Shown here one piece after another: positions 1 to 64,000 of a stretch of DNA of 64,000 nt. The translations under genes and the position numbers were made by a program. Origin of the DNA: Bacteroidales bacterium (GTDB lineage: Bacteria > Bacteroidota > Bacteroidia > Bacteroidales > UBA932); assembly GCA_017513445.1 (NCBI GenBank), contig JAFXFS010000003.1:1-64000 (forward strand), in the 5' to 3' direction. Every line of letters starts with the position of its first letter. Within the stretch, counting starts at the first letter, position 1. The notes under the pieces were generated by a model. That model ran no database searches and had not been told where the DNA came from. It saw nothing but the letters and a program-made list of their open reading frames with translations.

Positions 1-140
1 TCAAGTACATACGCTACTACAATAATGATAGAATCAAACTGAGGCTAAATGGAAAAAGCCCGGTGCAATACCGAGCTCTGTTCCAATCTAAGTCAGCCTC
101 TTAATAATGTTAAACCGTCCAACTTTCGGGGGTCACATCA
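1..140 (+). mobile_element. Right end of an IS3-family insertion sequence
   Basis: The window opens inside an IS. Positions 3-104 encode the last residues of an IS3-type transposase. Positions 117-140 look like the right terminal inverted repeat: read inward from 140 they give TGATGTGACCCCCG followed by AAAGTTGGAC, the TG-start, CCCC/AAAGTTGGA pattern common at IS3/IS150-group ends. The left end and any target duplication are outside the window. The boundary at 140 is inferred from motif resemblance only. Confidence 0.7.
3..104 (+). CDS. IS3-family transposase (OrfB), C-terminal fragment
   Basis: Frame 3 reads through from the left edge to a TAA at 102-104 and encodes 33 residues. It contains YIRYYNNDRIKLRLNGKSP followed by VQYR, which is the conserved C-terminal end of the IS3-family integrase-type transposase (rve domain, after the DDE glutamate). 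Such enzymes are usually made as an OrfA-OrfB frameshift fusion and catalyse copy-out/paste-in transposition. The catalytic residues lie upstream of the window, so intactness cannot be judged. It is close to the minus-strand gene at 180-2309 but convergent with it. Confidence 0.8.
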   Translation, partial: KYIRYYNNDRIKLRLNGKSPVQYRALFQSKSAS

Positions 141-160
141 TGCGGGTGTGACCTCTTTTT
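131..160 (+). terminator. Hairpin terminator spanning the IS end
   Basis: GGTCACA (131-137) pairs with TGTGACC (147-153) around a 9-nt loop and is followed by TCTTTTTTAT. This is a plausible intrinsic terminator for the transposase transcript. One arm lies in the IS end and the other in the flank. Confidence 0.5.
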
Positions 161-179
161 TATTCTATTCTTCTATCTC

Positions 180-2309
180 TTATTTAACATATTTAGAGAT
201 AGCTTTTGCCCAAATTGCATAACCATCCTGGTTGATGTGAAGACCATCACGAGTCAAGTCAGCACGAAGCTCTTTGCTCTTTTTATCGGTGAATTTTTTG
301 TGGTGATTTATATATTTTGCACCATACTTCTTAGCCATCTTATTTAGTCCATCATTCACCTCTGAAACTTGTTCAAATTTACCATTAAGAGATTTATAGA
401 TAGATTTCTCTTGGTTGTAAGGAAGAAGTGATTGAATGTAAAGTTTGGTGTCTGGAGACTCTGTGCGAATTTTGCTAACAACCTTCTCAATGTCAGATAG
501 AATCTTCTCTGTGCTTAGATTATGACTGATGTCGTTAATGCCACAAAGGAAGAAAATTTTGCGAGGTTGATATGGAAGAATCTGCTCTAATCTGTCATAA
601 ATACCAGGTGCATCATCACCAACAATACCTCTATTGATAATGCGAGTTCCTTCTGGAATTTTTTCAGCGAAGTATTCATCCCATTTGCCACCTTCAGTAA
701 GACTATCGCCAAGCATTACAATATCTTCAGAAGAGATCTCTTCCTCAGCTTCAAATTGAGCATAGCGTTTATAGTAATGGTCTGTGTATTTTAGAGTTAT
801 AACTTCTGTTGGTTCACTTTCATTCCAACATCTATCAATAACAGTCACTACATATTTAGATCCTGATTTATGATTAGGATTCTCCTTAAGAGCATCAAAC
901 TGAGTCTCTTGAGTACGTTTTACAAGGTATGCAGGATTATTGATATCCACCTCAACACCTCTTGGGAAGCAATAAACTCCGTAGAATAGAACCTTCTGCA
1001 TAGGATCATTTTTATCAGCTTCTGCTTGATCCCAACTCAACACAGCACCCTTTGATGTAAAGTTAATAGCAGCGGCAGGTGCTTGATTGTCAAGCTCTTC
1101 ATAAACAGGAACTAAGGCGTGATATTTTTGATAATTCTCCTTTAAGTCTGTTTGAAGATTGGATACATTTCTCAAGAAAGACCAAGCTGGCCACCAAACA
1201 TTACCATTAACGTTAGGTAGTTCTCTTACAAGACGCATCTTCTCTTCAGTCTGATTTTTAGTGCTGTCCTTCAAATCAGGTTTTCTAAAACTGCTCATAC
1301 TTTGACCAATGTATAGATGTCCTCTCTTCATATAGTCATTCCACCAATGAATTAAAACATCATAACAAGCAGCTCTGTGACCTATTTCCCAATAAAGTTG
1401 AGGTACAACATAGTCAATAATTCCCAACTCAGCCCAACGAGGAACATCTGCAAATAGCTCATCATAGTTTGAAAGACCATTTGTTTCACTACCATCTGGA
1501 GCATTTCTCTTATTTCTATGAATACCGAAAGGACTAATTCCAAATCTAACCCAAGGTTTTAGCGTTTTGATTGTGTCATTAAGATCTTTAATCAATAGCT
1601 CAACATTATATCTTCTCCAATCGCCAACGATGCTGTCTCTCTGTTCAGGATTTTCTACAACAAAACCCTGTTCTGCAGCATATTTTTCAAAAGCTAAACT
1701 ATCGTTAAATACTTGATCTTTAATAGGATAAGGGTAGAAGTAATCATCAAAGTGAACAGCTTCAACATCATATCTGTTTACAATATCAGCAATGGCCTTA
1801 ACTGTCAATTCGCGAGAAAGAGGTTCTGCTGGATTGAAGTATAGCTGTTTGCCATATTTTACAAAGATTTCAGGATGTTTATGATAAACGTGACTTTCGC
1901 ACAATTCATCGCTTTCTGTAAGAGTAACTCTGTATGGATTACACCAAGCGTGAATTTCCATACCTCTTTTGTGGCTCTCATCAACCATAAATTGAAGAGG
2001 ATCCCACTCCTCTGCTGGAGCAACTCCTTGTGTGCCGGACAGATAGCGGCTCCAAGGTTCAATCTCTGATTTGTAGAAAGCATCCGCGCAAGGGCGAACT
2101 TGGAATATAACAGCATTACAACCATTAACTTGCATTGAATCAAGAGCTTCAGTAAACCAGTCCTGTACCTCTGCACGACTCATATCTTTAATGGAATTAT
2201 TTCCAACAATATGAAGCCATCCTCCTCTAAACTCTCTTTTTGGTGCATCTTGTGCACAAATGTTTAGCGAAATGATAACGCTTAGAATAAGTAGTAACCC
2301 TTTTTTCAT
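180..2309 (-). CDS. Secreted GHL10-type glycoside hydrolase fused to an SGNH/GDSL hydrolase
   Basis: 709 residues. An N-terminal signal peptide (about 1-20, ending ICAQ) is followed by a domain of the GHL10/DUF187 family (about 24-345; FRGGWLH start, AVHFDDYFYPYP near 185), a family of TIM-barrel enzymes proposed to act on glycans or peptidoglycan. A fibronectin-III-like stretch (about 400-510) precedes a C-terminal SGNH hydrolase with block I GDSLTEGG (Ser near 536), block III GIND near 591 and block V DGLH near 690, as in acetylesterases. The fusion suggests an exported enzyme that deacetylates and cleaves the same polymer (inference). It starts 18 nt after the alkaline phosphatase gene on the same strand, so the two are probably co-transcribed. 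The exact substrate cannot be told from sequence. Confidence 0.85.
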   Translation of the reverse strand: MKKGLLLILSVIISLNICAQDAPKREFRGGWLHIVGNNSIKDMSRAEVQDWFTEALDSMQVNGCNAVIFQVRPCADAFYKSEIEPWSRYLSGTQGVAPAEEWDPLQFMVDESHKRGMEIHAWCNPYRVTLTESDELCESHVYHKHPEIFVKYGKQLYFNPAEPLSRELTVKAIADIVNRYDVEAVHFDDYFYPYPIKDQVFNDSLAFEKYAAEQGFVVENPEQRDSIVGDWRRYNVELLIKDLNDTIKTLKPWVRFGISPFGIHRNKRNAPDGSETNGLSNYDELFADVPRWAELGIIDYVVPQLYWEIGHRAACYDVLIHWWNDYMKRGHLYIGQSMSSFRKPDLKDSTKNQTEEKMRLVRELPNVNGNVWWPAWSFLRNVSNLQTDLKENYQKYHALVPVYEELDNQAPAAAINFTSKGAVLSWDQAEADKNDPMQKVLFYGVYCFPRGVEVDINNPAYLVKRTQETQFDALKENPNHKSGSKYVVTVIDRCWNESEPTEVITLKYTDHYYKRYAQFEAEEEISSEDIVMLGDSLTEGGKWDEYFAEKIPEGTRIINRGIVGDDAPGIYDRLEQILPYQPRKIFFLCGINDISHNLSTEKILSDIEKVVSKIRTESPDTKLYIQSLLPYNQEKSIYKSLNGKFEQVSEVNDGLNKMAKKYGAKYINHHKKFTDKKSKELRADLTRDGLHINQDGYAIWAKAISKYVK

Positions 2310-2327
2310 ACTAATATCTTGTTATAA

Positions 2328-3563
2328 TTAAAATTCAATACCCATCGCATCACATATCTTCACAGGTACCTCAGTGTTATCCATTCTTCCTGAGAAATTT
2401 TGATGACCAACACCAATTGCAAAAATTGGAACGTGTGTTGCTGTGTGGTTTGTTGTTGTCCAACCTACATTTGCTTTTGCTGAAAGTTCATCAATTGGAA
2501 TCTCTCCTGACATATAGTTATCGACATTTGTGTCAATATCTTTTGAAACATTTTTGTTTACATAATCGTGAACAATCTTCAAATTGTACTTAGAATTGCT
2601 GTTACCACCTAAAGCAACGCCACCTGTTTCGTGGTCAGCAGTCACTATGATAAGTGTTTCATCTGGATGACGAAGATAGAATTCGTATGCAATAGCTACA
2701 GCTTTATCAAGTTCTAATGTTTCATAAACAGTGTTTGCAACATCATTTGAGTGTGCTGCCCAATCGATAGTACCAGCTTCAGCCATAATGAAGAAACCAT
2801 CTTCATTTTCAAGGAAATCAACAGCTGCCTTTACAACATCAGCTAAGCGTAAACTTCCCTCTTCAGATTGAAGATAATATGGAATTGATCCCATTTCTTG
2901 CTCTTTTTGTTGAAGGAGAATCATTTTTTCAGCTTCACCCTTCTTTGCATTGTACTCTTCAACACTATTAACAATAGTATACTCATTTGCAGCTGCACTT
3001 TTAAAAATTGAGTCAGCTTTTGCTTTATCTCTGCTGCCAGCATGGAATCCGCCACCTCCGAAGAATTCAAAATCACTCTCTGTTAGTTGGATAGATATGT
3101 TGAAATAATCAGATCTTTTTGCGGAACTTGCATAGAAAGATGCTGGAGTTGCGTGGTCTATGGTTGCCGAACTCATAATACCAACCTTGTAACCAGCTTC
3201 GTGAGCTTTGTAAGCAATAGATTTCAATGCTACACTATCTGCATCCATACCAAGCATACCGTTTTTAGTTTTTGTGCCCGTCGCAAGAGCAGTTCCTGCT
3301 GCAGATGAGCAGGTAGTATTTCTATTTGCAGAGTGTGTAGCCACCATACCCAAGGTTGGGAATTGTGAAAAACTTAAAGGAAGAGACCCAATTTTGTCTT
3401 CGCTTGCAGCTAAATATGCCTCTGTTAATGCTACGTGTGAGAATCCCATACCATCTCCAATAAAGTAAAATACATACTTTGCATCCTTTTCTTGTTTTGT
3501 ACAGGAGATTGCAAGAAGTGCAACCATAAATAGAACTGAGAATTTAAGTCTTCTGAATTTCAT
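2328..3563 (-). CDS. Alkaline phosphatase, lipoprotein
   Basis: 411 residues. The N-terminus has a lipoprotein signal with Cys at about 21 (LLAISC). The alkaline phosphatase fold is shown by the first metal-binding motif FIGDGMG (about 34-40), the nucleophile region TTCSSAAGTALATG (about 83-96), TADHETGG (about 308-315) and the final metal ligand in TATHVP near 370. These enzymes hydrolyse phosphomonoesters outside the cytoplasm using two zinc ions and often a magnesium. First gene of a likely two-gene unit with the GHL10/SGNH gene, with a -7 box (TAAATTTG) in the upstream gap on the minus strand. No PHO-box-like element is apparent. Confidence 0.93.
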   Translation of the reverse strand: MKFRRLKFSVLFMVALLAISCTKQEKDAKYVFYFIGDGMGFSHVALTEAYLAASEDKIGSLPLSFSQFPTLGMVATHSANRNTTCSSAAGTALATGTKTKNGMLGMDADSVALKSIAYKAHEAGYKVGIMSSATIDHATPASFYASSAKRSDYFNISIQLTESDFEFFGGGGFHAGSRDKAKADSIFKSAAANEYTIVNSVEEYNAKKGEAEKMILLQQKEQEMGSIPYYLQSEEGSLRLADVVKAAVDFLENEDGFFIMAEAGTIDWAAHSNDVANTVYETLELDKAVAIAYEFYLRHPDETLIIVTADHETGGVALGGNSNSKYNLKIVHDYVNKNVSKDIDTNVDNYMSGEIPIDELSAKANVGWTTTNHTATHVPIFAIGVGHQNFSGRMDNTEVPVKICDAMGIEF

Positions 3564-3601
3564 ATTGTTACCTTTAGTAATAAATTTCTAATATATCCTT
3601 G

Positions 3602-3609
3602 CAAATTTA
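3602..3609 (-). promoter_or_regulatory. Bacteroidota -7 box for the alkaline phosphatase gene
   Basis: On the minus strand the sequence reads TAAATTTG, matching TAnnTTTG, about 40 nt before the start codon at 3563. No clean -33 element is visible. Confidence 0.45.
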
Positions 3610-3630
3610 CTATTTTTCTCTCTTTGATAT

Positions 3631-3638
3631 TATCTTTG
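3631..3638 (+). promoter_or_regulatory. -7 box for the SDR/MBL pair
   Basis: TATCTTTG matches TAnnTTTG, 22 nt before the ATG at 3661. It is divergent from the alkaline phosphatase promoter. Confidence 0.5.
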
Positions 3639-3660
3639 TAGATATAAAATGCAATAAAAT

Positions 3661-4422
3661 ATGAAGAAATTAGAGGGAAATCTTACAATTATTACAGGAG
3701 GTGGTAAAGGTATAGGATTTGGATTGGCTACTGCCTTTGCCAGAGAAGGAAGTAATTTGGTTATTACAGGAAGAAATTTGGAGAGATTGGAGGCGGCTGC
3801 TGAGAAATTGCAGAATGAGTGGAACGTAAAAGTATTACCGATAGTAGCGGATGGCGTTAATGAAGATGCAGTAAAATTGGTTATCTCAAAAGCATACGAC
3901 ACATTTGGAAGGATTGATACTCTTATCAACAATGCTCAAGTCTCAAAATCTGGTTTGTCCTTGGTCGATCATTCACGAGAGGACTTTGATGTGGCGATTC
4001 TATCAGGGATTTATGCAACATTTTTCTATATGCGAGAGGCCTTTCCTTATCTAAAAGAGAGCGGAGGTTCTGTTATAAATTTTGCATCTGGTGCAGGACT
4101 CTTTGGTAAACCGGGACAGAGTTCATATGCAGCGGCAAAAGAGGGAATTCGTGGACTTTCTCGTGTTGCTGCTACAGAGTGGGGAGCTGCTGGTGTCAGG
4201 GTAAATGTTGTATGTCCTCTTGCGATGACAGAGAGTCTGAAATCGTGGAAGGAGAGCTATCCTGAATTATATGAAAAGACGATAAAGGATATACCATTAG
4301 GTCGTTTTGCAGATCCTGTTGAGGATATTGGTCGTGCTTGTGTTTTTTTGGCTTCCAAAGATGCTTCATTCATTACAGGTGAAACACTTACTCTTCAAGG
4401 AGGTAGTGGGTTAAGACCATAA
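3661..4422 (+). CDS. Short-chain dehydrogenase/reductase (SDR)
   Basis: 253 residues, a normal length for a classical SDR. Visible motifs are the Rossmann dinucleotide-binding TGGGKGIG (12-19), NNAQ (90-93, where most members have NNAG), the catalytic Ser at about 143 and YAAAK (156-160, Tyr and Lys of the triad). The C-terminus ends GETLTLQGGSG, the usual SDR tail. These enzymes reduce or oxidise small carbonyl/alcohol substrates with NAD(P)H in the cytoplasm. The substrate is unknown. An MBL-fold gene follows after 20 nt and is likely co-transcribed, suggesting a two-enzyme step, but no pathway can be assigned. Confidence 0.88.
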   Translation: MKKLEGNLTIITGGGKGIGFGLATAFAREGSNLVITGRNLERLEAAAEKLQNEWNVKVLPIVADGVNEDAVKLVISKAYDTFGRIDTLINNAQVSKSGLSLVDHSREDFDVAILSGIYATFFYMREAFPYLKESGGSVINFASGAGLFGKPGQSSYAAAKEGIRGLSRVAATEWGAAGVRVNVVCPLAMTESLKSWKESYPELYEKTIKDIPLGRFADPVEDIGRACVFLASKDASFITGETLTLQGGSGLRP

Positions 4423-4442
4423 TTTATTAAATAGTATCTTGC

Positions 4443-5330
4443 GTGAAAGAGGTAAGCTTTAAGGTACTGATTGATAATCAGACATTTAGTGATTTAGAAA
4501 GTGAACACGGGCTCTCTATTCTAATTGAAACAGAGGAGATATGCATTCTATGTGATATGGGTGCATCCTCTGCCTTTTTACGCAATGCAGAAATGATGGG
4601 CGTAGATCTAAACACTATCGATTTTGCCTTTATTTCTCACGGCCATTCAGACCATACTGGTGGATTAAGGAGCTTTTTAGAGAGATATCCAAATAAGAAA
4701 ATCTTTGCTTCCAAGAATATTTTCAATGAGTATTATTTTTCAGGCCGTAGAGGGTATTGGAGGGCAATGAGTACGGATCATTCTCTCCTAAATGACTATG
4801 GTGATGTTTTCCAATTGATTGATAATCAACAGAATGTGGGTGGTAGTAATGGCATTTGGATCTCTCCTAAGGTGGCAATTGTCTCAAATATTCACGATAA
4901 ATGGAGTACCCCCTTTGGAAACAAATATCTTACAAAAATGATTTCTTCTGAGGGAAATTCTCCTTTACAGGCAGATCCGGAATATCTGCTCTCAGATGAT
5001 TTTGGTCACGAACTTTCACTTGTTATTCTGACAGAGAGCGGAGCAGTAATTTTCTCCTCCTGTTCGCATTGCGGTGCAGTGAATATTATAGAGTCGTGCT
5101 GTGATTTTACAGGTGAGAGTAGAGTGCGGGCATTTGTGGGAGGATTGCATCTGGTTGATTCTCCTGAAGTTGTATTAGAAGTTGATAATTTTGCTTCTGA
5201 ATTGAGCAAAAGATTTCCAGAGACACATATCTTTACCGGACACTGCACATCAGATTCTGCCAAGGAGTTGCTTTTGAAAAAGTTGAATTGTGTAGAGTTA
5301 TTCTATGCCGGTTATTCAATTGCACTATAA
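4443..5330 (+). CDS. Metallo-beta-lactamase-fold hydrolase
   Basis: 295 residues from a GTG start, giving the sensible N-terminus MKEVSFKVLIDN. The metal-binding signature HGHSDH (66-71) is followed by a C-terminal GHCTSD (His near 267) resembling the GHCTG end of MBL proteins annotated as dihydropterin/RFA-P-synthase-like enzymes of the MJ0301 type. A cytoplasmic binuclear metallohydrolase is expected. The actual reaction is unknown, because the RFA-P synthase name is often over-extended. It lies 20 nt behind the SDR gene. Downstream is repeat cluster 1, with no separate terminator except the hairpins of that repeat. Confidence 0.82.
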   Translation: MKEVSFKVLIDNQTFSDLESEHGLSILIETEEICILCDMGASSAFLRNAEMMGVDLNTIDFAFISHGHSDHTGGLRSFLERYPNKKIFASKNIFNEYYFSGRRGYWRAMSTDHSLLNDYGDVFQLIDNQQNVGGSNGIWISPKVAIVSNIHDKWSTPFGNKYLTKMISSEGNSPLQADPEYLLSDDFGHELSLVILTESGAVIFSSCSHCGAVNIIESCCDFTGESRVRAFVGGLHLVDSPEVVLEVDNFASELSKRFPETHIFTGHCTSDSAKELLLKKLNCVELFYAGYSIAL

Positions 5331-5338
5331 AAGATAAC

Positions 5339-5500
5339 AGATTGCCGGGCTACGCCTAGCAATGACGTTCCTTTTCGTCATTCCCGAGCTTGTCTCGGGA
5401 ATCTGATATAGATTGCCGCACTTCGTGCAGCAATGACGCACCATATTTCGTCATTCCCGAGCATATTATATCGTCATTCCCGAGCTTGTCTCGGGAATCT
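5339..5500. repeat. Paired-hairpin intergenic repeat, cluster 1
   Basis: Two unit types alternate. Type A (5339-5367 and 5410-5438) starts AGATTGCC and ends AGCAATGACG, with a stem-loop such as GGGC-TAC-GCCT or GCAC-TTC-GTGC inside. Type B (5376-5404 and 5472-5500) starts CGTCATTCCCGAG, has loop CTTGT, and closes with CTCGGGAATCT. A truncated B (5449-5470) precedes the last B. A and B are oppositely oriented: AATGACG of A is complementary to CGTCATT of B, and AGATT of A to AATCT of B. The arrangement resembles a BIME-like pair. The two A copies differ by compensatory stem changes. Confidence 0.85.
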
Positions 5501-5525
5501 ATCCTCCCCTTCACGTACACCCAAT

Positions 5526-5563
5526 AATAGAAAAAGGGCAATCCTTTGAAAGGAGTGCCCTTT
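5526..5563 (-). terminator. Terminator of the peptide transporter gene
   Basis: AAAGGGCA (5533-5540) pairs with TGCCCTTT (5556-5563), with an inner CCTTT/AAAGG stem. On the minus strand the hairpin is followed by TTTTTCTATTATT, 25 nt after the stop at 5589. Confidence 0.8.
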
Positions 5564-5588
5564 GGTATATATCATTAAATGTGAAGTC

Positions 5589-7148
5589 CTATTTAGTAAC
5601 TCTCTCTAACCATTTAACCATTGCTAACATACCTCCCATTGAGATTAGACATACAACTAGGAAGACTGTCCAGCATTGCCAGATTGGCCAAGCATTGTAC
5701 ATAAGTGGACCAAGAGGTAGAAGTAGGTTACCTATAGCGGTAGCACCAAGCCATAGACCTTGGCAAAGACCTAACATACTCTTAGGAGCAACTTTAGATA
5801 CGAATGACAAACCAAGTGGAGAGATAAACAACTCTGCAACTGTCAAGAAGAAGTAAACTGCAATTAGAATCCACCAGTGAGCTTTAGCTGCACCTTGAGC
5901 ATCTACAGGAAGTACCTTGAAGTCGTTTGCTGAAGGATAACCTTGGATAGATGAGAAGATTGCAAGTAGCAAGTAAGCAAGACCAGCGATAAACATACCG
6001 ATAGCGATCTTTCTTGGAGTTGAAATTGCTTTACCTCTGCGTGCAAATGTACCAAACAACCACATAATTACAGGAGTAAGAACAATTACGAAGAATGGGT
6101 TGATTGCTTGCCAGATTTCAGGAGCAACAGCTGATGAATCTACGAAGTCACGTGCAAATAGAGACAAAGATGTACCATTTTGGTGGAATGAGAACCAGAA
6201 GAAGATTACGATACCAAGTACTGCAAATAGAGCATACATACGTTGTTTGATCTCTTTAGCAGCAGCAGCTTTCTCTTCAGGTGTGTAATCGATGCTCTTA
6301 ACTGCCTCTTTCTTAGCAGGGTTAGGGAAAATTCTTTGTGATGAGAAGAAGATTACCAATGAGATAATCATAGCAGCAACAGATGCGATGAATGAGTAGT
6401 GGATACCTTCATTGAAAATTTGAAGATAACGTTGACACTCATTAGCAAGGTCTGAAACATTTCCACCAACTTGAGCCATCAATACATTTAGGTTGTTCAT
6501 TGCCTCAGCTGCCATTGCACCACTATTAGCTAAGAACTCGTGGCAAAGAGCAGGAAGTTGTGCATTGTAAACCAAACCGTTAGTGTTTAGCCACCATTCA
6601 CGAAGAAGTGGAGCAACGAAAGGAGCGATTAGACCACCAACATTAATAAATACGTAGAAAATTTGGAAACCAGAGTCTCTCTTATCTTTTGCAGCTTTAA
6701 GTGCCTCAGGTCCATTCTTAGCAGCTTCTGTTTCAAAGTCATCATACATTTGACCAACAATTGCCTGCAAGTTACCTTTGAAAAGACCATTACCAAAAGC
6801 GATAAAGAATAGGGCAGCACAAGTCAATGGAAGAAGCCAACCAATATTCTCTGGAGTAGAAAGAATTGGAATAGAAAGAAGTAAGTAACCACAAGCCATA
6901 ATGATAAGACCAGTTTTAATAGTGGCCTTATAGTTTTGAGTGCGGTCAGCAATTAGACCACCTACCAAACTTAGAATGTAGATACCTGCATAAAAAACAG
7001 AATAGATTGTTGTACTTTGACCTTCCGGTAAACCAAATTTAGAACATAGGAACAATACCAGCACCGCATTCATAATGTAGTAACCAAAGCGTTCGCCCAT
7101 ATTACTCAACGCGGCAGCTAGTAGACCTTTCGGGTGATTTTTAAACAT
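5589..7148 (-). CDS. Proton-dependent oligopeptide transporter (POT/PTR family)
   Basis: 519 residues, many hydrophobic helices. The N-terminus carries GERFGYY (18-24), the form of the ExxERFxYY motif that binds protons in POT transporters. SVFYAGIYILSLVGGLIADR matches the second family signature. A long insertion between helices (about 170-240) is often seen in Bacteroidota members. It imports di- and tripeptides across the inner membrane with the proton gradient, fitting a peptide-using organism that also encodes PepD nearby. Transcribed alone, with its own -7 box at 7204-7211 and a terminator at 5526-5563. Confidence 0.92.
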   Translation of the reverse strand: MFKNHPKGLLAAALSNMGERFGYYIMNAVLVLFLCSKFGLPEGQSTTIYSVFYAGIYILSLVGGLIADRTQNYKATIKTGLIIMACGYLLLSIPILSTPENIGWLLPLTCAALFFIAFGNGLFKGNLQAIVGQMYDDFETEAAKNGPEALKAAKDKRDSGFQIFYVFINVGGLIAPFVAPLLREWWLNTNGLVYNAQLPALCHEFLANSGAMAAEAMNNLNVLMAQVGGNVSDLANECQRYLQIFNEGIHYSFIASVAAMIISLVIFFSSQRIFPNPAKKEAVKSIDYTPEEKAAAAKEIKQRMYALFAVLGIVIFFWFSFHQNGTSLSLFARDFVDSSAVAPEIWQAINPFFVIVLTPVIMWLFGTFARRGKAISTPRKIAIGMFIAGLAYLLLAIFSSIQGYPSANDFKVLPVDAQGAAKAHWWILIAVYFFLTVAELFISPLGLSFVSKVAPKSMLGLCQGLWLGATAIGNLLLPLGPLMYNAWPIWQCWTVFLVVCLISMGGMLAMVKWLERVTK

Positions 7149-7203
7149 AAATTAAATTTTTATAGTTAATAAATAAAAATGTTCAATAATCTATTAAATC
7201 AAA

Positions 7204-7211
7204 CAAAGATA
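7204..7211 (-). promoter_or_regulatory. -7 box for the peptide transporter
   Basis: On the minus strand TATCTTTG, 56 nt before the start codon at 7148. It matches TAnnTTTG. Confidence 0.5.
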
Positions 7212-7253
7212 CTAAAAAAGTGATACAAAACAGTTATTTTGGCAAACTTTTGG

Positions 7254-7261
7254 TAACTTTG
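7254..7261 (+). promoter_or_regulatory. -7 box for the acyltransferase-DUF4831-pepD unit
   Basis: TAACTTTG matches TAnnTTTG, 19 nt before the ATG at 7281. It is divergent from the peptide transporter promoter. Confidence 0.5.
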
Positions 7262-7280
7262 TTTATAAAAATTATTAAAA

Positions 7281-8198
7281 ATGTTAACAATTCTCTGTTG
7301 GATAATAATGTTGCCACTCTATTTGGTCTCTCTTTTACCATTGTGTGTGCACCATTTTTTCTCATCTGTTTTAGCTCTATTGATGAGGAAAGTTTTCAAG
7401 TATCGAGTTGATGTGGTTGATTCAAATCTTCGTAATTCGTTTCCTGAATTGTCTGATAATGAGATAAATAAGTTGACAAAAGAGTATTATGTGAATATGT
7501 GTGATGTAATCTGTGAGACTATCTGGGGATTGACTCGCACTACCACATATATGAGAAAAATTGGAATGTTCAGAGTCGAAAATCCTGAATTGCTCAATAG
7601 AGAATTTGACAAACATAAGGGAGTTGTAGTTTTTTTGAGTCATACGGGCAATTGGGAATTACTCGCTGGAATTTGCAGCTTTAGTGAAGTGCCGCCAAGT
7701 TTTACTGTGGATCAAGGAGTTTTTGCATATCATCCGATGAGAAACAAACTCTCAGAGAAACTCTTTAAGATGATTAGATTGAGTCACAAAAAGGGGGAGG
7801 GTGGAATAGTCCCATCTAGTCAGATGCTTCGATTTGTGATTAAACATAAAGGGGAGGATTGGCTCTATTTCTTTAATTCCGATCAATGTCCGCCTCCTAC
7901 AGCAAAAGTTCAGTCAATTTTTCTTAATCAGCCAACATTATGGGTGAATGGGGGAGAGTCAATTGCCAAGAAGTTTGGTATGCCTGTTGTTTATATGTAT
8001 ACTGATCGTGTTGGGAGAGGAAAATATGTTGTAAAATATGATTTAATTTGCGAAGATGCATCAAAAGTGGATGGAAACTTCATAATAAATAAGTATATTC
8101 GCCTTTTGGAAAGAGATATTATTTCTAATAAATCAAATTGGTTGTGGAGTCATAAGCGTTGGAAACACAAACCAGCAGATTTAAATAAAGATATTTAA
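7281..8198 (+). CDS. Lipid A biosynthesis acyltransferase (LpxL/HtrB family)
   Basis: 305 residues. An N-terminal membrane anchor (about 3-35) is followed by the LPLAT domain with the HxxxxE catalytic motif HTGNWE (His 121, Glu 126). This is the secondary acyltransferase that adds an acyloxyacyl chain to lipid A on the cytoplasmic face of the inner membrane. Bacteroidales lipid A is typically penta-acylated with a single acyloxyacyl chain, consistent with one such gene. The DUF4831 gene follows after 3 nt and pepD after a further 7 nt, so the three are likely one transcript despite unrelated roles. Confidence 0.88.
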   Translation: MLTILCWIIMLPLYLVSLLPLCVHHFFSSVLALLMRKVFKYRVDVVDSNLRNSFPELSDNEINKLTKEYYVNMCDVICETIWGLTRTTTYMRKIGMFRVENPELLNREFDKHKGVVVFLSHTGNWELLAGICSFSEVPPSFTVDQGVFAYHPMRNKLSEKLFKMIRLSHKKGEGGIVPSSQMLRFVIKHKGEDWLYFFNSDQCPPPTAKVQSIFLNQPTLWVNGGESIAKKFGMPVVYMYTDRVGRGKYVVKYDLICEDASKVDGNFIINKYIRLLERDIISNKSNWLWSHKRWKHKPADLNKDI

Positions 8199-8201
8199 TT
8201 T

Positions 8202-9296
8202 ATGAAAAAGATAACACTTTTATTTTCTCTGATGTTAATGATTTCTCTAAATTCATTTGCACAGAGTGAGGTTGTAAATCAGGATGTTTTACCTCAGGGT
8301 ACTGTAATGTACTCATTGCCAAGAACTTCTGTAAATTTGATAGTGGAGGCAGAGTGCGAGAATTTCACAGCAGGACCATATGCAAAATATGCCCAAAAAT
8401 ATTTAGGAATTGTGGCAAGGGAGAGTGATGAGATTTCATATACTTTGAAATCTATTGAACTTGTACCATATCTGGAAGCAGATTATAGCACACGTGCATC
8501 TATTATTTTGGACAAATCTGCTATCTCGTCCACCTTTTTTAAGATAACAAATCAGGGCTTAGTAGTACTATCTGATAGTTATACAGGCAAAAACGAGTCG
8601 TGGAGATTTCCTACACTCAATGCAGAAGATCCTTTTGCAGCAAGAGGTGTGAATAGCAATCTAACAGATGCTACAAGTACACTATATAAAAGAGTAAAGA
8701 CCGAAACCGGTTTTGAGCAAATTCCAGTTCAACAGCGTCACGTTGTGGAGAAGACATTGGAACAGAGAGCTCAAGAGGCAGCTGAAAATATATTTGATCT
8801 TCGTGAAAAGAGAAAGCAGATTATCACAGGTGATACAGATGCAACATTCTCGGGAGAGGCATTAGGAGCTGCTATTGATGAGATAACAAGATTAGAGGCA
8901 GAGTACTTGAGTATGTTTATTGGAGCATCTGTAACATCGACTCAAAAGATGAGTTTTGATGTTGTGCCAAGTGCTGCTGTCGCAAAACAATTCTATGTTG
9001 CTTTCAGATTATCAGACACACAAGGACTTCTTCCTGCAAATAATATGTCAGGACGCCCTATAGTATTGGAACTTGTTATGGACTCAAAAGAGGAGGTTTC
9101 TGAGGCATCTGCTGAGATGGAGGTTGTAGATCCTAAACTTGAAAAGAAGTTGGGACAACTTGTAAATTATAGAATTCCAGCTATTGCAACAGCAAAAGTT
9201 ATTGATGGAAAAGATGTTCTATTACAGACAAGAATTCCAATTTATCAACTGGGAAAGACTGAAACATTACCATTAGAAAAAATATTAACTAAATAA
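8202..9296 (+). CDS. DUF4831 family exported protein
   Basis: 364 residues. A signal peptide ends at about residue 21 (NSFAQ). The body begins with YSLPRTSVNLIVEAE and AKYAQKYLGI, the recognisable start of DUF4831, a family largely confined to Bacteroidota and lacking a known function. No transmembrane segments follow, so it is expected to be periplasmic or peripheral. It sits tightly between an LPS acyltransferase (3 nt) and pepD (7 nt). An envelope role is a guess from the signal peptide and neighbour only. Confidence 0.8.
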   Translation: MKKITLLFSLMLMISLNSFAQSEVVNQDVLPQGTVMYSLPRTSVNLIVEAECENFTAGPYAKYAQKYLGIVARESDEISYTLKSIELVPYLEADYSTRASIILDKSAISSTFFKITNQGLVVLSDSYTGKNESWRFPTLNAEDPFAARGVNSNLTDATSTLYKRVKTETGFEQIPVQQRHVVEKTLEQRAQEAAENIFDLREKRKQIITGDTDATFSGEALGAAIDEITRLEAEYLSMFIGASVTSTQKMSFDVVPSAAVAKQFYVAFRLSDTQGLLPANNMSGRPIVLELVMDSKEEVSEASAEMEVVDPKLEKKLGQLVNYRIPAIATAKVIDGKDVLLQTRIPIYQLGKTETLPLEKILTK

Positions 9297-9303
9297 CATT
9301 ATT

Positions 9304-10767
9304 ATGACACTATCTAAATTAAACCCACAAAATGTTTGGAAACATTTCTATTCGTTGACTCAAATTCCTCGTCCTTCTAAAAGAGAGGGTAAGGCAGTGG
9401 AATATTTGGAGCAGTTCGGAAAGAGTCTTGGATTAGAAACAATCAAAGATGAGGTAGGAAATATTATCATTCGTAAAGAAGCTACTCCAGGTATGGAAGA
9501 CAGAAAAGGAATTATCCTTCAAGCTCACATAGATATGGTGCCTCAAAAAAATAACGACAAAGTTCATAACTGGGACAAAGATCCAATCGTTCCTCGTATT
9601 GTTGATCACAACGGAGAAGCTTGGGTATATGCAACAGGAACAACTTTGGGCGCAGATAATGGTTTAGGTTGTGCTGTGGCGATGGCTGTGCTAGAGTCAA
9701 AAGATATTGCACACGGTCCAATTGAAGCACTATTTACAATTGATGAAGAGACTGGTATGACAGGTGCTAGAGCATTGAAAGGAGGTCTTCTTAAAGGAGA
9801 TATTCTTGTTAACCTTGACTCTGAAACTGAAGGTGAATTGTATGTAGGTTGTGCCGGTGGTTTGGATGCAACAGCAACATTCAAATATAAGGAAGAAGAG
9901 TTGCCTGCTTCTTATAAAACATTGATAATCAATGTTAAAGGTCTAAGAGGTGGTCACTCTGGTATGGAAATTAATGAGGGACGTGGTAATGCTAACAAAG
10001 TTATGGTTCGCGTTCTTCTTCCAATTTTGAGAGATTTGAAAGGTAAATTGGTATCTATTGAGGGTGGTAACTTGAGAAATGCTATCCCACGTGAAGCAGT
10101 TGCTAAAGTTGCCGTTCCTGCTGAGAATGTAATTGCAGTTAAGGATTTAGTAGAAAAAATCTGTGCTGAGGTTAAGAAAGAGTTGGAACCAATCGATCCT
10201 CAAGTAACAATCTTCATTGAACCATCTTCGTCAAAAGTGGCAATGGCTGGTACTGTAGCACTTAAAGTAGTTAAAGCAGTGTATGCTTGTCCAAATGGTG
10301 TTGACAGAATGAGTCTTGCAGTTGAAGGTCTTGTTGAAACATCAAACAACTTGGCTATTGTTAAGTCAGAAGATGGAAAGATCTATGTTAAATGTCTGTT
10401 GAGAGGTTCAAGCGATACAGCTAAGTTGGATCTAAGTGAGTCAATCAGAGCTGCATTTGAATTAGCAGGTGCTAAAGTGACTATGACAGGTGGCTATTCT
10501 GGATGGCAACCAAATATGAAGTCTCCAATTTTGGCAACAATGAAAGAGACCTACAAAAAACTTTATGGTGTTGAGCCAGAGATTAAAGCAATCCACGCAG
10601 GTTTGGAATGTGGTATCCTTGCTAAAAACTACAGCCATTGGGATATGATCTCTTGTGGCCCTACAATTATGTCTCCTCACTCACCTGATGAGAGAGTTCT
10701 TATCGACTCAGTAGGTAAATGGTGGGACTTTGTAAAGGCAGTACTTGAAGATGCTCCTAAAAAATAG
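9304..10767 (+). CDS. pepD: Aminoacyl-histidine dipeptidase (Xaa-His dipeptidase, M20C)
   Basis: 487 residues, the usual length of PepD. M20 metal ligands are visible: HID (His 75, Asp 77), GADNG (Asp 118) and the catalytic [10 protein letters not shown] (Glu 148/149), with the dimerisation (lid) domain after about residue 200 (GGHSGMEI). A cytoplasmic zinc peptidase that splits dipeptides including carnosine-like Xaa-His. No signal peptide. Last gene of the acyltransferase-DUF4831-pepD run. The codons look more optimised than those of its neighbours, suggesting high expression. Confidence 0.93.
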
Positions 10768-10798
10768 TTTGTATAATAAAAAATAATAACTATATTTG
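10768..10798 (+). promoter_or_regulatory. Promoter of the rpsF-rpsR-rplI operon
   Basis: TTTG (10768-10771), a 19-nt spacer and TATATTTG (10791-10798) match the phylum consensus (-33 TTTG, -7 TAnnTTTG) well. The predicted transcript starts at about 10805, at the left arm of the leader hairpin. Confidence 0.7.
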
Positions 10799-10800
10799 CA

Positions 10801-10825
10801 GCCCTTTTGGAGAGTCCAGAAGGGC
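10801..10825 (+). promoter_or_regulatory. 5' leader hairpin of the S6-S18-L9 operon
   Basis: GCCCTTTTGGA (10801-10811) pairs along all 11 bases (one G-U) with TCCAGAAGGGC (10815-10825) around the loop GAG. It lies at the very start of the predicted mRNA, 28 nt before the rpsF ATG. S6-S18 autoregulatory leader RNAs are known in other bacteria, but the conserved CCG element of that family is not evident here. It could instead be a read-through terminator from pepD. Confidence 0.5.
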
Positions 10826-10853
10826 TTTATTAATAATTAAAATACTTAAAAAA

Positions 10854-11210
10854 ATGTTAAAACAGTACGAAACCGTTTTCATTGCAACTCCCGTTTTGTC
10901 TGAAAGCCAGATGAAGGAAGCGGTTGCTAAGTACACTAATCTAATCGCAGAAAACGGCGGTGAGATCGTGTATGAAGAGGATTGGGGTCTAAAAAAATTG
11001 GCTTATCCAATCCAAAAGAAGACTACAGGTTTTTATCATCTAATCGAGTTCAAAGCAGAACCTTCGTTTATTGATAAACTTGAGCTTCAATACAGACGTG
11101 ATGAGAGAATCATTCGTTTCTTAACTTTTGCTATGGACAAAGATGCTGTCGCTTATGCTGAACGTCGCCGTTCGAAAAAAGCGGAAGCTGCTAAAACTTC
11201 GGAGGAATAA
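10854..11210 (+). CDS. rpsF: 30S ribosomal protein S6
   Basis: 118 residues, normal for bS6 ([13 protein letters not shown] at the start, [18 protein letters not shown] near 80-97). It binds 16S rRNA with S18 on the platform of the small subunit. First gene of the rpsF-rpsR-rplI operon, with rpsR 2 nt downstream. In Bacteroidota ribosome structures bS6 helps, with bS18 and bS21, to bury the 3' tail of 16S rRNA that carries the anti-Shine-Dalgarno. Confidence 0.97.
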
Positions 11211-11212
11211 TT

Positions 11213-11476
11213 ATGGCACAAAACGACATCCGTTATCTTAACCCACAGACAGTTGATGTTAAGAAGAAAAAATATTGCCGTTTCAAAAAGGCACATATTA
11301 AATATATTGACTACAAAGATGCTGAATTCCTAAAGAAATTCTTGAACGAACAAGGTAAAATCCTTCCTCGCCGCATCACTGGTACTTCTTTGAAATACCA
11401 AAGAAAAGTAGCTCAAGCAGTTAAGAGAGCAAGACATCTTGCACTTCTACCTTACGTAACCGATTTATTGAAATAG
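11213..11476 (+). CDS. rpsR: 30S ribosomal protein S18
   Basis: 87 residues, with the bS18 core ([20 protein letters not shown], then [20 protein letters not shown]). It forms a dimer with S6 on the 30S platform near the mRNA exit. Its gene is 2 nt after rpsF and 10 nt before rplI, so translation is coupled. The N-terminal extension (about 1-18, [18 protein letters not shown]) is the part expected to approach the anti-SD region. That is family knowledge, not something visible here. Confidence 0.97.
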
Positions 11477-11486
11477 GAGGTTTATC

Positions 11487-11933
11487 ATGGAAGTAATTTT
11501 GAAACAAGACGTTGCTAACCTTGGTCACAAGGATGATATAGTAGTTGTAAAGAATGGCTACGGCGCAAACTATCTTATTCCTCAAGGAATGGCTATTATG
11601 GCTACTCCTTCAGCTAAGAAAGTTCACCAAGAAAACCTAAGACAACGCGCTCACAAAGAGGCTAAAATCCGTCAAGATGCTGAAGCACTTGCAGCTAAAA
11701 TTGCTGGTACAACTGTAAAAGTTGCTGCAAAAGTTAGCGAAACAGGTAAAGTTTTTGGTTCTGTTAATAACATCCAAGTAGCTGAAGCTCTTGTAGCTTT
11801 AGGACACGATGTTGATCGTAAAAATATCACTCTTGCTAACGATGTTATCAAAGAAGTTGGTACTTACGAAGCAGTTGTTAAGATTTATCGCGACATCAAA
11901 GCAGAATTCTCTGTTGAAGTTGTAGCTGAATAA
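11487..11933 (+). CDS. rplI: 50S ribosomal protein L9
   Basis: 148 residues, the standard length. The N-terminal domain starts MEVILKQDVANLGHKDD and has NYLIPQGMA (about 29-37). A long linker helix follows, then the C-terminal rRNA-binding lobe. L9 binds domain V of 23S rRNA near the L1 stalk and supports reading-frame maintenance. Last gene of the operon. A strong GGTT-stem terminator follows 22 nt after the stop. Confidence 0.97.
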   Translation: MEVILKQDVANLGHKDDIVVVKNGYGANYLIPQGMAIMATPSAKKVHQENLRQRAHKEAKIRQDAEALAAKIAGTTVKVAAKVSETGKVFGSVNNIQVAEALVALGHDVDRKNITLANDVIKEVGTYEAVVKIYRDIKAEFSVEVVAE

Positions 11934-11955
11934 TTTTACAATAATTGATTAGAAG

Positions 11956-11985
11956 GGGGTTGGTTTTTACCAACCCCTTTTTTTT
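11956..11985 (+). terminator. Terminator of the rpsF-rpsR-rplI operon
   Basis: GGGGTTGGT (11956-11964) pairs perfectly with ACCAACCCC (11969-11977) and is followed by eight T residues. Confidence 0.93.
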
Positions 11986-12048
11986 ATATTCTTCAGTGCA
12001 GATACTCCGAAATCCTCAATATAATGTACAACAACTCTATTTTTTTTA

Positions 12049-12056
12049 TAAATTTG
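12049..12056 (+). promoter_or_regulatory. -7 box directly before the glycosyltransferase ATG
   Basis: TAAATTTG ends only 6 nt before the ATG at 12063. With the usual distance to the start site, the mRNA would begin at or within a few bases of the start codon. Confidence 0.5.
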
Positions 12057-12062
12057 TAGTTT

Positions 12063-13073
12063 ATGAGTGATACGGCTATTGTTATATTAAACTGGAATGG
12101 AGAAAAATTCCTGAAGAGGTATTTGAAACCACTTTGTGCGAGTTGTGAGAATTTGAGTTCCTTTGTAGTTGTCGCAGATAATGCCTCTACGGATGGTTCA
12201 GTCGAGTGGTTAAAGGAAAATTTTCCACAAGTCAAACTATTGGAATTTGATCAAAATTATGGTTTTACTGGTGGATATAATAGGGCATTGAAGCAGATAG
12301 AGGCAGATTATTATGTAATTATCAATTCAGATGTCCTTGTTACAGATAATTGGCTCTCTCCTCTGCTTGCTTTTATGGATGAGAATCCAGATGTAGCTGC
12401 CTGTCAACCGAAAATTCTATCTGAAAGTAATCGAGAATTCTTCGAGTATGCAGGAGCTTGTGGGGGTTTTATAGATAAGTTCGGTTATCCATTCTGCCGT
12501 GGTCGTATTTTGTCTAATATAGAGAAAGATTCAGGTCAATATGATGATCCAGAGCAAATTTTTTGGGCATCAGGTGCTTGTATGGTAGTTCGTTCATCAG
12601 TTTTTCACCATTTAGGAGGATTTGATGATGCATTTTTTGCCCATATGGAAGAGATTGATTTGTGTTGGAGAATAAAGTTATTGGGATATCAAATTTGGGC
12701 TGTTCCGAGCTCTGTTGTATATCACGTAGGAGGAGGCACATTGCCTAACGACTCGCCATTCAAACTATATTTAAATTATAGAAATAATCTACTTATGCTA
12801 TATAAAAATTTACCTCACTCTGTTAGGTGGAGTAGAATTTTTATTAGAAAAACTCTTGACCTTGCATCTGCGATGGTATATCTTGTGTCTGGTAAGTTGG
12901 ACTCTTTTAAGGCAGTTATGAAGGCACATAAAGATTATTCAAAGATGAAACACGATCTGGAAACATCATCATTTGATCGTGAACAGAATAAAATTGGATT
13001 CTACAAAGGAAGTATAGTTTTAAGATTCTTCCTTAGTGGTAAGAAGTTGATATTCAGTAAATTAATATTTTAA
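12063..13073 (+). CDS. Family 2 glycosyltransferase
   Basis: 336 residues. A GT-A fold of the GT2 rhamnosyltransferase-like group is shown by IVILNWNGE (6-14), ADNASTDGS (about 38-46), NYGFTGGYNRAL (about 62-73) and the nucleotide/metal-binding INSDV near 86-90. The acceptor-side motif HMEEIDLCWR is near 195. It transfers a sugar from a nucleotide donor to a cell-surface polysaccharide or lipid acceptor at the cytoplasmic membrane. The exact sugar is unknown. The C-terminal part (about 240-336) is amphipathic and basic, suggesting peripheral membrane contact. The M16 peptidase gene follows after 9 nt. Expression from a nearly leaderless mRNA is possible. Confidence 0.88.
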   Translation: MSDTAIVILNWNGEKFLKRYLKPLCASCENLSSFVVVADNASTDGSVEWLKENFPQVKLLEFDQNYGFTGGYNRALKQIEADYYVIINSDVLVTDNWLSPLLAFMDENPDVAACQPKILSESNREFFEYAGACGGFIDKFGYPFCRGRILSNIEKDSGQYDDPEQIFWASGACMVVRSSVFHHLGGFDDAFFAHMEEIDLCWRIKLLGYQIWAVPSSVVYHVGGGTLPNDSPFKLYLNYRNNLLMLYKNLPHSVRWSRIFIRKTLDLASAMVYLVSGKLDSFKAVMKAHKDYSKMKHDLETSSFDREQNKIGFYKGSIVLRFFLSGKKLIFSKLIF

Positions 13074-13082
13074 TTAAGCATT

Positions 13083-15890
13083 ATGAAAAGATTTTTAACT
13101 TTTCTTGTTGCCATCTTTATGGTAACATTGAGCTTTGGTCAAATTAATCCAAATGCTCCCCTTGAGTCTGACAAAAATGTTAAATTTGGTAAACTGGAAA
13201 ATGGTTTAACATATTATATCAGACATAATGAGAAGCCAAAAGATAGAGCAGACTTCTACCTTTTGACAAATGTCGGTGCTATTCAAGAGACTCCAGCTCA
13301 AGATGGTTTGGCTCACTTCCTTGAGCATATGGCTCTAAATGGAACAAAGAACCTTCCTGGTAAAACTATGCTTAACTACTTCGAAAGTGTAGGTGTTAAG
13401 TTTGGTTACAATATCAATGCATCTACAGGTGTTGAGCAGACTATGTATATGCTGAACGACATCCCAACTCGTCCTGGTATTGTAGATACAGCACTTCTTA
13501 TCATTCACGATTATTCAGGTTTCGTTACAAATGATCCTGTAGAGATTGATAAAGAGAGAGGAGTTATCATTGAGGAGTGGAGAACTCGTAGAAATGCTGC
13601 GTGGAGAAATCACGAAAAATCCTTGAAATATCTATATGGTGGTACTAAATATGAAAGTTGTAACATTATAGGTACTAAAGAGAATTTGGAAACATTCCCT
13701 GCTTCAGAGTTGCAAGATTTCTATAAAACTTGGTATCGTCCTGATTTGCAAGCTGTTGTGATCGTAGGTGATATTGACCCAGATCAAATTTTAGCAAAAT
13801 TGACAGAGCTTTTCAAAGATATTCCTGCTCGTGAGAATCCAAAACCAAAGGATGTTCACAAAATTCCTGGCAATAGTGAGCCAATCGTAGGTATTATCAC
13901 AGATCCAGAATCTACAAATACTTCTGTGGCTGCCTATTATAAATCAGAACCACTTCCAAGAGAGATGCGAACACTAGGTGTAGCATTTATGGTAGATTTG
14001 ATTGAAAATGGTATTACAGCAATGTTGAATGAGAGATTAGATGACATTTCTCGTCAACCAAATGCTCCATTTATTTATGGTATGTCGGGTAAAGGTATGC
14101 TTACAACTACTTGTGATGCGTTTATTCTTAATGTTGTTTCGAAAGATGGAGAGGCCATCCCTGCATATAAAGCAATCTATACAGAGTATGAGAAAGCAAG
14201 AAGATATGGTTTTACTCAACAAGAGTGGGATAGAGCTAAAGCAAATATCCTAAAGAGATATGAAACTGCTGCCAATGGTGCATCAACACGTACTAATGGA
14301 CAATGGGTTAATCCATTGATTCAGAGTTTCTTTACAGGTTATCCATATATGGATCCTGTTTATGAATATGAGCAAGTTCAACAATATCTTCAGTTGATTC
14401 CTGTTGAGGCAATCAACCAAACACTTGCAGCAAGCAATCCGAAGGAAAATCTCGTTATTATTTACGAAGCTCCTGAACGCGAAGGTCTTACTCACCCAAC
14501 TGAGGCAGATTTCATTCAAGTTATGGATGAAGTTTTGGCTTCTGAAATCGAAGCTCCAGCATCAGAAGAGATTGCTACTGAGTTGATGGATGCTTCTACC
14601 CTTGTAGGTTCTCCAGTTAAGAAAGAGAAGAGTGGTAAATTTGGTGAGACTATCTGGACATTGGAAAATGGAGTTGAAGTTTATGCTTTGCCAACTGAAT
14701 ATGAGGCAGATAGAATTTATTACAACATCATTGTTGATGGTGGTGAATCTCAATTGGAAACAGAAGAGTTGGTTAACTTCGAAAGTAATGTCTTTATGTT
14801 GTACACAAGTTCTTCAGGTGTATCTGATTTCCCTGCATCACTTCTAACAAAAATGTTGGTAGGTAAGAATGTCTCTGCTACTCCATACATTAATGGTTTA
14901 ACTCATGGTATCTTTGGCATGTCATCTACAAAAGATATTGAGACTGCCCTTCAATTGGGTTATCTATTAGTTACTAAACCAAGATTTGTTGAAGAGGAGT
15001 ATGCTCCTTCAATGTCACAATTGAGAGCAGTAGTTCCAAATATTATGAAGAACCCTCAATTTGTTCTACAACAAGAGGCAGTAAAGACTCTTTACAACAA
15101 CAATCCTCGCGTTTTTTCTATCTCAGAAGAGATGTTGGATAAGGTTTCTATCAAAGAGATGGAAAAATCTTATAAAAAATTGTTCGACAATATGGAAGGT
15201 ATGAGAGTTTACCTCGTTGGTAAGTTCAAACTTGAAGAGATGAAACCTCTTGTAGAAAAATATTTTGGTTCACTTCCTGTAGACAACAGTAATAAGAATG
15301 AGTGGATTGATAGAAAAGTGGAACTTGCTGAAGGTGAGGTAATTAATGAGTTTGGTGTAGAGATGACTACTCCAAAGAGTACATCAGTTATGGCTCTTCA
15401 CACACCTATCAAATATACAGCTAAGAATTTGTTGGTAGCTGATGCTCTAACATATATCTTGAATATGGTATATACTGAGACTGTACGTGAAGATGAGGGT
15501 GGTACATACGGTGTGAGCCCTTATATTCAAGTAGTTAACGAGCCAAAAAGTCAAGCTATTCTACAAATCCAATTCGATACAGATCCTCAAAAAGTTGATG
15601 ATTTGGTTGAACTTGTAAAGAGTGGTTTGTATGATATCGCTGAGAATGGCGTGACTCCAGAGCAACTTGTAAAAGTTCGTGAAAATTATGCAAAGGTTAT
15701 CTCTGAAGATAGAATCAGTAATGGTTATTGGAGAGATGTTCTTCAAAAATATTATGAAGATGGCGTAGATGTAGATAGCAAGTTTGAGAAACTATCTCAA
15801 AAGATCTCATCTAAGGATATTAAAAAATTAGCGAAGAAACTTTGTAAGTCAGGTAACTTGATTGAAATTTTAATGATGCCAGCAGAATAG
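13083..15890 (+). CDS. M16 family zinc peptidase, secreted
   Basis: 935 residues. A signal peptide (about 1-20, LSFGQ) precedes two M16 repeats. The N-terminal repeat holds the inverted zinc motif HFLEH (78-82), with the distal glutamate in ERGVIIEEW near 158. The second half (from about 520) is the inactive M16C-type partner. Such periplasmic enzymes form a clamp and degrade peptides. The length fits the pitrilysin-like, Bacteroidota-type large M16. It follows a glycosyltransferase by 9 nt. A terminator hairpin follows the stop. Confidence 0.92.
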   Translation: MKRFLTFLVAIFMVTLSFGQINPNAPLESDKNVKFGKLENGLTYYIRHNEKPKDRADFYLLTNVGAIQETPAQDGLAHFLEHMALNGTKNLPGKTMLNYFESVGVKFGYNINASTGVEQTMYMLNDIPTRPGIVDTALLIIHDYSGFVTNDPVEIDKERGVIIEEWRTRRNAAWRNHEKSLKYLYGGTKYESCNIIGTKENLETFPASELQDFYKTWYRPDLQAVVIVGDIDPDQILAKLTELFKDIPARENPKPKDVHKIPGNSEPIVGIITDPESTNTSVAAYYKSEPLPREMRTLGVAFMVDLIENGITAMLNERLDDISRQPNAPFIYGMSGKGMLTTTCDAFILNVVSKDGEAIPAYKAIYTEYEKARRYGFTQQEWDRAKANILKRYETAANGASTRTNGQWVNPLIQSFFTGYPYMDPVYEYEQVQQYLQLIPVEAINQTLAASNPKENLVIIYEAPEREGLTHPTEADFIQVMDEVLASEIEAPASEEIATELMDASTLVGSPVKKEKSGKFGETIWTLENGVEVYALPTEYEADRIYYNIIVDGGESQLETEELVNFESNVFMLYTSSSGVSDFPASLLTKMLVGKNVSATPYINGLTHGIFGMSSTKDIETALQLGYLLVTKPRFVEEEYAPSMSQLRAVVPNIMKNPQFVLQQEAVKTLYNNNPRVFSISEEMLDKVSIKEMEKSYKKLFDNMEGMRVYLVGKFKLEEMKPLVEKYFGSLPVDNSNKNEWIDRKVELAEGEVINEFGVEMTTPKSTSVMALHTPIKYTAKNLLVADALTYILNMVYTETVREDEGGTYGVSPYIQVVNEPKSQAILQIQFDTDPQKVDDLVELVKSGLYDIAENGVTPEQLVKVRENYAKVISEDRISNGYWRDVLQKYYEDGVDVDSKFEKLSQKISSKDIKKLAKKLCKSGNLIEILMMPAE

Positions 15891-15909
15891 TGGCAAAAAA
15901 ATAGTTTCT

Positions 15910-15947
15910 GAGGAGGAGGCAATTAGTTTGTCTCCTCTTTTTTTATT
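15910..15947 (+). terminator. Terminator after the M16 peptidase gene
   Basis: GAGGAG (15913-15918) pairs with CTCCTC (15932-15937) and is followed by a T-run. Confidence 0.75.
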
Positions 15948-15971
15948 AAATTGCGAAAAATTTGTGTGGAT

Positions 15972-17129
15972 ATGGGTAGATTATTTGCAGTAATATTTTT
16001 CCTCTCTTTTTTTTCTCTTTCACTCTATTCCCAAAGTGAAAATAAAATAAGTGTTGATTCCAAATTGCAATTTGATGGTGCCACTTTTTTTGGTCTAAGT
16101 GATTCTCAGACAAAAATTGCAGATGGTATAGCTATCAGAAGAGCAAGAGTTGCCCTATCTGCTGTGATGTCTGAAGATTGGAAATCTACGATAGAGATAG
16201 ATTTTGCTGCAGGTAAAATCCAGTTGTTAGATGCAAATTTGGCATATTCAGGATTAGAGAATTTTGAGTTCAAAATTGGTAATATGAAGGAGAATTTCTC
16301 AATGGATTGTCTGACCTCATCCTTCAATCTCCCATTTTTAGAGAGCTCAATGTCTTCAGATGCATTCGCCCCATCTTTTCATTTGGGTACTATGGGAATT
16401 TATCAAAATAGGGGTCTGAACGCATCTGTAGGTCTCTTTTTTCAGCCAATCAGTAGTGCTTCAGTAGCTGATGAATACTCATCTCTGAGCAAGCAGGGAA
16501 TTTATAGTGGACACTCTCTCACAGGTAGAGTTTTCTACAATCCATTCTATTCAAGTGAGGATTACGCTTTACATATAGGAGCAGCGCTTTCGTATCGTAA
16601 GCCAGCCCCACTGATTTCAGGGAAATATGGTAATATCTCTTTTGATTCAAGGAGTGGAAGCTATATTAATAATAAAAAGTATCTTTCAACCGGCTCAATA
16701 ACCGGAGTTGAAAATTGCTCTCTTGCCGGGACAGAGTTGGCTTTTTACTACAAAGGGCTACGTTTCCAAAGTGAATATATCCATTCTCAGACAGCCATTA
16801 AAGAGTCTGATCCTTTTAACTTTAATGGTTACTACCTATATGCTGGTTATATGCTATTTGGTGGAAAGCATAAATATGATGCAAAGAATGGCCGTTTTTC
16901 TCGTCCATCACTTGGCAATGATTGGGGTGATTTGGAGATTTTGGCAAGATATGATTATGTAAATCTTAATCATCGTGAGGTGAAGGGTGGTAGCTGTAAT
17001 GCATTTACATTAGGTCTGAACTACTACATCAACAAAAATGTCAGATTTATGCTCAATTATCAATACAATAATCACGATGTGGCGGTGGATTATCACACTA
17101 CATCATTCAGAATTGAGGTCGATTTTTAG
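15972..17129 (+). CDS. Porin, phosphate-selective O/P (OprP-like) family
   Basis: About 385 residues from this ATG. A signal peptide (FFLSFFSLSLYSQ) leads into an OprO/OprP-type barrel: RRARVALSAVMSEDWKSTIE, then FKIGNMKENFSMDC, and a final strand ending in an aromatic-rich TTSFRIEVDF, as outer-membrane proteins do. A TTG at 15951 would add seven residues (including Arg and Lys) and is also possible. I prefer the ATG, which gives a regular signal peptide. The ligand may be phosphate or another anion. The presence of alkaline phosphatase far upstream is suggestive only. Monocistronic, with terminators on both sides. Confidence 0.8.
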   Translation: MGRLFAVIFFLSFFSLSLYSQSENKISVDSKLQFDGATFFGLSDSQTKIADGIAIRRARVALSAVMSEDWKSTIEIDFAAGKIQLLDANLAYSGLENFEFKIGNMKENFSMDCLTSSFNLPFLESSMSSDAFAPSFHLGTMGIYQNRGLNASVGLFFQPISSASVADEYSSLSKQGIYSGHSLTGRVFYNPFYSSEDYALHIGAALSYRKPAPLISGKYGNISFDSRSGSYINNKKYLSTGSITGVENCSLAGTELAFYYKGLRFQSEYIHSQTAIKESDPFNFNGYYLYAGYMLFGGKHKYDAKNGRFSRPSLGNDWGDLEILARYDYVNLNHREVKGGSCNAFTLGLNYYINKNVRFMLNYQYNNHDVAVDYHTTSFRIEVDF

Positions 17130-17260
17130 TTAATTATTAGAAGAATCGAACAATTTTACAAAATAAATAGACTTATATAGAGATAAATTAAACCTTTTCG
17201 ATTTACAATAGTCAAAAGACTGAAAGTAATTTTTCGATTAGGCAAAAGTATATTATTTTG

Positions 17261-17299
17261 AAGAGGGCTGCTGTGAAGTAACCCTCTTTTTTCTTTTTA
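17261..17299 (+). terminator. Terminator downstream of the porin gene
   Basis: AAGAGGG (17261-17267) pairs with CCCTCTT (17282-17288), followed by TTTTTCTTTTTAT on the plus strand. The 130 nt between the porin stop and this hairpin hold nothing recognisable. Confidence 0.75.
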
Positions 17300-18586
17300 T
17301 ATAAATTGCTCGTATGATTTCATATCTAATAGTCCGTGCCCCGAAAGGTTGAAGAGAATAACCTCCTCTTTGCCTGCCTCTTTTGCTTTTAACGCCTCCC
17401 TGATTACTGTGGCAATAGCGTGAGTAGATTCTGGAGCAGGAATAATACCTTCTGCACGCGAGAACAGAATGCCTGCATCAAAGCACTCTTGCTGCTCAAT
17501 GCTTACAGCATCAATGAACCCATCTTTTCTAAGTTGGCTAACTAATTGCCCCGCACCGTGATATCTCAAACCAGCAGCATGAATTTGGCTTGGTTGGAAA
17601 TTGTGACCTAATGTGTACATAGGGATCATAGGAGTTAATCCTGAAGAGTCGCCAAAGTCATATTTGAACTCACCGCAACTCAATTTAGGACAGGCAGCTG
17701 GTTCTGCAGCAATGATTTGAAGATCCTTTTTCTCTCCACTCAATTTGTGTCGAAGGAATGGGAAGGTAATACCTGCCATATTAGAACCACCTCCAAAGCA
17801 GGCGATAATCTTGTCAGGGAAGTCTCCAACTATCTCCATCTGTTTCTCTGCCTCCAATCCAATAATGGTTTGATGTAGAATCACGTGATTAAGGACACTA
17901 CCCAAGGCGTATTTCGTATTTGGTTGATTTAGAGCTACTTCTACTGCTTCGGAAATTGCGATTCCAAGCGAGCCACCACATTCTGGATCTTTAGCGAGAA
18001 TGTCTCTACCACATTGTGTGAATTCAGAAGGTGATGCGAATACCTCTCCTCCGTATGTCTTCATCACCAATTGGCGATATGGTTTAGCATAGTAACTATT
18101 TTTTACCATAAAAACTTTAACATCCAATCCAAAGTGAGCGCCGGCGATACTTAGAGAAGATCCCCATTGTCCAGCACCAGTTTCAGTTGTAAGATGTTTA
18201 ACACCCTCTTTTGCATTGTAATATGCTTGAGGTACTGCTGTGTTTAGTTTATGAGAACCAACAGGACTGACACTCTCATTTTTAAAGTAGATCTTAGCAG
18301 GAGTATCTAGCGCTTTTTCTAATCCTGATGCTCTTACAAGAGGGGTAGGTCGATAGATTTTGTAGATGTTATAGACCTCTTCTGGAATATCTATCCATCT
18401 CTCAGTGCTGAGTTCTTGTTCTGCTATTGCTTTTGGAAAGATAATTTCCAAATCCTCTGCAGTAACAGGTTTTTGACTCTTTGGATTAAGAAGAGGAAGT
18501 GGCTTATTCTCCATATCTGCCACGATGTTATACCACTTAGTGGGCATCATACTCTCTTCTAAAAGGATTTTCTTTGTCAGTTTCAT
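17297..18586 (-). CDS. trpB: TrpB2-type tryptophan synthase beta chain
   Basis: 429 residues, longer at the N-terminus than TrpB1, as usual for the TrpB2 subgroup. The PLP lysine is in SHKLNTA (Lys 113), the phosphate-binding loop is CFGGGSN, and the AGQWGSSLSIAG segment follows TETGAG. It condenses serine and indole to tryptophan in the cytoplasm. TrpB2 enzymes are often found outside the trp operon and may salvage free indole. This copy indeed has no trpA beside it. No trp attenuator is seen. A serine synthesis cluster lies elsewhere in the window. Confidence 0.9.
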   Translation of the reverse strand: MKLTKKILLEESMMPTKWYNIVADMENKPLPLLNPKSQKPVTAEDLEIIFPKAIAEQELSTERWIDIPEEVYNIYKIYRPTPLVRASGLEKALDTPAKIYFKNESVSPVGSHKLNTAVPQAYYNAKEGVKHLTTETGAGQWGSSLSIAGAHFGLDVKVFMVKNSYYAKPYRQLVMKTYGGEVFASPSEFTQCGRDILAKDPECGGSLGIAISEAVEVALNQPNTKYALGSVLNHVILHQTIIGLEAEKQMEIVGDFPDKIIACFGGGSNMAGITFPFLRHKLSGEKKDLQIIAAEPAACPKLSCGEFKYDFGDSSGLTPMIPMYTLGHNFQPSQIHAAGLRYHGAGQLVSQLRKDGFIDAVSIEQQECFDAGILFSRAEGIIPAPESTHAIATVIREALKAKEAGKEEVILFNLSGHGLLDMKSYEQFI

Positions 18587-18602
18587 ACGCCAATAATGTT
18601 AT

Positions 18603-18642
18603 ATGTAAAATAATAGGGCCCGTAATAATTCACAGGCCCTAT
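18603..18642 (-). terminator. Terminator downstream of nagB
   Basis: ATAGGGCC (18613-18620) pairs with GGCCCTAT (18635-18642). On the minus strand the stem is followed by TATTATTTTAC, a moderate U-tract. Confidence 0.55.
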
Positions 18643-18652
18643 ACTTCTTATA

Positions 18653-18741
18653 TTAAACTAAATAATTCCATAGATGTTTACGGCCTGTCAAGAGAGTTGC
18701 CAGCGCCAATACCAAGCAGAATTATATAGTCTGTAAATCAT
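18653..18741 (-). pseudogene. Possible decayed or non-ATG small membrane-protein ORF after nagB
   Basis: Between the nagB stop and its terminator, the minus strand has an ATG (18741-18739) reading MIYRLYNSAWYWRWQLS before a TGA. In another frame a hydrophobic stretch LVLALATLLTGRKHLWNYLV (18715-18656) ends in TAA at 18655-18653. A third frame reads ILLGIGAG across the middle. Joined, the three would make one short transmembrane peptide, which suggests a frameshifted remnant. A TTG-started 20-residue peptide is the alternative. No family is recognised. Confidence 0.25.
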
Positions 18742-18753
18742 AATGTTATAAAA

Positions 18754-19545
18754 TTATAGATTATCTTGTTCAATATCTTTGAAATAACGGTATGTGCTTA
18801 CTTTAAGGTCTAAAGTTGCATTTTCATCACAGACCATAATTCCTTTAGGGTGAACTTGAAGTGCAGAGATTGTGCAAGTGTGGCTGTATGGGCCTTCAAT
18901 GCATTGTTGTACTGCACGAGCTTTTCTAGCACCTAAAGCAAGAATCAACACTTGTTTAGCATCCAAAATTGTACCAACACCAACTGTAAGAGCACATTTA
19001 GGAACTTTATTAAAATCATTGTCAAAGAAGCGAGAGTTAACAACTCTTGTATCGTATGTCAAAGTTTTAATTCTTGTGCGTGAACTAAGTGAAGAGAATG
19101 GCTCATTGAATGCAATGTGACCATCTTCACCAACACCACCCATAAATAGGTCAATACCACCAGCTTTAACGATTTTTTGTTCGTATGCATTACACTCCTC
19201 TTCCAAGTTTTCAGCATTACCATCAAGAATGTTTACATTCTCAGGATTAATGTCGATATGTTTGAAGAAGTTTTCCCACATAAATGTGTGGTAACTTTCT
19301 GGGTGGTCAACAGGAAGATTAACATACTCATCCATATTAAATGTGATAACATTTTTGAATGAGATTTCACCCATTTTATAAAGTCTTATTAACTCTTTGT
19401 ATGTACCCATTGGGGTAGAGCCGGTAGGTAGTCCCAAAACGAATGGTTTATCGCTTTGAGCTTGATGTTCCTTAATTTGATCAACAATGTATCTTGCACT
19501 CCAGCGAGCTACATCTGCAGTAGAATTTTGAATAATTAATCTCAC
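18754..19545 (-). CDS. nagB: Glucosamine-6-phosphate deaminase
   Basis: 263 residues, close to the 266 of the E. coli enzyme. Family motifs are [16 protein letters not shown] (about 38-53), TFNMDEY (catalytic Asp near 72), [16 protein letters not shown] (about 134-149) and [14 protein letters not shown]. It converts glucosamine-6-phosphate to fructose-6-phosphate and ammonia in the cytoplasm, feeding amino sugars from glycans or peptidoglycan into glycolysis. No nagA is adjacent. It has its own promoter (TTG, 20-nt spacer, TACTTTTG on the minus strand) and a likely terminator. Confidence 0.96.
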
Positions 19546-19573
19546 GATCTTTTTGGTTTAAATTTACAAGGTG

Positions 19574-19604
19574 CAAAAGTACTACTTATTTATTTCAAAA
19601 TCAA
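19574..19604 (-). promoter_or_regulatory. Promoter of nagB
   Basis: On the minus strand TTG (19604-19602), a 20-nt spacer, and TACTTTTG (19581-19574), 28 nt before the ATG at 19545. Confidence 0.6.
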
Positions 19605-19608
19605 TAAA

Positions 19609-21246
19609 CTAAACCAAAATATTTGCCTTTTCAGGATATAAATATCTGATAATACTCTTTTTAGGAGTCTTGATAAATTCATCCACGCAAATTTTAATAG
19701 AAGAAACCTTCTCGTATGGGGCTACAACGGAGTTAAGTTTAAGTAGATTACTATTCATAATCTCTCTAATATTATCGGTAGATAATTTGTTGCGTCTAGC
19801 CTCATCATAGTCTGGAACAACAAGAGCAATAATGCGTCCATTCTCCTCATAAACAAGACTTTCTGAAACCAAATCCAAAGCATTCAACTTATATTCAATC
19901 TCTTCTGGATAGATATTTTGGCCATTTCCGAGCAAAATCATACTCTTTGATCTGCCTCTTAGTGATATAACTCCATCTGGCGAGATAACTCCGATGTCTC
20001 CGGTATGTAACCAACCTTCAGAGTCGATGCTTTCTGCAGTTGCCTTAGGATTTTTATAGTAGCCCTTCATTACGTGTGGCCCTCTGACTAAAATTTCGTT
20101 TTGTTCTCCATTCTTAACCTCCATACCAGGCAATATTTTTCCACAAGATCCCGGAACATAGTCATCGTGACGTGAGTAACTGATCAATGGGGCGCACTCT
20201 GTCATACCATAACCAACTGTAAATGGGAATTTTATCTTAAACAGAAACTTTTCAACCTCAGGACTTACAGCTGCTCCCCCCATATTCATCTCTGTCATTC
20301 TTCCTCCAAAAGATTCTAACATTGTTTTTCGTATTTTTCTGAAAATCAATTTATTAACAAGAGGAATTTTGGAAAGTAACTTTAGTGGTTGCTTCTCTAA
20401 CTTAGGGAAGACATTCTTCTTTACAACCTTTTCAATCACTAAAGGAACTGTGCAGATTAGGTCAGGTTTAGTCTCCTTCATCGCTTCGATAAGGATTTTA
20501 GGAGCAGGGATTTTGCCGAGCAGGTAAATGTGTGAACCTGCCGCCAACGGTGTAAGCATATCAAAAGCACATCCGTAAGCGTGGGCAAGGGGGAGCAGTG
20601 CAAGAACAGTTGATTTATGATAATGGAATTTATGCTCCAAAGCAAAAACGACATTGGCTGTGATATTTCTTACAGTAAGCATTACACCTTTGCTGAAACC
20701 ACTTGTGCCTGAAGTATAACTTATTACAATGACATCATCATCATCAAGAGATGCATAATTAACCTTCTGGATATCAAATGAAGGATATTCAATGTTTTCT
20801 ATCTTTTCAGTAAGAACGCCTTCACTCTTATCATAAAGAATCTCTCTGTTCTGAAGGTTAAAGGCAATTTTTACTCTCTCAAGAGAATCTTGTGGCAGTT
20901 TTCTCCAAATTTCCTCTCCAATAAATAGCAATTCTGCATCACTATGATTAATGATATTTATAGTATCTGCCGGATTGAAGTCTGAAAGAATAGGCACTAT
21001 TACTGCTCCATAAGTGATAACACCTATATAGCAAATAACCCATTTTGTGTCATTTTTGCCAGTAAGTGCAACTTTATCTCCCTTCTTTACGTTACAACAC
21101 TTCAAAAGAGTGTGAAACTTCTCAATTTCCTCAGCTAATTGATAATAAGTATAGCTTTTTTTTGAAAAATAATCGGTGAGAGCGCTATCATTATGGTAAT
21201 TTTTAAAGCTCTCTTCGTAAAGTTTAACAATATTTTTATTTTCCAT
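19609..21246 (-). CDS. Long-chain acyl-CoA synthetase / AMP-binding ligase
   Basis: 545 residues, ANL superfamily. The ATP-binding P-loop is YTSGTSGFSKG (177-187), with VGYGMTECAP near 343 and GWLHTGDIG near 400 (the conserved Asp of motif A7), then GNGQNIYPEEIE with the C-terminal lysine KTPKKS near 527. It activates a carboxylic acid to an acyl adenylate and usually transfers it to CoA. Long-chain fatty acids are the likely substrate. The SGNH hydrolase gene is 5 nt upstream on the same strand, suggesting that acid released from an ester is re-activated (inference). Confidence 0.88.
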   Translation of the reverse strand: MENKNIVKLYEESFKNYHNDSALTDYFSKKSYTYYQLAEEIEKFHTLLKCCNVKKGDKVALTGKNDTKWVICYIGVITYGAVIVPILSDFNPADTINIINHSDAELLFIGEEIWRKLPQDSLERVKIAFNLQNREILYDKSEGVLTEKIENIEYPSFDIQKVNYASLDDDDVIVISYTSGTSGFSKGVMLTVRNITANVVFALEHKFHYHKSTVLALLPLAHAYGCAFDMLTPLAAGSHIYLLGKIPAPKILIEAMKETKPDLICTVPLVIEKVVKKNVFPKLEKQPLKLLSKIPLVNKLIFRKIRKTMLESFGGRMTEMNMGGAAVSPEVEKFLFKIKFPFTVGYGMTECAPLISYSRHDDYVPGSCGKILPGMEVKNGEQNEILVRGPHVMKGYYKNPKATAESIDSEGWLHTGDIGVISPDGVISLRGRSKSMILLGNGQNIYPEEIEYKLNALDLVSESLVYEENGRIIALVVPDYDEARRNKLSTDNIREIMNSNLLKLNSVVAPYEKVSSIKICVDEFIKTPKKSIIRYLYPEKANILV

Positions 21247-21251
21247 ATCTA

Positions 21252-21953
21252 TTAATTTTTTTCGAAATAGTCACATAATATCTCGCCAATGAGTTTCTGC
21301 CCCTTGTCATTAGGGTGTATGCCATCCATACAGATGTAGTCAAACAAATCCACTTTTTGAAGGAAAGAGGTAGTAATATCAATTATGGGAATTTGCTCGT
21401 TCATTGCTATTTTGAAAAGCTCCAAATTGTAACTCTGATGCCAATTTGAGATTCTCTGTTTGTTGCCACCAAGCCAATTCAGGATGCGGTTCCTCTCATC
21501 TCCGCTCAAATCTTTAGAGAAGTAGTCAAAGTATCTCTCTGCACAAAGTGGTGGGAGAGATAGCAGAAGCGGTTTTGTCCCCATAGACTTGATCTTTTCA
21601 ATCACCTCGCAGTATCTTCTTACAAACTCCTTTAATGATGTTTTAGGATTGTGTTCACTTGTGGGATTATTTGCAATCTCTGCCCAATGGAAGTCACAAT
21701 CATTGCCACCATATTCCAAAAGGGCATAATCAGCATCTTGAATCTTGTCAAGGTTTCTATCTATAACTTTAGCACCATTCTCAATAGTGCTGCCAAATTT
21801 TCCATAATTTACCACTTCGAAGCCCAATCTTCTCTCAACTTCATTTGAGAAGTTGCTCTCTGAAACGGTATATTTTGTCTCCTTCTGGTTTTGTGATTTT
21901 TTCATCACCACACCCTTCATAATGGAGTCTCCGAATGCAATAACTTTTGTCAT
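21252..21953 (-). CDS. SGNH/GDSL hydrolase, cytoplasmic type
   Basis: 233 residues, no signal peptide. SGNH blocks are present: FGDSIMKG (block I, Ser near 9), GKFGST (block II region, near 55), LEYGGNDCD (block III, near 90) and DGIHPND (block V, Asp and His near 207-210). It resembles lysophospholipase/arylesterase-like esterases. Located 5 nt upstream of the acyl-CoA ligase gene, so the two are probably one operon releasing and activating acyl groups. The gene diverges from the LytTR regulator, sharing the 178-bp region that holds the TGTGAYNAAA repeats. Confidence 0.85.
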   Translation of the reverse strand: MTKVIAFGDSIMKGVVMKKSQNQKETKYTVSESNFSNEVERRLGFEVVNYGKFGSTIENGAKVIDRNLDKIQDADYALLEYGGNDCDFHWAEIANNPTSEHNPKTSLKEFVRRYCEVIEKIKSMGTKPLLLSLPPLCAERYFDYFSKDLSGDERNRILNWLGGNKQRISNWHQSYNLELFKIAMNEQIPIIDITTSFLQKVDLFDYICMDGIHPNDKGQKLIGEILCDYFEKN

Positions 21954-21972
21954 AAATTTTAATTTTACGGTG

Positions 21973-21980
21973 CAAAATTA
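21973..21980 (-). promoter_or_regulatory. -7 box of the SGNH hydrolase/acyl-CoA ligase pair
   Basis: On the minus strand TAATTTTG, 19 nt before the ATG at 21953. One TGTGACGAAA element (21995-22004) would cover its -33 region. Confidence 0.5.
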
Positions 21981-21994
21981 TTGACTCTCTACTC

Positions 21995-22121
21995 TGTGAC
22001 GAAAAAAATGTTATTTATGGCGATTCAATGTGACTAAAGTTGCTTTTTTGTGATAAAAACCCTAAATTTGTGACTAAAATATGCAAATAATTAATTTCGT
22101 CACAGCCAATATGTGACAAAA
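21995..22121. promoter_or_regulatory. Six TGTGAYNAAA elements in a divergent control region
   Basis: Plus-strand copies start at 21995 (TGTGACGAAA), 22029 (TGTGACTAAA), 22049 (TGTGATAAAA), 22069 (TGTGACTAAA) and 22112 (TGTGACAAAA). A reverse copy occupies 22095-22104 (TTTCGTCACA). The three at 22029, 22049 and 22069 are exactly 20 bp apart. The last two form an inverted pair around a 7-bp spacer. They overlap the predicted promoters of both divergent genes, so a shared, possibly autoregulatory, binding protein is likely. Confidence 0.7.
22040..22070 (+). promoter_or_regulatory. Promoter of the LytTR regulator gene
   Basis: TTG (22040-22042), a 20-nt spacer and TAAATTTG (22063-22070). Two TGTGAYNAAA elements overlap or lie inside it and one lies just upstream. 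Confidence 0.6.
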
Positions 22122-22131
22122 AATTTTAAAA

Positions 22132-22932
22132 ATGAGAGAATTACCACCGATTTTTAGGAGAGCTTCAATACAGGTTTTACACGCTATTTTGATGCCTGTT
22201 TTTTTTATCCTTTTTGTACTTCTATATAAGCCATTCAATATAGTTGAGGTCTTGGATATGGGGAGGGAACTCTACCCATTCAACATAACAATGATCACCT
22301 GTATTATTTTGGTATCTACCTCTCTTATGAGGTCTATTTTCTTTATCTTTAAAAAGAGCATTACAGTTAATTTACCCACATACATAATATATATAGTAGG
22401 AGAGATACTCTTTGCGTCATTCTTTGTGGCGTTATATATCTGGTTAATGGAGGGACGAGAACACCACTACTTCTACAATGCATCTCAAGCTACGCTCTAT
22501 TTATACTCAATACTGGTATATCCATATTCAGCATTGACAATCTTCCTTTATAATTCATATAAAGTAACAAGCGTCATCAAAAATGCTGAGAATAGAATCA
22601 GATTCTATGATAGCAATAATACATTGAAGTTTGTTGTTCACGCATCAGATATTCTCTATATAGAGGCAGAAGAGAACTATATTAGAATATTCTACGAAGA
22701 TATGGGAAAACTCAGCAACTATGTTATTCGTTCCTCTATGAAGAGTATTGAAGAGTTGTGTTTGAAGAATGGTCTTATTCGTTGCCATAGATCTTACTAT
22801 ATAAATGCTTCGCAGATTAAGTTGCTGATGAAGGATAAAAATGGAGTGACTGTGGCCGAATTTAATAATAGTGATGCGAAGCGGATTCCAGTTTCAAAGA
22901 TGTACTATGAGCAATTAACACAAATGTTGTAA
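22132..22932 (+). CDS. Membrane-anchored LytTR-type transcriptional regulator
   Basis: 266 residues. Four transmembrane helices are predicted by eye at about 20-37, 50-70, 83-107 and 123-145, followed by a LytTR DNA-binding domain (about 155-262; ILYIEAEENYIRIFY, then LIRCHRSYYINASQI). There is no response-regulator receiver domain, so it is not a classical two-component output. It may sense a membrane or periplasmic signal directly. LytTR proteins bind direct repeats about two helical turns apart, consistent with the 20-bp-spaced elements upstream of its own gene (inference). The His-rich protein and TonB receptor genes follow on the same strand. Confidence 0.87.
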   Translation: MRELPPIFRRASIQVLHAILMPVFFILFVLLYKPFNIVEVLDMGRELYPFNITMITCIILVSTSLMRSIFFIFKKSITVNLPTYIIYIVGEILFASFFVALYIWLMEGREHHYFYNASQATLYLYSILVYPYSALTIFLYNSYKVTSVIKNAENRIRFYDSNNTLKFVVHASDILYIEAEENYIRIFYEDMGKLSNYVIRSSMKSIEELCLKNGLIRCHRSYYINASQIKLLMKDKNGVTVAEFNNSDAKRIPVSKMYYEQLTQML

Positions 22933-22984
22933 CAATTTGTAAGTATAAAATAGAGCTCTTACTTGTCAATTTCTATTTTTCATC

Positions 22985-22992
22985 TATTTTTG
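22985..22992 (+). promoter_or_regulatory. Possible -7 box before the His-rich protein
   Basis: TATTTTTG matches TAnnTTTG but ends only 4 nt before the GTG start at 22997, so either the start codon is further downstream or this is not a promoter. Confidence 0.3.
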
Positions 22993-22996
22993 CATC

Positions 22997-23347
22997 GTGA
23001 ATTTTAGAGTAATAAATAGATATAAGGTTTCATTAACAACCTTTATGCTGATATTGTTCCTATCTCTTTGGAGCAGTTCACATATGTTTTATCATACGCA
23101 TATTGTTGATAATCAGACTGTTACTCACTCTCACCCTTATTCAAAATCCGAACACACACACAGTAGTGCAGAGTTTCAATTGATAACAATGACCTCTCTA
23201 CACTTAGCACTCTTGGCTGTTGTTTGTTTGCTTCTGAATCTTATAAAATTTGCAAGGCAACAACAATTCTTTATCAAGAGTGATAATGTTGTTTCATTGT
23301 TTAAAGGAGCTCTGTTGTCATTAAGAGCGCCTCCTGTTTCTTGTTAG
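22997..23347 (+). CDS. Small His-rich membrane protein upstream of a TonB receptor
   Basis: 116 residues from GTG. An ATG at 23045 would give 100 residues. One hydrophobic segment (about 13-30) is followed by an external-looking loop with HTHIVDN, HSHPYSKSEHTH (about 33-56), and a second hydrophobic segment (about 66-86). I do not recognise a named family, but small HTH/HSHP proteins preceding TonB receptors are seen in Bacteroidales. The clustered histidines suggest transition-metal binding, perhaps as a periplasmic sensor or acceptor for the neighbouring receptor. The gene is 64 nt after the LytTR regulator and 62 nt before the receptor, so all three may be co-transcribed. Confidence 0.7.
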   Translation: MNFRVINRYKVSLTTFMLILFLSLWSSSHMFYHTHIVDNQTVTHSHPYSKSEHTHSSAEFQLITMTSLHLALLAVVCLLLNLIKFARQQQFFIKSDNVVSLFKGALLSLRAPPVSC

Positions 23348-23409
23348 CTATCCGGAAACTCCTATGGAGTAAAAATTCACATTTATTAACTTAACAAACA
23401 AGATTCGCA

Positions 23410-25686
23410 ATGATTAAAAAAATTTTTGCGGTAATGTTATCATTTATGGTAACATCGTCGCTCTATGCGCAAATTAATGACGCAACAATTACAGGACATA
23501 TAATAGATAAAAATAGTGGAGAACATATACCATTCGTAACTATAATTCTTAATAATGGTGAGGCCTACACTACAAGTGATGAAACAGGCCACTATATGAT
23601 CTCTAATTTGCCAGTTGGAAAACATACTCTCAAGGCTACGCTTATGGGATATAAAGAGGATATACAGATTGTAAATATCTCAAAAGCAAACACTTATGTA
23701 GTACACTTCTCTTTGGATCCAGATGAGCAAATGTTAGAAGAGGTGGTGGTAACAGGAAATAGATATGTTACAAAAAAGAGAGAAACAGGTAATATTGTAA
23801 ACATCATTTCTCCAAAGAAGTTTGAGACTACGGCATCTGTAACTCCGGCAGAAATCCTCAACTTCCAACCAGGATTGAGAGTTGAGTATGATTGTGGAAA
23901 CTGTGGTGTTCCTCAGTTAAGAATTAATGGATTATCAGGTCAATATTCTCAAGTTCTTCTTGATAGTAGGGCAATTTTCAGCTCTTTAGGAATGGTGTAT
24001 GGACTTGAACAACTGCCTTCTTCAATGATAGAGAGGGTAGAAGTGGTTAGAGGTGGAGGTTCTGCGCTATTTGGATCAAATGCAATAGGTGGAACAGTAA
24101 ATATTATAACAAAGGAACCAACTTCTTCTCTGTTACAACTTTCAAATCAAACCGGACTTATTGGAGGCGAATCTCTTGATGCAAACACATCATTGAATGG
24201 TTCTTTCATCTCTGGTGATGGCAGAACAGGTGCTTATCTCTTTACAATGGTAAGGAGTCGCGATGGTTATGATCATAACGATGATGGCTTCACTGATATT
24301 CCTAAGCTCAGAAGTGAAACAATGGGAGTACGTGCTTTTCATAAAATTGCAGATAGACAGAAGCTAACTTTTGAGTATCATCATATCCACGAATTCAGAA
24401 GGGGAGGTGATAGTCTAAATATCCCTGCTCACGAGACAAATTTAGCAGAACAACTTGAGCATCAAATTAATGGTGGTGGTCTTACATACGATATAACATC
24501 AAAAAATGAGAAGAATTCAGGATCGGTTTACCTTTCAATGCAGCACATTGGCCGTAACTCATATTTCGGTACTGACAAGAATTTAGATGCTTATGGAAGA
24601 ACAACCGATTATACACTAAATAGTGGTATGCAATGGATCCACAACTTCAAAAATGGCTCATTCCCTGCAATTTTTACTGCAGGATTTGACTATACTATGG
24701 ATAAACTCCACGATGTTATGATTGGATATAACAGAGAGATTAATCAGAAGACACACGTTGGTGGATTGTATGCTCAGAATGAGTGGAAAAATAGTAAGTA
24801 TGGTATTCTTGTAGGACTACGTGCTGATAAACACTCGATGATTAAGAGTCCGATTTTATCTCCAAGAGTAACTTTGAGATATGCTCAGACAAAGGAGATT
24901 ACACTCAGAACTTCTTATGCAAGAGGATATCGTGCGCCTCAGGTTTATGATGAGGATTTGCACGTAGGTGCTGTAGGAGGCGAGGTCTCTTTAATACAGA
25001 TATCTCCTGATTTAATCCCAGAATATTCAAATAATGTAAATATATCTTTTGATTGGTGGAAACAGATAGGCGAGTGGCAAATTAACCTCTTAGTAGAGGC
25101 ATTCTATACAGATTTGGAGAATGTGTTCGCTTTGGTGGAGAAAGGGCACGATGATAAAGGCAATCTTCTTCTTGAGAGAGTAAATGAGGAGGGAGCTACT
25201 GTGGCTGGTGTAAATCTTGAATCAAGAGTCTCTTATGGTAAGAAATTGAGTATTCAAGGTGGATATACATTCCAAAAGAGCCGTTATAAAACTCCTTTCA
25301 TTTGGAGTGATGATGTTGCTCCTCAAAGTTCAATGTATAATACTCCTGATCACTATGGCTATTTGAACCTGGATTACTATCCTATGGAGAAAATGACTCT
25401 ATCTCTTAATGGGGTATTTACAGGATCTATGTTGTTCCAGCACTATGCAGGATATGTTGAGAAGGACTGCGAAAAAGTTACTCCAGCATTTGCAGATTTG
25501 GGAGCTCGAGTAGCATATAATATTGATCTTACCAAAAAAACACAAATGGAGCTCTTTATCTCTGTTAAAAATATTCTGAATCAATATCAAGACGACCTGG
25601 ATGTAGGAATGGATAAAGACTCTAAATATGTTTATGGCCCGGCAACTCCAAGGTCATTCTATTTCGGAGCAAAAGTTTTGTTTTAG
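23410..25686 (+). CDS. TonB-dependent outer-membrane receptor with Cys-x-x-Cys plug
   Basis: 758 residues. Signal peptide (about 1-21, SSLYAQ), carboxypeptidase-regulatory-like domain (about 24-105; ITGHIIDKNSGEHIPFVTI), TonB-box-like EEVVVTG, plug domain (about 115-235; QLRINGLSGQYSQVLLDSR, then GSALFGSNAIGGTVNI), and a 22-strand-type barrel ending with RSFYFGAKVLF. The plug contains DCGNCG, a Cys-x-x-Cys pair that could bind a metal or form a disulfide. It imports a bulky or scarce substrate with TonB energy. A metal complex or cofactor is the best guess given the His-rich neighbour. No SusD partner is present, arguing against glycans. Confidence 0.9.
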   Translation: MIKKIFAVMLSFMVTSSLYAQINDATITGHIIDKNSGEHIPFVTIILNNGEAYTTSDETGHYMISNLPVGKHTLKATLMGYKEDIQIVNISKANTYVVHFSLDPDEQMLEEVVVTGNRYVTKKRETGNIVNIISPKKFETTASVTPAEILNFQPGLRVEYDCGNCGVPQLRINGLSGQYSQVLLDSRAIFSSLGMVYGLEQLPSSMIERVEVVRGGGSALFGSNAIGGTVNIITKEPTSSLLQLSNQTGLIGGESLDANTSLNGSFISGDGRTGAYLFTMVRSRDGYDHNDDGFTDIPKLRSETMGVRAFHKIADRQKLTFEYHHIHEFRRGGDSLNIPAHETNLAEQLEHQINGGGLTYDITSKNEKNSGSVYLSMQHIGRNSYFGTDKNLDAYGRTTDYTLNSGMQWIHNFKNGSFPAIFTAGFDYTMDKLHDVMIGYNREINQKTHVGGLYAQNEWKNSKYGILVGLRADKHSMIKSPILSPRVTLRYAQTKEITLRTSYARGYRAPQVYDEDLHVGAVGGEVSLIQISPDLIPEYSNNVNISFDWWKQIGEWQINLLVEAFYTDLENVFALVEKGHDDKGNLLLERVNEEGATVAGVNLESRVSYGKKLSIQGGYTFQKSRYKTPFIWSDDVAPQSSMYNTPDHYGYLNLDYYPMEKMTLSLNGVFTGSMLFQHYAGYVEKDCEKVTPAFADLGARVAYNIDLTKKTQMELFISVKNILNQYQDDLDVGMDKDSKYVYGPATPRSFYFGAKVLF

Positions 25687-25708
25687 AAAATAATATACTA
25701 CTCTATAT

Positions 25709-25909
25709 AGATTGCCGGGCTTCGCCCAGCAATGACGTTTCGATATCGTCATTCCCGAGCATATTATATCGTCATTCCCGAACTTGTTTCGGGAATCTAT
25801 TTCAATTGTATATCCAACAGATTGCCGGGCTTCGCCCAGCAATGACGAAAAAGAAAGTCCAGCAATGACAGTTAGTTTTAAGTCATTCCCGAGCTTGTCT
25901 CGGGAATCT
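25709..25909. repeat. Paired-hairpin intergenic repeat, cluster 2
   Basis: The same A and B units as at 5339-5500. Type A is complete at 25709-25737 and 25819-25847, with a fragment at 25859-25870. Type B is complete at 25770-25798 and 25882-25909. A truncated B with the same tail (GAGCATATTATAT) as in cluster 1 is at 25747-25769. One B copy changes its stem from CGAG/CTCG to CGAA/TTCG, keeping pairing. Both clusters follow the 3' end of a plus-strand gene. Confidence 0.85.
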
Positions 25910-25951
25910 GTTTAGCTCTTGTATTTGACTTGAAATCAGTGGATTACGAGG

Positions 25952-25997
25952 AAAAAGAAAAAGGACAAACCCTCATTTTTGAAGATTTGTCCTTTTT
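25952..25997 (-). terminator. Terminator of tRNA-Asn
   Basis: AAAGGACAAA (25960-25969) pairs with TTTGTCCTTT (25986-25995). Minus-strand transcripts leave the stem into TTCTTTTTCC. Confidence 0.75.
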
Positions 25998-25999
25998 TG

Positions 26000-26073
26000 C
26001 TCCCCTTCTAGGACTTGAACCTAGGACCCCCTGATTAACAGTCAGGTGCTCTAACCAACTGAGCTAAAGAGGA
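26000..26073 (-). tRNA. tRNA-Asn (anticodon GTT)
   Basis: On the minus strand a 74-nt cloverleaf starts TCCTCTT and ends AAGGGGA plus discriminator G. The D arm is GCTCAGTTGGTTAGAGC, the anticodon arm CCTGACTGTTAATCAGG has GTT in the loop, and the T arm CCTAGGTTCAAGTCCTAG has the GTTCAAG loop. CCA is not encoded. A -7 box lies upstream (26112-26119). Confidence 0.96.
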
Positions 26074-26111
26074 ATTTACCCGTTCAGACATTTACTTGTC
26101 GTTTGGGACTG

Positions 26112-26119
26112 CAAATGTA
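26112..26119 (-). promoter_or_regulatory. -7 box of tRNA-Asn
   Basis: On the minus strand TACATTTG, 38 nt before the tRNA 5' end. Confidence 0.45.
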
Positions 26120-26159
26120 GAACAAAAATAATAAAGTGCAAAATTTATTTAAAAAAAAT

Positions 26160-26167
26160 TAACTTTG
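26160..26167 (+). promoter_or_regulatory. -7 box of the HU-CCDC81/dnaG unit
   Basis: TAACTTTG matches TAnnTTTG, 20 nt before the ATG at 26188. Confidence 0.5.
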
Positions 26168-26187
26168 TAGCGCAATTTTTTTGATAT

Positions 26188-27045
26188 ATGGATATAAATC
26201 TCCTTTCACTACTACTAAAAGAGTTAATTTTAGAGCACGATAAAGTCTCTTTCATATCAATGGGTTCTTTTATGGCCGAGGTAATGCCTGCTTCTGTTTC
26301 AGATAGAGGTATGGTTATTAATCCTCCATATAGAAGACTCTATTATCGTTTTTCCGAAAAGAGTAATGATAAGTTACTTATAAATCTATACGCAGAGAGA
26401 GAAAACATCTCAGTTGAAGAGGCGGAAAGCAGAATGGTGATATTCCTAAGAGAGTTCAGGGAGGAGTTAAACCGCGAGAAGGTGGTTGTTTTTCCAGGTT
26501 TGGGAAGGATGAAAGCATCAATTTCTAACGAATATTTCTTTATTGCTGATGAAGATATTGATATATATCCAGATGGATTGGGCTTGGAACCTATTAGAAT
26601 GAAGGTTTTAAAGAGGGAAGAGAGTATTTCGGATGACAAACCAAAAAATATTGAAGAGTCTCCGAAAGTTGGAAAAATTGAAGAATCTCTGGCAGAGAAG
26701 GTTGTTGAAGAGTTGCCTCAAAATCAAGAGGAGACTCCAAAAGAGGAAAATATAAAGGAGGAGACTCCAAAAGAGGAGATTATAAAGGAGGAGAAACAGG
26801 AGAAACAACCTGAGGAACAGAGCGTTGAGGAGAAAAAAGAGCAGATATTCGAAGAGAAGGTGGCCAAAGAGAAAAAGATAGAAAAAAAGAGAGCCAAATT
26901 CCCATTATGGTTGGGATTGTTACTTATTGTTATAGCAATTTTAGTTATCTTCTTCTTTATTATGTATATTTGTTCCGATGCAGAGTGGGTTTGGAAACTT
27001 CTGTATAATGATGAGCAATTGAGAATACTTGGCAAGAATTTCTAA
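26188..27045 (+). CDS. HU-CCDC81-domain membrane protein
   Basis: 285 residues. The N-terminal half (about 1-140) resembles the bacterial HU-CCDC81 tandem (HDKVSFISMGSFMAEV, then YADEDID-like end), a Bacteroidota family distantly related to HU DNA-binding proteins. A very acidic and basic Glu/Lys-rich linker (about 150-230) contains a duplicated 10-residue unit. One transmembrane helix lies near 235-257, with only about 25 residues after it. Many relatives continue into a SPOR peptidoglycan-binding domain, which is missing here. It overlaps the dnaG start by one base (TAATG), so the two genes are translationally coupled. Function unknown; an envelope-nucleoid link is speculative. Confidence 0.7.
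   Translation: MDINLLSLLLKELILEHDKVSFISMGSFMAEVMPASVSDRGMVINPPYRRLYYRFSEKSNDKLLINLYAERENISVEEAESRMVIFLREFREELNREKVVVFPGLGRMKASISNEYFFIADEDIDIYPDGLGLEPIRMKVLKREESISDDKPKNIEESPKVGKIEESLAEKVVEELPQNQEETPKEENIKEETPKEEIIKEEKQEKQPEEQSVEEKKEQIFEEKVAKEKKIEKKRAKFPLWLGLLLIVIAILVIFFFIMYICSDAEWVWKLLYNDEQLRILGKNF
26731..26790 (+). repeat. 30-bp in-frame tandem duplication
   Basis: Positions 26731-26760 and 26761-26790 are direct repeats that differ at two bases. They encode ETPKEENIKE and ETPKEEIIKE in the linker of the HU-CCDC81 protein, probably arising by replication slippage. Confidence 0.9.
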
Positions 27046-29060
27046 TGATAGATAGGGCAACGGTAGATAAAATTTTAGATGCAACACAGATTGTGGATGT
27101 TATCGGTGATTTTGTGTCTTTGAGAAGAAGAGGTGCAAATTATTTAGGATTATGCCCATTCCATCAAGACAAGAATCCATCTATGTCTGTATCTCCAACG
27201 AAAGGAATTTTCAAATGTTTCTCTTGCGGAAAATCTGGTACAGCTTTATCATTTCTGATGGAGCACGAACATCTCTCATATCCGGACGCTCTAAAATATC
27301 TTGCAGCAAAGTATGGTATCGAGGTTCAAGAGGAGGAAGAGAGTCCGGAACAAATCGCTCAACGCCTTAAATATGAGTCACTTGCAATAGTTTCTCAATA
27401 TGCGGGAGAGTATTATCAAGACTATCTTTTTAATTCTGAACACGGCAAAGCAATAGGTTTGGCATACTTCAAAGAGAGAGGTTTTTCTGAGCTGACAATA
27501 AAAAAATTTGGACTTGGTTTCTCCCCAATAGGTCGTTCAACTTTTGTAGATGCTGCGAAGGCAAAAAGTTATAAAGAGGATATTATTGTTGATGCAGGTC
27601 TTGCCATAAGACGTGATAATGGAGAGGTTGTAGATAGATTTTATGACAGAGTGATGTTCCCAATACATAATATTTCGGGAAAAATAATTGCCTTTGGCGG
27701 AAGAACTCTTCGTACAGACAAAAGTGTTGCCAAATACATTAATTCTCCAGAGACCGAACTCTATAATAAGAGTCGCTCATTGTATGGGATATTTTTTGCT
27801 AAAAGTGCAATTTCAAAAGAGGATAAGTGCTATTTGGTTGAGGGATATACAGATGTACTATCAATGCATCAGGCCGGTATAGAGAATGTTGTAGCATCTA
27901 GTGGAACAGCTCTTACAGTTGAACAAATTCGTCTTATCAAGAGATTTACCAATAAAATCACAATTATTTATGATGGTGATGAAGCCGGAATAAAGGCCTC
28001 TTTAAGGGGAATTGATCTTATCTTGGAGCAAGGGATGGAGGTTAAAGTTGTTTTACTTCCTGAAAATGAGGATCCTGATTCATTCTCAAAATCCAGATTT
28101 AAGGATCAGATTTTGTCATATATTGAGGCGAATGAGAAGGATTTCATCTCTTATAAAAGCGACTTGTTGCTTAAAGATTCAGGGAGAGATCCAATCAGAC
28201 GAGCAAATGTAATCAACGACGTAATAGCATCTATTGCAGTAATTCCAGATGCCATTGTCAGAAATGTCTATGTAGAAGAGATTTCCCAAATGTTTGATCT
28301 CAAGTCGGAATCAATTTTTACAAAAATCTCTTCATTGAGAGATAAGAGGAAGAACTGGAATAGAGTTCAGGAAGAGTATCAACCTATTGAATCTCCGCAA
28401 GAGGCCGTTGAGCCAGTTAATAAAAACCAAAATCAGCAAAGTGCCGCCAATGGATTGATAACCAATGGCTTACTTGCGGTTAGCGAAAGAGAGATTCTTT
28501 ACTATCTTCTTAAATTTGGCCTCTATACATTAATTTTTGAAGAGGATAAACTCTACAATGCTCAGGTTCAGGAGAAGATTACAGTTGCGCACTATATCAA
28601 AAGCGAGTTAGATGAGGATGAACTTGAATTTGTAAACCCAATTTATAAGAGTATATATGACTTATATTACTCAAATACCTCTCTGAAAGTCTTTGATAAT
28701 GAAAAAGAGAGAGATTTTGCACAACAACGTGTGATGAGATTCTTTATGGACAACAATAGTCCAACTATTTCGCAATCTGTCCTAAAAATATTATCGGCTG
28801 AAGAGGATGAATCTGCTCTTACAATTGATAAATATAAAGACTCTTTAGTGCCTGAAGAGCACAAACTTTCACGTAGTGTTCCAAAGAGTGTTCTTCTCTA
28901 TAAGTTGAGAATTACTGAGCAGCACTGTATGCAGTTGACTAAAAAACTTGGCGAGATACGGTTGGAGGGTAATCCACAACTTCAAATAACAATTTTATCT
29001 CAACTACAACAACTTACAAAGGTCAAAAATGCCTTCTCAAAGGAATTGTCGAGATTATAA
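27045..29060 (+). CDS. dnaG: DNA primase
   Basis: 671 residues. The zinc-binding domain has CPFHQDK (Cys 37, His 40) and FKCFSCGKSG (Cys 58, Cys 61). The catalytic core includes the TOPRIM motifs YLVEGYTD (Glu near 266) and IIYDGDEAG (about 308-316). The C-terminal helicase-binding domain is divergent, as usual. It makes RNA primers for replication on the lagging strand with DnaB. The ATG overlaps the stop of the upstream gene. It is not in the rpsU-dnaG-rpoD arrangement of proteobacteria. Confidence 0.96.
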   Translation: MIDRATVDKILDATQIVDVIGDFVSLRRRGANYLGLCPFHQDKNPSMSVSPTKGIFKCFSCGKSGTALSFLMEHEHLSYPDALKYLAAKYGIEVQEEEESPEQIAQRLKYESLAIVSQYAGEYYQDYLFNSEHGKAIGLAYFKERGFSELTIKKFGLGFSPIGRSTFVDAAKAKSYKEDIIVDAGLAIRRDNGEVVDRFYDRVMFPIHNISGKIIAFGGRTLRTDKSVAKYINSPETELYNKSRSLYGIFFAKSAISKEDKCYLVEGYTDVLSMHQAGIENVVASSGTALTVEQIRLIKRFTNKITIIYDGDEAGIKASLRGIDLILEQGMEVKVVLLPENEDPDSFSKSRFKDQILSYIEANEKDFISYKSDLLLKDSGRDPIRRANVINDVIASIAVIPDAIVRNVYVEEISQMFDLKSESIFTKISSLRDKRKNWNRVQEEYQPIESPQEAVEPVNKNQNQQSAANGLITNGLLAVSEREILYYLLKFGLYTLIFEEDKLYNAQVQEKITVAHYIKSELDEDELEFVNPIYKSIYDLYYSNTSLKVFDNEKERDFAQQRVMRFFMDNNSPTISQSVLKILSAEEDESALTIDKYKDSLVPEEHKLSRSVPKSVLLYKLRITEQHCMQLTKKLGEIRLEGNPQLQITILSQLQQLTKVKNAFSKELSRL

Positions 29061-29087
29061 CAATTCAACAGAATTGTTGTATCTTTG
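29059..29087 (+). promoter_or_regulatory. metG promoter with a perfect palindrome in the spacer region
   Basis: TATCTTTG (29080-29087) is the -7 box. Directly upstream, AACAATTC (29059-29066) and GAATTGTT (29071-29078) form a perfect 8-bp inverted repeat around AACA. This may be an operator, or a weak terminator for dnaG (its first base overlaps the dnaG stop region and no T-run follows). Confidence 0.5.
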
Positions 29088-29118
29088 CACCCTAATTCAA
29101 ATAAATTAAAATAATAAT

Positions 29119-31182
29119 ATGAGTGATTTTAAAAGAACATTAGTTACTTGTGCATTGCCTTATGCAAATGGCCCTGTTCATATCGGACACCTGGCAGGTG
29201 TTTATGTCCCAGCAGATATATATGTGAGATATTTGCGAATGCGTGGTAATGATGTACTTTTTGTTTGTGGATCTGATGAACACGGCGTTCCAATCACAAT
29301 TAAAGCTAAAAAGTTAGGTTGTACACCACAAGATGTGGTAGATAAATATCACGGAATCATTAAACAGGCATTCAGTGACTTCGGTATTAAGTTTGACATC
29401 TACTCTCGTACAAGTTCTGCGACACATAGAGAGACAGCGTCAGAATTCTTCAAGAAGTTACACGATGATGGAAAATTCATTGAGAAAGAGAGTGAGCAGT
29501 ATTACGATGAAGAAGCTGGCTCTTTCCTTGCTGATAGATACATTGTTGGAACTTGTCCAAAGTGTGGTGCTGAAGGTGCTTATGGTGATCAATGCGAGAA
29601 GTGTGGTAGTACATTAAGTCCAGACGAGTTGATAAATCCACACTCTGCGATAAGTGGTTCTCAACCTGTAAAACGTGCCACAAAACACTGGTATTTACCT
29701 CTTGATCAATATGAATCTTGGTTGAGCGAGTGGATTTTGGATGGACACAAAGAGTGGAAAGTAAATGTTTATGGTCAATGCAAATCTTGGATTGATGGTG
29801 GTTTGCAACCTCGTGCTGTGAGCCGTGACCTTGATTGGGGTGTTCCTGTACCTGTAGAAGGAGGTGAAGGTAAGGTGCTTTATGTATGGTTTGATGCTCC
29901 AATCGGTTATATATCAAATACTAAAGAATTGCTTCCAAATGATTGGGAGAAGTGGTGGAAGAGTGAAGATACTAAGTTGGTACACTTTATTGGTAAAGAT
30001 AATATAGTATTCCACTGTATAGTATTCCCTGCTATGTTAAAGGCATACGGTGATGGATATATTTTGCCAGAAAATGTTCCTGCTAATGAGTTCTTGAACC
30101 TTGAAGGAGATAAAATATCTACTTCAAAGAATTGGGCAGTTTGGTTGCACGAATATCTTCAAGAGTTCCCTTCTCAACAAGATATTTTGCGTTACGTTTT
30201 GTGTGCAAATGCTCCTGAAACCAAGGATAATGACTTCACTTGGAAAGATTTCCAAACCCGAAACAATAGCGAATTAGTAGCGATTTTCGGAAACTTTGTT
30301 AACAGAGCGGTTGTTCTGACTCACAAATATTTCTGTGGTGTGGTTCCTCAAAACTTAAAGCCGGAAGATATTGATAGTGAGACACTTGCACAAATCCCTC
30401 AGATTAAGAAAGATTTAGAGTATTATATCGAAAATTATAAATTCCGCGAGGCATTGAAAGAGGCAATGAACTTGGCGCGCCTTGGTAATAAATATCTTAC
30501 AGATACTGAACCTTGGAAGGTGGCAAAGAGTGATATGGATCGTACTGCATCAATCCTTTATACCTCATTGCAAATTTGTGCGAATCTTGCCATTGCCTTT
30601 GCTCCATTCCTTCCATTCTCTACTGAGAAATTAAACAGAATCTTGAATGTTGAGCAACTACCTTGGGATCTATTCGCAACTGAGGATATTTTGAAATCTG
30701 GACACTCTTTAAATCCTGCAGAACTATTATTTGCTAAGATTGAAGATGAGCAGGTTCAATTCCAAATCGATAAGTTGAATGCTACAAAAGCAGAGAATAA
30801 ACAGAATGAGGAGAAAGCCAATATCAATGAGGAACCAGCGCTTGCTCCAGCAAAAGAGGAGTGTACATTTGACGACTTTATGAAGTTGGATATCAGAACA
30901 GCAACTGTACTTGAGGCAGAGAGGGTTCCTAAGACTGATAAACTATTGAAACTTACAATTGATACAGGTCTTGACCAACGTACAATTGTTTCAGGTATAG
31001 CTGAGTATTATACTCCAGAAGAGATGGTGGGTAAGCAAATCTGCATCTTGGCAAATCTTCAACCTAGAAAAATTCGTGGTATTGAATCAAAGGGTATGAT
31101 TCTAATGGCAAAACAAGAGGATGGAAAGATGAGAGTTGTATCTCCTGAAGAGAGATTACTAAATGGTTCTACAGTTGGTTAA
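29119..31182 (+). CDS. metG: Methionyl-tRNA synthetase
   Basis: 687 residues. Class I synthetase with HIGH (22-25, in GPVHIGHL), a zinc knuckle CPKCG...CEKCG (near 147-165), and KISTSKN as the KMSKS equivalent near 333. The C-terminal domain (about 580-687; [20 protein letters not shown]) is the EMAP-II-like tRNA-binding/dimerisation unit. A charged linker (about 550-580) joins it. It attaches methionine to initiator and elongator tRNAs in the cytoplasm. Own promoter upstream, bidirectional terminator downstream, and convergent with trpS. Confidence 0.97.
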
Positions 31183-31200
31183 TCCAATATATTAGCATAA

Positions 31201-31238
31201 AAAAACTCTCCGTTAGCATAGTGCTACGGAGAGTTTTT
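31201..31238. terminator. Bidirectional terminator between metG and trpS
   Basis: AAAAACTCTCCGT (31201-31213) pairs with ACGGAGAGTTTTT (31226-31238), with an inner AGCA/TGCT stem. U-tracts are present in both directions. Confidence 0.9.
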
Positions 31239-31252
31239 ATTTATAGGGGATA

Positions 31253-32335
31253 TTATTTAAATCTTTCTACTTGAGATGCTATTAATTCTACATCATCAAA
31301 ATAGTTAATTTTCATTGCTTGTTTAACCTCTGCAAGTGTTTGAGCAGCAGTGGCTTGTGCGATTTCGCTTCCCTCTTTAAGAACTTGATAAACATAAGGG
31401 ATATCCTTTTGGAACTCTTTTCTGCGTTCACGAATTGGTTCCAACTCCTCTTGAAGAACTGCATTCAAGAACTTTTTAATTTTTACATCACCAAGACCAC
31501 CTCTCTTGTAATGATCTTTTAGTTCATCAAGATTTGCATAGTCTGGAAGATATTTAGCAAATTGTTCATCTTTACAGAAACAATCAAGGTAGGTAAATAC
31601 AGTATTGCCCTCAACATTACCTGGATCCTCAATTCTAATGTGGTTAGGATCAGTGTACATACTCATCACCTTCTTTCTAACATCTTCAGCTTCATCACTT
31701 AAGTAGATGCAATTGCCAAGAGATTTGCTCATTTTTGCTTTACCATCTGTGCCTGGCAATCTCAAGCAAGATTTATTATCAGGAAGAAGAACCTCTGGCT
31801 CTACCAATGTCTCTCCGTAAATAGAGTTGAACTTTCTAACTATCTCTCTTGTCTGTTCAATCATTGGTTCCTGATCCTCTCCCACAGGTACAGTTGTTGC
31901 TTTAAATGCTGTGATATCAGATGCTTGCGAGATCGGATATGTGAAGAAACCAACAGGAATACTATTCTCGAACTTGCGCATTTGAATCTCACTCTTAACG
32001 GTTGGATTTCTTTGTAAACGTGCAATAGTTACGAGGTTCATATAATAAAATGCCAACTCACAAAGTTCAGGAACTTGAGATTGAATGAAGAGTGTAGATT
32101 TCTTTGGGTCCAATCCACAAGCCAAATAATCTAATGCCACTTCGATAATATTTTGACGCACCTTCTCTGGATTGTCAGCATTATCAGTAAGAGCTTGAGC
32201 ATCAGCAATCATAATAAAAATCTTCTCAAACTCACCTGAATTTTGCAATTCAACTCTTCTTTTTAATGAACCTACATAGTGTCCGATATGTAGTCTGCCG
32301 GTAGGTCTATCTCCCGTTAAAATAATTTTTCCCAT
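31253..32335 (-). CDS. trpS: Tryptophanyl-tRNA synthetase
   Basis: 360 residues. Class I signatures are [15 protein letters not shown] (7-21) and KAKMSKS (about 200). It charges tRNA-Trp with tryptophan in the cytoplasm. The start codon lies 2 nt after the recA stop on the same strand, so the two are probably co-transcribed from the recA promoter. The neighbourhood is unrelated to tryptophan synthesis. TrpB2 is about 13 kb away. Confidence 0.96.
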
Positions 32336-32337
32336 TG

Positions 32338-33366
32338 TTAATCTGTAATCTCTTTAATTTTTTCTCTGATTTGAGCTTCAATCTCCTCTAATAGTTGTTG
32401 GTTGTCTCTAAGCAGATTCTTTACAGCATCTCTACCTTGAGCCAACTTGCTTTCGCCGTAGCTAAACCAAGATCCACTCTTCTTGATGATGTTGAATTCT
32501 ACACCCAAATCGATAATTTCACCAATCTTAGATATGCCCTCTCCAAACACAATATCAAATTCGGCTTTTCTGAATGGAGGAGCCATCTTATTTTTAACAA
32601 CTTTAACTCTTGTTCTGTTTCCGGTTGCCTCTTCACCATCTTTTAGTTGAGTCACGCGTCTTACATCAAGTCTCATTGTTGAGTAGAATTTCAAAGCATT
32701 ACCACCAGTTGTTGTCTCAGGATTGCCAAACATAATACCAATCTTGTCTCTCAATTGGTTGATGAAAATACAGCAAGTGTTTGTTTTTGAGATATTTGCA
32801 GTTAATTTTCTTAGTGCTTGACTCATCAATCTTGCTTGAAGTCCCATCTTCGAGTCACCCATTTCTCCCTCAATTTCAGCTTTTGGTGTAAGAGCTGCAA
32901 CAGAGTCGATAACGATAATGTCAATAGCACCTGATCTGATTAGGTTATCAGCAATTTCTAAAGCTTGCTCACCGCAATCAGGTTGTGAGATTAATAATGT
33001 ATCAACATTAACACCTAGATTCTTTGCGTATGTCCTGTCAAAGGCGTGTTCAGCATCGATAATAACTGCAATGCCACCTGCTTTTTGCGCTTCAGCAATA
33101 GCGTGAATTGCTAAAGTAGTCTTACCACTGGATTCAGGACCATAAATCTCAATAACTCTACCTCTCGGATAACCACCAATTCCCAATGCGTGGTCAAGTG
33201 CTATTGACCCTGAAGGAATTGTTGATACCTCCCAGTTTGGCTGTTCTCCCATCTTCATAATAGTTCCTTTGCCAAAATCTTTTCTGATTTTGTCAATTGT
33301 CGCTTGTAGTGCCTTCAATTTCTCTTCACCGACCTCTACATTTTTCATTTCTTTCTCCGTAGCCAT
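32338..33366 (-). CDS. recA: Recombinase RecA
   Basis: 342 residues. Walker [10 protein letters not shown] (76-84), Walker [11 protein letters not shown] near 150, the L1/L2 DNA loops, and the signature [11 protein letters not shown] near 225. It coats single-stranded DNA, drives strand exchange, and stimulates LexA-type cleavage. A -7 box (TATATTTG on the minus strand, 33409-33416) precedes it. No clear SOS operator is seen in the 133-bp gap to rlmN. trpS follows after 2 nt. Confidence 0.98.
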
Positions 33367-33408
33367 AGTTATATAAATTTTAATTTAAAATACTGGAATA
33401 TTAATTTG

Positions 33409-33416
33409 CAAATATA
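33409..33416 (-). promoter_or_regulatory. -7 box of recA-trpS
   Basis: TATATTTG on the minus strand, 42 nt before the ATG. Confidence 0.5.
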
Positions 33417-33472
33417 ACCAAATTAATCGTTACAAATTGGTTAAAATATAAAAATTATTACACCATTTTCTC

Positions 33473-33480
33473 TATTTTTG
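33473..33480 (+). promoter_or_regulatory. -7 box of the rlmN-galK gene run
   Basis: TATTTTTG, 19 nt before the rlmN ATG at 33500. Confidence 0.45.
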
Positions 33481-33499
33481 TCTCGTAAAATAATAATAG

Positions 33500-34522
33500 A
33501 TGAAGCAGAAGTTATTAGGAAAAAATCTCAATGAATTGAAGGAGATTGCTAAAGAGCTTTCTCTACCATCATTTACTGCCACGCAGATAGCTCAGTGGCT
33601 CTATCAGAAGAGAGTTAGAGATATCTCTGAGATGACAAATCTCTCAAAAGTGGCAAGAGAGAAACTTTCAGAATTATATGAGGTTGGCCATACACAGTAT
33701 ACTCACTCTTTTAAGTCTGTTGATGGTACGAAGAAGTATCTCTTTCCTGTTGGGGAGGGGGAGCGTTTTATTGAGACAGTTATGATTCCTGATGGAGAAA
33801 GGTCAACAGTGTGCGTATCTTGCCAGATAGGTTGTAAGATGGGTTGTAAATTCTGTATGACAGGTCGCCAGGGATTCCACGGACATCTTGATGCAGCACA
33901 AATACTCTCTCAATTTATGGATATTGATGAGGGCGAAGTCTTGACTAATGCTGTATTTATGGGAATGGGTGAACCGCTTGATAATTATGATAATATCTCA
34001 AGAACTATTGACGTTCTTACTTCATCGTGGGGCTTTGGCTGGAGTCCAAAAAGAATTACCCTTTCAACAGTGGGTATTATTCCTATGTTGGAACGCTTTT
34101 TGAAAGAATCTAAATGTCATTTGGCTGTAAGTTTACACAATCCATTTGGAGTGCAGAGGGCAGAATTGATGCCAATGCAGAAGCCATATCCAATTGAAGA
34201 AGTTGTGAGGTTGATTAAAAAATTTGACTTTACAGGACAACGCAGGGTTAGTTTTGAATACATTGTGTTCAGTGGAGTCAACGACTCTAAAGCCCATAGT
34301 GATGAGCTTGTGAGAATATTGAAGGGATTAGAATGTAGAGTTAATTTGATACGTTTTCACGCTATACCAAATTCTTCACTTAAAACAACTTCTGATAAAG
34401 AGATGGAATCTTTCAAGGATAGGCTTAACAGTCAGGGACTATTAACAACAATAAGAGCTTCAAGGGGTGAAGATATATTTGCGGCTTGTGGCTTATTGTC
34501 AGGACAAAAGAGTAAAAAATAG
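33500..34522 (+). CDS. rlmN: Dual-specificity 23S rRNA/tRNA adenine C2-methyltransferase RlmN
   Basis: 340 residues. Radical-SAM motif CKMGCKFC (Cys 112, 116, 119) with the partner catalytic Cys 330 in FAACGLLSG. GGEPL is represented by GMGEPLDNYD (about 155-164). It methylates A2503 of 23S rRNA and A37 of some tRNAs through a protein-bound methyl-cysteine. The stop codon is immediately followed by the ATG of the patatin gene, indicating translational coupling. First gene of a long run of seven co-directional genes ending at a terminator at 42839. Confidence 0.95.
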   Translation: MKQKLLGKNLNELKEIAKELSLPSFTATQIAQWLYQKRVRDISEMTNLSKVAREKLSELYEVGHTQYTHSFKSVDGTKKYLFPVGEGERFIETVMIPDGERSTVCVSCQIGCKMGCKFCMTGRQGFHGHLDAAQILSQFMDIDEGEVLTNAVFMGMGEPLDNYDNISRTIDVLTSSWGFGWSPKRITLSTVGIIPMLERFLKESKCHLAVSLHNPFGVQRAELMPMQKPYPIEEVVRLIKKFDFTGQRRVSFEYIVFSGVNDSKAHSDELVRILKGLECRVNLIRFHAIPNSSLKTTSDKEMESFKDRLNSQGLLTTIRASRGEDIFAACGLLSGQKSKK

Positions 34523-36832
34523 ATGCAAAAGAGGAGCGCGATACTACTGATTTTATTTATCTTTTTCGGAGTTGCGTTAAATGCGCAACAACCGAAAGAG
34601 GGTTATTCTAATGATAGTTCGCGTCCAAAGGTAGGTGTCGTTTTATCAGGTGGTGGGGCAAAGGGCCTTGCACACGTTGGTGTTCTTAAATATCTTGAAG
34701 AGTTGGAAATCCCTATTGACTACATAGTGGGAACTAGCATCGGTTCAATTGTAGGAGGATTCTATGCGTTAGGGTACTCGGCAGATGAGCTTGATAGTTT
34801 GGTAATGGCTCAGGATTGGGATATGGTTATGAGCGACAAGATTCCGAAAGGTGAGACATCTCTCGAAGAGAAGTTAAGAAATGAAAAGTTTATTGTCTCA
34901 ATACCCTTTACAGATGCAAGGGCATTTGAAAAGAGTAAGAAGGACTCTTCACAAGTTTTTGGATTAAAGGCAAATATCCCAACAGGTCTGGTTCAGGGAC
35001 AAAATCTCTACAATCTCTTTACGAAATTGACAGTAGGATATCAGGATTCTATTGACTTCTCAACTTTTCCTATTCCGTTTGCCTGTGTTGCAGTGGATCT
35101 TAATACCAATAAAGAGGTGGTTTTCCATAGTGGGAATATCGTTGAGGCAATTAGAGCAAGTATGGCAATCCCCGGATATTTTGCACCTGTAAAAACTGAT
35201 AATCACTATCTTGTCGATGGTGGTATTTTAAATAACTATCCGGTAGATGTAGCTCGAGAAATGGGAGCTGATATTATTATCGGAGTGGATCTTCATTCTG
35301 AGACAAATGCTGAATACCAAGAGGTTACATCATTGATAGATGCTTTGGATCAAATGATTAACTTAATGGAGGCAAACAAAACAGAGAAGAATAGAAGGAT
35401 TACAGATATCAGAATAACCCCTCTGGTTAGTAAATACGGGACTCTTGATTTTGATCTAAAGAGTATGGATGCTCTGATTGATACAGGTTATAATGCAGCA
35501 CTTCGTGCGAGTTATGACTTACAGATGCTTTCTCAAAGTTTGAAGATTCTCGATAAAAGAGAGAAATCTCATATGATTGGTCCTGTTGCAAATGTGCCAA
35601 AAAGAAGAGCTATTAATATAGGAAGAGATTCTGTAGATATATCGCAAATTGTTGTTACAGGTATATCTGATTCTGATATGGAATTGCTTTTTAGAAAAAC
35701 GAAGATAGCTCCGGGACGCAAAGTTTCAGGTCAGGATATTGATGATGCGATATCATTCTTCTATAGCACGAAGGCATTCTCACGAGTAACCTATTCACTT
35801 CTTGGAGATAGTAATCCCTATATAATGAGGATAGACTTTGAACCAGGCAAGCAACATCAACTTGGATTTGGATTTAGATATGATAGTGAGGAGTCTGCAG
35901 CTCTGTTGCTTGATGTTGGTATTAATCAGTTGAAATTATATGGTTTCAGAGTCAATTTGGCGGCAAAATTGGGATTTAATCCAAATGTTTCAGTCGATGG
36001 AGTGGTCGATTTTAAGAGTAAATTAAGACTGAATTCAAATTATACCTTCTCCCACTCCAATATGAATATGTTTGAAGGGGGAGAGAGGTCAAGTAATATA
36101 TCATATTATTACAATAAATTCGACTTGACCTTCCAAAATTTTGATCCGCGTCACTCAAAATTCAAGACAGGTGTGAGATATGAGAATTGCTATTTCAACT
36201 CTATACTTACAAATGTTTCAGTGCCACCTGAGTATGAAATAACAATTAGGAACAGAGATTTTATCTCTATTTTCGGAACATTCTTGAATGACAATTTAGA
36301 CAGAGCAAATTTCCCAACTAAAGGTATTCGCACAGAAATTAGTTATGCCTACTATTTTAATTGGTTTAATGAGGATTTAAGACCATTCAGTGATATCCGT
36401 TTTCAGACAAAAATGGCATTTCCGACAGGAACACTCTTTGTACCTATATTCTCTCTATATGGAAGGTGGGCAATGGGAGAGAATATACCTGCATCTCATC
36501 TTAACGTAATGGGTGGATATCAGCAAGGAAGATATCTAAATCAACAGATTCCGTTTGCCGGTTTGAATAATCTATACTCTATGGGCAAAATGCTGGCTGT
36601 GGCACGTGCTGACCTAAGATTTAACCTCCTGAAATCGCACTATATAACTGCTACTGTAAACTATGCAATGAGTGGTAATACAATCCCAGAATTTATTGGT
36701 AATCAGGGTGTTATAGGTGCGTCATTGGGATACTCATTCGACTCGTTTATCGGCCCTGTCTCATTGCATCTTCACTGGTCTGACAAGAGTGAAAAGGTAG
36801 GTGTTTATTTCAACTTAGGCTACTACTTCTAA
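34523..36832 (+). CDS. Patatin-like phospholipase fused to an Omp85-type barrel
   Basis: 769 residues. Signal peptide (about 1-21, LNAQ). Patatin domain (about 35-300) with the oxyanion GGGAKG (43-48), the nucleophile GTSIG (Ser 72) and the dyad DGG (near 229). A POTRA-like region (about 370-440; DISQIVVTGISDSD) precedes a C-terminal surface-antigen (BamA-like) barrel ending KVGVYFNLGYYF. This is a type Vd-like layout, in which a lipase domain is exported or held below its own outer-membrane barrel. No gap separates it from rlmN. recX follows after 10 nt. Confidence 0.9.
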   Translation: MQKRSAILLILFIFFGVALNAQQPKEGYSNDSSRPKVGVVLSGGGAKGLAHVGVLKYLEELEIPIDYIVGTSIGSIVGGFYALGYSADELDSLVMAQDWDMVMSDKIPKGETSLEEKLRNEKFIVSIPFTDARAFEKSKKDSSQVFGLKANIPTGLVQGQNLYNLFTKLTVGYQDSIDFSTFPIPFACVAVDLNTNKEVVFHSGNIVEAIRASMAIPGYFAPVKTDNHYLVDGGILNNYPVDVAREMGADIIIGVDLHSETNAEYQEVTSLIDALDQMINLMEANKTEKNRRITDIRITPLVSKYGTLDFDLKSMDALIDTGYNAALRASYDLQMLSQSLKILDKREKSHMIGPVANVPKRRAINIGRDSVDISQIVVTGISDSDMELLFRKTKIAPGRKVSGQDIDDAISFFYSTKAFSRVTYSLLGDSNPYIMRIDFEPGKQHQLGFGFRYDSEESAALLLDVGINQLKLYGFRVNLAAKLGFNPNVSVDGVVDFKSKLRLNSNYTFSHSNMNMFEGGERSSNISYYYNKFDLTFQNFDPRHSKFKTGVRYENCYFNSILTNVSVPPEYEITIRNRDFISIFGTFLNDNLDRANFPTKGIRTEISYAYYFNWFNEDLRPFSDIRFQTKMAFPTGTLFVPIFSLYGRWAMGENIPASHLNVMGGYQQGRYLNQQIPFAGLNNLYSMGKMLAVARADLRFNLLKSHYITATVNYAMSGNTIPEFIGNQGVIGASLGYSFDSFIGPVSLHLHWSDKSEKVGVYFNLGYYF

Positions 36833-36842
36833 CAAATTTATT

Positions 36843-37343
36843 ATGAATCAACAAGAGATTCTGGATAGGATGAGGAGACTTTGTAGTACTCGAGAGTATT
36901 GCAGAAGGGATATTTTGTTGAAAATTGAGTCACTTATTGCAAAGGAGCGTAAGTCGGCTGAAAGTTCTCCGAATAAGGAGGTTGGTGCCAATAGTATTAA
37001 GAGTCCTGAATCAATCTCTGCCGAGGATATAATTAACACTTTATGTGAAGAAAAATTCATTGATGATAAGAGATATGCCACCTTTTTTGCAAAGGATAAA
37101 TCATCTTTGCAAGGATGGGGTGAGAATAAAATTAAATATACTCTTCAAAATAAGGGAATTGAGATTGATTTTATTAAATTTGCAATTGCGCAGATAGATC
37201 AGGATAGATCTACTGAAAAATTAAAAAAGGTAATTGCTACGAAAAGAGACTCATTGAGAGGGGATCCAAAGGCTAAAGAAAAGCTTATAAGGTTCTTATT
37301 ATCAAGAGGTTATACTTGGCAACAATTTAATGATTTAATATGA
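36843..37343 (+). CDS. recX: Regulatory protein RecX
   Basis: 166 residues, three-helix repeats of the RecX family (STREYCRRDILLKI near 12-25, FIDDKRYATFFAKD near 75-88, GWGENKIKYTLQNKGI near 95-110). RecX caps RecA filaments and restrains recombination. recA is 3.5 kb away on the other strand, so the two are not co-transcribed. The stop overlaps the prfB start (ATGA at 37340-37343). The N-terminus has an extra charged insertion (about 28-55) not found in short relatives. Confidence 0.88.
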   Translation: MNQQEILDRMRRLCSTREYCRRDILLKIESLIAKERKSAESSPNKEVGANSIKSPESISAEDIINTLCEEKFIDDKRYATFFAKDKSSLQGWGENKIKYTLQNKGIEIDFIKFAIAQIDQDRSTEKLKKVIATKRDSLRGDPKAKEKLIRFLLSRGYTWQQFNDLI

Positions 37344-38420
37344 TTTCGACAGAGCAAATTAAAGAGTTGAAAGTTAGGATAGAGACTCTGGGGAGGTGTC
37401 TTTGACATCCCTATTAAAGAGGAATATTTAGAAAAAGCCCAAAAAATCACATTGGAGGAGGGTTTCTGGGACGATCCAAAGCGCGCAGAGAGCTTCCTTA
37501 AGCAGGTTTCTTCTGTAAAATATTGGGTCACATCATATAAAGATATCACCTTATTGATGGATGAGGTTGATGTGTTGTTGGAGCTGGGAGAGGAGGATTC
37601 TGAAGAGTTACTACAATCTGTGGATAATTTAGCTCATAAAATCGAAGAACTTGAGGTCAGAAATATGCTTGGTGCAGAGGGAGATAATTTAGGTGCAATC
37701 CTGACAATTAACTCTGGTGCAGGAGGAACAGAGAGTAACGATTGGTCTGCAATGTTAATGCGTATGTATATCAGATGGGGAGAGAGAAATGGATATAATG
37801 TGCGTATCTCTCAGATTTTGAATGGGGAAGATGTTGGGATTAAATCAGTTACAATAGAGTTTGAAGGGGATTATGCTTATGGCTATCTGAAAGCTGAGAG
37901 TGGCGTTCACCGACTTGTAAGAATATCTCCATTTAATGCACAAGGGAAACGTCAAACAACATTCTCATCGGTGTTTGTCTATCCATTGGTTGACGAAACA
38001 ATAGAGATTGAGATCAATCCTTCCGATTTGGAGTGGGATACTTATCGTTCATCGGGTGCCGGTGGACAGAATGTCAATAAGGTTGAGACCGGTGTAAGAG
38101 TTAAACACATTCCGACAGGAATTGTTGTGGAGAATACAGAGACCCGTTCCCAACTTGATAATAGACAAAATGCACTTCGTGTTTTGAAATCACACCTTTA
38201 CAATTTGGAATTGAAGAAACGTCAGGAAAAGCAGGCCGAACTTGAGGGACAGAAGAAGAAAATTGAGTGGGGCTCTCAGATTCGTAGTTATGTTCTGCAT
38301 CCTTACAAAATGGTGAAAGATCTTCGCACTGGGCTGGAAACATCTGATACTCAGGGAGTTTTGGATGGAGATCTTAATGATTTTATGAAGAAATTTTTAA
38401 TGGAAAATAGCTCAAAATAA
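37340..38420 (+). CDS. prfB: Peptide chain release factor 2 (programmed +1 frameshift)
   Basis: Read in two frames. The ATG at 37340 starts 21 codons ending CTT, then an in-frame TGA at 37403-37405. A +1 slip continues as GAC from 37404 and gives 359 residues in total. The slip site CTTTGAC and an SD-like GGGGAGG (37390-37396) three bases before it match the classical prfB recoding signal. The downstream part has the GGQ loop ([13 protein letters not shown] near 240). RF2 releases peptides at UGA and UAA, and low RF2 favours the slip, giving autoregulation. It is not a broken gene. The start overlaps the recX stop; the fumarase gene follows after 8 nt. Confidence 0.96.
37390..37406 (+). promoter_or_regulatory. 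prfB programmed +1 frameshift signal
   Basis: GGGGAGG, then TGT, CTT, TGA and C. Slippage from CTT into TTG/GAC framing bypasses the UGA. Confidence 0.92.
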
Positions 38421-38428
38421 TTAATAAT

Positions 38429-40042
38429 ATGGAATTCAAGTATCAAGAAATGTTTCCTCTATCAGAGGACAAAACACAGTATCACCTAATTTCTAAAGAT
38501 TATGTATCGGAAATTGAGGTTAATGGTCAAAAAATTTTAAAAGTTGAACCAGAAGCACTTCGTCTTATTTCAAGAACTGCATTTCACGATGTGGCTTTCA
38601 AATTAAGACGTGAACATAATAAGAAGGTTGCTTTGGTTTTAGATGATCCAGAGGCAAGTACAAATGACAAGTCAGTTGCTTTGACTATGCTATTGAATGC
38701 TAATGTTGCATCTAAAGGACAACTTCCATTCTGTCAAGATACAGGTACAGCTATCATCGTTGCAAAGAAAGGTCAAAATGTTTGGACTGGTGGTGGTGAC
38801 ACTGAACAATTGTATCATGGTGTTTATGATACATATACAACAGACAATTTAAGATATTCTCAAACTATTCCATTGGATATGTATAAAGAGATTAACTCAG
38901 GTTGTAACTTACCTGCTCAAGTTGATATCTATGCTACTGATGGTAATGAATATAAATTCTTGTTTGTTGCAAAAGGTGGTGGAAGTGCAAACAAAACTTA
39001 TCTATATCAAGAGACAAAAGCTCTTCTTAACCCTGCAACTTTAGAGAAATTCCTTATCGAAAAGATGAAGACTTTGGGTACAGCTGCTTGTCCTCCATAC
39101 CATATTGCATTTGTAATTGGTGGTACATCTGCCGAGACTAACCTTAAAACTGTAAAATTGGCATCTGCTAAATATTATGACGAATTGCCAACAACAGGAA
39201 ATGAGTTAGGCCGTGCTTTCAGAGATGTTGAATTGGAAGAGAAACTATTGAAAGCTGCTCAAAATATTGGTTTGGGAGCGCAATTTGGTGGAAAATACTT
39301 TGCTCACGATATCAGAGTTATTCGTTTGCCTCGTCACGGTGCATCTTGCCCTGTAGGTATGGGTGTATCTTGTAGTGCTGATAGAAATGTTAAGGGTAAA
39401 ATTAACAAAGATGGTATTTGGTTGGAAGATTTGGATAGCGATCCAATCTCATTGGTTCCTGAAAGATATCTACAAGGTGGCGGACATAAAGGTGGTGTGA
39501 AGATTGATTTGAATCGCCCTATGGATGAAATCCTTGCAGAATTGAGCAAATATCCAGTATCTACATTCCTTCTTTTGAATGGAACTATTATCGTAGGTAG
39601 AGATATTGCTCACGCAAAATTAAAAGAGCGTATTGAAGCTGGAGAGGGACTTCCTCAATATATTAAAGATCACCCAATTTACTATGCTGGTCCTGCTAAG
39701 ACTCCAGAAGGAATGCCATCTGGCTCATTCGGTCCTACAACAGCTGGTCGTATGGATAGCTATGTAGATCTATTCCAAGCAAATGGTGGTAGCAAGATTA
39801 TGATTGCTAAAGGTAATAGAAGTCAACAAGTTACAGATGCTTGTAAGAAACACGGTGGTTTCTATTTGGGTTCAATCGGAGGTCCTGCTGCAATTCTTGC
39901 AAAAGATAATATCAAGAGTGTAGAGTGTCTAGAGTATCCTGAGTTGGGTATGGAGGCAATTTGGAAAATCGAAGTTGAAAACTTCCCTGCATTTATTCTT
40001 GTAGATGATAAGGGTAATGACTTCTTTGCTCAATTTAAATAA
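38429..40042 (+). CDS. Class I (iron-sulfur) fumarate hydratase
   Basis: 537 residues, typical of single-chain class I fumarases. [4Fe-4S] cysteines are in FCQDTGTA (near 106), SGCNLPAQ (near 155) and a third near 222 (AACPPYHI). The C-terminal beta-type half has GPTTAGRMD near 440. It interconverts fumarate and malate. In Bacteroidales it works in the reductive branch that makes succinate. It is 8 nt after prfB and 20 nt before an M49-like peptidase. Codon choice looks optimised. Confidence 0.93.
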
Positions 40043-40062
40043 TAATTAATAATCAGTATATT

Positions 40063-41664
40063 ATGAAAATGTTCAAATCAATATTAATCGCTTTTGCTGC
40101 AATGATTTTTGTCTCAGCTTGTAGCCCGAAGGGCGAAACATCTCCTCTCCAAGCGAAGGTGGAAGAGTTTGCATATGTAGATTTATCAAGTGATCTTTAC
40201 AATCAACTTTCAGATAAAGAGAAGGAGATTGTAGCTGTTTTTAAAGAGATTGCAGATATTATGGATGGCCTATTCTGGAAACAAACATTCGGAGATAAGT
40301 CAATAATGGAGCAATTAGAAGATCCTTATGCTCGTCAATTTGCCGCAATTAATTATGGTCCTTGGGATAGATTGGATGATAATAAACCATTTGTAGAGGG
40401 TTATGGAGAGAAACCTGCAGGTTGCCAATACTATCCTCAAGATATGACAAAAGAGGAGTTTGAGGCATTTGATGATCCTAATAAATCAAGTCTTTATACA
40501 GTTATCCGTCGTGATGAAAATGGCGCTTTGAAAAGTGTATGGTATAAAGATGAATATAAAGAGGAATTGACTCAGGTTTGTCAACTTCTAGATAAAGCTA
40601 TCGCTTTGGCAGAAGATGAGGGTTTGAAAAACTACCTTGTAGAGAGAAAAAAGGCATTTGAGACAGATGACTATTTCCAAAGTGATATCGCTTGGATGGA
40701 TATGAAGGAGAGCAAAATCGACTTCGTAGTTGGTCCAATCGAGAATTATGATGATAAACTTTATGAGGCAAAGGCATCTTATGAGGCATTCATCCTTTTG
40801 AAAGATGTAGAGAGAAGTAAGGATCTTGCAAAATTTGTAAGTATGCTTCCTGCGCTTCAAAAAGAGCTTCCTTGTGATCCTAAGTACAAAACATTTGTAC
40901 CTGGAACATCTTCGGACCTAAATGTTTACGATGCTTACTATTATGCGGGTGATTGTAACTCAGGTAGTAAGACTATTGCAATCAATCTTCCAAATGATGA
41001 CAGAGTTCAGGCTCTTAAAGGTGCGAGAAGATTGCAACTTCGCAATAGTATGCAAGCTAAGTTTGATAAAATTGTTATCCCAATTGGTGATGTAATTCTT
41101 GAAGAGGAGTTGCGTGAAAACCTTAAGTTTGATGCATTTTTCTGGAATGTTACTTTCCACGAAGTTGCTCACGGACTTGGAATCAAACAGACAATCAATG
41201 GAAAGGGTTCGGTTGATGAAGCTATGGGTACAGAAAAGACCTCTTGGGAGGAGGCAAAAGCTGATATTTTAGGTCTATTTATGGTTTGTAAACTTATCGA
41301 AAAGGGTGAAATCACAAATATTACTAAAGAAGATGCAATAACAACATTTATTGCTGGTATTCTTCGTTCAGTAAGATTTGGTGCTGCAAGTTCTCACGGT
41401 AAGGCAAATATGATGTGTTACAACTATATGCAACAAAATGGTGCATTTACACGTAATGCTGATGGTAAATACCATATCGATTATGCAAAAGCTGAAGAGG
41501 CTATTGCAGGTTGGGCAAATGTCATTATTACTACACAAGGAGATGGTAATCAAGAGTTTGCAAGAGAATATAGAGAGAAGAATGGTTCAATTACTCCTGA
41601 ATTGCAAGCTGATTTGGATAAAATCAATAGCTCATCAATTCCTAGAGATATCCGTTTCAGATAG
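40063..41664 (+). CDS. M49-like (dipeptidyl peptidase III-type) zinc peptidase, lipoprotein
   Basis: 533 residues. A lipoprotein signal ends in SAC (Cys near 20). Zinc motif HEVAH (366-370) is followed by EEAKAD (396-401), the second M49 motif holding the third zinc ligand. The classical DPP III motif is HExxGH, one residue longer, so this belongs to the shorter HExxH branch. Length and DPP III-like middle region (DVERSKDLAKFVSMLPALQK) support the family. Likely a cell-envelope exopeptidase. It lies between the fumarase and galK genes in one run. Confidence 0.85.
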   Translation: MKMFKSILIAFAAMIFVSACSPKGETSPLQAKVEEFAYVDLSSDLYNQLSDKEKEIVAVFKEIADIMDGLFWKQTFGDKSIMEQLEDPYARQFAAINYGPWDRLDDNKPFVEGYGEKPAGCQYYPQDMTKEEFEAFDDPNKSSLYTVIRRDENGALKSVWYKDEYKEELTQVCQLLDKAIALAEDEGLKNYLVERKKAFETDDYFQSDIAWMDMKESKIDFVVGPIENYDDKLYEAKASYEAFILLKDVERSKDLAKFVSMLPALQKELPCDPKYKTFVPGTSSDLNVYDAYYYAGDCNSGSKTIAINLPNDDRVQALKGARRLQLRNSMQAKFDKIVIPIGDVILEEELRENLKFDAFFWNVTFHEVAHGLGIKQTINGKGSVDEAMGTEKTSWEEAKADILGLFMVCKLIEKGEITNITKEDAITTFIAGILRSVRFGAASSHGKANMMCYNYMQQNGAFTRNADGKYHIDYAKAEEAIAGWANVIITTQGDGNQEFAREYREKNGSITPELQADLDKINSSSIPRDIRFR

Positions 41665-41690
41665 TTTTATTATTGATAAATTTTAACATT

Positions 41691-42818
41691 ATGAGAGAAA
41701 AAGTCTATAATAAATTTGTTGAACTCTTCTCTGGAGAGGCAACTATGTTTGCTGCACCTGGACGAATCAATTTGATAGGTGAGCATACTGACTATAATGG
41801 TGGTTTTGTATTTCCAGGTGCAATCGATAAAGAGATGGTTGCAGCTATACGTCTCAATGGAACTGATAAGGTAAGAGTTTATGCTCTTGATATGAATCAG
41901 GAGTCTATCTTTGGTCTTGAAGAGGAGGATAAACCAGCTGAAACTTGGGCTCATTATATCTTTGGTGTTTGTAGAGAGATAATCAAAAGAGGTGGCAAAA
42001 TAGGTGGTTTCGATGCTACATTTGCAGGAAATGTTCCGTTAGGAGCTGGTATGTCTTCATCTGCAGCATTGGAGTCACTATTTGCAACTGCTTTGAATGA
42101 CTTATTCAATTTGGGTATTGATAAATTTGAATTGGCTCGTATTGGACAAGCAACAGAACACAACTATTGTGGTGTTAAATGTGGTATAATGGATCAATTT
42201 GCCTCAATATTTGGCAAAGAGGGTTGTCTGATGAGGTTGGACTGTCGTTCAATGGAGTTTGAATACTTCCCATTCTCTCCAAAGGGATATAAACTATTGT
42301 TGTTGGATTCTAAAGTTAAACACGCACTTGTTGGCTCACCTTATAATGATAGGAGAGAGTCTTGCGAAAGAGTTGCGGCAAAATTAGGTAGAGAATTTCT
42401 AAGAGGCGCATCTATGCAATCTTTAGAGGATATAAAGGGTGAAATATCTGAAGAGGATTATAAGCGTGCTTACTATGTTATAGGAGAAGAAGCACGTGTC
42501 CTTTCTGTTTGTGATGCCTTGCAAAAAGGTGATTATGAACAAGTTGGACGTGATATGTATGCTACTCACTGGGGATTGTCAAAAGATTATGAAGTATCTT
42601 GCGAAGAATTGGACTTCCTTGTAAATGTTGCCCAGGAGGCTGGTGTGACTGGTTCTCGCCTGATGGGCGGTGGATTTGGTGGTTGTACAATTAACCTTGT
42701 TAAAGAGGAGCTTTATGATCACTTCATCGGCACAGCTTTAAGCAGATTTAAAGATCAATTCGGGCACGAACCAAAAGTGTATGATGTCGTAATCTCTCCA
42801 GGTGCGAGAAGATTATAA
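41691..42818 (+). CDS. galK: Galactokinase
   Basis: 375 residues from ATG 41691 (a TTG at 41673 would add six residues, MINFNI, which I consider unlikely). GHMP-kinase motifs are GRINLIGEHTDYNGG (24-38), the ATP loop PLGAGMSSSAALE near 110, and GGGFGGCTI near 325. It phosphorylates galactose to galactose-1-phosphate, the first Leloir step. No galT, galE or galM gene is nearby, so the rest of the pathway must be elsewhere. Last gene of the rlmN run, closed by a terminator. Confidence 0.95.
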   Translation: MREKVYNKFVELFSGEATMFAAPGRINLIGEHTDYNGGFVFPGAIDKEMVAAIRLNGTDKVRVYALDMNQESIFGLEEEDKPAETWAHYIFGVCREIIKRGGKIGGFDATFAGNVPLGAGMSSSAALESLFATALNDLFNLGIDKFELARIGQATEHNYCGVKCGIMDQFASIFGKEGCLMRLDCRSMEFEYFPFSPKGYKLLLLDSKVKHALVGSPYNDRRESCERVAAKLGREFLRGASMQSLEDIKGEISEEDYKRAYYVIGEEARVLSVCDALQKGDYEQVGRDMYATHWGLSKDYEVSCEELDFLVNVAQEAGVTGSRLMGGGFGGCTINLVKEELYDHFIGTALSRFKDQFGHEPKVYDVVISPGARRL

Positions 42819-42838
42819 CAACTAATCACAATAAATAT

Positions 42839-42876
42839 TAAAGCCACTCCTGATATTTCAAGAGTGGCTTTAATTA
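42839..42876. terminator. Terminator between galK and the TPM genes
   Basis: AAAGCCACTC and GAGTGGCTTT form a 10-bp stem around CTGATATTTCAA, with weak T-rich tails on both strands. It serves convergent genes. Confidence 0.8.
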
Positions 42877-42895
42877 TGCCTTAAATATTTGTGGA

Positions 42896-43696
42896 TTACC
42901 AAGAGCCACCAGCTCCACCTCCACCAGAGAGACCTCCGCCGAAGCCACCAAATCCGCCTCCGCCAAATCCGCCTCCGCCGAAGCCGCCAAATCCACCACC
43001 TGAGATGATAATTGGAGGTCTTGTGTGACCACTGTGTCCTGAGCCTCCTCCTCCTATTGTAGTGCTATTTCCCCCGTTACCAGCTTTTGATATCAACCAA
43101 AATATCAAAAATACAAATATTGCAGTAAAGATAAATCCGGCAATTGAGCCTTCATCTTCATCTATATCGGAAGCAGATATTTCACCGGCTGCAAGTTTGC
43201 TTAACTTGTCACAAGCAGCAGAGATACCACCATAGTAATCATTCTCTATAAAGTGAGGAATAACATCTTTTGTAATTATCCTTTTGGCAATGGCATCAGG
43301 AATTGCACCTTCAAGTCCCAAACCAACCTCAATAAAGATTTCACCTTTAGAGTCAGATGTTTTTGGTTTTACCAAAACGAGGACTCCATTATTGACACCC
43401 TTTCTGCCAATTCCCCAAGAGGCAAAAATTTCGTGAGAGAATTCGGCAGGAGAATAACCATCCAAAGTTGAAACAGTTACAACAGCAATTTGGTTAGAGG
43501 TAGAGTCGTCCAATGCAACTAATTTATCTTCAAGTGTCTGAACTTGAGAGGCTGATAAAATGTTGGCAAAATCGTTTACAAGACGTTGTGGCTCAGGTCT
43601 TTGTGGAATCTGAGCAAACGTTGCAATTGCAAAAAAGAGCGCAACTGCACAGAGTTGTATTCTCTTAACCGATAGAGATTTCATCAGATTGTTCAT
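42896..43696 (-). CDS. TPM-domain membrane protein with Gly-rich tail (YgcG-like)
   Basis: 266 residues. Signal peptide (about 10-28), TPM domain (about 35-165; VNDFANILSASQVQTLEDKL, then GRKGVNNGVLVLVK), a transmembrane helix near 185-203, and a low-complexity Gly/Phe tail (GGFGGGGFGG) after 225 ending GGAGGSW. TPM proteins have been linked to photosystem repair in plants and to envelope functions in bacteria, with no firm bacterial role. Its start overlaps the end of the preceding TPM gene by 32 nt, so the two are co-translated. Confidence 0.87.
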   Translation of the reverse strand: MNNLMKSLSVKRIQLCAVALFFAIATFAQIPQRPEPQRLVNDFANILSASQVQTLEDKLVALDDSTSNQIAVVTVSTLDGYSPAEFSHEIFASWGIGRKGVNNGVLVLVKPKTSDSKGEIFIEVGLGLEGAIPDAIAKRIITKDVIPHFIENDYYGGISAACDKLSKLAAGEISASDIDEDEGSIAGFIFTAIFVFLIFWLISKAGNGGNSTTIGGGGSGHSGHTRPPIIISGGGFGGFGGGGFGGGGFGGFGGGLSGGGGAGGSW

Positions 43697-44099
43697 TTAT
43701 ATCATCCTCTGAGTATGGGAAGAATTCAGAGAGTTTCTTGCCTGCCTCTTTAATGGCAACTTCAAATCCCTCAACTATATTCCCAGATGAGAATGAGTGG
43801 TGAATTTTTTCAGATATTGAGTTCCAGAAATCTTCAGGAACAACCTCATTAATGCCTTTATCTCCAATTATTGAAAATTGTTTAGATTCGTAGGCAACAT
43901 AGATAAGTACTCCATTACGAAGAGCAGTCTTATTCATTTTTAACTTTTTAAAGACTTTAATTGCTCTTGCAATAACATTTTTACCGCAATTTGGCTCAAT
44001 ATGAACTCGTATCTCGCCTGATGTCATCTTCTCGGCCTCTTTAATGGCATTGACCAAGAGAGTTCTCTCCTGTGGAGATATAAATTCATCCAATTTCAT
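43665..44099 (-). CDS. Soluble TPM-domain protein
   Basis: 144 residues, no signal peptide or membrane helix. A TPM domain fills most of it (FISPQERTLLVNAIKEAEKM, then TSGEIRVHIEP and LRNGVLIYVA). It pairs with the membrane TPM protein downstream, overlapping by 32 nt. In many Bacteroidota a LemA gene precedes this pair, but here the gene before it encodes a FISUMP lipoprotein 7 nt upstream. The role is unknown. Confidence 0.82.
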   Translation of the reverse strand: MKLDEFISPQERTLLVNAIKEAEKMTSGEIRVHIEPNCGKNVIARAIKVFKKLKMNKTALRNGVLIYVAYESKQFSIIGDKGINEVVPEDFWNSISEKIHHSFSSGNIVEGFEVAIKEAGKKLSEFFPYSEDDINEQSDEISIG

Positions 44100-44106
44100 A
44101 ATTATT

Positions 44107-45126
44107 CTATTTTTCTAAAAGTCTAACACATCTTACTGATGCACCAAAATCATCAATAAGGCCGTGATTCATAGGCATAGTGTGAGTATCAAAGAATATG
44201 TAGCGATAGTATGCCATATTCTCTTTACTCTTTGTTGAACTCCACCAGAAACCATAATTATCCTTACCACCAAAAATTGTATGCTTGTAAGTAGAGTTTC
44301 CTCCAGGTAGGGCATTCCAATATAGTGTATTTTCGTGCATATTGTCTGGTGAGTATGGCCAGAATCTTTCTCCAATAAATCTGGCATCTGAAGTGGCTCT
44401 CTCTCCAATTCTACTCCACTCATCTACGAAAGGAAGAGGAATTCCATTGTTGTGAGCAGTTGCGAAATCTACCCAGTCTTCATTTGTAGGGATAGACCAA
44501 CCTTCAGGGCAAATACCTTGTGGGCCACCACCCAGACCCTTTCCCTCTTCTCCAAGAGTTGCCTCTTCCCAAGTATAAAGGCGACCATAGACTGAACCGA
44601 GGGCTTTTAAGTCAATATAAGAAGTACCTGTCTCTTGCCAATTTAGATTTTCTGCAAACCATTCAAGGTTTCCTATAGGTGTAGTTTTGTAAATCTGACC
44701 ATCTCTGCGATCTAAGATAGCTCCACCTTTTGGATTGAATACCAACCCTTTAATAGAGCGTCCCTCCTCTGCAACAATTACTTCAAACTCACAATTCACG
44801 ATTGAGCTATAATATCCCTTTTTAAATGCTATACCTGTAATAGTGTAATGTCCTGTTGTGTCAGGTATTACCAAAAAATAGTCAGCTTGTTCTAATGTAT
44901 CTTTAAGAAATGGAGAAGCCCACGAGTACTCTACATCTGCTGGCTCTGTAATACCAGAGATATTTAAATTGAATGTATCTCCTGGCTCTACATACTCAGG
45001 AATCTCAAGATTCACAGTAAGTGTCCCCTTCATTGATACAAATTCGTTCTCTGGGTCTTCTAAACAAGAAGTGACAAAGGTTAATGATATTAATGTAAAT
45101 AAAATGATGTATAAATATTTTTTCAT
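44107..45126 (-). CDS. FISUMP-domain lipoprotein
   Basis: About 339 residues from ATG 45126 (MKKYLYIILF), which gives a proper lipoprotein signal (FVTSC). A longer start at 45162 adds 12 unlikely residues. An Ig-like region (about 40-135) precedes the FISUMP (Fibrobacter succinogenes major paralogous) domain: WFAENLNW, then YGRLYTWEEA, CPEGWSIPTNEDW, and a final GASVRCVR. The family is surface-exposed and of unknown function. It heads the minus-strand group with two TPM genes 7 nt on. Confidence 0.85.
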   Translation of the reverse strand: MKKYLYIILFTLISLTFVTSCLEDPENEFVSMKGTLTVNLEIPEYVEPGDTFNLNISGITEPADVEYSWASPFLKDTLEQADYFLVIPDTTGHYTITGIAFKKGYYSSIVNCEFEVIVAEEGRSIKGLVFNPKGGAILDRRDGQIYKTTPIGNLEWFAENLNWQETGTSYIDLKALGSVYGRLYTWEEATLGEEGKGLGGGPQGICPEGWSIPTNEDWVDFATAHNNGIPLPFVDEWSRIGERATSDARFIGERFWPYSPDNMHENTLYWNALPGGNSTYKHTIFGGKDNYGFWWSSTKSKENMAYYRYIFFDTHTMPMNHGLIDDFGASVRCVRLLEK

Positions 45127-45220
45127 AATTATATTTTGCCAATATGCCATATTATCTTGCAAAGATGCACATTTTTTGTTCTATCAGCAAGTAAATGGGT
45201 GTATTAAATAATTAAAATTG

Positions 45221-45228
45221 TAAATTTG
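45221..45228 (+). promoter_or_regulatory. -7 box of apbE
   Basis: TAAATTTG, 28 nt before the ATG at 45257. Confidence 0.5.
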
Positions 45229-45256
45229 CAACTCATCTACAATCAAAAATTGTGCT

Positions 45257-46267
45257 ATGTTTCCAAGAATTGTTAAAATATTCTCAATTATCTTTACATT
45301 GTCTCTCCTACTTATAGGGTGTGATAGGGGAGAGAGGTACTATACGCATTATGGTTTTGCTCAAGGAGGAGAGTATAAGGTTACTTACTCATTAGATAGA
45401 GATGATAGTGAAAAAATCTCTACAGAAATTACAAAGATGCTTCTTGATATCGATAATTCAATATCTGGATACAATAACAATTCTACAATTACACAGATTG
45501 CTAATGCTCAGAAAGGGGAACGAATAAAAGTAGATTCTATATTTTTGGATTTGTGGCAAAAGTCTGAACAAATTTACAATCAAAGTGATGCACTTTTTGA
45601 TCCTTCAGCATCTCCACTTTTTGATCTATGGGGATTCGGATTTAAAAGTGGAATTGAGGTCACAAAAGAGGCAGTTGATTCAGTTATGGGCTTTGTGGGG
45701 ATGGATAAATTTACCCTTTCTGAAGAGAATGGCTCATACTTTATCAGTAAGAGTGATTCAAGGTCCTCCCTAAATTTTAATGCTATTGCACAGGGCTATT
45801 CTTGTGATTGCATAGCAGATATCCTTGATAAATATGGCTCACAGAACTATTTGGTTGATATTGGCGAAATAGTATGTAAAGGGTTGAGTTCTAAAGGTTT
45901 ACCTTGGAAGATTGGTGTGGATAAACCTATTGACGGAAATCAGAATCCGGGAGAGCAGATGCAGTCAATAATAGACGTCACAGATTGCGCAGTTGTTACA
46001 TCAGGAAATTACAGAAAATTCTATATTAAGGATGGCAAGAAATATTCTCACACGATCAATCCGAAGATAGGTTACCCTGTCGATCATAATCTGTTAAGTG
46101 CTACGGTAGTAGCTGAGAGTGGGGCTATTGCAGATGCCTATGCTACCTGGTTTATGGTTCTGGGACTTGAGGGAACAAAGAGCGTGTTAGACTCATTAGA
46201 TGGAATCCAAGTACTCCTTATTTATGGAGATAATGATGATATGAAAGTTTATTCAACAATAAAATAA
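45257..46267 (+). CDS. apbE: FAD:protein FMN transferase (ApbE)
   Basis: 336 residues. Lipoprotein signal with LLLIGC (Cys near 22). ApbE features: DNSISGYNNNSTI near 71, FDPSASPLFDLWGFG near 115, LNFNAIAQGYSCD near 173, and the C-terminal SHTINPKIGYP near 265 with the Mg-binding Asp in AIADAYAT near 297. It flavinylates threonines of exported or membrane proteins such as RnfG/NqrC. A D-aminoacylase gene follows after 5 nt. Confidence 0.93.
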   Translation: MFPRIVKIFSIIFTLSLLLIGCDRGERYYTHYGFAQGGEYKVTYSLDRDDSEKISTEITKMLLDIDNSISGYNNNSTITQIANAQKGERIKVDSIFLDLWQKSEQIYNQSDALFDPSASPLFDLWGFGFKSGIEVTKEAVDSVMGFVGMDKFTLSEENGSYFISKSDSRSSLNFNAIAQGYSCDCIADILDKYGSQNYLVDIGEIVCKGLSSKGLPWKIGVDKPIDGNQNPGEQMQSIIDVTDCAVVTSGNYRKFYIKDGKKYSHTINPKIGYPVDHNLLSATVVAESGAIADAYATWFMVLGLEGTKSVLDSLDGIQVLLIYGDNDDMKVYSTIK

Positions 46268-46272
46268 TTAAG

Positions 46273-47931
46273 ATGGATAGAAGAGATTTTTTAAAGACTA
46301 CCGCTTTGGCGGGAGCTGCGTTGGGAGTAGGGTTATATGGTTGTAAACCAACAACTAAGGAACATTTTGATACCTTAATTAAAGATGGAACAATTTACAC
46401 AGGTGATGGTGGTAAACCATTCAAAGGAGATATAGGTATAAAAGATGGAAAAATCGCAGCTATTGGAAATTTAGGCAAGTCTGCTGAACAAATAGTTGAT
46501 GCCAAGGGACTTGCTGTTTCTCCAGGGTTTGTTGATATCCACTCTCATTCTGATTCTGCATTATTGGATTGTCCGTTAAATGATAGTCGCATCTACCAGG
46601 GAATTACAACTGAAATTGGTGGTAACTGCGGAGGATCGCCATTCCCATACTCTGACAGTTATTATTTGAAGAATAAAGATACACTTCGTAAAGGGTATCC
46701 TTTCTGGCAAAATATTGATGGCTTCTATGATGCATTGAGAAAGAATAAGTTAGGAGTCAATTATGGTAGTTTTGTAGGTCACGGAGATATTCGTTCAATA
46801 GTTGTTGGTGATAATGATGTTGAGGCAACACCTGAACAAATTGAGAAGATGAAAGCTCTATTGGAAGAGACTTTGGAAAAGGGTGCAGTGGGGCTTTCTG
46901 TTGGCTTGGAGTATGCACCGGGATCCTATGCTACAAACAAGGAGTTGGTTGAATTACAAAAGGTTGTCGCTAAGCATAATAAACTTTATGCTGTTCACAA
47001 TAGAAATGAGGATAATAGAACAGAAGAGGCGGTTAAAGAGGTCATAGATATGGCTCGTGAAGCAGGCGTGAGGGTTCAACAATCTCACCTTAAAGCACTT
47101 TATGCTCCAAACTGGCACAAAGCAGAATCTTTGATGAAAATGATTGAAGATGCTCATAATCAAGGAATTGATATTGCATTTGACAGATATCCATACATTG
47201 CTTATGCAACATCATTAAGAACATTTATTCCATTAAAATATAGACAGGGTTCTAATTCAGAAGTGTTGGCGAGATTAAAAGATCGAGAGATATCAAAACT
47301 TATCGGAGAATATACAGATTCACGTATTGCCTATATCGGTGGACCTCAGAATGTTCTTATAACACAAGTTGGCGATAGTAAATTCGATAAATATACAGGC
47401 AAGAGTCTTAAAGAGTGTTGTGAAATGACAGGATTAAATCAATGGGAATTTATAAGAACATTCTTGATTGATGATAATTTAAGACCTGATATGGTTGCTT
47501 ATGGAATGAAAGAGGAGAATGTGAAGTTGTTCCTCTCTCATCCACTTGGAATGCCGGCATCAGATGGTGAAGTCTTCTCTCCTGTGGGAGTTTTGTCAAA
47601 TGCGACCCCTCACCCACGTTCGTATGGTACATTCCCTCGTTTTCTTGGAAAATATGTGAGAGAGGGTGGGGTATGCTCACTCGCTGAAGGTATTAAAAAA
47701 TGTACCTCTCTTCCTGCTTCACGTATTGGACTGAAAGATAGAGGTTTGCTATCATTGAATTATAATGCTGACATCGTTATTTTCAATCCTGATACAATAA
47801 TTGATACAGCAACATTCCAGAAGCCTCACCAATTCCCAATAGGTATTAAAGATGTATTTGTAAATGGTGCCTGGACAATTAAAGATGGCAAGGCAACAGG
47901 CGCTTTGGCAGGATCTGTTTTAGAGTTCTAA
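46273..47931 (+). CDS. D-aminoacylase-like amidohydrolase with Tat-lipoprotein signal
   Basis: 552 residues. N-terminal RRDFLKTTALAGAALG twin-arginine signal followed by LYGC suggests a Tat-exported lipoprotein. Metal motifs of the D-aminoacylase branch of the amidohydrolase superfamily: DIHSHSD near 88, the Cys in GNCGGSPFP near 118, SHLK near 271 and AFDRYPY near 299. It removes acyl groups from N-acyl-D-amino acids, possibly recycling peptidoglycan or dietary products. It is co-directional with apbE by 5 nt; I see no functional link. A terminator follows. Confidence 0.9.
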   Translation: MDRRDFLKTTALAGAALGVGLYGCKPTTKEHFDTLIKDGTIYTGDGGKPFKGDIGIKDGKIAAIGNLGKSAEQIVDAKGLAVSPGFVDIHSHSDSALLDCPLNDSRIYQGITTEIGGNCGGSPFPYSDSYYLKNKDTLRKGYPFWQNIDGFYDALRKNKLGVNYGSFVGHGDIRSIVVGDNDVEATPEQIEKMKALLEETLEKGAVGLSVGLEYAPGSYATNKELVELQKVVAKHNKLYAVHNRNEDNRTEEAVKEVIDMAREAGVRVQQSHLKALYAPNWHKAESLMKMIEDAHNQGIDIAFDRYPYIAYATSLRTFIPLKYRQGSNSEVLARLKDREISKLIGEYTDSRIAYIGGPQNVLITQVGDSKFDKYTGKSLKECCEMTGLNQWEFIRTFLIDDNLRPDMVAYGMKEENVKLFLSHPLGMPASDGEVFSPVGVLSNATPHPRSYGTFPRFLGKYVREGGVCSLAEGIKKCTSLPASRIGLKDRGLLSLNYNADIVIFNPDTIIDTATFQKPHQFPIGIKDVFVNGAWTIKDGKATGALAGSVLEF

Positions 47932-47947
47932 GTACTGCCTTGTAAAC

Positions 47948-47990
47948 AAAAAAATGTGTATCTCAAATTGATGGGATACACATTTTTTTA
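47948..47990. terminator. Bidirectional terminator between the D-aminoacylase and ROK genes
   Basis: AAAAAATGTGTATC pairs with GATACACATTTTTT around a 12-nt loop, with T-runs on both strands. Confidence 0.9.
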
Positions 47991-48008
47991 TTTAAGCTAA
48001 TCGCTTGA

Positions 48009-48962
48009 TTACCAAGCAAGTGCGCTTGCACCAAGGATTGCAACATCAGACTCTTTCAATGCAGAAGGTATAATCTTGATTTTACCTTTCCAGATGCTTA
48101 GAAGATTAGCCTCCATCGCCTCTCTGATTGGTTCCATAATGAATTTGCCGGCACGAGCAAGACCTCCGAATAGAACAATAGCTTCAGGAGCGCTGAATGA
48201 AACAAAGTCAGCAAATTTTTCACCAAGTTTTTTACCTGTATAGTTGAAGACTTCAATTGCAATTTTATCTCCCTCAAGAGCAGCTTCGTAAACATCTTTA
48301 GAGGTAATCTCCTCAATGTTTCTAAGCAAACTTGGCTCTTTTGAGAACTCTAACCATTCGCGAGCAGTTCTTGCAACGCCGATTGCGGAGGTGTATGCTT
48401 CAAGACAACCCTTTTTACCGCAACCGCAAACGCGACCATTCTCTCTAACACAGCAAGTGTGTCCCAATTCGCCTGCGAAACCATCGTGGCCATAAACCAA
48501 TTCTCCATTAACGATAATACCGCTACCAACTCCTGTTCCAAGTGTAATCATAATGAAGTTTTTCATTCCTCTCGCTGCTCCGTATGTCATCTCTCCAACA
48601 GCTGCTGCATTTGCATCATTAGTAACTGTAACAGGAATTCCATTTAATTGAGAGCTGATTGTGTCAGCAAGATAGACAACTTTACCTTTGCACCAAGGTA
48701 GATTTGCTGCATCTTCGATAGTACCTCTATAATAGTTGCCATTAGGTGCACCGATACCTACGCCATATATGCTTTCAAATCCAACCTCTTCAGTCAATTT
48801 AAGGATGGTATCACTGATCGATTTTAGAAAAATATCTCCTTGATCAGCTTCATATTTAGATGTAATAACTGTTTGGCAAACAATATTACCTCTTCTGTCA
48901 ACTACTCCAATTTTGGTTGATTGACCTCCAATGTCAACACCAACTACGTATTCTTTTTCCAT
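48009..48962 (-). CDS. ROK-family sugar kinase (glucokinase-like)
   Basis: 317 residues. Phosphate loop DIGGQSTKIG (8-17), second sugar site GHTCC near 162, and the ROK zinc motif CGCGKKGCLEAY (near 175-186). Phosphorylates glucose or a related hexose at C6 with ATP in the cytoplasm. The MFS sugar transporter gene is 6 nt upstream on the same strand, so uptake and phosphorylation are coupled. It ends the five-gene serC run. Glucose is the likeliest sugar, but N-acetyl sugars cannot be excluded. Confidence 0.9.
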   Translation of the reverse strand: MEKEYVVGVDIGGQSTKIGVVDRRGNIVCQTVITSKYEADQGDIFLKSISDTILKLTEEVGFESIYGVGIGAPNGNYYRGTIEDAANLPWCKGKVVYLADTISSQLNGIPVTVTNDANAAAVGEMTYGAARGMKNFIMITLGTGVGSGIIVNGELVYGHDGFAGELGHTCCVRENGRVCGCGKKGCLEAYTSAIGVARTAREWLEFSKEPSLLRNIEEITSKDVYEAALEGDKIAIEVFNYTGKKLGEKFADFVSFSAPEAIVLFGGLARAGKFIMEPIREAMEANLLSIWKGKIKIIPSALKESDVAILGASALAW

Positions 48963-48968
48963 TCTTAA

Positions 48969-50285
48969 TTATTTTGTAACGATATCTTTATTAACATTCT
49001 TTGAACCAACCAATGCATAGAATAAAATATATGCAGCACAAAGAACAACAACTATGTAACTTGTTTGGAATGAGTGAGTTATGTCAGCAATCCAACCTTG
49101 TAGAGGGATAAGAATACCACCACCGCAAACCATTGTCATAAATGCACCAGATGCGATAGCTGTATATTTACCTAAACCTTCTACAGCCATATTGAAGATA
49201 CCTCCCCACATAACTGAAGTACAAAGACCTACAAGAATTAGAGCAAAAATACCAACAGGAACTTTAGCAGCTACGAAGCTACCTTCTGAACCATTGAATC
49301 CGAATGCTGTAACCATAATATCTGATGGAGCAAACATTCCAATAAGAACTAGAACTATTGAAATAGAAGCTACGCAAGAGATAAGAGCTTTACTTGAGAA
49401 TTTACCAGCAAGGATACCTCCAAGAAGACGTCCAACAAGCATTAGCAACCAATACATAGCAGCCATTGTAGCAGCGATACCTGCATCCATTCCGATACCA
49501 GGAGTTGCTGCATCTGGAGCAGATGTTAGATATTGCAACAAGTATGTTGGCGTACCAACTTCAACACCCATATATAGGAAGATTGCAAGGATACCAAGAT
49601 TGAAGTGTCTGAAAGAGAATGCACTGTGTTTGTCCTTAATTTTAGGTTCGTTAGCACTCTTAGCAGGAGCTGATTCTTGTTCTGGTTCAGGAATTCTAGA
49701 GATAAGAAGAACCACGAAAGCAACAGCGAAAATAGCTAATGCAATAAATAGTGCAGGGTTTGCATCACCGATAGTAGCTTTTGTAGCATCACCAATCAAA
49801 GAACCCATAAGGATTGTTACGAAAACTGCTGAGAATGAGTTAAGTACACCACCGAATTGGATAAGTTGGTTTCCTTTGTTTCCACCACCACCCAATGTGT
49901 TAAGCATAGGGTTAACTACACAGTTTAGCATACACATACAGAAACCAGCAATAAATGCACCAATTAGATATACCCAGAAGCTTTGGATAGAATCCCATCC
50001 TGACATATATTGAAGAAATACTCCAACAAAGCCGACAATAATAGCAAGAAGAGCAGTCTTCTTATAACCAAATCTCTTTAATAGAATTCCAGAAGGAATA
50101 CCCATCACTGCATAAGCAATAAAGTTTGCAGCATTACCTAATTGTGAAGCAAAGTTTGATGCTCCGAATTGATTCTTTACAATCACTGCCATAGGTGAGC
50201 ATAGGTTTGTCACAAATGCAATCATCGCAAATAGTGCAAACATCATCGCGATAGGCAGTACATAGCTTTTCTTTGTTTGTCCCAT
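48969..50285 (-). CDS. MFS sugar transporter (FucP/GlcP-type)
   Basis: 438 residues, 12 predicted helices. The FHS-type features are MAVIVKNQFGASNFASQLGN near 32-51, ILLKRFGYKK near 64, and CMCMLNCVVNPMLNTLGG near 115-132, as in fucose/glucose proton symporters. It imports a hexose for the ROK kinase immediately downstream (6 nt). It begins 16 nt after the DUF1015 gene. In the same transcript as serine synthesis, it may supply carbon for 3-phosphoglycerate (inference). Confidence 0.88.
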   Translation of the reverse strand: MGQTKKSYVLPIAMMFALFAMIAFVTNLCSPMAVIVKNQFGASNFASQLGNAANFIAYAVMGIPSGILLKRFGYKKTALLAIIVGFVGVFLQYMSGWDSIQSFWVYLIGAFIAGFCMCMLNCVVNPMLNTLGGGGNKGNQLIQFGGVLNSFSAVFVTILMGSLIGDATKATIGDANPALFIALAIFAVAFVVLLISRIPEPEQESAPAKSANEPKIKDKHSAFSFRHFNLGILAIFLYMGVEVGTPTYLLQYLTSAPDAATPGIGMDAGIAATMAAMYWLLMLVGRLLGGILAGKFSSKALISCVASISIVLVLIGMFAPSDIMVTAFGFNGSEGSFVAAKVPVGIFALILVGLCTSVMWGGIFNMAVEGLGKYTAIASGAFMTMVCGGGILIPLQGWIADITHSFQTSYIVVVLCAAYILFYALVGSKNVNKDIVTK

Positions 50286-50301
50286 CTTTTTATTTATTTA
50301 G

Positions 50302-51540
50302 TTATTTTAATTCGTGTATTGCAAGGCCTGAACGTAATTTTGGTTCAAACCAAGTAGTTTTAGGAGGCATAATGTTTCCGCTGTCTGCAATATCTACCAA
50401 TTGTTTCATTGATACAGGATATAGTGCAAATGCAACTACCATTTCGCCGCTATCTACGCGTTTGCTCAACTCTCCAAGACCTCTGATTCCACCTACGAAA
50501 TCAATTCTCTTTGATGTGCGTAAATCCTTGATGTCCAATATTTTATCTAATACAAGGTCTGATAGAATGGTAACATCTAAAACACCGATTGGGTCTTCAT
50601 CATTATAGCGACCCTCTTTAGCAGTAAGACTATACCACTCCCCTCCGAGATACATTGAGAAGTTATGAAGAGCATTTGGAGTATAGATCTCTTTGCCAAC
50701 TTTTTCAACGATGAAGTCATCTTCAACTCTCTTGATAAACTCTTCAGGTGATAGACCATTGAGATCCTTAACAACTCTATTGTAGTCAATAATTTTCAAG
50801 TGACTTTCAGGGAATACAACCGCCATAAAGAAATTATACTCCTCATTACCGGTGTGATTTGGATTTTGTGCCTTCTTCTCAGCTCCAACAAGAGCAGCTG
50901 CAGCAGTTCTATGGTGGCCATCAGCAACATAGAAAGCAGGCATTTGAGCAAATGTTTCAGTTATGGTATTAATTGTTTCAGGATCCTCAATTACCCAAAA
51001 GTGGTGTCCAAAACCATCTTCTGCTACGAAATCATACTCAGCTGGGTGCTTTGTAATTTCATTAACAATTGAGTTAATTGTTTCATTATCAGGATAAGAG
51101 AAGAATACAGGTTCGATGTTAGCGTTTTGATTTCTAACGTGAATCATTCTATCTTCCTCTTTATCTTTACGAGTAAGTTCGTGTTTTTTAATATTGCCAC
51201 AAAGATAATCCTCCACATTTGCACAAACTACAAGGCCATATTGAGTCCTGCCATTCATAGTTTGAGCATATACATAGTAGTTTTCCTTACTATCTTGGAC
51301 AAGCCATCCACGCTCTTTCCATAATTTGTAATTTTCAACAGCTTTATCGTAAGCAGGTTGTGAATGTTCGTCAATAATTGGATCGAAATCAATTTCAGGT
51401 TTAATGATATGAAGAAGAGATTTTTCTCCAGCTTCATCTTTAGCTTCCACTGAATTCAAAACATCATAAGGACGAGAAGCAACTTCGCTTGCAATCTCTT
51501 TTGGTGGGCGTATAGCCGCAAAAGGTTTAATTTTTACCAT
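50302..51540 (-). CDS. DUF1015 family protein
   Basis: 412 residues. The family start is IKPFAAIRPPKEIASEVASR, with PYDVLN near 25 and a DGHHR near 206 (IADGHHR-like, here VADGHHRTAAA). No signal peptide or membrane segment. DUF1015 has no settled role; ParB-like relationships have been suggested for its fold. The gene is embedded between serA (3 nt upstream) and the sugar transporter. The serC-serA-DUF1015 order recurs in Bacteroidales (recall, not checked), so a link to serine or phosphoserine metabolism is likely. Confidence 0.87.
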   Translation of the reverse strand: MVKIKPFAAIRPPKEIASEVASRPYDVLNSVEAKDEAGEKSLLHIIKPEIDFDPIIDEHSQPAYDKAVENYKLWKERGWLVQDSKENYYVYAQTMNGRTQYGLVVCANVEDYLCGNIKKHELTRKDKEEDRMIHVRNQNANIEPVFFSYPDNETINSIVNEITKHPAEYDFVAEDGFGHHFWVIEDPETINTITETFAQMPAFYVADGHHRTAAAALVGAEKKAQNPNHTGNEEYNFFMAVVFPESHLKIIDYNRVVKDLNGLSPEEFIKRVEDDFIVEKVGKEIYTPNALHNFSMYLGGEWYSLTAKEGRYNDEDPIGVLDVTILSDLVLDKILDIKDLRTSKRIDFVGGIRGLGELSKRVDSGEMVVAFALYPVSMKQLVDIADSGNIMPPKTTWFEPKLRSGLAIHELK

Positions 51541-51543
51541 AGC

Positions 51544-52464
51544 TTATTTATTCAATTGGAAAGTTTTATCACCAGTTGTGAAGAATTTTACAATTTGGTT
51601 TGCTGCAGCAAGACCTGCATTGATGTTGGCCTCAGCTGTCTCTGCACCCATCTTTTTAGGAGTAGCAAAGACTCTTTTGCCAAATTTTTCATTCAATTCA
51701 GCTTGATTGTCAGCTGCAATATCTGTTACATATTTCAAATCCTCTCTCTCTGTCAAAACCTTAACAAGTTCCTCCTCATTAATAACCTCTTTTCTTGCAG
51801 TATTAACAAGGCAACCACCCTTCGGCATCTTTGAGATCAAATCATAGCCAATAGATTTTTTTGTTTGTGGAGTTGCAGGAATATGTAGAGATACAAAGTT
51901 TGATTTGCTATATAGTTCATCAAGATCTTTTGCCACTGTAACATCGTCTGCTTCAATTTTTTCGGCAGGTAGGAATGGGTCAAAAGCAATAATGTTCATA
52001 CCAAAACCTTTAGCAATTTTAGCAACCAAACGACCTACATTTCCGTATGCCTGAATACCTAGAGTTTTACCCTTAAGTTCAGCACCTGTGCCTGCAGTGA
52101 ATTGATTTCTAGATATGTAAACCATCATTCCAAGTGCAAGTTCTGCTACTGCATTAGAGTTTTGGCCAGGAGTGTTCATAGCAACTACTCCTTTCGCAGT
52201 GCAGGCCTCAAGATCAAGATTGTCAAATCCAGCCCCTGCACGAACCACAATCTTAAGGTTCTTCGCTGCTTCAACAACCTCTTTTGTAACTTTGTCAGAG
52301 CGAACAATCAACGCATCAGCATCTGCTACAGCTTCAAGAAGTTCCTCTTTTGAACCATATTTTTCAAGAAGAGCAAGTGTATTCCCACTCTCTTCAACAA
52401 TTTTACGAATGCCATCAACCGCTGCCTTAGCAAATGGTTTTTCTGTTGCAACTAATACTTTCAT
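51544..52464 (-). CDS. serA: D-3-phosphoglycerate dehydrogenase
   Basis: 306 residues, the short type without an ACT regulatory domain. NAD-binding GIQAYGNVG (about 133-141), substrate-binding VRAGAGFDN near 72, and catalytic Arg/Glu/His are implied by TARKEVINEEEL near 222 and the altered His region near 268 (ATPKKMGAE). It oxidises 3-phosphoglycerate to phosphohydroxypyruvate, the first step of serine synthesis. serC lies 6 nt upstream, supplying the second step. Confidence 0.93.
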   Translation of the reverse strand: MKVLVATEKPFAKAAVDGIRKIVEESGNTLALLEKYGSKEELLEAVADADALIVRSDKVTKEVVEAAKNLKIVVRAGAGFDNLDLEACTAKGVVAMNTPGQNSNAVAELALGMMVYISRNQFTAGTGAELKGKTLGIQAYGNVGRLVAKIAKGFGMNIIAFDPFLPAEKIEADDVTVAKDLDELYSKSNFVSLHIPATPQTKKSIGYDLISKMPKGGCLVNTARKEVINEEELVKVLTEREDLKYVTDIAADNQAELNEKFGKRVFATPKKMGAETAEANINAGLAAANQIVKFFTTGDKTFQLNK

Positions 52465-52470
52465 ATCTCA

Positions 52471-53544
52471 CTATTTATGAAGTTTTTCAAATTCTTGCAT
52501 ACACTCAACAAGAGCTTCAACGCTCTCCTTAGGACAAGCATTATAGATAGATGCTCTGAAACCACCAACAGAACGGTGTCCCTTAATACCTACCATACCT
52601 CTCTCCTTAGCAAATGCCATAAATTCATCTTGAAGGGACTCATAGCCAGGAGCCATAACGAAACATACATTCATAATAGAACGATCCTCTTTGGCTGCTG
52701 TACCTACGAATAGAGGGTTGCGGTCAATCTCTCCGTAAAGTAAATCAGCTTTCTCTTGATTGATCTTATTCATTGCTTCAACACCACCCATACTCTTAAC
52801 CCATTTAAGAGTCTCTGTCATAACGAAAATAGGGAATACAGGAGGAGTGTTAAACATAGATTCTCCATCGATATGAGTTCTATAGTCAAGCATTGTAGGA
52901 AGGTGTCTTGTAACTTTGCCAAGAATATCTTTACGTACAATAGCGAAAATAACTCCGGCAGGACCTACATTTTTCTGAGCTCCACCATAGATAAGAGCAT
53001 ATTTGCTTACATCAACAGGGCGACTCATAATATCAGATGACATATCTGCAACAAGATTTACAGGACAATCCATATCATATTTGATCTCTGTTCCGTAAAT
53101 TGTATTGTTTGTAGTGATGTGGAAGTAGTCCAAATCTTCAGGAATTACATAATCTTTTGGTATATAACTATATGTTTTATCCGCTGAAGAAGCGATACAG
53201 ATAGCATTTCCTAAACCTTTTGCCTCTTTGAGAGCTTTTTTAGCCCAAACGCCAGTTTCAAGATATCCGGCTTTGTTCTCAAGAAGGTTCATTGCAACAT
53301 ATAGGAACTGAAGGCTCGCACCTCCACCTAAAAATATAACTTCATAATTATCAGGAATATTTAGAAGTTCTTTCCAAAGGGAACGACACTCATTCATAAC
53401 AGATTCCCACTCTTTTGTGCGGTGAGAAATCTCAATTATAGACATACCGGTGCCTTTAAAATCTTGTAAAGCAGCAATCGCAGCCTCAATAGCAGGTTTT
53501 GGTAGAACGCAAGGACCTGCATTAAAATTGTGAACTTTTTTCAT
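52471..53544 (-). CDS. serC: Phosphoserine aminotransferase
   Basis: 357 residues. N-terminus [26 protein letters not shown] near 73, and PLP lysine in [12 protein letters not shown] near 186-197. It converts phosphohydroxypyruvate and glutamate to phosphoserine (and the 4-hydroxythreonine phosphate branch for pyridoxal). First gene of serC-serA-DUF1015-MFS-ROK. A -7 box TATCTTTG (minus strand, 53583-53590) lies upstream in the 63-bp gap after pyrI. Confidence 0.96.
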
Positions 53545-53582
53545 ATCTAAATAATATTTTTTTAATTTTTTTGACTATCTAA

Positions 53583-53590
53583 CAAAGATA
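53583..53590 (-). promoter_or_regulatory. -7 box of the serC operon
   Basis: TATCTTTG on the minus strand, 38 nt before the serC ATG. Confidence 0.55.
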
Positions 53591-53607
53591 ATAAAAAGAT
53601 GTAAATC

Positions 53608-54087
53608 TTATCTATTATTAGTAACAATTTGTATCTCTTTGTTTGAAGTTGATTTCTCGCAGAAATGACACTTTAGAAGTACTTCACCATCTTTAACAGT
53701 TGTTCTAAATGATGTCTGTATCTTTTCGTGGTTGGTTACGCAAACCGGATTGGCACATTTGATTGCACCTATGACACTCTCTGGAATCGAAAGCAGTTTC
53801 TTCTCAACTACAACAAAATCCTTAATGATATTTACTGTAGCTTTTGGTGCTATAAGTGCAATGTAATTCAATTCATCATCCTCGAAAAATTTCTCAGCAA
53901 TTTTGATGATTCCCTTCTTTCCATACTGTTTGCTGTCAAGGTTAAATCCAATTGTAATTTGATTTTTGCAATCTCTTAACTTTAAAATATCTAAAACTCT
54001 GAATAGTTGTTCAGCAGGAATATGGTCTAATACTGTGCCATTTTTAATGGCACTCACCTTTAGATGTTTTTCTGATAAATTTTCCAT
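53608..54087 (-). CDS. pyrI: Aspartate carbamoyltransferase regulatory chain
   Basis: 159 residues. Allosteric domain NGTVLDHIPAEQLFRVLDIL (16-35) and C-terminal zinc domain with CANPVCVTNHE (Cys-x4-Cys near 111) and CHFC (Cys-x2-Cys near 139). It binds CTP and ATP and assembles with PyrB into the regulated holoenzyme. 2 nt downstream of pyrB. Confidence 0.96.
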   Translation of the reverse strand: MENLSEKHLKVSAIKNGTVLDHIPAEQLFRVLDILKLRDCKNQITIGFNLDSKQYGKKGIIKIAEKFFEDDELNYIALIAPKATVNIIKDFVVVEKKLLSIPESVIGAIKCANPVCVTNHEKIQTSFRTTVKDGEVLLKCHFCEKSTSNKEIQIVTNNR

Positions 54088-54089
54088 AA

Positions 54090-54995
54090 CTATTTGTATC
54101 CCAATAAGTAAGCAATAATGGCCATTCTTACATACATACCATTTTCGGCTTGTTTGTAGAAGTAGGCATATTTGGTATCATCTACATCTGTAGAGATCTC
54201 GTTTAGACGAGGAAGCGGGTGAAGAATTTTCATATTAGGTTTCACATTATCTAACATAGATTTTTCCAATCTGTAGAAATTCTTAACCTTTTCGTACTCC
54301 ATAAGATCGGTAAATCTCTCTTGTTGTACGCGAGTCATATAGATAATATCGCTATCGTTAAGGTGGTCGCTTAATTGACGAGTCTCAGTATATGGAATAC
54401 CCTTGCCATCAAGCCACTCCTTATATTCAGATGGCAACATTAACTCATCTGGCGAGGTGAATACAAAATTTGGAGAGAAGTGAGACATTGCTTGAAGAAG
54501 TGAGTGTACAGTTCTTCCATATTTTAAGTCACCTACCATATTGATTTTCAAATCATTAAGTTTGCCTTGTGTCTGTTTTATGGAATATAAATCCAATAGA
54601 GTTTGTGATGGGTGTTGATTGGCTCCGTCACCTGCATTAACCACAGGAACTGAGGCAATTTCCGAGGCATATCGTGATGCACCTTCGAGTGGGTGACGCA
54701 TAACAATAAGATCAACATAATTTGACACCATTTTTATAGTGTCTTTAAGAGATTCGCCTTTGGTAATACTAGTATTTCCAGTATCTGAAAAACCAATAAC
54801 CCTGGCACCTAACCTGTTGCTTGCTGTCTCAAAACTCAACCTTGTGCGTGTTGATGGCTCGAAGAAGATACAAGCAATCACCTTCCCGGCAAGAATATTC
54901 TGAGATTTATTCTTCTCAAATTCTGCCGCAATCTCTAAAATGTGGAGAATTTCCTCCTTAGAGAAGTCGTGGATTGAAATTAAACTCTTTGGCAT
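54090..54995 (-). CDS. pyrB: Aspartate carbamoyltransferase catalytic chain
   Basis: 301 residues. Carbamoyl-phosphate loop [11 protein letters not shown] near 52, and [14 protein letters not shown] near 121. It makes N-carbamoylaspartate in pyrimidine synthesis. Its start overlaps the end of the IMPACT-family gene by 16 nt, and pyrI follows after 2 nt. No pyrimidine attenuator is visible before it, since the upstream gene overlaps it. Confidence 0.97.
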
Positions 54996-55594
54996 ATAGT
55001 TGTGAATTTTAATTGATCTTTGAATTGTTCTACTTGTGATAATGGAACACTTGTGAGGATAGAGCAGGCCAAATCGAAATTCTGCTCGAGAATTGGCAGA
55101 GCCATCTCTTTGAAAACCTTCATTACATCATTCATCTGAAGATAATCAAACTCAACAGTATAGAACTCTTTGGCAACCTTCTCAATAATCTCTGCATTGG
55201 CAATTGCATCTGAAGTGGAGGTTTTGTAGGCCTTGATAAGACCAGGGACTCCAAGCTTTATTCCACCAAAATATCTTACTACAACTACCAGAATATCGCT
55301 TAATTCATTAGAGAGAATCTGCCCAAGTATTGGTTTGCCGGCGGTAGATGATGGCTCTCCATCATCACACATTCTCCAAACATCTCCAAGGTAGCCAAGC
55401 CTGTAGGCATAGCAGTGATGTCTGGCATCAAAATACTCCTTTTTGAGGCCGGCAATAATCTCCTTAATCTCTTCAACTGTTTCTACGGGGTATGCAAAAG
55501 CCAAAAACTTACTCCCATTGTCTTTGTAAAGCCCTTTTGAGAGTTTTGAAATGCTTTTGTAGCGATCGATAATTGGTTTAGAATCTGTTCCCAT
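54980..55594 (-). CDS. IMPACT/YigZ family protein
   Basis: 204 residues. UPF0029 N-domain (about 15-125) with [19 protein letters not shown], then [29 protein letters not shown] and [13 protein letters not shown] short C-terminal DUF1949-type domain (about 135-200) resembles EF-G domain IV. Family role is linked to ribosome or elongation-factor contacts and to Gcn2 inhibition in eukaryotes; the bacterial role is uncertain. The 3' end overlaps pyrB by 16 nt. Confidence 0.9.
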
Positions 55595-55623
55595 ATCGAA
55601 TTGTAAAAGTAGTTATTATTTAG

Positions 55624-55631
55624 TAAATTTG
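55624..55631 (+). promoter_or_regulatory. -7 box before the pRiA4b-ORF3-like gene
   Basis: TAAATTTG, 20 nt before the ATG at 55652. Confidence 0.5.
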
Positions 55632-55651
55632 CAATAAATAAAGTATAAGAT

Positions 55652-56137
55652 ATGTTTACGCATAAGTATAAGGCCTCAATAGAGGGTAGTAAACTCTTTA
55701 TGAGGGAATATGATGTATTGGGGGATATGAACCTCTTCAAATTTCAAACATTCCTTGTTAATGATTTGGAATTTACACCTGGTATTATGGTCATTTTCAG
55801 AGGGATAAAGATTGATGGTAGCGTACAGGTATATGGATTATTCGACTTTGGAAATGGTTCGATGGATAGTGTTACAATAGATTCTCTTCTTAATGATGAC
55901 ATTATCCAGTTGCAGTTTGTCTATAATCTGGACAATAATAAATATATCACTTTGGATTATATGGGACCAAGTGATTACTCTCCAAAGAGTTCATATCCGC
56001 AACTTGTTGCAGAGAAGGGGCCAAATCCAGATCAGTTTGCTAAAAAGTATGAAGATTTAGAGATTTTCTCTCAAAATAGTTCTGTATCTGAGGATGATGA
56101 AGAGTTTTTTGAAGAGGATTCTGATTTTGAAGATTAA
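55652..56137 (+). CDS. pRiA4b ORF-3-like protein with acidic tail
   Basis: 161 residues. The pattern FMREYDVLGDMNLFKFQTFL, then LLNDDIIQLQFVYNLDN and ITLDYMG resembles the compact beta-rich pRiA4b ORF-3/TnpR-passenger family, which often precedes miaA in Bacteroidales. The similarity is distant. The tail (about 145-161) is almost entirely Asp, Glu, Ser and Phe. No signal peptide. miaA follows after 3 nt, so it is likely to be co-translated. Function unknown; despite the family name there is no sign of a mobile element here. Confidence 0.6.
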   Translation: MFTHKYKASIEGSKLFMREYDVLGDMNLFKFQTFLVNDLEFTPGIMVIFRGIKIDGSVQVYGLFDFGNGSMDSVTIDSLLNDDIIQLQFVYNLDNNKYITLDYMGPSDYSPKSSYPQLVAEKGPNPDQFAKKYEDLEIFSQNSSVSEDDEEFFEEDSDFED

Positions 56138-56140
56138 GTA

Positions 56141-56998
56141 ATGGCCAAGAGACTGAATATAGTTTTGGGGCCGACTGCGGTAGGTAAGAGCGATTATGCA
56201 ATAGAACTTGCAAAATCGCTCTCTTCTCCTGTTATCTCCTGTGATTCCAGACAAATATATAAGGAGATGAGTATAGGTACGGCTGTGCCATCAGCAAGTC
56301 AGCTTGCAGAGGTAAAACATTACTTTATTCACTCTCATAGTGTTGAAAATATCTATACTGCAGGGAAGTATGAGATAGAGGCCTTAGATTTGTTGGATGA
56401 ACTTTTCAAGAAGTATGATGAGCTTGTAATGGTTGGAGGATCAGGGCTTTATATTGATGCTCTCTGCAAAGGACTTGATGATTTCCCGGCTGCAGATATG
56501 GCTCTCAGGGAGCGTCTGATGAGAAGATTTGATGAGGAGGGGTTAGAGTCGTTGCAACGAGAACTCCGAGAGATTGATCCAGAGAGCTATGAGACCATTG
56601 AAATTGATAACAAACAACGAGTTATCAGGGCAATTGAAGTTACACTTGCAACAGGAAAGAAATTCTCATCCTATAAGACTAATCCTGATAAAAAGCGTCC
56701 ATTTGAGATTAATAAAATAGGTCTTACGCGAGATAGAGAGTTGTTATATGATCGAATTAATCGTCGAGTCGATATAATGATGGAACAAGGCCTACTTCAG
56801 GAGGTCATCTCTCTTGAAAAATATCGAAAGATGCCGGCTCTTAATACAGTTGGTTATAAAGAGATTTTCGAATATCTGGATGGCAATATCACTCTGGAGA
56901 AGGCCGTAGAACTTATAAAAAGAAACACCCGCCACTATGCCAAGCGTCAGATGACATATTGGGGGCGTGATAATGATATAGTTTGGAAACAAATATAA
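56141..56998 (+). CDS. miaA: tRNA dimethylallyltransferase
   Basis: 285 residues, slightly shorter than most MiaA. P-loop GPTAVGKSDYA (about 7-17), SCDSRQIYKEMSIGT near 33 with the catalytic Asp, GGSGLYIDAL near 100, and the C-terminal TRHYAKRQMTYW near 265. It adds a dimethylallyl group to A37 of tRNAs that read UNN codons. The gene lies 3 nt after a pRiA4b-like gene and converges with recQ, with a 15-nt gap. Confidence 0.95.
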   Translation: MAKRLNIVLGPTAVGKSDYAIELAKSLSSPVISCDSRQIYKEMSIGTAVPSASQLAEVKHYFIHSHSVENIYTAGKYEIEALDLLDELFKKYDELVMVGGSGLYIDALCKGLDDFPAADMALRERLMRRFDEEGLESLQRELREIDPESYETIEIDNKQRVIRAIEVTLATGKKFSSYKTNPDKKRPFEINKIGLTRDRELLYDRINRRVDIMMEQGLLQEVISLEKYRKMPALNTVGYKEIFEYLDGNITLEKAVELIKRNTRHYAKRQMTYWGRDNDIVWKQI

Positions 56999-57013
56999 AT
57001 CTTTGACAATCAG

Positions 57014-59218
57014 TTAGTTGCCAAGCTCAGACATAAATTTGATTCTAACCAAACGAATCTCCTCTTCTGAATAGTCGCTACCAAGCTCATTCATCGCATC
57101 TTTTAATGAGTCAGATCCAGCCTCCTCTTTGAAGTATAGGTAAATATCATCAATTACTTCGTCATCCATAACCTGTCTGATATGGTAATTGATATTCAAT
57201 TTTGTTCCTGAGCCGACGATTGATTCAACTTCAGTCAAGAGTTCATCCATTGTCATATCTTTCGATGAGAGAATATCCTCCCAAGGAATCTTTCTGTCGA
57301 TATTCTGAATTATATATACCTTGTTTGCCGAACGATTAACCACACTTTTAATTACCATATCAGTAGGTCTATCGATCTCATTCTCTTCAACATATTTACT
57401 GATAAGTTTTATAAATGGCTCTCCAAACTTCTTTGCTTTGCCCTCTCCGACCCCTTGGCAATTCTTTAGTTCCTCAATTGTAATAGGATATTGAATTGAC
57501 ATATCTTCAAGCGATGGATCTCCGAAAACAACCCAAGTAGGCAGCCCTCTCTGTTTGGCAACTTTGTTTCTTTCGCTCTTGAGCATAGCCATCAAAACAG
57601 GATCACCACCTTCTGAAGATCCACTCTTTGCCCCAATGTTGGTAATATCCTCATCATCGTCGTTGTATTCAGCAAATTCGCGATCCTCTGTAAGCATTAG
57701 CGGTGTTGGATTTTCGTAGAACTTTTTGCCCTCAGGGGTGACAAATAAAAGACCATATTTTTCAATATCTTTATCTATAAGGTGAAGAACAAGACCCTGT
57801 CTGATAATCGCTAACCAGAATTTAACACCTTTATCTTTACCTATACCATACATTGGGTGAATATGGTGATTGTAAGATTTTATAGTTGAGTTAGAGACTC
57901 CTGCAAGAATGTTTGCAAGATGTTCTGCTTTAAACTGCTCTTTCATAGAGAGAATCAACTCAATGATAAGTGCCATATCCTCTTTGCCATCAAATCTCTT
58001 TTTAGGATGCAGACAATTGTCGCAATTGCCACAATTTTCATCTGGAAAATCCTCTCCAAAATAGTTAAGAAGAATCTTTCTTCTGCATTGATTGGACTCA
58101 GAATATGCAACAGTTTCAAGTAGAAGCTGTTTGCCGATTTCCTGCTCAGATATCGGTTTGCCTTGCATAAACTTCTCAAGTTTAAGGATATCCTTATAAC
58201 TATAAAATGCTATACATTGCCCTTCGCGACCATCGCGGCCAGCTCTACCTGTCTCCTGATAATATCCCTCCAAAGATTTAGGGATATCATAGTGAATAAC
58301 AAATCTTACATCTGGCTTGTCAATTCCCATACCGAAGGCGATTGTGGCAACAATAACCTCAACCTCCTCCATCAAGAACATATCCTGATTTTTAGATCGT
58401 GTCGTAGAATCAAGTCCGGCGTGATATGGAAGAGCTTTAATTCCATTTACACAAAGGAATTCAGCTAACTCTTCTACCTTCTTGCGGCTCAGACAATATA
58501 TAATACCACTCTTGCCTTTATTCTGTTTGATAAATTTTATAATCTCTTTTTGAGGATTGGATTTCTCTCTTATTTCATAATAGAGATTCTTTCTGTTAAA
58601 TGATGATTTGAAGACTTTGGCATCTAACATCCCCAGATTCTTCTGAATGTCGCTTTGTACCTTAGGAGTAGCTGTCGCAGTAAGAGCTATTATAGGTGCC
58701 TCGCCAATATCACTTACAATATCTTGAATACGTCTGTATTCAGGACGGAAGTCGTGTCCCCACTCCGATATACAGTGTGCCTCATCAATTGCATAGAAAG
58801 AGATCTTTATCTGCTTAAGCAGGGCGATATTCTCCTCTTTGGTCAAAGATTCAGGAGCCATATAGAGGAGTTTAGTTTTTCCACTTAATAAATCGGTACG
58901 AACCTCATTGATTTGTGCTTTATTAAGAGATGAGTTAAGAAAGTGAGCAATACCCTCTTGATTATTAATAAATCCTCTGATTGCATCTACCTGATTTTTC
59001 ATTAGTGCAATCAGTGGAGAGATTACAATGGCAGTACCTGGCAACAAAAGTGCAGGTAATTGATAGCATAGAGATTTTCCCCCTCCCGTTGGCATTAAAA
59101 CAAACGAATCATTTCCTTCAATAAGATTCAAGATTATTGCCTCTTGATTTCCTTTAAAAGAGTCAAATCCGAAATAACTCTTTAATGCCTTATGTAAATC
59201 AACAGATGTTATTCCCAT
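57014..59218 (-). CDS. recQ: ATP-dependent DNA helicase RecQ
   Basis: 734 residues. Motif I PTGGGKSLCYQLPAL (about 43-57), motif II DEAH near 143, motif VI QETGRAGRDG near 321, RecQ-Ct zinc cysteines (CRRKIL, CGNCDNC near 375-400), winged helix, and an HRDC domain (about 545-620). Extra C-terminal residues (about 630-734) are typical of the Bacteroidota form. It unwinds recombination intermediates. Convergent with miaA, divergent from nhaA. Confidence 0.96.
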   Translation of the reverse strand: MGITSVDLHKALKSYFGFDSFKGNQEAIILNLIEGNDSFVLMPTGGGKSLCYQLPALLLPGTAIVISPLIALMKNQVDAIRGFINNQEGIAHFLNSSLNKAQINEVRTDLLSGKTKLLYMAPESLTKEENIALLKQIKISFYAIDEAHCISEWGHDFRPEYRRIQDIVSDIGEAPIIALTATATPKVQSDIQKNLGMLDAKVFKSSFNRKNLYYEIREKSNPQKEIIKFIKQNKGKSGIIYCLSRKKVEELAEFLCVNGIKALPYHAGLDSTTRSKNQDMFLMEEVEVIVATIAFGMGIDKPDVRFVIHYDIPKSLEGYYQETGRAGRDGREGQCIAFYSYKDILKLEKFMQGKPISEQEIGKQLLLETVAYSESNQCRRKILLNYFGEDFPDENCGNCDNCLHPKKRFDGKEDMALIIELILSMKEQFKAEHLANILAGVSNSTIKSYNHHIHPMYGIGKDKGVKFWLAIIRQGLVLHLIDKDIEKYGLLFVTPEGKKFYENPTPLMLTEDREFAEYNDDDEDITNIGAKSGSSEGGDPVLMAMLKSERNKVAKQRGLPTWVVFGDPSLEDMSIQYPITIEELKNCQGVGEGKAKKFGEPFIKLISKYVEENEIDRPTDMVIKSVVNRSANKVYIIQNIDRKIPWEDILSSKDMTMDELLTEVESIVGSGTKLNINYHIRQVMDDEVIDDIYLYFKEEAGSDSLKDAMNELGSDYSEEEIRLVRIKFMSELGN

Positions 59219-59336
59219 ACTAATAAAATTACTTTTATGGCATCTAATTTATCAATAAAAATTGTTTTAAAAAAATTATTGCCCCAAAAACATTCAAATA
59301 ATTTCAAAAAATGAGCAATAACTCCAACGTTGAGAT

Positions 59337-59404
59337 AATTAAATGGTAATTTGATTTGCATTTAATTTAGAAGTATTAGATTGTTAAGATAATTATTATC
59401 TTTG
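59337..59404 (+). promoter_or_regulatory. nhaA control region: inverted repeat and -7 box
   Basis: AATTAAATG (59337-59345) and CATTTAATT (59359-59367) form a perfect 9-bp inverted repeat with a 13-nt spacer, about 30 nt upstream of the -7 box TATCTTTG (59397-59404). The placement, just upstream of where a -33 would lie, suits an activator site. Confidence 0.45.
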
Positions 59405-59425
59405 CGGTTTCAATATTAAAATTTT

Positions 59426-60781
59426 ATGCAGACAATAACACAAAATAGAACAACAGAGGCAAAAAAGGCCTTTATGAAGTTCTTACACAGTGAATCAACG
59501 GGAGGAATTATCCTTCTAATTTGTGCAGTTATAGCCTTGCTCTTTGCAAACATTCCTGCTCTTGTTCCTTTTACATCAATTTGGGATTATAATTGTGGAA
59601 TTGAGTTTGGAAACTTCTCATTAAAGATGCCACTTCGTCTATGGATAAATGATGGTTTGATGGCAATCTTCTTCTTTGTTGTTGGTTTGGAAATTAAGCG
59701 TGAGATGCTTGTTGGTGGTCTCTCTTCAGCTAAAAAGGCCGCATTGCCCGTATTTGCAGCCCTTGGTGGAATGATTTTCCCAGCTATTATCTATGCAATT
59801 TTCAATCACGACAACCCTGATACCTCTCACGGTTGGGGAATCCCTATGGCTACTGATATTGCTTTTGCAATTGGAGTAATCTCTCTTCTTGGCAAAAGAA
59901 TTCCGATTGGAATTAAAGCCCTAATTACAGCTTTGGCAGTAGCTGATGACCTTGGAGCAATTATTGTCTTGGCAATATTCTATCCAACTCACGCACTTCA
60001 TTTGTCTTTCTTGCTATACGCAGCGATAGTGGTTGCTATTATATTGATTTTGAGAAAGTTGGGTGTTTATAATAAGTATTTATATGTTATTGCAGGTATA
60101 TTCCTTTGGTATTTTATTTTCCAATCAGGTGTTCACGCCACAATTGCCGGTGTTATACTTGCTATAACTGTTCCTTCAAGACCAAAGATTGACGAAGATA
60201 CATATATCACAAAATTCTCTGGAATGTTGGAGAGATTCAAAACTACAGTTAAGAGAGATGAATCTCCATTAGCCAATTCAGAAGGTGTATTTATCATTCA
60301 CGAAATGCATAAAGAGGTTGAGAAGGTAGATCCACTTATGCACCGTTTTGAAAGCAAGTTGCATCCATTCTCAACATTCTTGATTATGCCTCTATTTGCT
60401 TTGGCAAATGCTGGTGTGGCTTTCAGTGGAATGGATTTTTCAGAGGGAGTTCCATCATTGACATTAGGTATCTTCTTTGGACTTGTAATTGGCAAACAAC
60501 TTGGTATATTTATTCTAAGCTTCTTGTCAACAAAACTAAAAATTGCAGAGTTACCTTCAGGAACTAGTTGGCCACAGATTTTTGCAATGGGAATGTTGGC
60601 AGGTATTGGATTCACAATGTCAATATTTATCAATGGTTTGGCATTCCACGATCCAATTTTTGCAGACGAAGGTAAGATGACAATCCTAATTTCTTCATTT
60701 ACAGCTGCAATTCTAGGATCTTTGGCACTCTATTTTACAACAAGAAAAAACAAAATAAATAATCACAATTATGAGAATTAA
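59426..60781 (+). CDS. nhaA: Na+/H+ antiporter NhaA
   Basis: 451 residues, with twelve hydrophobic helices. The ion-binding DD pair is in AVADDLGAI (about 170-178). Helix IV region TDIAFAIGVISLLGK near 146. A cytoplasmic loop of about 60 residues (about 255-310) between helices VIII and IX is longer than in the E. coli protein. It exchanges Na+ or Li+ for protons and sets cytoplasmic pH. The end overlaps the FKBP gene by 11 nt. Confidence 0.95.
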   Translation: MQTITQNRTTEAKKAFMKFLHSESTGGIILLICAVIALLFANIPALVPFTSIWDYNCGIEFGNFSLKMPLRLWINDGLMAIFFFVVGLEIKREMLVGGLSSAKKAALPVFAALGGMIFPAIIYAIFNHDNPDTSHGWGIPMATDIAFAIGVISLLGKRIPIGIKALITALAVADDLGAIIVLAIFYPTHALHLSFLLYAAIVVAIILILRKLGVYNKYLYVIAGIFLWYFIFQSGVHATIAGVILAITVPSRPKIDEDTYITKFSGMLERFKTTVKRDESPLANSEGVFIIHEMHKEVEKVDPLMHRFESKLHPFSTFLIMPLFALANAGVAFSGMDFSEGVPSLTLGIFFGLVIGKQLGIFILSFLSTKLKIAELPSGTSWPQIFAMGMLAGIGFTMSIFINGLAFHDPIFADEGKMTILISSFTAAILGSLALYFTTRKNKINNHNYEN

Positions 60782-61493
60782 AAATTTACTTATCGGCGGT
60801 GTAGTTGCTACATTGCTACTTTCATCTTGCCAAGCAGAATTTGGTAAAGGTATTAAAGTTGAAGATAACTCTCCTGTAACTATGCCTAAGGAGAAGGTTG
60901 ATTCATTGAGTGAAGCATTGGGAACATACTTCGCAGTTATGATTAATAGTGATAACTTCGGCAACTTGAATTGGAATAAATTCCTTACAAGTTTTGAGAC
61001 TGCAATCGAAAACAATGCAAACCAAAAAGAGATGACTTATGCTGTTCAAACTATTCAACATTTCTTAATGGAAAAGAATAACCTTCTTGGTGAACACAAC
61101 AAAGCTGAAGGTCAATCATTCCTAGAACAAAACAAAACTGTTGAGGGCGTTCAAACAACTGAATCAGGTCTTCAATATCAAATCGTTCAAGAGGGAACAG
61201 GTGACTATCCAACAGAAGAGGATACAGTTATCTGCCATTACATTGGTACAACCCTTAATGGATACACATTTGATTCATCTTATGACAGAGGCGAACCAGC
61301 TGAATTCCCATTGTCTCAAGTTATCAAAGGTTGGACAGAAGGTATTCAAAAAATCAATGAAGGTGGTAAAATCACCCTTTGGATTCCATCTGAGTTAGCT
61401 TATGGCACAAGAGCTATTAGCAAAGAGGTTGGTCCTAACTCAACTTTGAAATTTGAAGTTGAACTTATCGAAATCAAAGCTGAAGAGGAGTAA
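60771..61493 (+). CDS. FKBP-type peptidyl-prolyl isomerase, lipoprotein
   Basis: 240 residues. Lipoprotein signal LLLSSC (Cys near 20), an N-terminal helical dimerisation region (about 40-120), and the FKBP domain (about 125-236; VICHYIGTTLNGYTFDSSYD, then VIKGWTEGIQKINEGGKITL and LAYGTRA). It assists folding of periplasmic proteins. It overlaps the nhaA end by 11 nt and is followed by a strong terminator. Confidence 0.94.
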   Translation: MRIKNLLIGGVVATLLLSSCQAEFGKGIKVEDNSPVTMPKEKVDSLSEALGTYFAVMINSDNFGNLNWNKFLTSFETAIENNANQKEMTYAVQTIQHFLMEKNNLLGEHNKAEGQSFLEQNKTVEGVQTTESGLQYQIVQEGTGDYPTEEDTVICHYIGTTLNGYTFDSSYDRGEPAEFPLSQVIKGWTEGIQKINEGGKITLWIPSELAYGTRAISKEVGPNSTLKFEVELIEIKAEEE

Positions 61494-61518
61494 TAATCTA
61501 AAGCTTCAATCATAAAAA

Positions 61519-61564
61519 TAGAGCCGCTCTTGCATTATTGCAGGGCGGCTCTACTCTTTTTTAT
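61519..61564. terminator. Bidirectional terminator after the FKBP gene
   Basis: TAGAGCCGC (61519-61527) pairs with GCGGCTCTA (61545-61553), with inner pairing and T-rich tails on both strands. Confidence 0.88.
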
Positions 61565-61568
61565 ACTA

Positions 61569-62417
61569 TTATAATGAGTTATATTTAGGTGAGAATGTAT
61601 CACCTTTAGTTATATCTCCTGTTGAATAACCTCTCTTTAACCAGCGGGCGCGTTGTGCAGATGTGCCGTGGTTGAATGTCTCCGGTACTGCATAGCCACG
61701 AGATGCCTTTTGTAGATAGTCATCACCAATTCTTGCGGCAATAGCTAGTCCCTCCTCGATATCTCCCTCCTCTAAAGAGTTATACATTGCGTCGTCGTGA
61801 TATGCCCATAGACCCGCGTAAAAATCTGCCTGAAGTTCTAATCTTACACTAATTTGGTTTGCTTCAGTCTGGCTCACCTGTCTCATAATCTGGTTTGCCT
61901 GAGTAAGAGTTCCTAGAAGGTTTTGAACGTGGTGTCCAACTTCGTGTGCAATTACATAGGCATAAGCGAAATCACCGGCAGTTCCGAACTCTCTTTGCAT
62001 ATTTGAGAAGAATGATAGGTCTATATAAACTGACTTGTCTGCTGAGCAGTAGAATGGTCCGCTTGAAGCAGATGCGCCGCCACAAGCTGATTGAACAGAG
62101 TTTGTAAATAGTACCAATGTAGGTGGTTCATAAGTCAATCCCAATTTTTGAAATTGAGCACTCCAAACATCTTCAGTCCCAGCCAAGACTTGTTTAGCAA
62201 ACTTGGCCAACGCCTCCTCCTGGGCTGTCGGTACATATTTACTCTCGGTATCATAATTCAAGCCACCGGCTTGCTGAATGGCATCAACAGGATCTCCGCC
62301 TAAAATCCAGGCCAAAAGACCCACTACGATAACGCCACCTATTCCCAGACCGACACCTTTACCCTTTCCGCGAATATCTCTGACGTTTCTACTTTCTCTT
62401 CTTCCGTTTAATCTCAT
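61569..62417 (-). CDS. Neutral zinc metallopeptidase (YpfJ/KPN_02809 family)
   Basis: 282 residues. An N-terminal basic segment and one transmembrane helix (about 24-42, GIGGVIVVGLLAWILGG) anchor it. The zinc motif HEVGHH (near 158-163) is followed by ELQADFYAGLW near 196. Ends GTSAQRARWLKRGYSTGD, the family tail. A membrane-tethered putative endopeptidase of unknown substrate. 39 nt after glutamine synthetase on the same strand. Confidence 0.9.
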   Translation of the reverse strand: MRLNGRRESRNVRDIRGKGKGVGLGIGGVIVVGLLAWILGGDPVDAIQQAGGLNYDTESKYVPTAQEEALAKFAKQVLAGTEDVWSAQFQKLGLTYEPPTLVLFTNSVQSACGGASASSGPFYCSADKSVYIDLSFFSNMQREFGTAGDFAYAYVIAHEVGHHVQNLLGTLTQANQIMRQVSQTEANQISVRLELQADFYAGLWAYHDDAMYNSLEEGDIEEGLAIAARIGDDYLQKASRGYAVPETFNHGTSAQRARWLKRGYSTGDITKGDTFSPKYNSL

Positions 62418-62456
62418 TATAGTAAAGTTTATATTTGTAAATAATTGATTATCAGG

Positions 62457-63878
62457 CTAGTAGCTTGATAGTTTTTTGATGGTGGCATCAATTAACTCTT
62501 TAGGGAATACCCCTTTTGCTTCGTAATATCCACGAGCTGCATCTAATGCTTTTGCACTTTCAGCACAATTTGTAGGCAATTGCTCAAGAGAGTTAAGAAG
62601 ATCTTCATTCTCCTTGTTGTGTATATTTACATTGACATAGCATTTCTCGGCAACCAATAGCGGATCTTCCATCTCAAAGCCAATTCGTGCAGCTGTTACC
62701 AGAGCGGCAAGTGTCAGATAAATATCTGCTGTTCCATCTGCAGAACGAAGTTCAACAGTTTGCTTATCTGGCATTTCAAACTTATTGTCTGCCTCAATTG
62801 GATTTGCAATTGCAAGCATATTTGTATTACCGGTCCAACCAAGTGGAACTCTTACCAGAACAGAGCGATTTCTGTCACCCCAGCAGATTGTAGTTGGTGC
62901 CTCCTGATGAGGAACTAATCTGAAGTATGAATTTGGTTCGCAATTGCCAAATGCTGTTAGCGATGCAGCACATTTCATATAACCGGCTATTGCACAACGA
63001 GCTTCATTGGATAGAACACCATCTTTAATCATTATGGATTCATCTCCCTTTAGGAGTTTTGTGTGAAAATGTAGTCCACTTCCAGCTTTTCCCTCAGCAA
63101 TTTTTGGTTCAAAAGAGAGGTCTAACCCATATCTATGTGCTAACGTTCTAAGTATCCATTGAGCAATCACAAGTTGGTCAGCAGCTTCAACAACTGATGT
63201 GGTCAAGAACTCAATCTCATTTTGCTCATAAATTTTATTATCAATTGTAAAGTTGCCAACCTCAGAGTGAGCATATTTAATCTCTCCACCTGCCTGAGCA
63301 ATAAGGTACATTGCTTCAGTTCTGAAAAATTCAAATTTTGAGTAAGGTGTTGATTCGTGATAGCCCTTCTGGTCAGGTGTGTTGAATAACTCCTCTCTAT
63401 CTCCAATTACATAGAATTCTAACTCTCCCATAGCGTGGAAATCAAGACCTGTTTGTAGCTTGAACTCCTTATGGGCTTTCCTCAAGATATATTCTGGAGA
63501 GCTCTCAAGCGGATGGCCATCCTTTGTGAAGAAAGAGCAAAGAATTCCCAAAGTTGGTATCTCTGCGAATGGATCAAGGTATGCAGTTGAAAAGCGGGGA
63601 ACAACATATAAGTCGCTCGAATCAGCTGCGATGTAAGGGAATAGACTGGATCCATCAACTCTCTCTCCATAAGTCAATATCGTATCAAGATAGTCAAGGT
63701 TTGTCACTGGAAAGTTCAGTGTTTTAAGTCTGTGATCGTTAGCAACATACCTGAAGTTTATAATTTTAATTTCGTTATCTAAAACATAATCAATGATATC
63801 CTTTTTTGTGAAATCCTTCGGATATTTTCCTATCGCCTTGACTAAAGGGTTTATACTATTTTTTAACTTTTTATCCAT
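62457..63878 (-). CDS. glnA: Glutamine synthetase type I
   Basis: 473 residues, normal for GSI. The GS beta-grasp N-domain includes DGSSLFPYIAADSSDLYVVP near 73-92. The catalytic domain has GSGLHFHTKL near 266, NRSVLVRVP near 336 and ELRSADGTADIYL near 376. It makes glutamine from glutamate, ammonia and ATP. The adenylylation tyrosine loop of enterobacterial GlnA (near 397) is not evident. Bacteroidales often carry a separate GSIII, not seen here. The start is 7 nt after the stop of a partial gene at the right edge. Confidence 0.9.
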   Translation of the reverse strand: MDKKLKNSINPLVKAIGKYPKDFTKKDIIDYVLDNEIKIINFRYVANDHRLKTLNFPVTNLDYLDTILTYGERVDGSSLFPYIAADSSDLYVVPRFSTAYLDPFAEIPTLGILCSFFTKDGHPLESSPEYILRKAHKEFKLQTGLDFHAMGELEFYVIGDREELFNTPDQKGYHESTPYSKFEFFRTEAMYLIAQAGGEIKYAHSEVGNFTIDNKIYEQNEIEFLTTSVVEAADQLVIAQWILRTLAHRYGLDLSFEPKIAEGKAGSGLHFHTKLLKGDESIMIKDGVLSNEARCAIAGYMKCAASLTAFGNCEPNSYFRLVPHQEAPTTICWGDRNRSVLVRVPLGWTGNTNMLAIANPIEADNKFEMPDKQTVELRSADGTADIYLTLAALVTAARIGFEMEDPLLVAEKCYVNVNIHNKENEDLLNSLEQLPTNCAESAKALDAARGYYEAKGVFPKELIDATIKKLSSY

Positions 63879-63885
63879 TTTGCCA

Positions 63886-64000
63886 TTATTTATTATTCAA
63901 GTGCCATAAATTTGATATAAGATTCTTTTCTGCCTCTAATTTAAGTTTTTTTTGTGCGATTTTCCCATCTTTCTTACTTACGAATGAGTTAAAGCTTAAT
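63886..64000 (-). CDS. 3' end of an unidentified minus-strand gene
   Basis: The minus strand is open from the window edge to a TAA at 63886-63888, giving 37 residues ending KNLISNLWHLNNK, rich in Lys and Leu. The 7-nt distance to the glnA start is typical of an operon. Only a tail is visible, so no family can be assigned; a chance open frame is possible. Confidence 0.45.
   Translation of the reverse strand, partial: LSFNSFVSKKDGKIAQKKLKLEAEKNLISNLWHLNNK

Follow-up and report, generated by a model that had tools for sequence, protein, structure and literature searches.

CGTC-tagged, REP-like hairpins of a Bacteroidales genome form head-to-head pairs that may spread as mobile DNA

Between a metallo-beta-lactamase-fold gene and a convergent POT transporter gene, the stretch of Bacteroidales DNA analyzed here (64,000 nt, hereafter the window) carries a cluster of short inverted hairpins, which raises the question of what exactly is repeated at this locus and how it could have multiplied. 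The four hairpins that had been placed here from the sequence by an earlier note were confirmed, at 5339-5367, 5376-5404, 5410-5438, and 5472-5500. The pattern AGATT-N(8-30)-AATGACG matches seven times in the window, compared to 0.32 matches expected, and none of 100 shuffled sequences reached seven. Four of the matches make up the cluster at 5339-5500, and the remaining three are located at 25709-25847. The two clusters contain the following features:

5339-5367, minus strand (CGTC strand): type A unit in which a single change disrupts a pair of the CGTC strand (pattern match and folding)
5368-5375, no strand: tail-to-tail spacer of 8 nt, a junction between units (neighbor-pair catalogue)
5376-5404, plus strand: type B unit, the left arm of a complete head-to-head pair (pattern match and folding)
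5405-5409, no strand: head-to-head spacer GATAT, 5 nt, of the short spacer class (neighbor-pair catalogue)
5410-5438, minus strand: type A unit, the right arm of the complete head-to-head pair, with a GAA triloop and a T-G wobble in the stem (pattern match and folding)
5376-5438, no strand: the complete head-to-head heterodimer, CGTC outside, 63 bp (neighbor-pair catalogue)
5449-5462, plus strand: type B half-unit that keeps the CGTC end and is cut at the loop (half-unit scan)
5472-5500, plus strand: type B unit lacking an intact partner in the first cluster (pattern match)
25709-25737, minus strand: type A unit of the second cluster (pattern match)
25747-25760, plus strand: type B half-unit of the second cluster (half-unit scan)
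25770-25798, plus strand: type B unit of the second cluster, left arm of a head-to-head pair (pattern match and pair catalogue)
25819-25847, minus strand: type A unit of the second cluster, right arm of the pair with 25770-25798 across a 20-nt spacer (pattern match and pair catalogue)
25881-25909, plus strand: type B unit of the second cluster with the mutated tag AGTC (read from the sequence)

When both strands are read, the architecture of the unit is CGTC-ATT-stem-loop-stem-AAT-CT. The hairpins had been assigned to two separate types, A and B, joined tail to tail. The hairpins themselves stand, but they are better described as one kind of unit in opposite orientations, and the tail-to-tail arrangement, although present, is better read as a junction between head-to-head units than as the basic unit. 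The proposed compensatory stem changes were also found, except that the copy at 5339 has its G-U pair on the plus strand only; on the CGTC strand the bases are A-C, and there this copy folds poorly (-4.4 kcal/mol, compared to -8.3 kcal/mol for the neighboring copy). Folded as DNA, the heterodimer at 5376-5438 has z-scores of -4.5 (plus strand) and -5.4 (minus strand). An Rfam search of positions 5200-5700 yielded no match up to E = 1. A further hairpin was read by eye near 5535-5566.

The host genome (G000), which comprises 1.62 Mb, contains 211 matches to the unit (107 + 104 on the two strands), whereas the reversed control pattern matches only six times (3 + 3). For a detailed catalogue, 40 stretches around listed copies were combined with the window, altogether 382,291 bases. 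These 382 kb contain 197 strict units of the form CGTCATT...AATCT, namely 106 of type A (35 distinct), 73 of type B (16 distinct, with one row that is a chance match by eye), and 18 called type C by the script (9 distinct), four of which are B-like copies with a T-G change. Among the relatives, copy numbers range from a few to the 211 of G000; G006 is second among the genomes counted, with 168 places, and G136, which is 77% complete, has 125. Viral contigs searched with degenerate A and B 29-mers gave no matches. Near-identical clusters with the same flanks are present on two contigs of G000 (C4:3705-3960 and C8:4787-5040), representing either a real or an assembly duplicate.

The stems covary. 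Across 19 distinct 29-nt units of type A, 96.8% of the cells are paired, compared to 91.2% in shuffles and to 23-43% when the partners are slid by one to three columns. Eleven cells are altered on both sides, and at pair 12-20 all of GC, CG, AT, and TA occur. Among 15 distinct 29-nt units of the B form (13 from type B, the other two carrying the T-G change), one pair covaries, from GC to AU, and the other measures are weak: extra pair types do not exceed those of the shuffles, and the covariation score is not above that of the -3 slide. In G006, marginal base counts match at positions 12/18 (G37 C36 A20 vs. C39 G37 T17) and at positions 8/22 (T73 C20 vs. A73 G20). Thus, two of the checks suggested by the earlier note, a genome-wide count and a tabulation of the stems, gave positive results, and the condition that it had set for refutation, very few copies without further covariation, did not apply. 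Its view of a BIME/REP-like element holds, given the many copies, the covariation of the stems, the orientations that alternate, and the mostly intergenic location.

Type A has the sequence ATTGC-T-GGGC-(GNA)-GCCC-G-GCAAT on the CGTC strand. What appears as a C-A mismatch is a T-G wobble on this strand in 104 of the 106 copies, and 102 of the 106 have C-G as the closing pair. The triloop is GNA in 83 of 87 copies of 27 and 29 nt, all ten 30-nt copies of type A have four-base GNNA loops, and so do 11 of 13 type C copies of 32 nt, as read from the catalogue. With DNA parameters, the CGTC strand is the more stable one in 100 of 106 copies of type A and in 17 of 18 of type C, and RNA parameters give the same preference, whereas in type B the other strand is slightly favored (72 of 73 copies), again with both parameter sets. 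Hence, the CGTC strand is indicated as the folding strand for types A and C, and the strand argument is confined to them. Because the two parameter sets agree in their strand preferences, energy does not decide between DNA and RNA; the type of loop favors a DNA rather than an RNA hairpin. The oligonucleotide d(GCGAAGC) folds into a DNA hairpin of exceptional stability. Such hairpins are described in general terms in the text of PMC10527192. According to the text of PMC5815330, d(GNA) triloops form a stable DNA family in which a C-G closing pair is preferred, d(GCA) loops melting at 68.9 °C with C-G closing vs. 48.9 °C with G-C closing, and this motif is described as portable across DNA and RNA. 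In G006, marginal counts place G10-A11 opposite G19-A20 on the CGTC strand in nearly all of 93 units of 27 nt, an arrangement that may represent tandem sheared G-A pairs.

The arrangement of the units follows a strict rule. Among 125 pairs of neighbors (units within 200 nt), 56 are head-to-head, with CGTC outside, 45 are tail-to-tail, and 24 are tandem. All 101 inverted pairs join an A unit with a B or C unit, whereas 23 of the 24 tandem neighbors belong to a single class (Fisher p = 3e-24). The head-to-head spacers are bimodal: all but two of the 56 measure 4-5 or 20-36 nt, and they often begin with GTT and end with AAC or AAT. Adjacent tail-to-tail units are often 8-10 nt apart, and longer tail-to-tail spacers commonly contain half-units; altogether, 32 of the 72 clusters comprise three or more units. 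In G006, all 15 close neighbor pairs are head-to-head, and the arms are identical in 12 of the 15, compared to 0.64 expected by chance with 51 distinct sequences among 95 units (95 of the 100 places listed, from a total of 168, after removal of one overlapping and four chance-like matches). The close pairs listed for G136 are head-to-head as well and, by eye, mostly join a long and a short unit. Given the pairing rule, the spacers, and the pairs of G006 and G136, the head-to-head pair is the leading candidate for the spreading unit. However, tail-to-tail pairs are frequent (45 vs. 56), and certain spacers are found in more than one of them; movement or recombination may thus involve larger blocks, too. 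Target duplications were found at none of the 56 pairs in G000, where many of the flanks are other repeats, and at one of 14 pairs in G006 and G136 (1/5 and 0/9), in no case beyond chance.

We consider it somewhat more probable than not, at roughly 55%, that these elements are non-autonomous, REPIN-like mobile DNA made of CGTC-tagged REP hairpins, of which the head-to-head pair is the part that spreads. This reading builds on what is directly observed, namely the pairing rule, the covariation, the strand preference of types A and C, the lack of target duplication, and the preference for convergent gaps described below. The spreading unit would comprise a B or C hairpin and an inverted A hairpin, separated by a spacer that mostly measures 4-36 nt but in some cases is made of 76-bp repeats. 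CGTC would lie at either outer end, and each strand of the pair would open with 5'-CGTC followed by a hairpin. The hairpin may act as single-stranded DNA during replication, and CGTC could serve as a recognition or guide tag, as GTAG does for RAYTs. Copying would be carried out by a further enzyme, possibly a lost one, a trans-acting one, or a HUH-type nuclease of the host, and local replication slippage at the hairpins may produce arrays of half-units. The reading is weakened by the lack of Y1_Tnp and IS110 matches in the genome, by the opposite strand preference of type B, and by the portability of the loop motif and the agreement of the RNA energies noted above, and movement is deduced from the sequences.

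A script running Tandem Repeats Finder detected 58 arrays that touch catalogue sequences. Forty have a period of 18-35 and consist mostly of half-units, seven fall into the 36-45 bin (which also includes a few arrays shorter than 18), seven have a period of 76, and four a longer one. By rule-based, uncurated counts, half-units with the CGTC end outnumber those with the AATCT end by 50 to 13 for type A and by 44 to 23 for type B, although 19 of these 23 are by eye whole type C units. The 76-bp repeat, counted by eye, forms 11 arrays with 27 copies. It has CCACCTGG/CCAGGTGG ends and lies beside or between CGTC hairpins at C18:80546-80938 of G000 (L177 2547-2939) and at ten other places; every array is preceded by a B or C unit, and eight of the 11 run into an A unit. 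Across 199 genomes of the family, the 76-bp repeat occurs in G000 and on one contig of G200 (C17, L204), which by eye matches the G000 region around the CGTC cluster at C18:80366 and may be mis-binned. A tRNA origin of the repeat was rejected, as no tRNA gene lies at the arrays, and an Rfam search of one array returned nothing credible.

In a rival reading, no dedicated enzyme would be needed, the elements spreading by replication slippage, fold-back copying, and recombination via host enzymes. The 40 half-unit arrays and the excess of CGTC-end halves would fit this explanation, and the identical arms in G006 suggest that arms are homogenized. However, slippage accounts for local arrays and not for how the elements reached many sites with exact CGTC...GACG ends, a pattern that points to an enzyme, and we regard purely host-driven spread as distinctly unlikely. 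The bolder proposal of a class of transposase-free mobile DNA, in which the replication and repair machinery of the host would copy a GNA-looped mini-hairpin in single-stranded form, homogenize its two arms, and duplicate it in tandem, appears quite improbable.

The genomic context, obtained by simple ORF calling, bears on a different explanation. Of 72 clusters, 43 lie between convergent genes, nine between genes of the same direction, and six between divergent genes, while nine overlap ORFs, mostly small ones, and five are at the edges of stretches. With these last 14 excluded, 43 of 58 classifiable clusters are in convergent gaps, which make up 41% of the intergenic bases of the same stretches (p = 2e-7), a comparison affected by the facts that clusters lengthen their own gaps and that some share a gap. 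This preference, together with the strong RNA folding of the hairpins, is consistent with bidirectional 3'-end stabilizers or attenuators, the covariation being selected in the transcript; the earlier note had also raised such a role. However, any transcript of a head-to-head pair has one arm on the weak strand, and this strand logic disfavors a simple RNA role. Furthermore, a terminator scan at the site found no terminator with a T-run, copy numbers vary from a few to 211 across relatives, and harmless insertion would leave the same enrichment. We regard an RNA function as unlikely.

The RAYT-type transposase suggested by the earlier note as the mover was not detected: PF01797 has no match in the genome, while five of 14 control genomes were positive. 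A profile search for IS110 also gave no match in this genome and was positive in controls, and a search for Y2_Tnp gave none in this genome or in any control genome, making it uninformative. A relaxase gene of G000 (C15:75581-75970, L248) is the sole HUH-type match among the families tried.

RAYTs could still have mobilized the CGTC pairs in trans, or before their loss from this genome. Indeed, strong Y1 matches (E < 1e-15) occur in 14 of 35 CGTC-rich genomes (excess of at least 15) and in 16 of the remaining 164 (odds ratio 6.2, p = 5e-5), and G006, second in copy number, has a Y1 transposase gene with two internal stops (C26:34407-34700, L123). However, the association is weaker within genera (p = 0.065; 66 genomes from six genera having both states), and neither G000, with its 211 units, nor G136 has a Y1 match. 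When any Y1 match is considered across the 199 family genomes, it is unrelated to CGTC richness (p = 0.85). In addition, a CGTC unit was found within 400 bp of none of 40 RAYT-like loci of relatives by the stem rule, which leaves out the degraded copies at L136. This locus was rejected as a CGTC-flanked RAYT, the GGATT...AATGACG copies on its flanks being degraded, about 255 bp away on either side, and part of duplicated intergenic blocks. The RAYT-like genes of the bacterial family (L123-L142, e.g., L125, L131, and L141) have inverted hairpins of their own with tags such as CATAA, TTAA, or AATA, not GTAG or CGTC. Taken together, mobilization by RAYTs is conceivable, but we judge it unlikely.

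The clustered, mosaic, and intergenic layout is also reminiscent of chromosomal binding sites for gyrase, a nucleoid protein, or a recombinase that are kept by selection, as proposed for the BIMEs of E. coli and the dRS3 arrays of Neisseria; dRS3 repeats are the integration target of phage Nf1, according to the text of PMC3898611. However, the elements are patchily present among relatives. At 80 related POT-gene loci of other Bacteroidales, the metallo-beta-lactamase-fold neighbor was not found and, by the rule used, none has a CGTC unit. In addition, the genome lacks an IS110 match, and we regard selected binding sites as very improbable.

Non-autonomous mobile DNA thus remains the preferred reading, and its closest relatives are known. 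The elements can be placed in the CGTC-tagged REP super-family described by Di Nocera et al. (2013), of which they represent a new variant. In the text of that paper, the families CGTC-1 to -4 share with the present units the unpaired CGTC end, the AT pairs at the start of the stem (here part of the search pattern), heterodimers, the lack of a linked transposase, and the frequent location between convergent genes. Head-to-head dimers predominate in the super-family; they are the commonest arrangement in G000, though closely followed by tail-to-tail pairs (56 vs. 45), and account for all 15 close pairs of G006. The stems of 8-9 bp and loops of 4-5 nt of the super-family agree with the 9 bp and 5-nt loop of type B, whereas type A has 9-10 bp and a 3-nt loop and type C has 11 bp and a 4-nt loop. 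By the text description, types A and C are also set apart by the fixed T-G wobble and the GNA/GNNA loops, and the present elements by their half-unit and 76-bp arrays and by common tail-to-tail pairs and clusters, which are rare in the super-family. The tail is CT here, as required by our search pattern, and mostly CCA there, and hence is not treated as defining. No transposase is linked to the super-family and none was found here by the Y1 and IS110 searches, so that our RAYT result agrees with the published description, which left open what moves the CGTC REPs (PMC3733652). A literature search, with subscription papers mostly outside its scope, found no description of such elements in Bacteroidales and no named mobilizer, and a search with the literal sequence turned up no paper on repeats, judging by the titles; the term RAYT is absent from the available text of PMC12306157, which cites the 2013 paper. 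The class is therefore known, and the anatomy of this variant and its abundance in a genome that lacks the usual enzyme seem to be new. A small, CGTC-rich genome in which neither Y1 nor IS110 genes were detected helps to narrow down the mover, and the strand-specific hairpin provides a defined substrate for testing candidate enzymes.

Other systems share individual features. In the BIMEs of E. coli, as here, two hairpin classes alternate in opposite orientation and one class, y, has two possible partners, z1 and z2, but their tag is GTAG instead of CGTC, and the present genome has no RAYT match; cleavage of E. coli REPs needs an irregular stem and the GTAG tag, according to the text of PMC8266576. 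The REPINs of Pseudomonas fluorescens are inverted hairpin pairs that probably represent the replicating unit, as stated in the text of PMC3116915, and the pairing rule and spacers seen here would fit such a unit; they differ in that no RAYT was found here, and that the arms are different in G000, albeit mostly alike in G006. MITEs of DDE transposons produce target site duplications, whereas the 56 pairs of G000 have none. The neisserial dRS3/NIME mosaics resemble the present clusters in combining CGTC-1 hairpins (dRS3) with other repeats in intergenic arrays, with the difference that the enclosed repeat is here a 76-bp tandem unit.

Follow-up and report, generated by a model that had tools for sequence, protein, structure and literature searches.

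Background

The published consensus for LytTR binding sites is [TA][AC][CA]GTTN[AG][TG]. The agr promoters, which are controlled by the LytTR protein AgrA, diverge, and one of the agr outputs is a regulatory RNA. Canonical LytTR sites consist of 9-bp repeats with 10-13 bp spacing (PMC11347149). In the LRS-like operons of Bacteroides thetaiotaomicron and B. ovatus, one pair of TCCGG-type repeats, TCCGGTATTCA-11 bp-ACCGGAAATCA, has a 22-bp period, and the -7 box is TATCTTTG (PMC6193735). CoxC, experimentally a repressor, uses three direct repeats that overlap its promoter (PMC11347149). The sites of RcoM and of the LRS regulators also depart from the consensus (PMC6193735, PMC11347149), so the published consensus is no strict criterion for membership.

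Membrane-anchored LytTR regulators with a known operator are few. Here we describe a cluster of TGTGAYNAAA elements beside a membrane LytTR gene in a 64-kb stretch of Bacteroidales DNA, from this point on referred to as the window. The cluster offers a case in which to study the recognition of tandem sites by a regulator bound to the membrane. No description of the motif was met in literature searches, which missed most subscription journals. The published LytTR consensus has no match within 21990-22130, and its matches across the window are at chance level.

Probable operator copies and promoters

Six exact copies of TGTGAYNAAA, five direct and one inverted, with three at a 20-bp period, are found in the window sequence exactly where the sequence-only reading had placed them. 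The direct copies, all on the plus strand, are D1 (TGTGACGAAA, 21995..22004), D2 (TGTGACTAAA, 22029..22038), which opens the 20-bp-phased trio, D3 (TGTGATAAAA, 22049..22058), D4 (TGTGACTAAA, 22069..22078), which is the proximal direct copy and is overlapped by a TTTG at 22067-22070, and D5 (TGTGACAAAA, 22112..22121). The inverted copy, on the minus strand at 22095..22104 (TTTCGTCACA as read on the plus strand), overlaps a -7-like box; D5 follows it by 17 bp and probably falls in the 5' leader of the LytTR transcript.

Only eight exact matches occur in the whole window, six of them inside 127 bp, against a shuffled mean of 2.6 per 64 kb. When one mismatch is allowed there is no window-wide enrichment (58 matches versus 59 expected), so the signal is a local cluster. 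Genome-wide (1.62 Mb, 99% complete), a mismatch-free 20-bp pair occurs at the operator locus only, and the remaining 20-bp pair matches each carry three mismatches. A wider regulon in this genome was considered and rejected, the other 20-bp pairs being near the control level (13 pairs in all versus 9 for the reversed pattern).

Two divergent promoters, some 150 bp from each other, flank the array. On the minus strand, sequence and relatives together point to TAATTTTG at 21973..21980 as the -7 box of the divergent SGNH gene. D1 lies about 14 bp upstream of this box, that is, over its -33 region, and most of the relatives listed have a divergent TAnnTTTG box some 150 bp before the LytTR ATG. For the LytTR gene, the sequence-only reading had settled on TAAATTTG at 22063..22070 on the plus strand (promoter A), a perfect TAnnTTTG. 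This box is present, but the place of a second candidate, TAATTTCG at 22092..22099 on the plus strand (promoter B, one mismatch to TAnnTTTG), is conserved at least as well in relatives. At the place of the promoter A box, which ends at the proximal direct copy, TAnnTTTG is perfect in 29 of 96 loci and within one mismatch in 59; at the place of the promoter B box, which overlaps the inverted copy, the corresponding counts are 53 and 69 of 96. Upstream of the promoter B box, the TTTG at 22067-22070 recurs at the same place in 82 of the 96 loci, overlapping the start of the proximal direct copy. With TAAATTTG perfect and TAATTTCG carrying one mismatch in the window, transcription may start from A or from B, and operator copies cover promoter elements in both cases.

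Conservation of the array in homologues

Homologues were drawn from 149 relatives, 399 genomes of the same family and 80 loci of a GTDB contig set, the last being Bacteroidales MAGs mostly from ruminant or horse gut, one of them named Candidatus Cryptobacteroides caccocaballi. The regulator family is common in gut Bacteroidales, and the homologous proteins are 25-48% identical to that of the window. The array had been expected upstream of orthologous LytTR genes, and a check run on the orthologous loci found both the motif and the 20-bp phasing. With one member kept per 60% identity cluster and the window excluded (n=58), the upstream regions hold 128 motif matches with at most one mismatch, compared to 12.6 after shuffling and 2 in a coding control. 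Pairs at 20 bp occur in 19 of the 58 regions and in none across 30 shuffle rounds; with the relaxed motif TGKGRYNAAA the count rises to 30 of 58, versus 0.03 shuffled. A fresh set of 57 previously unseen loci contains the 20-bp pair in 25. Direct repeats of LytTR sites are about 19-22 bp apart, and the 20-bp period of the window and its orthologues falls in that range.

The element is not confined to one species, as judged from the homologue upstream regions. Homologues throughout the family, and in parts of the order, share a degenerate consensus, [TA]G[TG]G[AG][CT]NAAA. At least two sites are present in 90 of 117 distinct homologues; the other 27 have fewer than two within 200 bp upstream, and the regulator family can thus do without the array. 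Geometry was measured on the 96 loci carrying both direct and inverted elements. The distance from the proximal direct to the inverted copy is 25 bp in 66 and 26 bp in 27 (93/96), and that from the inverted copy to the final direct copy before the ATG is mostly 17-18 bp, with a mode of 17.

The regulator and its probable contact with the motif

The gene following the array (22132..22932, plus strand) encodes a membrane LytTR regulator of 266 aa, as characterized by Pfam, AlphaFold and Foldseek. Its LytTR DNA-binding domain scores 63 bits to PF04397, for which the cut-off is 22.6. An AlphaFold model built from 41 orthologues (mean pLDDT 92.7) has four long membrane-type helices, at about 11-32, 48-73, 81-106 and 113-153, followed by an all-beta C-terminal LytTR domain at 155-266. 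A Foldseek search with this domain places the LytTR domains of 3d6w, ComE and AgrA nearest among solved structures, complexes of AgrA with promoter DNA included. Pfam gives LytTR alone and the N-terminus is taken up by the four helices, leaving no receiver domain; the protein is thus not a two-component LytTR response regulator. The genome has two LytTR genes; the second encodes an ordinary response regulator and adjoins a histidine-kinase-like gene.

The strongest evidence that the LytTR domain binds the array is statistical and comes from the covariation of residue 181 with motif base 5. A scan on a tree of 134 homologues compared the motif with 1,023 residue splits drawn from the full length of the protein, and the top split was residue 181 versus base 5, with 13 parsimony changes. 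Asp at residue 181 is linked to a shift from A to G at base 5 (p = 1.7e-7 by independent contrasts). Expressed as means of loci, E181 loci have A at base 5 in 95% (near group) and 89% (far group) of their sites, compared to 69% and 29% in D181 loci. Residue 181 belongs to a loop that aligns to AgrA K167-H169, two residues before H169, although this alignment is weak (E about 0.06). H169 makes a base contact in AgrA, and the loop is the probable DNA-contact loop of the regulator. For motif base 3 the scan found no single residue that stood out; an association with acidic residue 161 (p = 3e-6) used a grouping picked after looking and is a lead only. On this comparative evidence, the adjacent LytTR protein very probably reads the array.

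Genes on either side of the array

Across the array from the regulator lies an SGNH/GDSL hydrolase gene (21252..21953, minus strand, Pfam), followed 5 bp later, in tandem, by an acyl-AMP/acyl-CoA ligase gene (19609..21246, minus strand, Pfam AMP-binding). The window thus has both common partners together, and these two genes are a probable operon. Of 174 distinct loci, 29 have an acyl-AMP ligase as the divergent partner, 24 a small RNA that ends in a terminator, 20 an SGNH hydrolase and 19 a GT8 glycosyltransferase. A further 60 have some other ORF there, a group that takes in FabH, an acyltransferase and a condensation-domain protein as well as some that are probably not genes. With an SGNH hydrolase or acyl ligase across the array in 49 of 174 loci, the proposal that the array is common to the LytTR gene and the SGNH/acyl-ligase operon gains support.

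The downstream side fared differently. That the array also governs uptake genes is not supported by orthologous loci, where the small His-rich protein and the TonB receptor have no counterparts, which removes them as conserved targets; these genes have a promoter-like TATTTTTG of their own just before 22997. The complex operator that had been proposed for a self-regulating membrane LytTR protein is therefore retained, being conserved in orthologous loci and autoregulatory by position, without the uptake genes. Downstream genes vary among relatives with no recurring partner, and in many a convergent gene follows the LytTR gene, which leaves autoregulation plus a divergent gene as the common theme. 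In the window, 22997-25686 encodes a small His-rich membrane-type protein and then the TonB receptor, whose similarity to heme, B12 and siderophore receptors is sub-threshold only; this is possibly a metal-related uptake pair, outside the LytTR operator.

In Cryptobacteroides-type relatives, the divergent side has a short terminator-ended RNA with the near-invariant sequence AAGTTAAAGTAC, as at L163:11943-11994(-), L202:5772-5823(-) and 23 more loci. Covariation in its hairpin is strong (95% of cells paired, 52 double changes), and 11 loci searched gave no Rfam match. A model of this RNA run on 51 sources yielded 25 matches outside the window, every one at a LytTR locus; over 300 genomes it gave one match at E<=1e-4, probably owing to the stricter filters of large searches. 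We regard it, from its sequence and position, as a candidate new small RNA under LytTR control. The best match in the window's own genome, at 17236-17291 (plus strand), is weak (30.6 bits, E 0.002), lies between convergent genes and may be merely a terminator with a similar loop.

Genomes of the Cryptobacteroides type hold further arrays, at genes for FabG, an AATase-type acyltransferase and AMP-ligases. A sister array, TGTGGC...TGTGGT at 20 bp, occurs at L193:4796, L195:1274, L196:4930 and near 5000 in L197, at FabG, AMP-ligase and neighbouring genes, and is probably read by a paralogous regulator. Separately, L182, L183, L184, L185, L186, L187, L191 and L192, also of this type, have a TGTGAC(G/C)AAA 20-bp pair after a AAAGAAAAA run, with several near-identical copies in one genome. 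Genes just downstream of some of these pairs presumably resemble Rpn/PD-(D/E)XK transposase-like proteins.

Mode of regulation and alternatives

We consider it likely, from the comparative evidence, that the membrane-anchored one-component regulator encoded next to the array uses it as its operator. LytTR domains would occupy the 20-bp-phased direct copies as neighbours on a single face of the DNA, much as AgrA or ComE do. Where copies overlie the -33 and -7 boxes, bound protein would block its own promoter or, slightly less likely, activate it, and through the distal copy over the divergent -33 region the same signal would reach the SGNH-acyl ligase operon. That signal, sensed by the four-helix domain, is probably membrane or lipid state, as suggested by the many acyl-chain enzymes among the partner genes across the array; these partners vary among loci, which counts against a firm lipid-signal reading. 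As to sign, autorepression that is relieved on signal is slightly more likely than activation.

The alternative that survives best, a real if less than even possibility, is that the LytTR protein reads the array as an activator of itself and of the divergent gene, in a positive feedback like that of LRS systems. Direct repeats upstream of -35, with proposed autoactivation, are found in LRS operons (PMC6193735). Distant homologues, such as L088-L091, have direct copies only, just upstream of the -7 box, a layout that would suit an activator too. Set against this, the window and its close relatives have copies on the -7 box and in the leader as well, and CoxC, a membrane LytTR protein with its operator over -35, is a repressor (PMC11347149).

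TGTGA and TCACA are the half-sites of CRP-type proteins. The TGTGA cores of the array, together with the homologues that lack it, could be taken to mean that the array is read by another transcription factor, for example of the CRP/FNR type, through which the LytTR gene is controlled. We find this improbable. The inverted pair is oriented wrongly (TCACA-N7-TGTGA), and the palindrome TGTGA-N6-TCACA has no match in the operator even when one mismatch is allowed. Moreover, 20-bp direct repeats are LytTR-like, the array follows the LytTR gene amid unrelated flanks, and changes in the motif go together with changes in the LytTR contact loop.

It is very unlikely that the inverted pair at 22095-22121 acts as an RNA hairpin or terminator instead of as DNA sites. 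A 10-pair stem is predicted, with a terminator-like flag on the minus strand, but its arms are simply two motif copies, no more than three of its pairs are G-C, and the 5' arm shares bases with the -7 box and would hence be untranscribed from promoter B. A chance cluster, for which the AT-rich composition of the intergenic DNA could speak, is excluded for practical purposes by local clustering, uniqueness in the genome, conservation in orthologues relative to shuffles and the fixed spacings, all of which indicate that the array is functional DNA.

More broadly, the prospect is only just short of even that these proteins make up a broad family of membrane LytTR regulators in Bacteroidales, four-helix in build and so far undescribed. 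Its members would sense the state of acyl lipids or of the envelope and would have a readable protein-DNA specificity code (residue 181 for base 5, perhaps 161 for base 3). Their operator would be two-sided, with acyl enzymes, a glycosyltransferase and a small RNA replacing one another as the second output. Sequence alone here yields an operator, its fixed geometry, a probable reader and a predicted specificity residue, and hints at a possible acyl-lipid response where lipid regulation is little known.

Comparison with known systems

Like HdrRM and BrsRM (LRS), the locus would be an autoregulatory LytTR operon with direct repeats, although those systems pair a soluble regulator with a separate inhibitory membrane protein (PMC6193735). 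Here the membrane part is fused to the LytTR domain and no recurring downstream partner is found, which places the system outside the LRS definition. AgrA at agr P2-P3 of Staphylococcus aureus offers LytTR sites between two promoters (PMC4227749), and the regulatory-RNA output of agr resembles the divergent small RNA of the Cryptobacteroides relatives; AgrA differs in being a soluble response regulator with another motif and no inverted copy over a promoter.

The LRS-like operons of B. thetaiotaomicron and B. ovatus share with the window a membrane-spanning LytTR protein and direct repeats upstream of its own promoter. Their separate NfeD/DUF2154 membrane partner has no adjacent equivalent in the window, and the array differs in its TGTGAYNAAA motif, its 20-bp period and its five direct and one inverted copies. 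CoxC of Afipia carboxidovorans is likewise a membrane sensor fused to a LytTR domain, but it is alphaproteobacterial, senses CO through a seven-helix MHYT domain and uses TTNNNGCN repeats (PMC11347149). Thus, motif, geometry and targets of the present system differ from those of the LRS-like regulators and CoxC, which are its closest known relatives in design.
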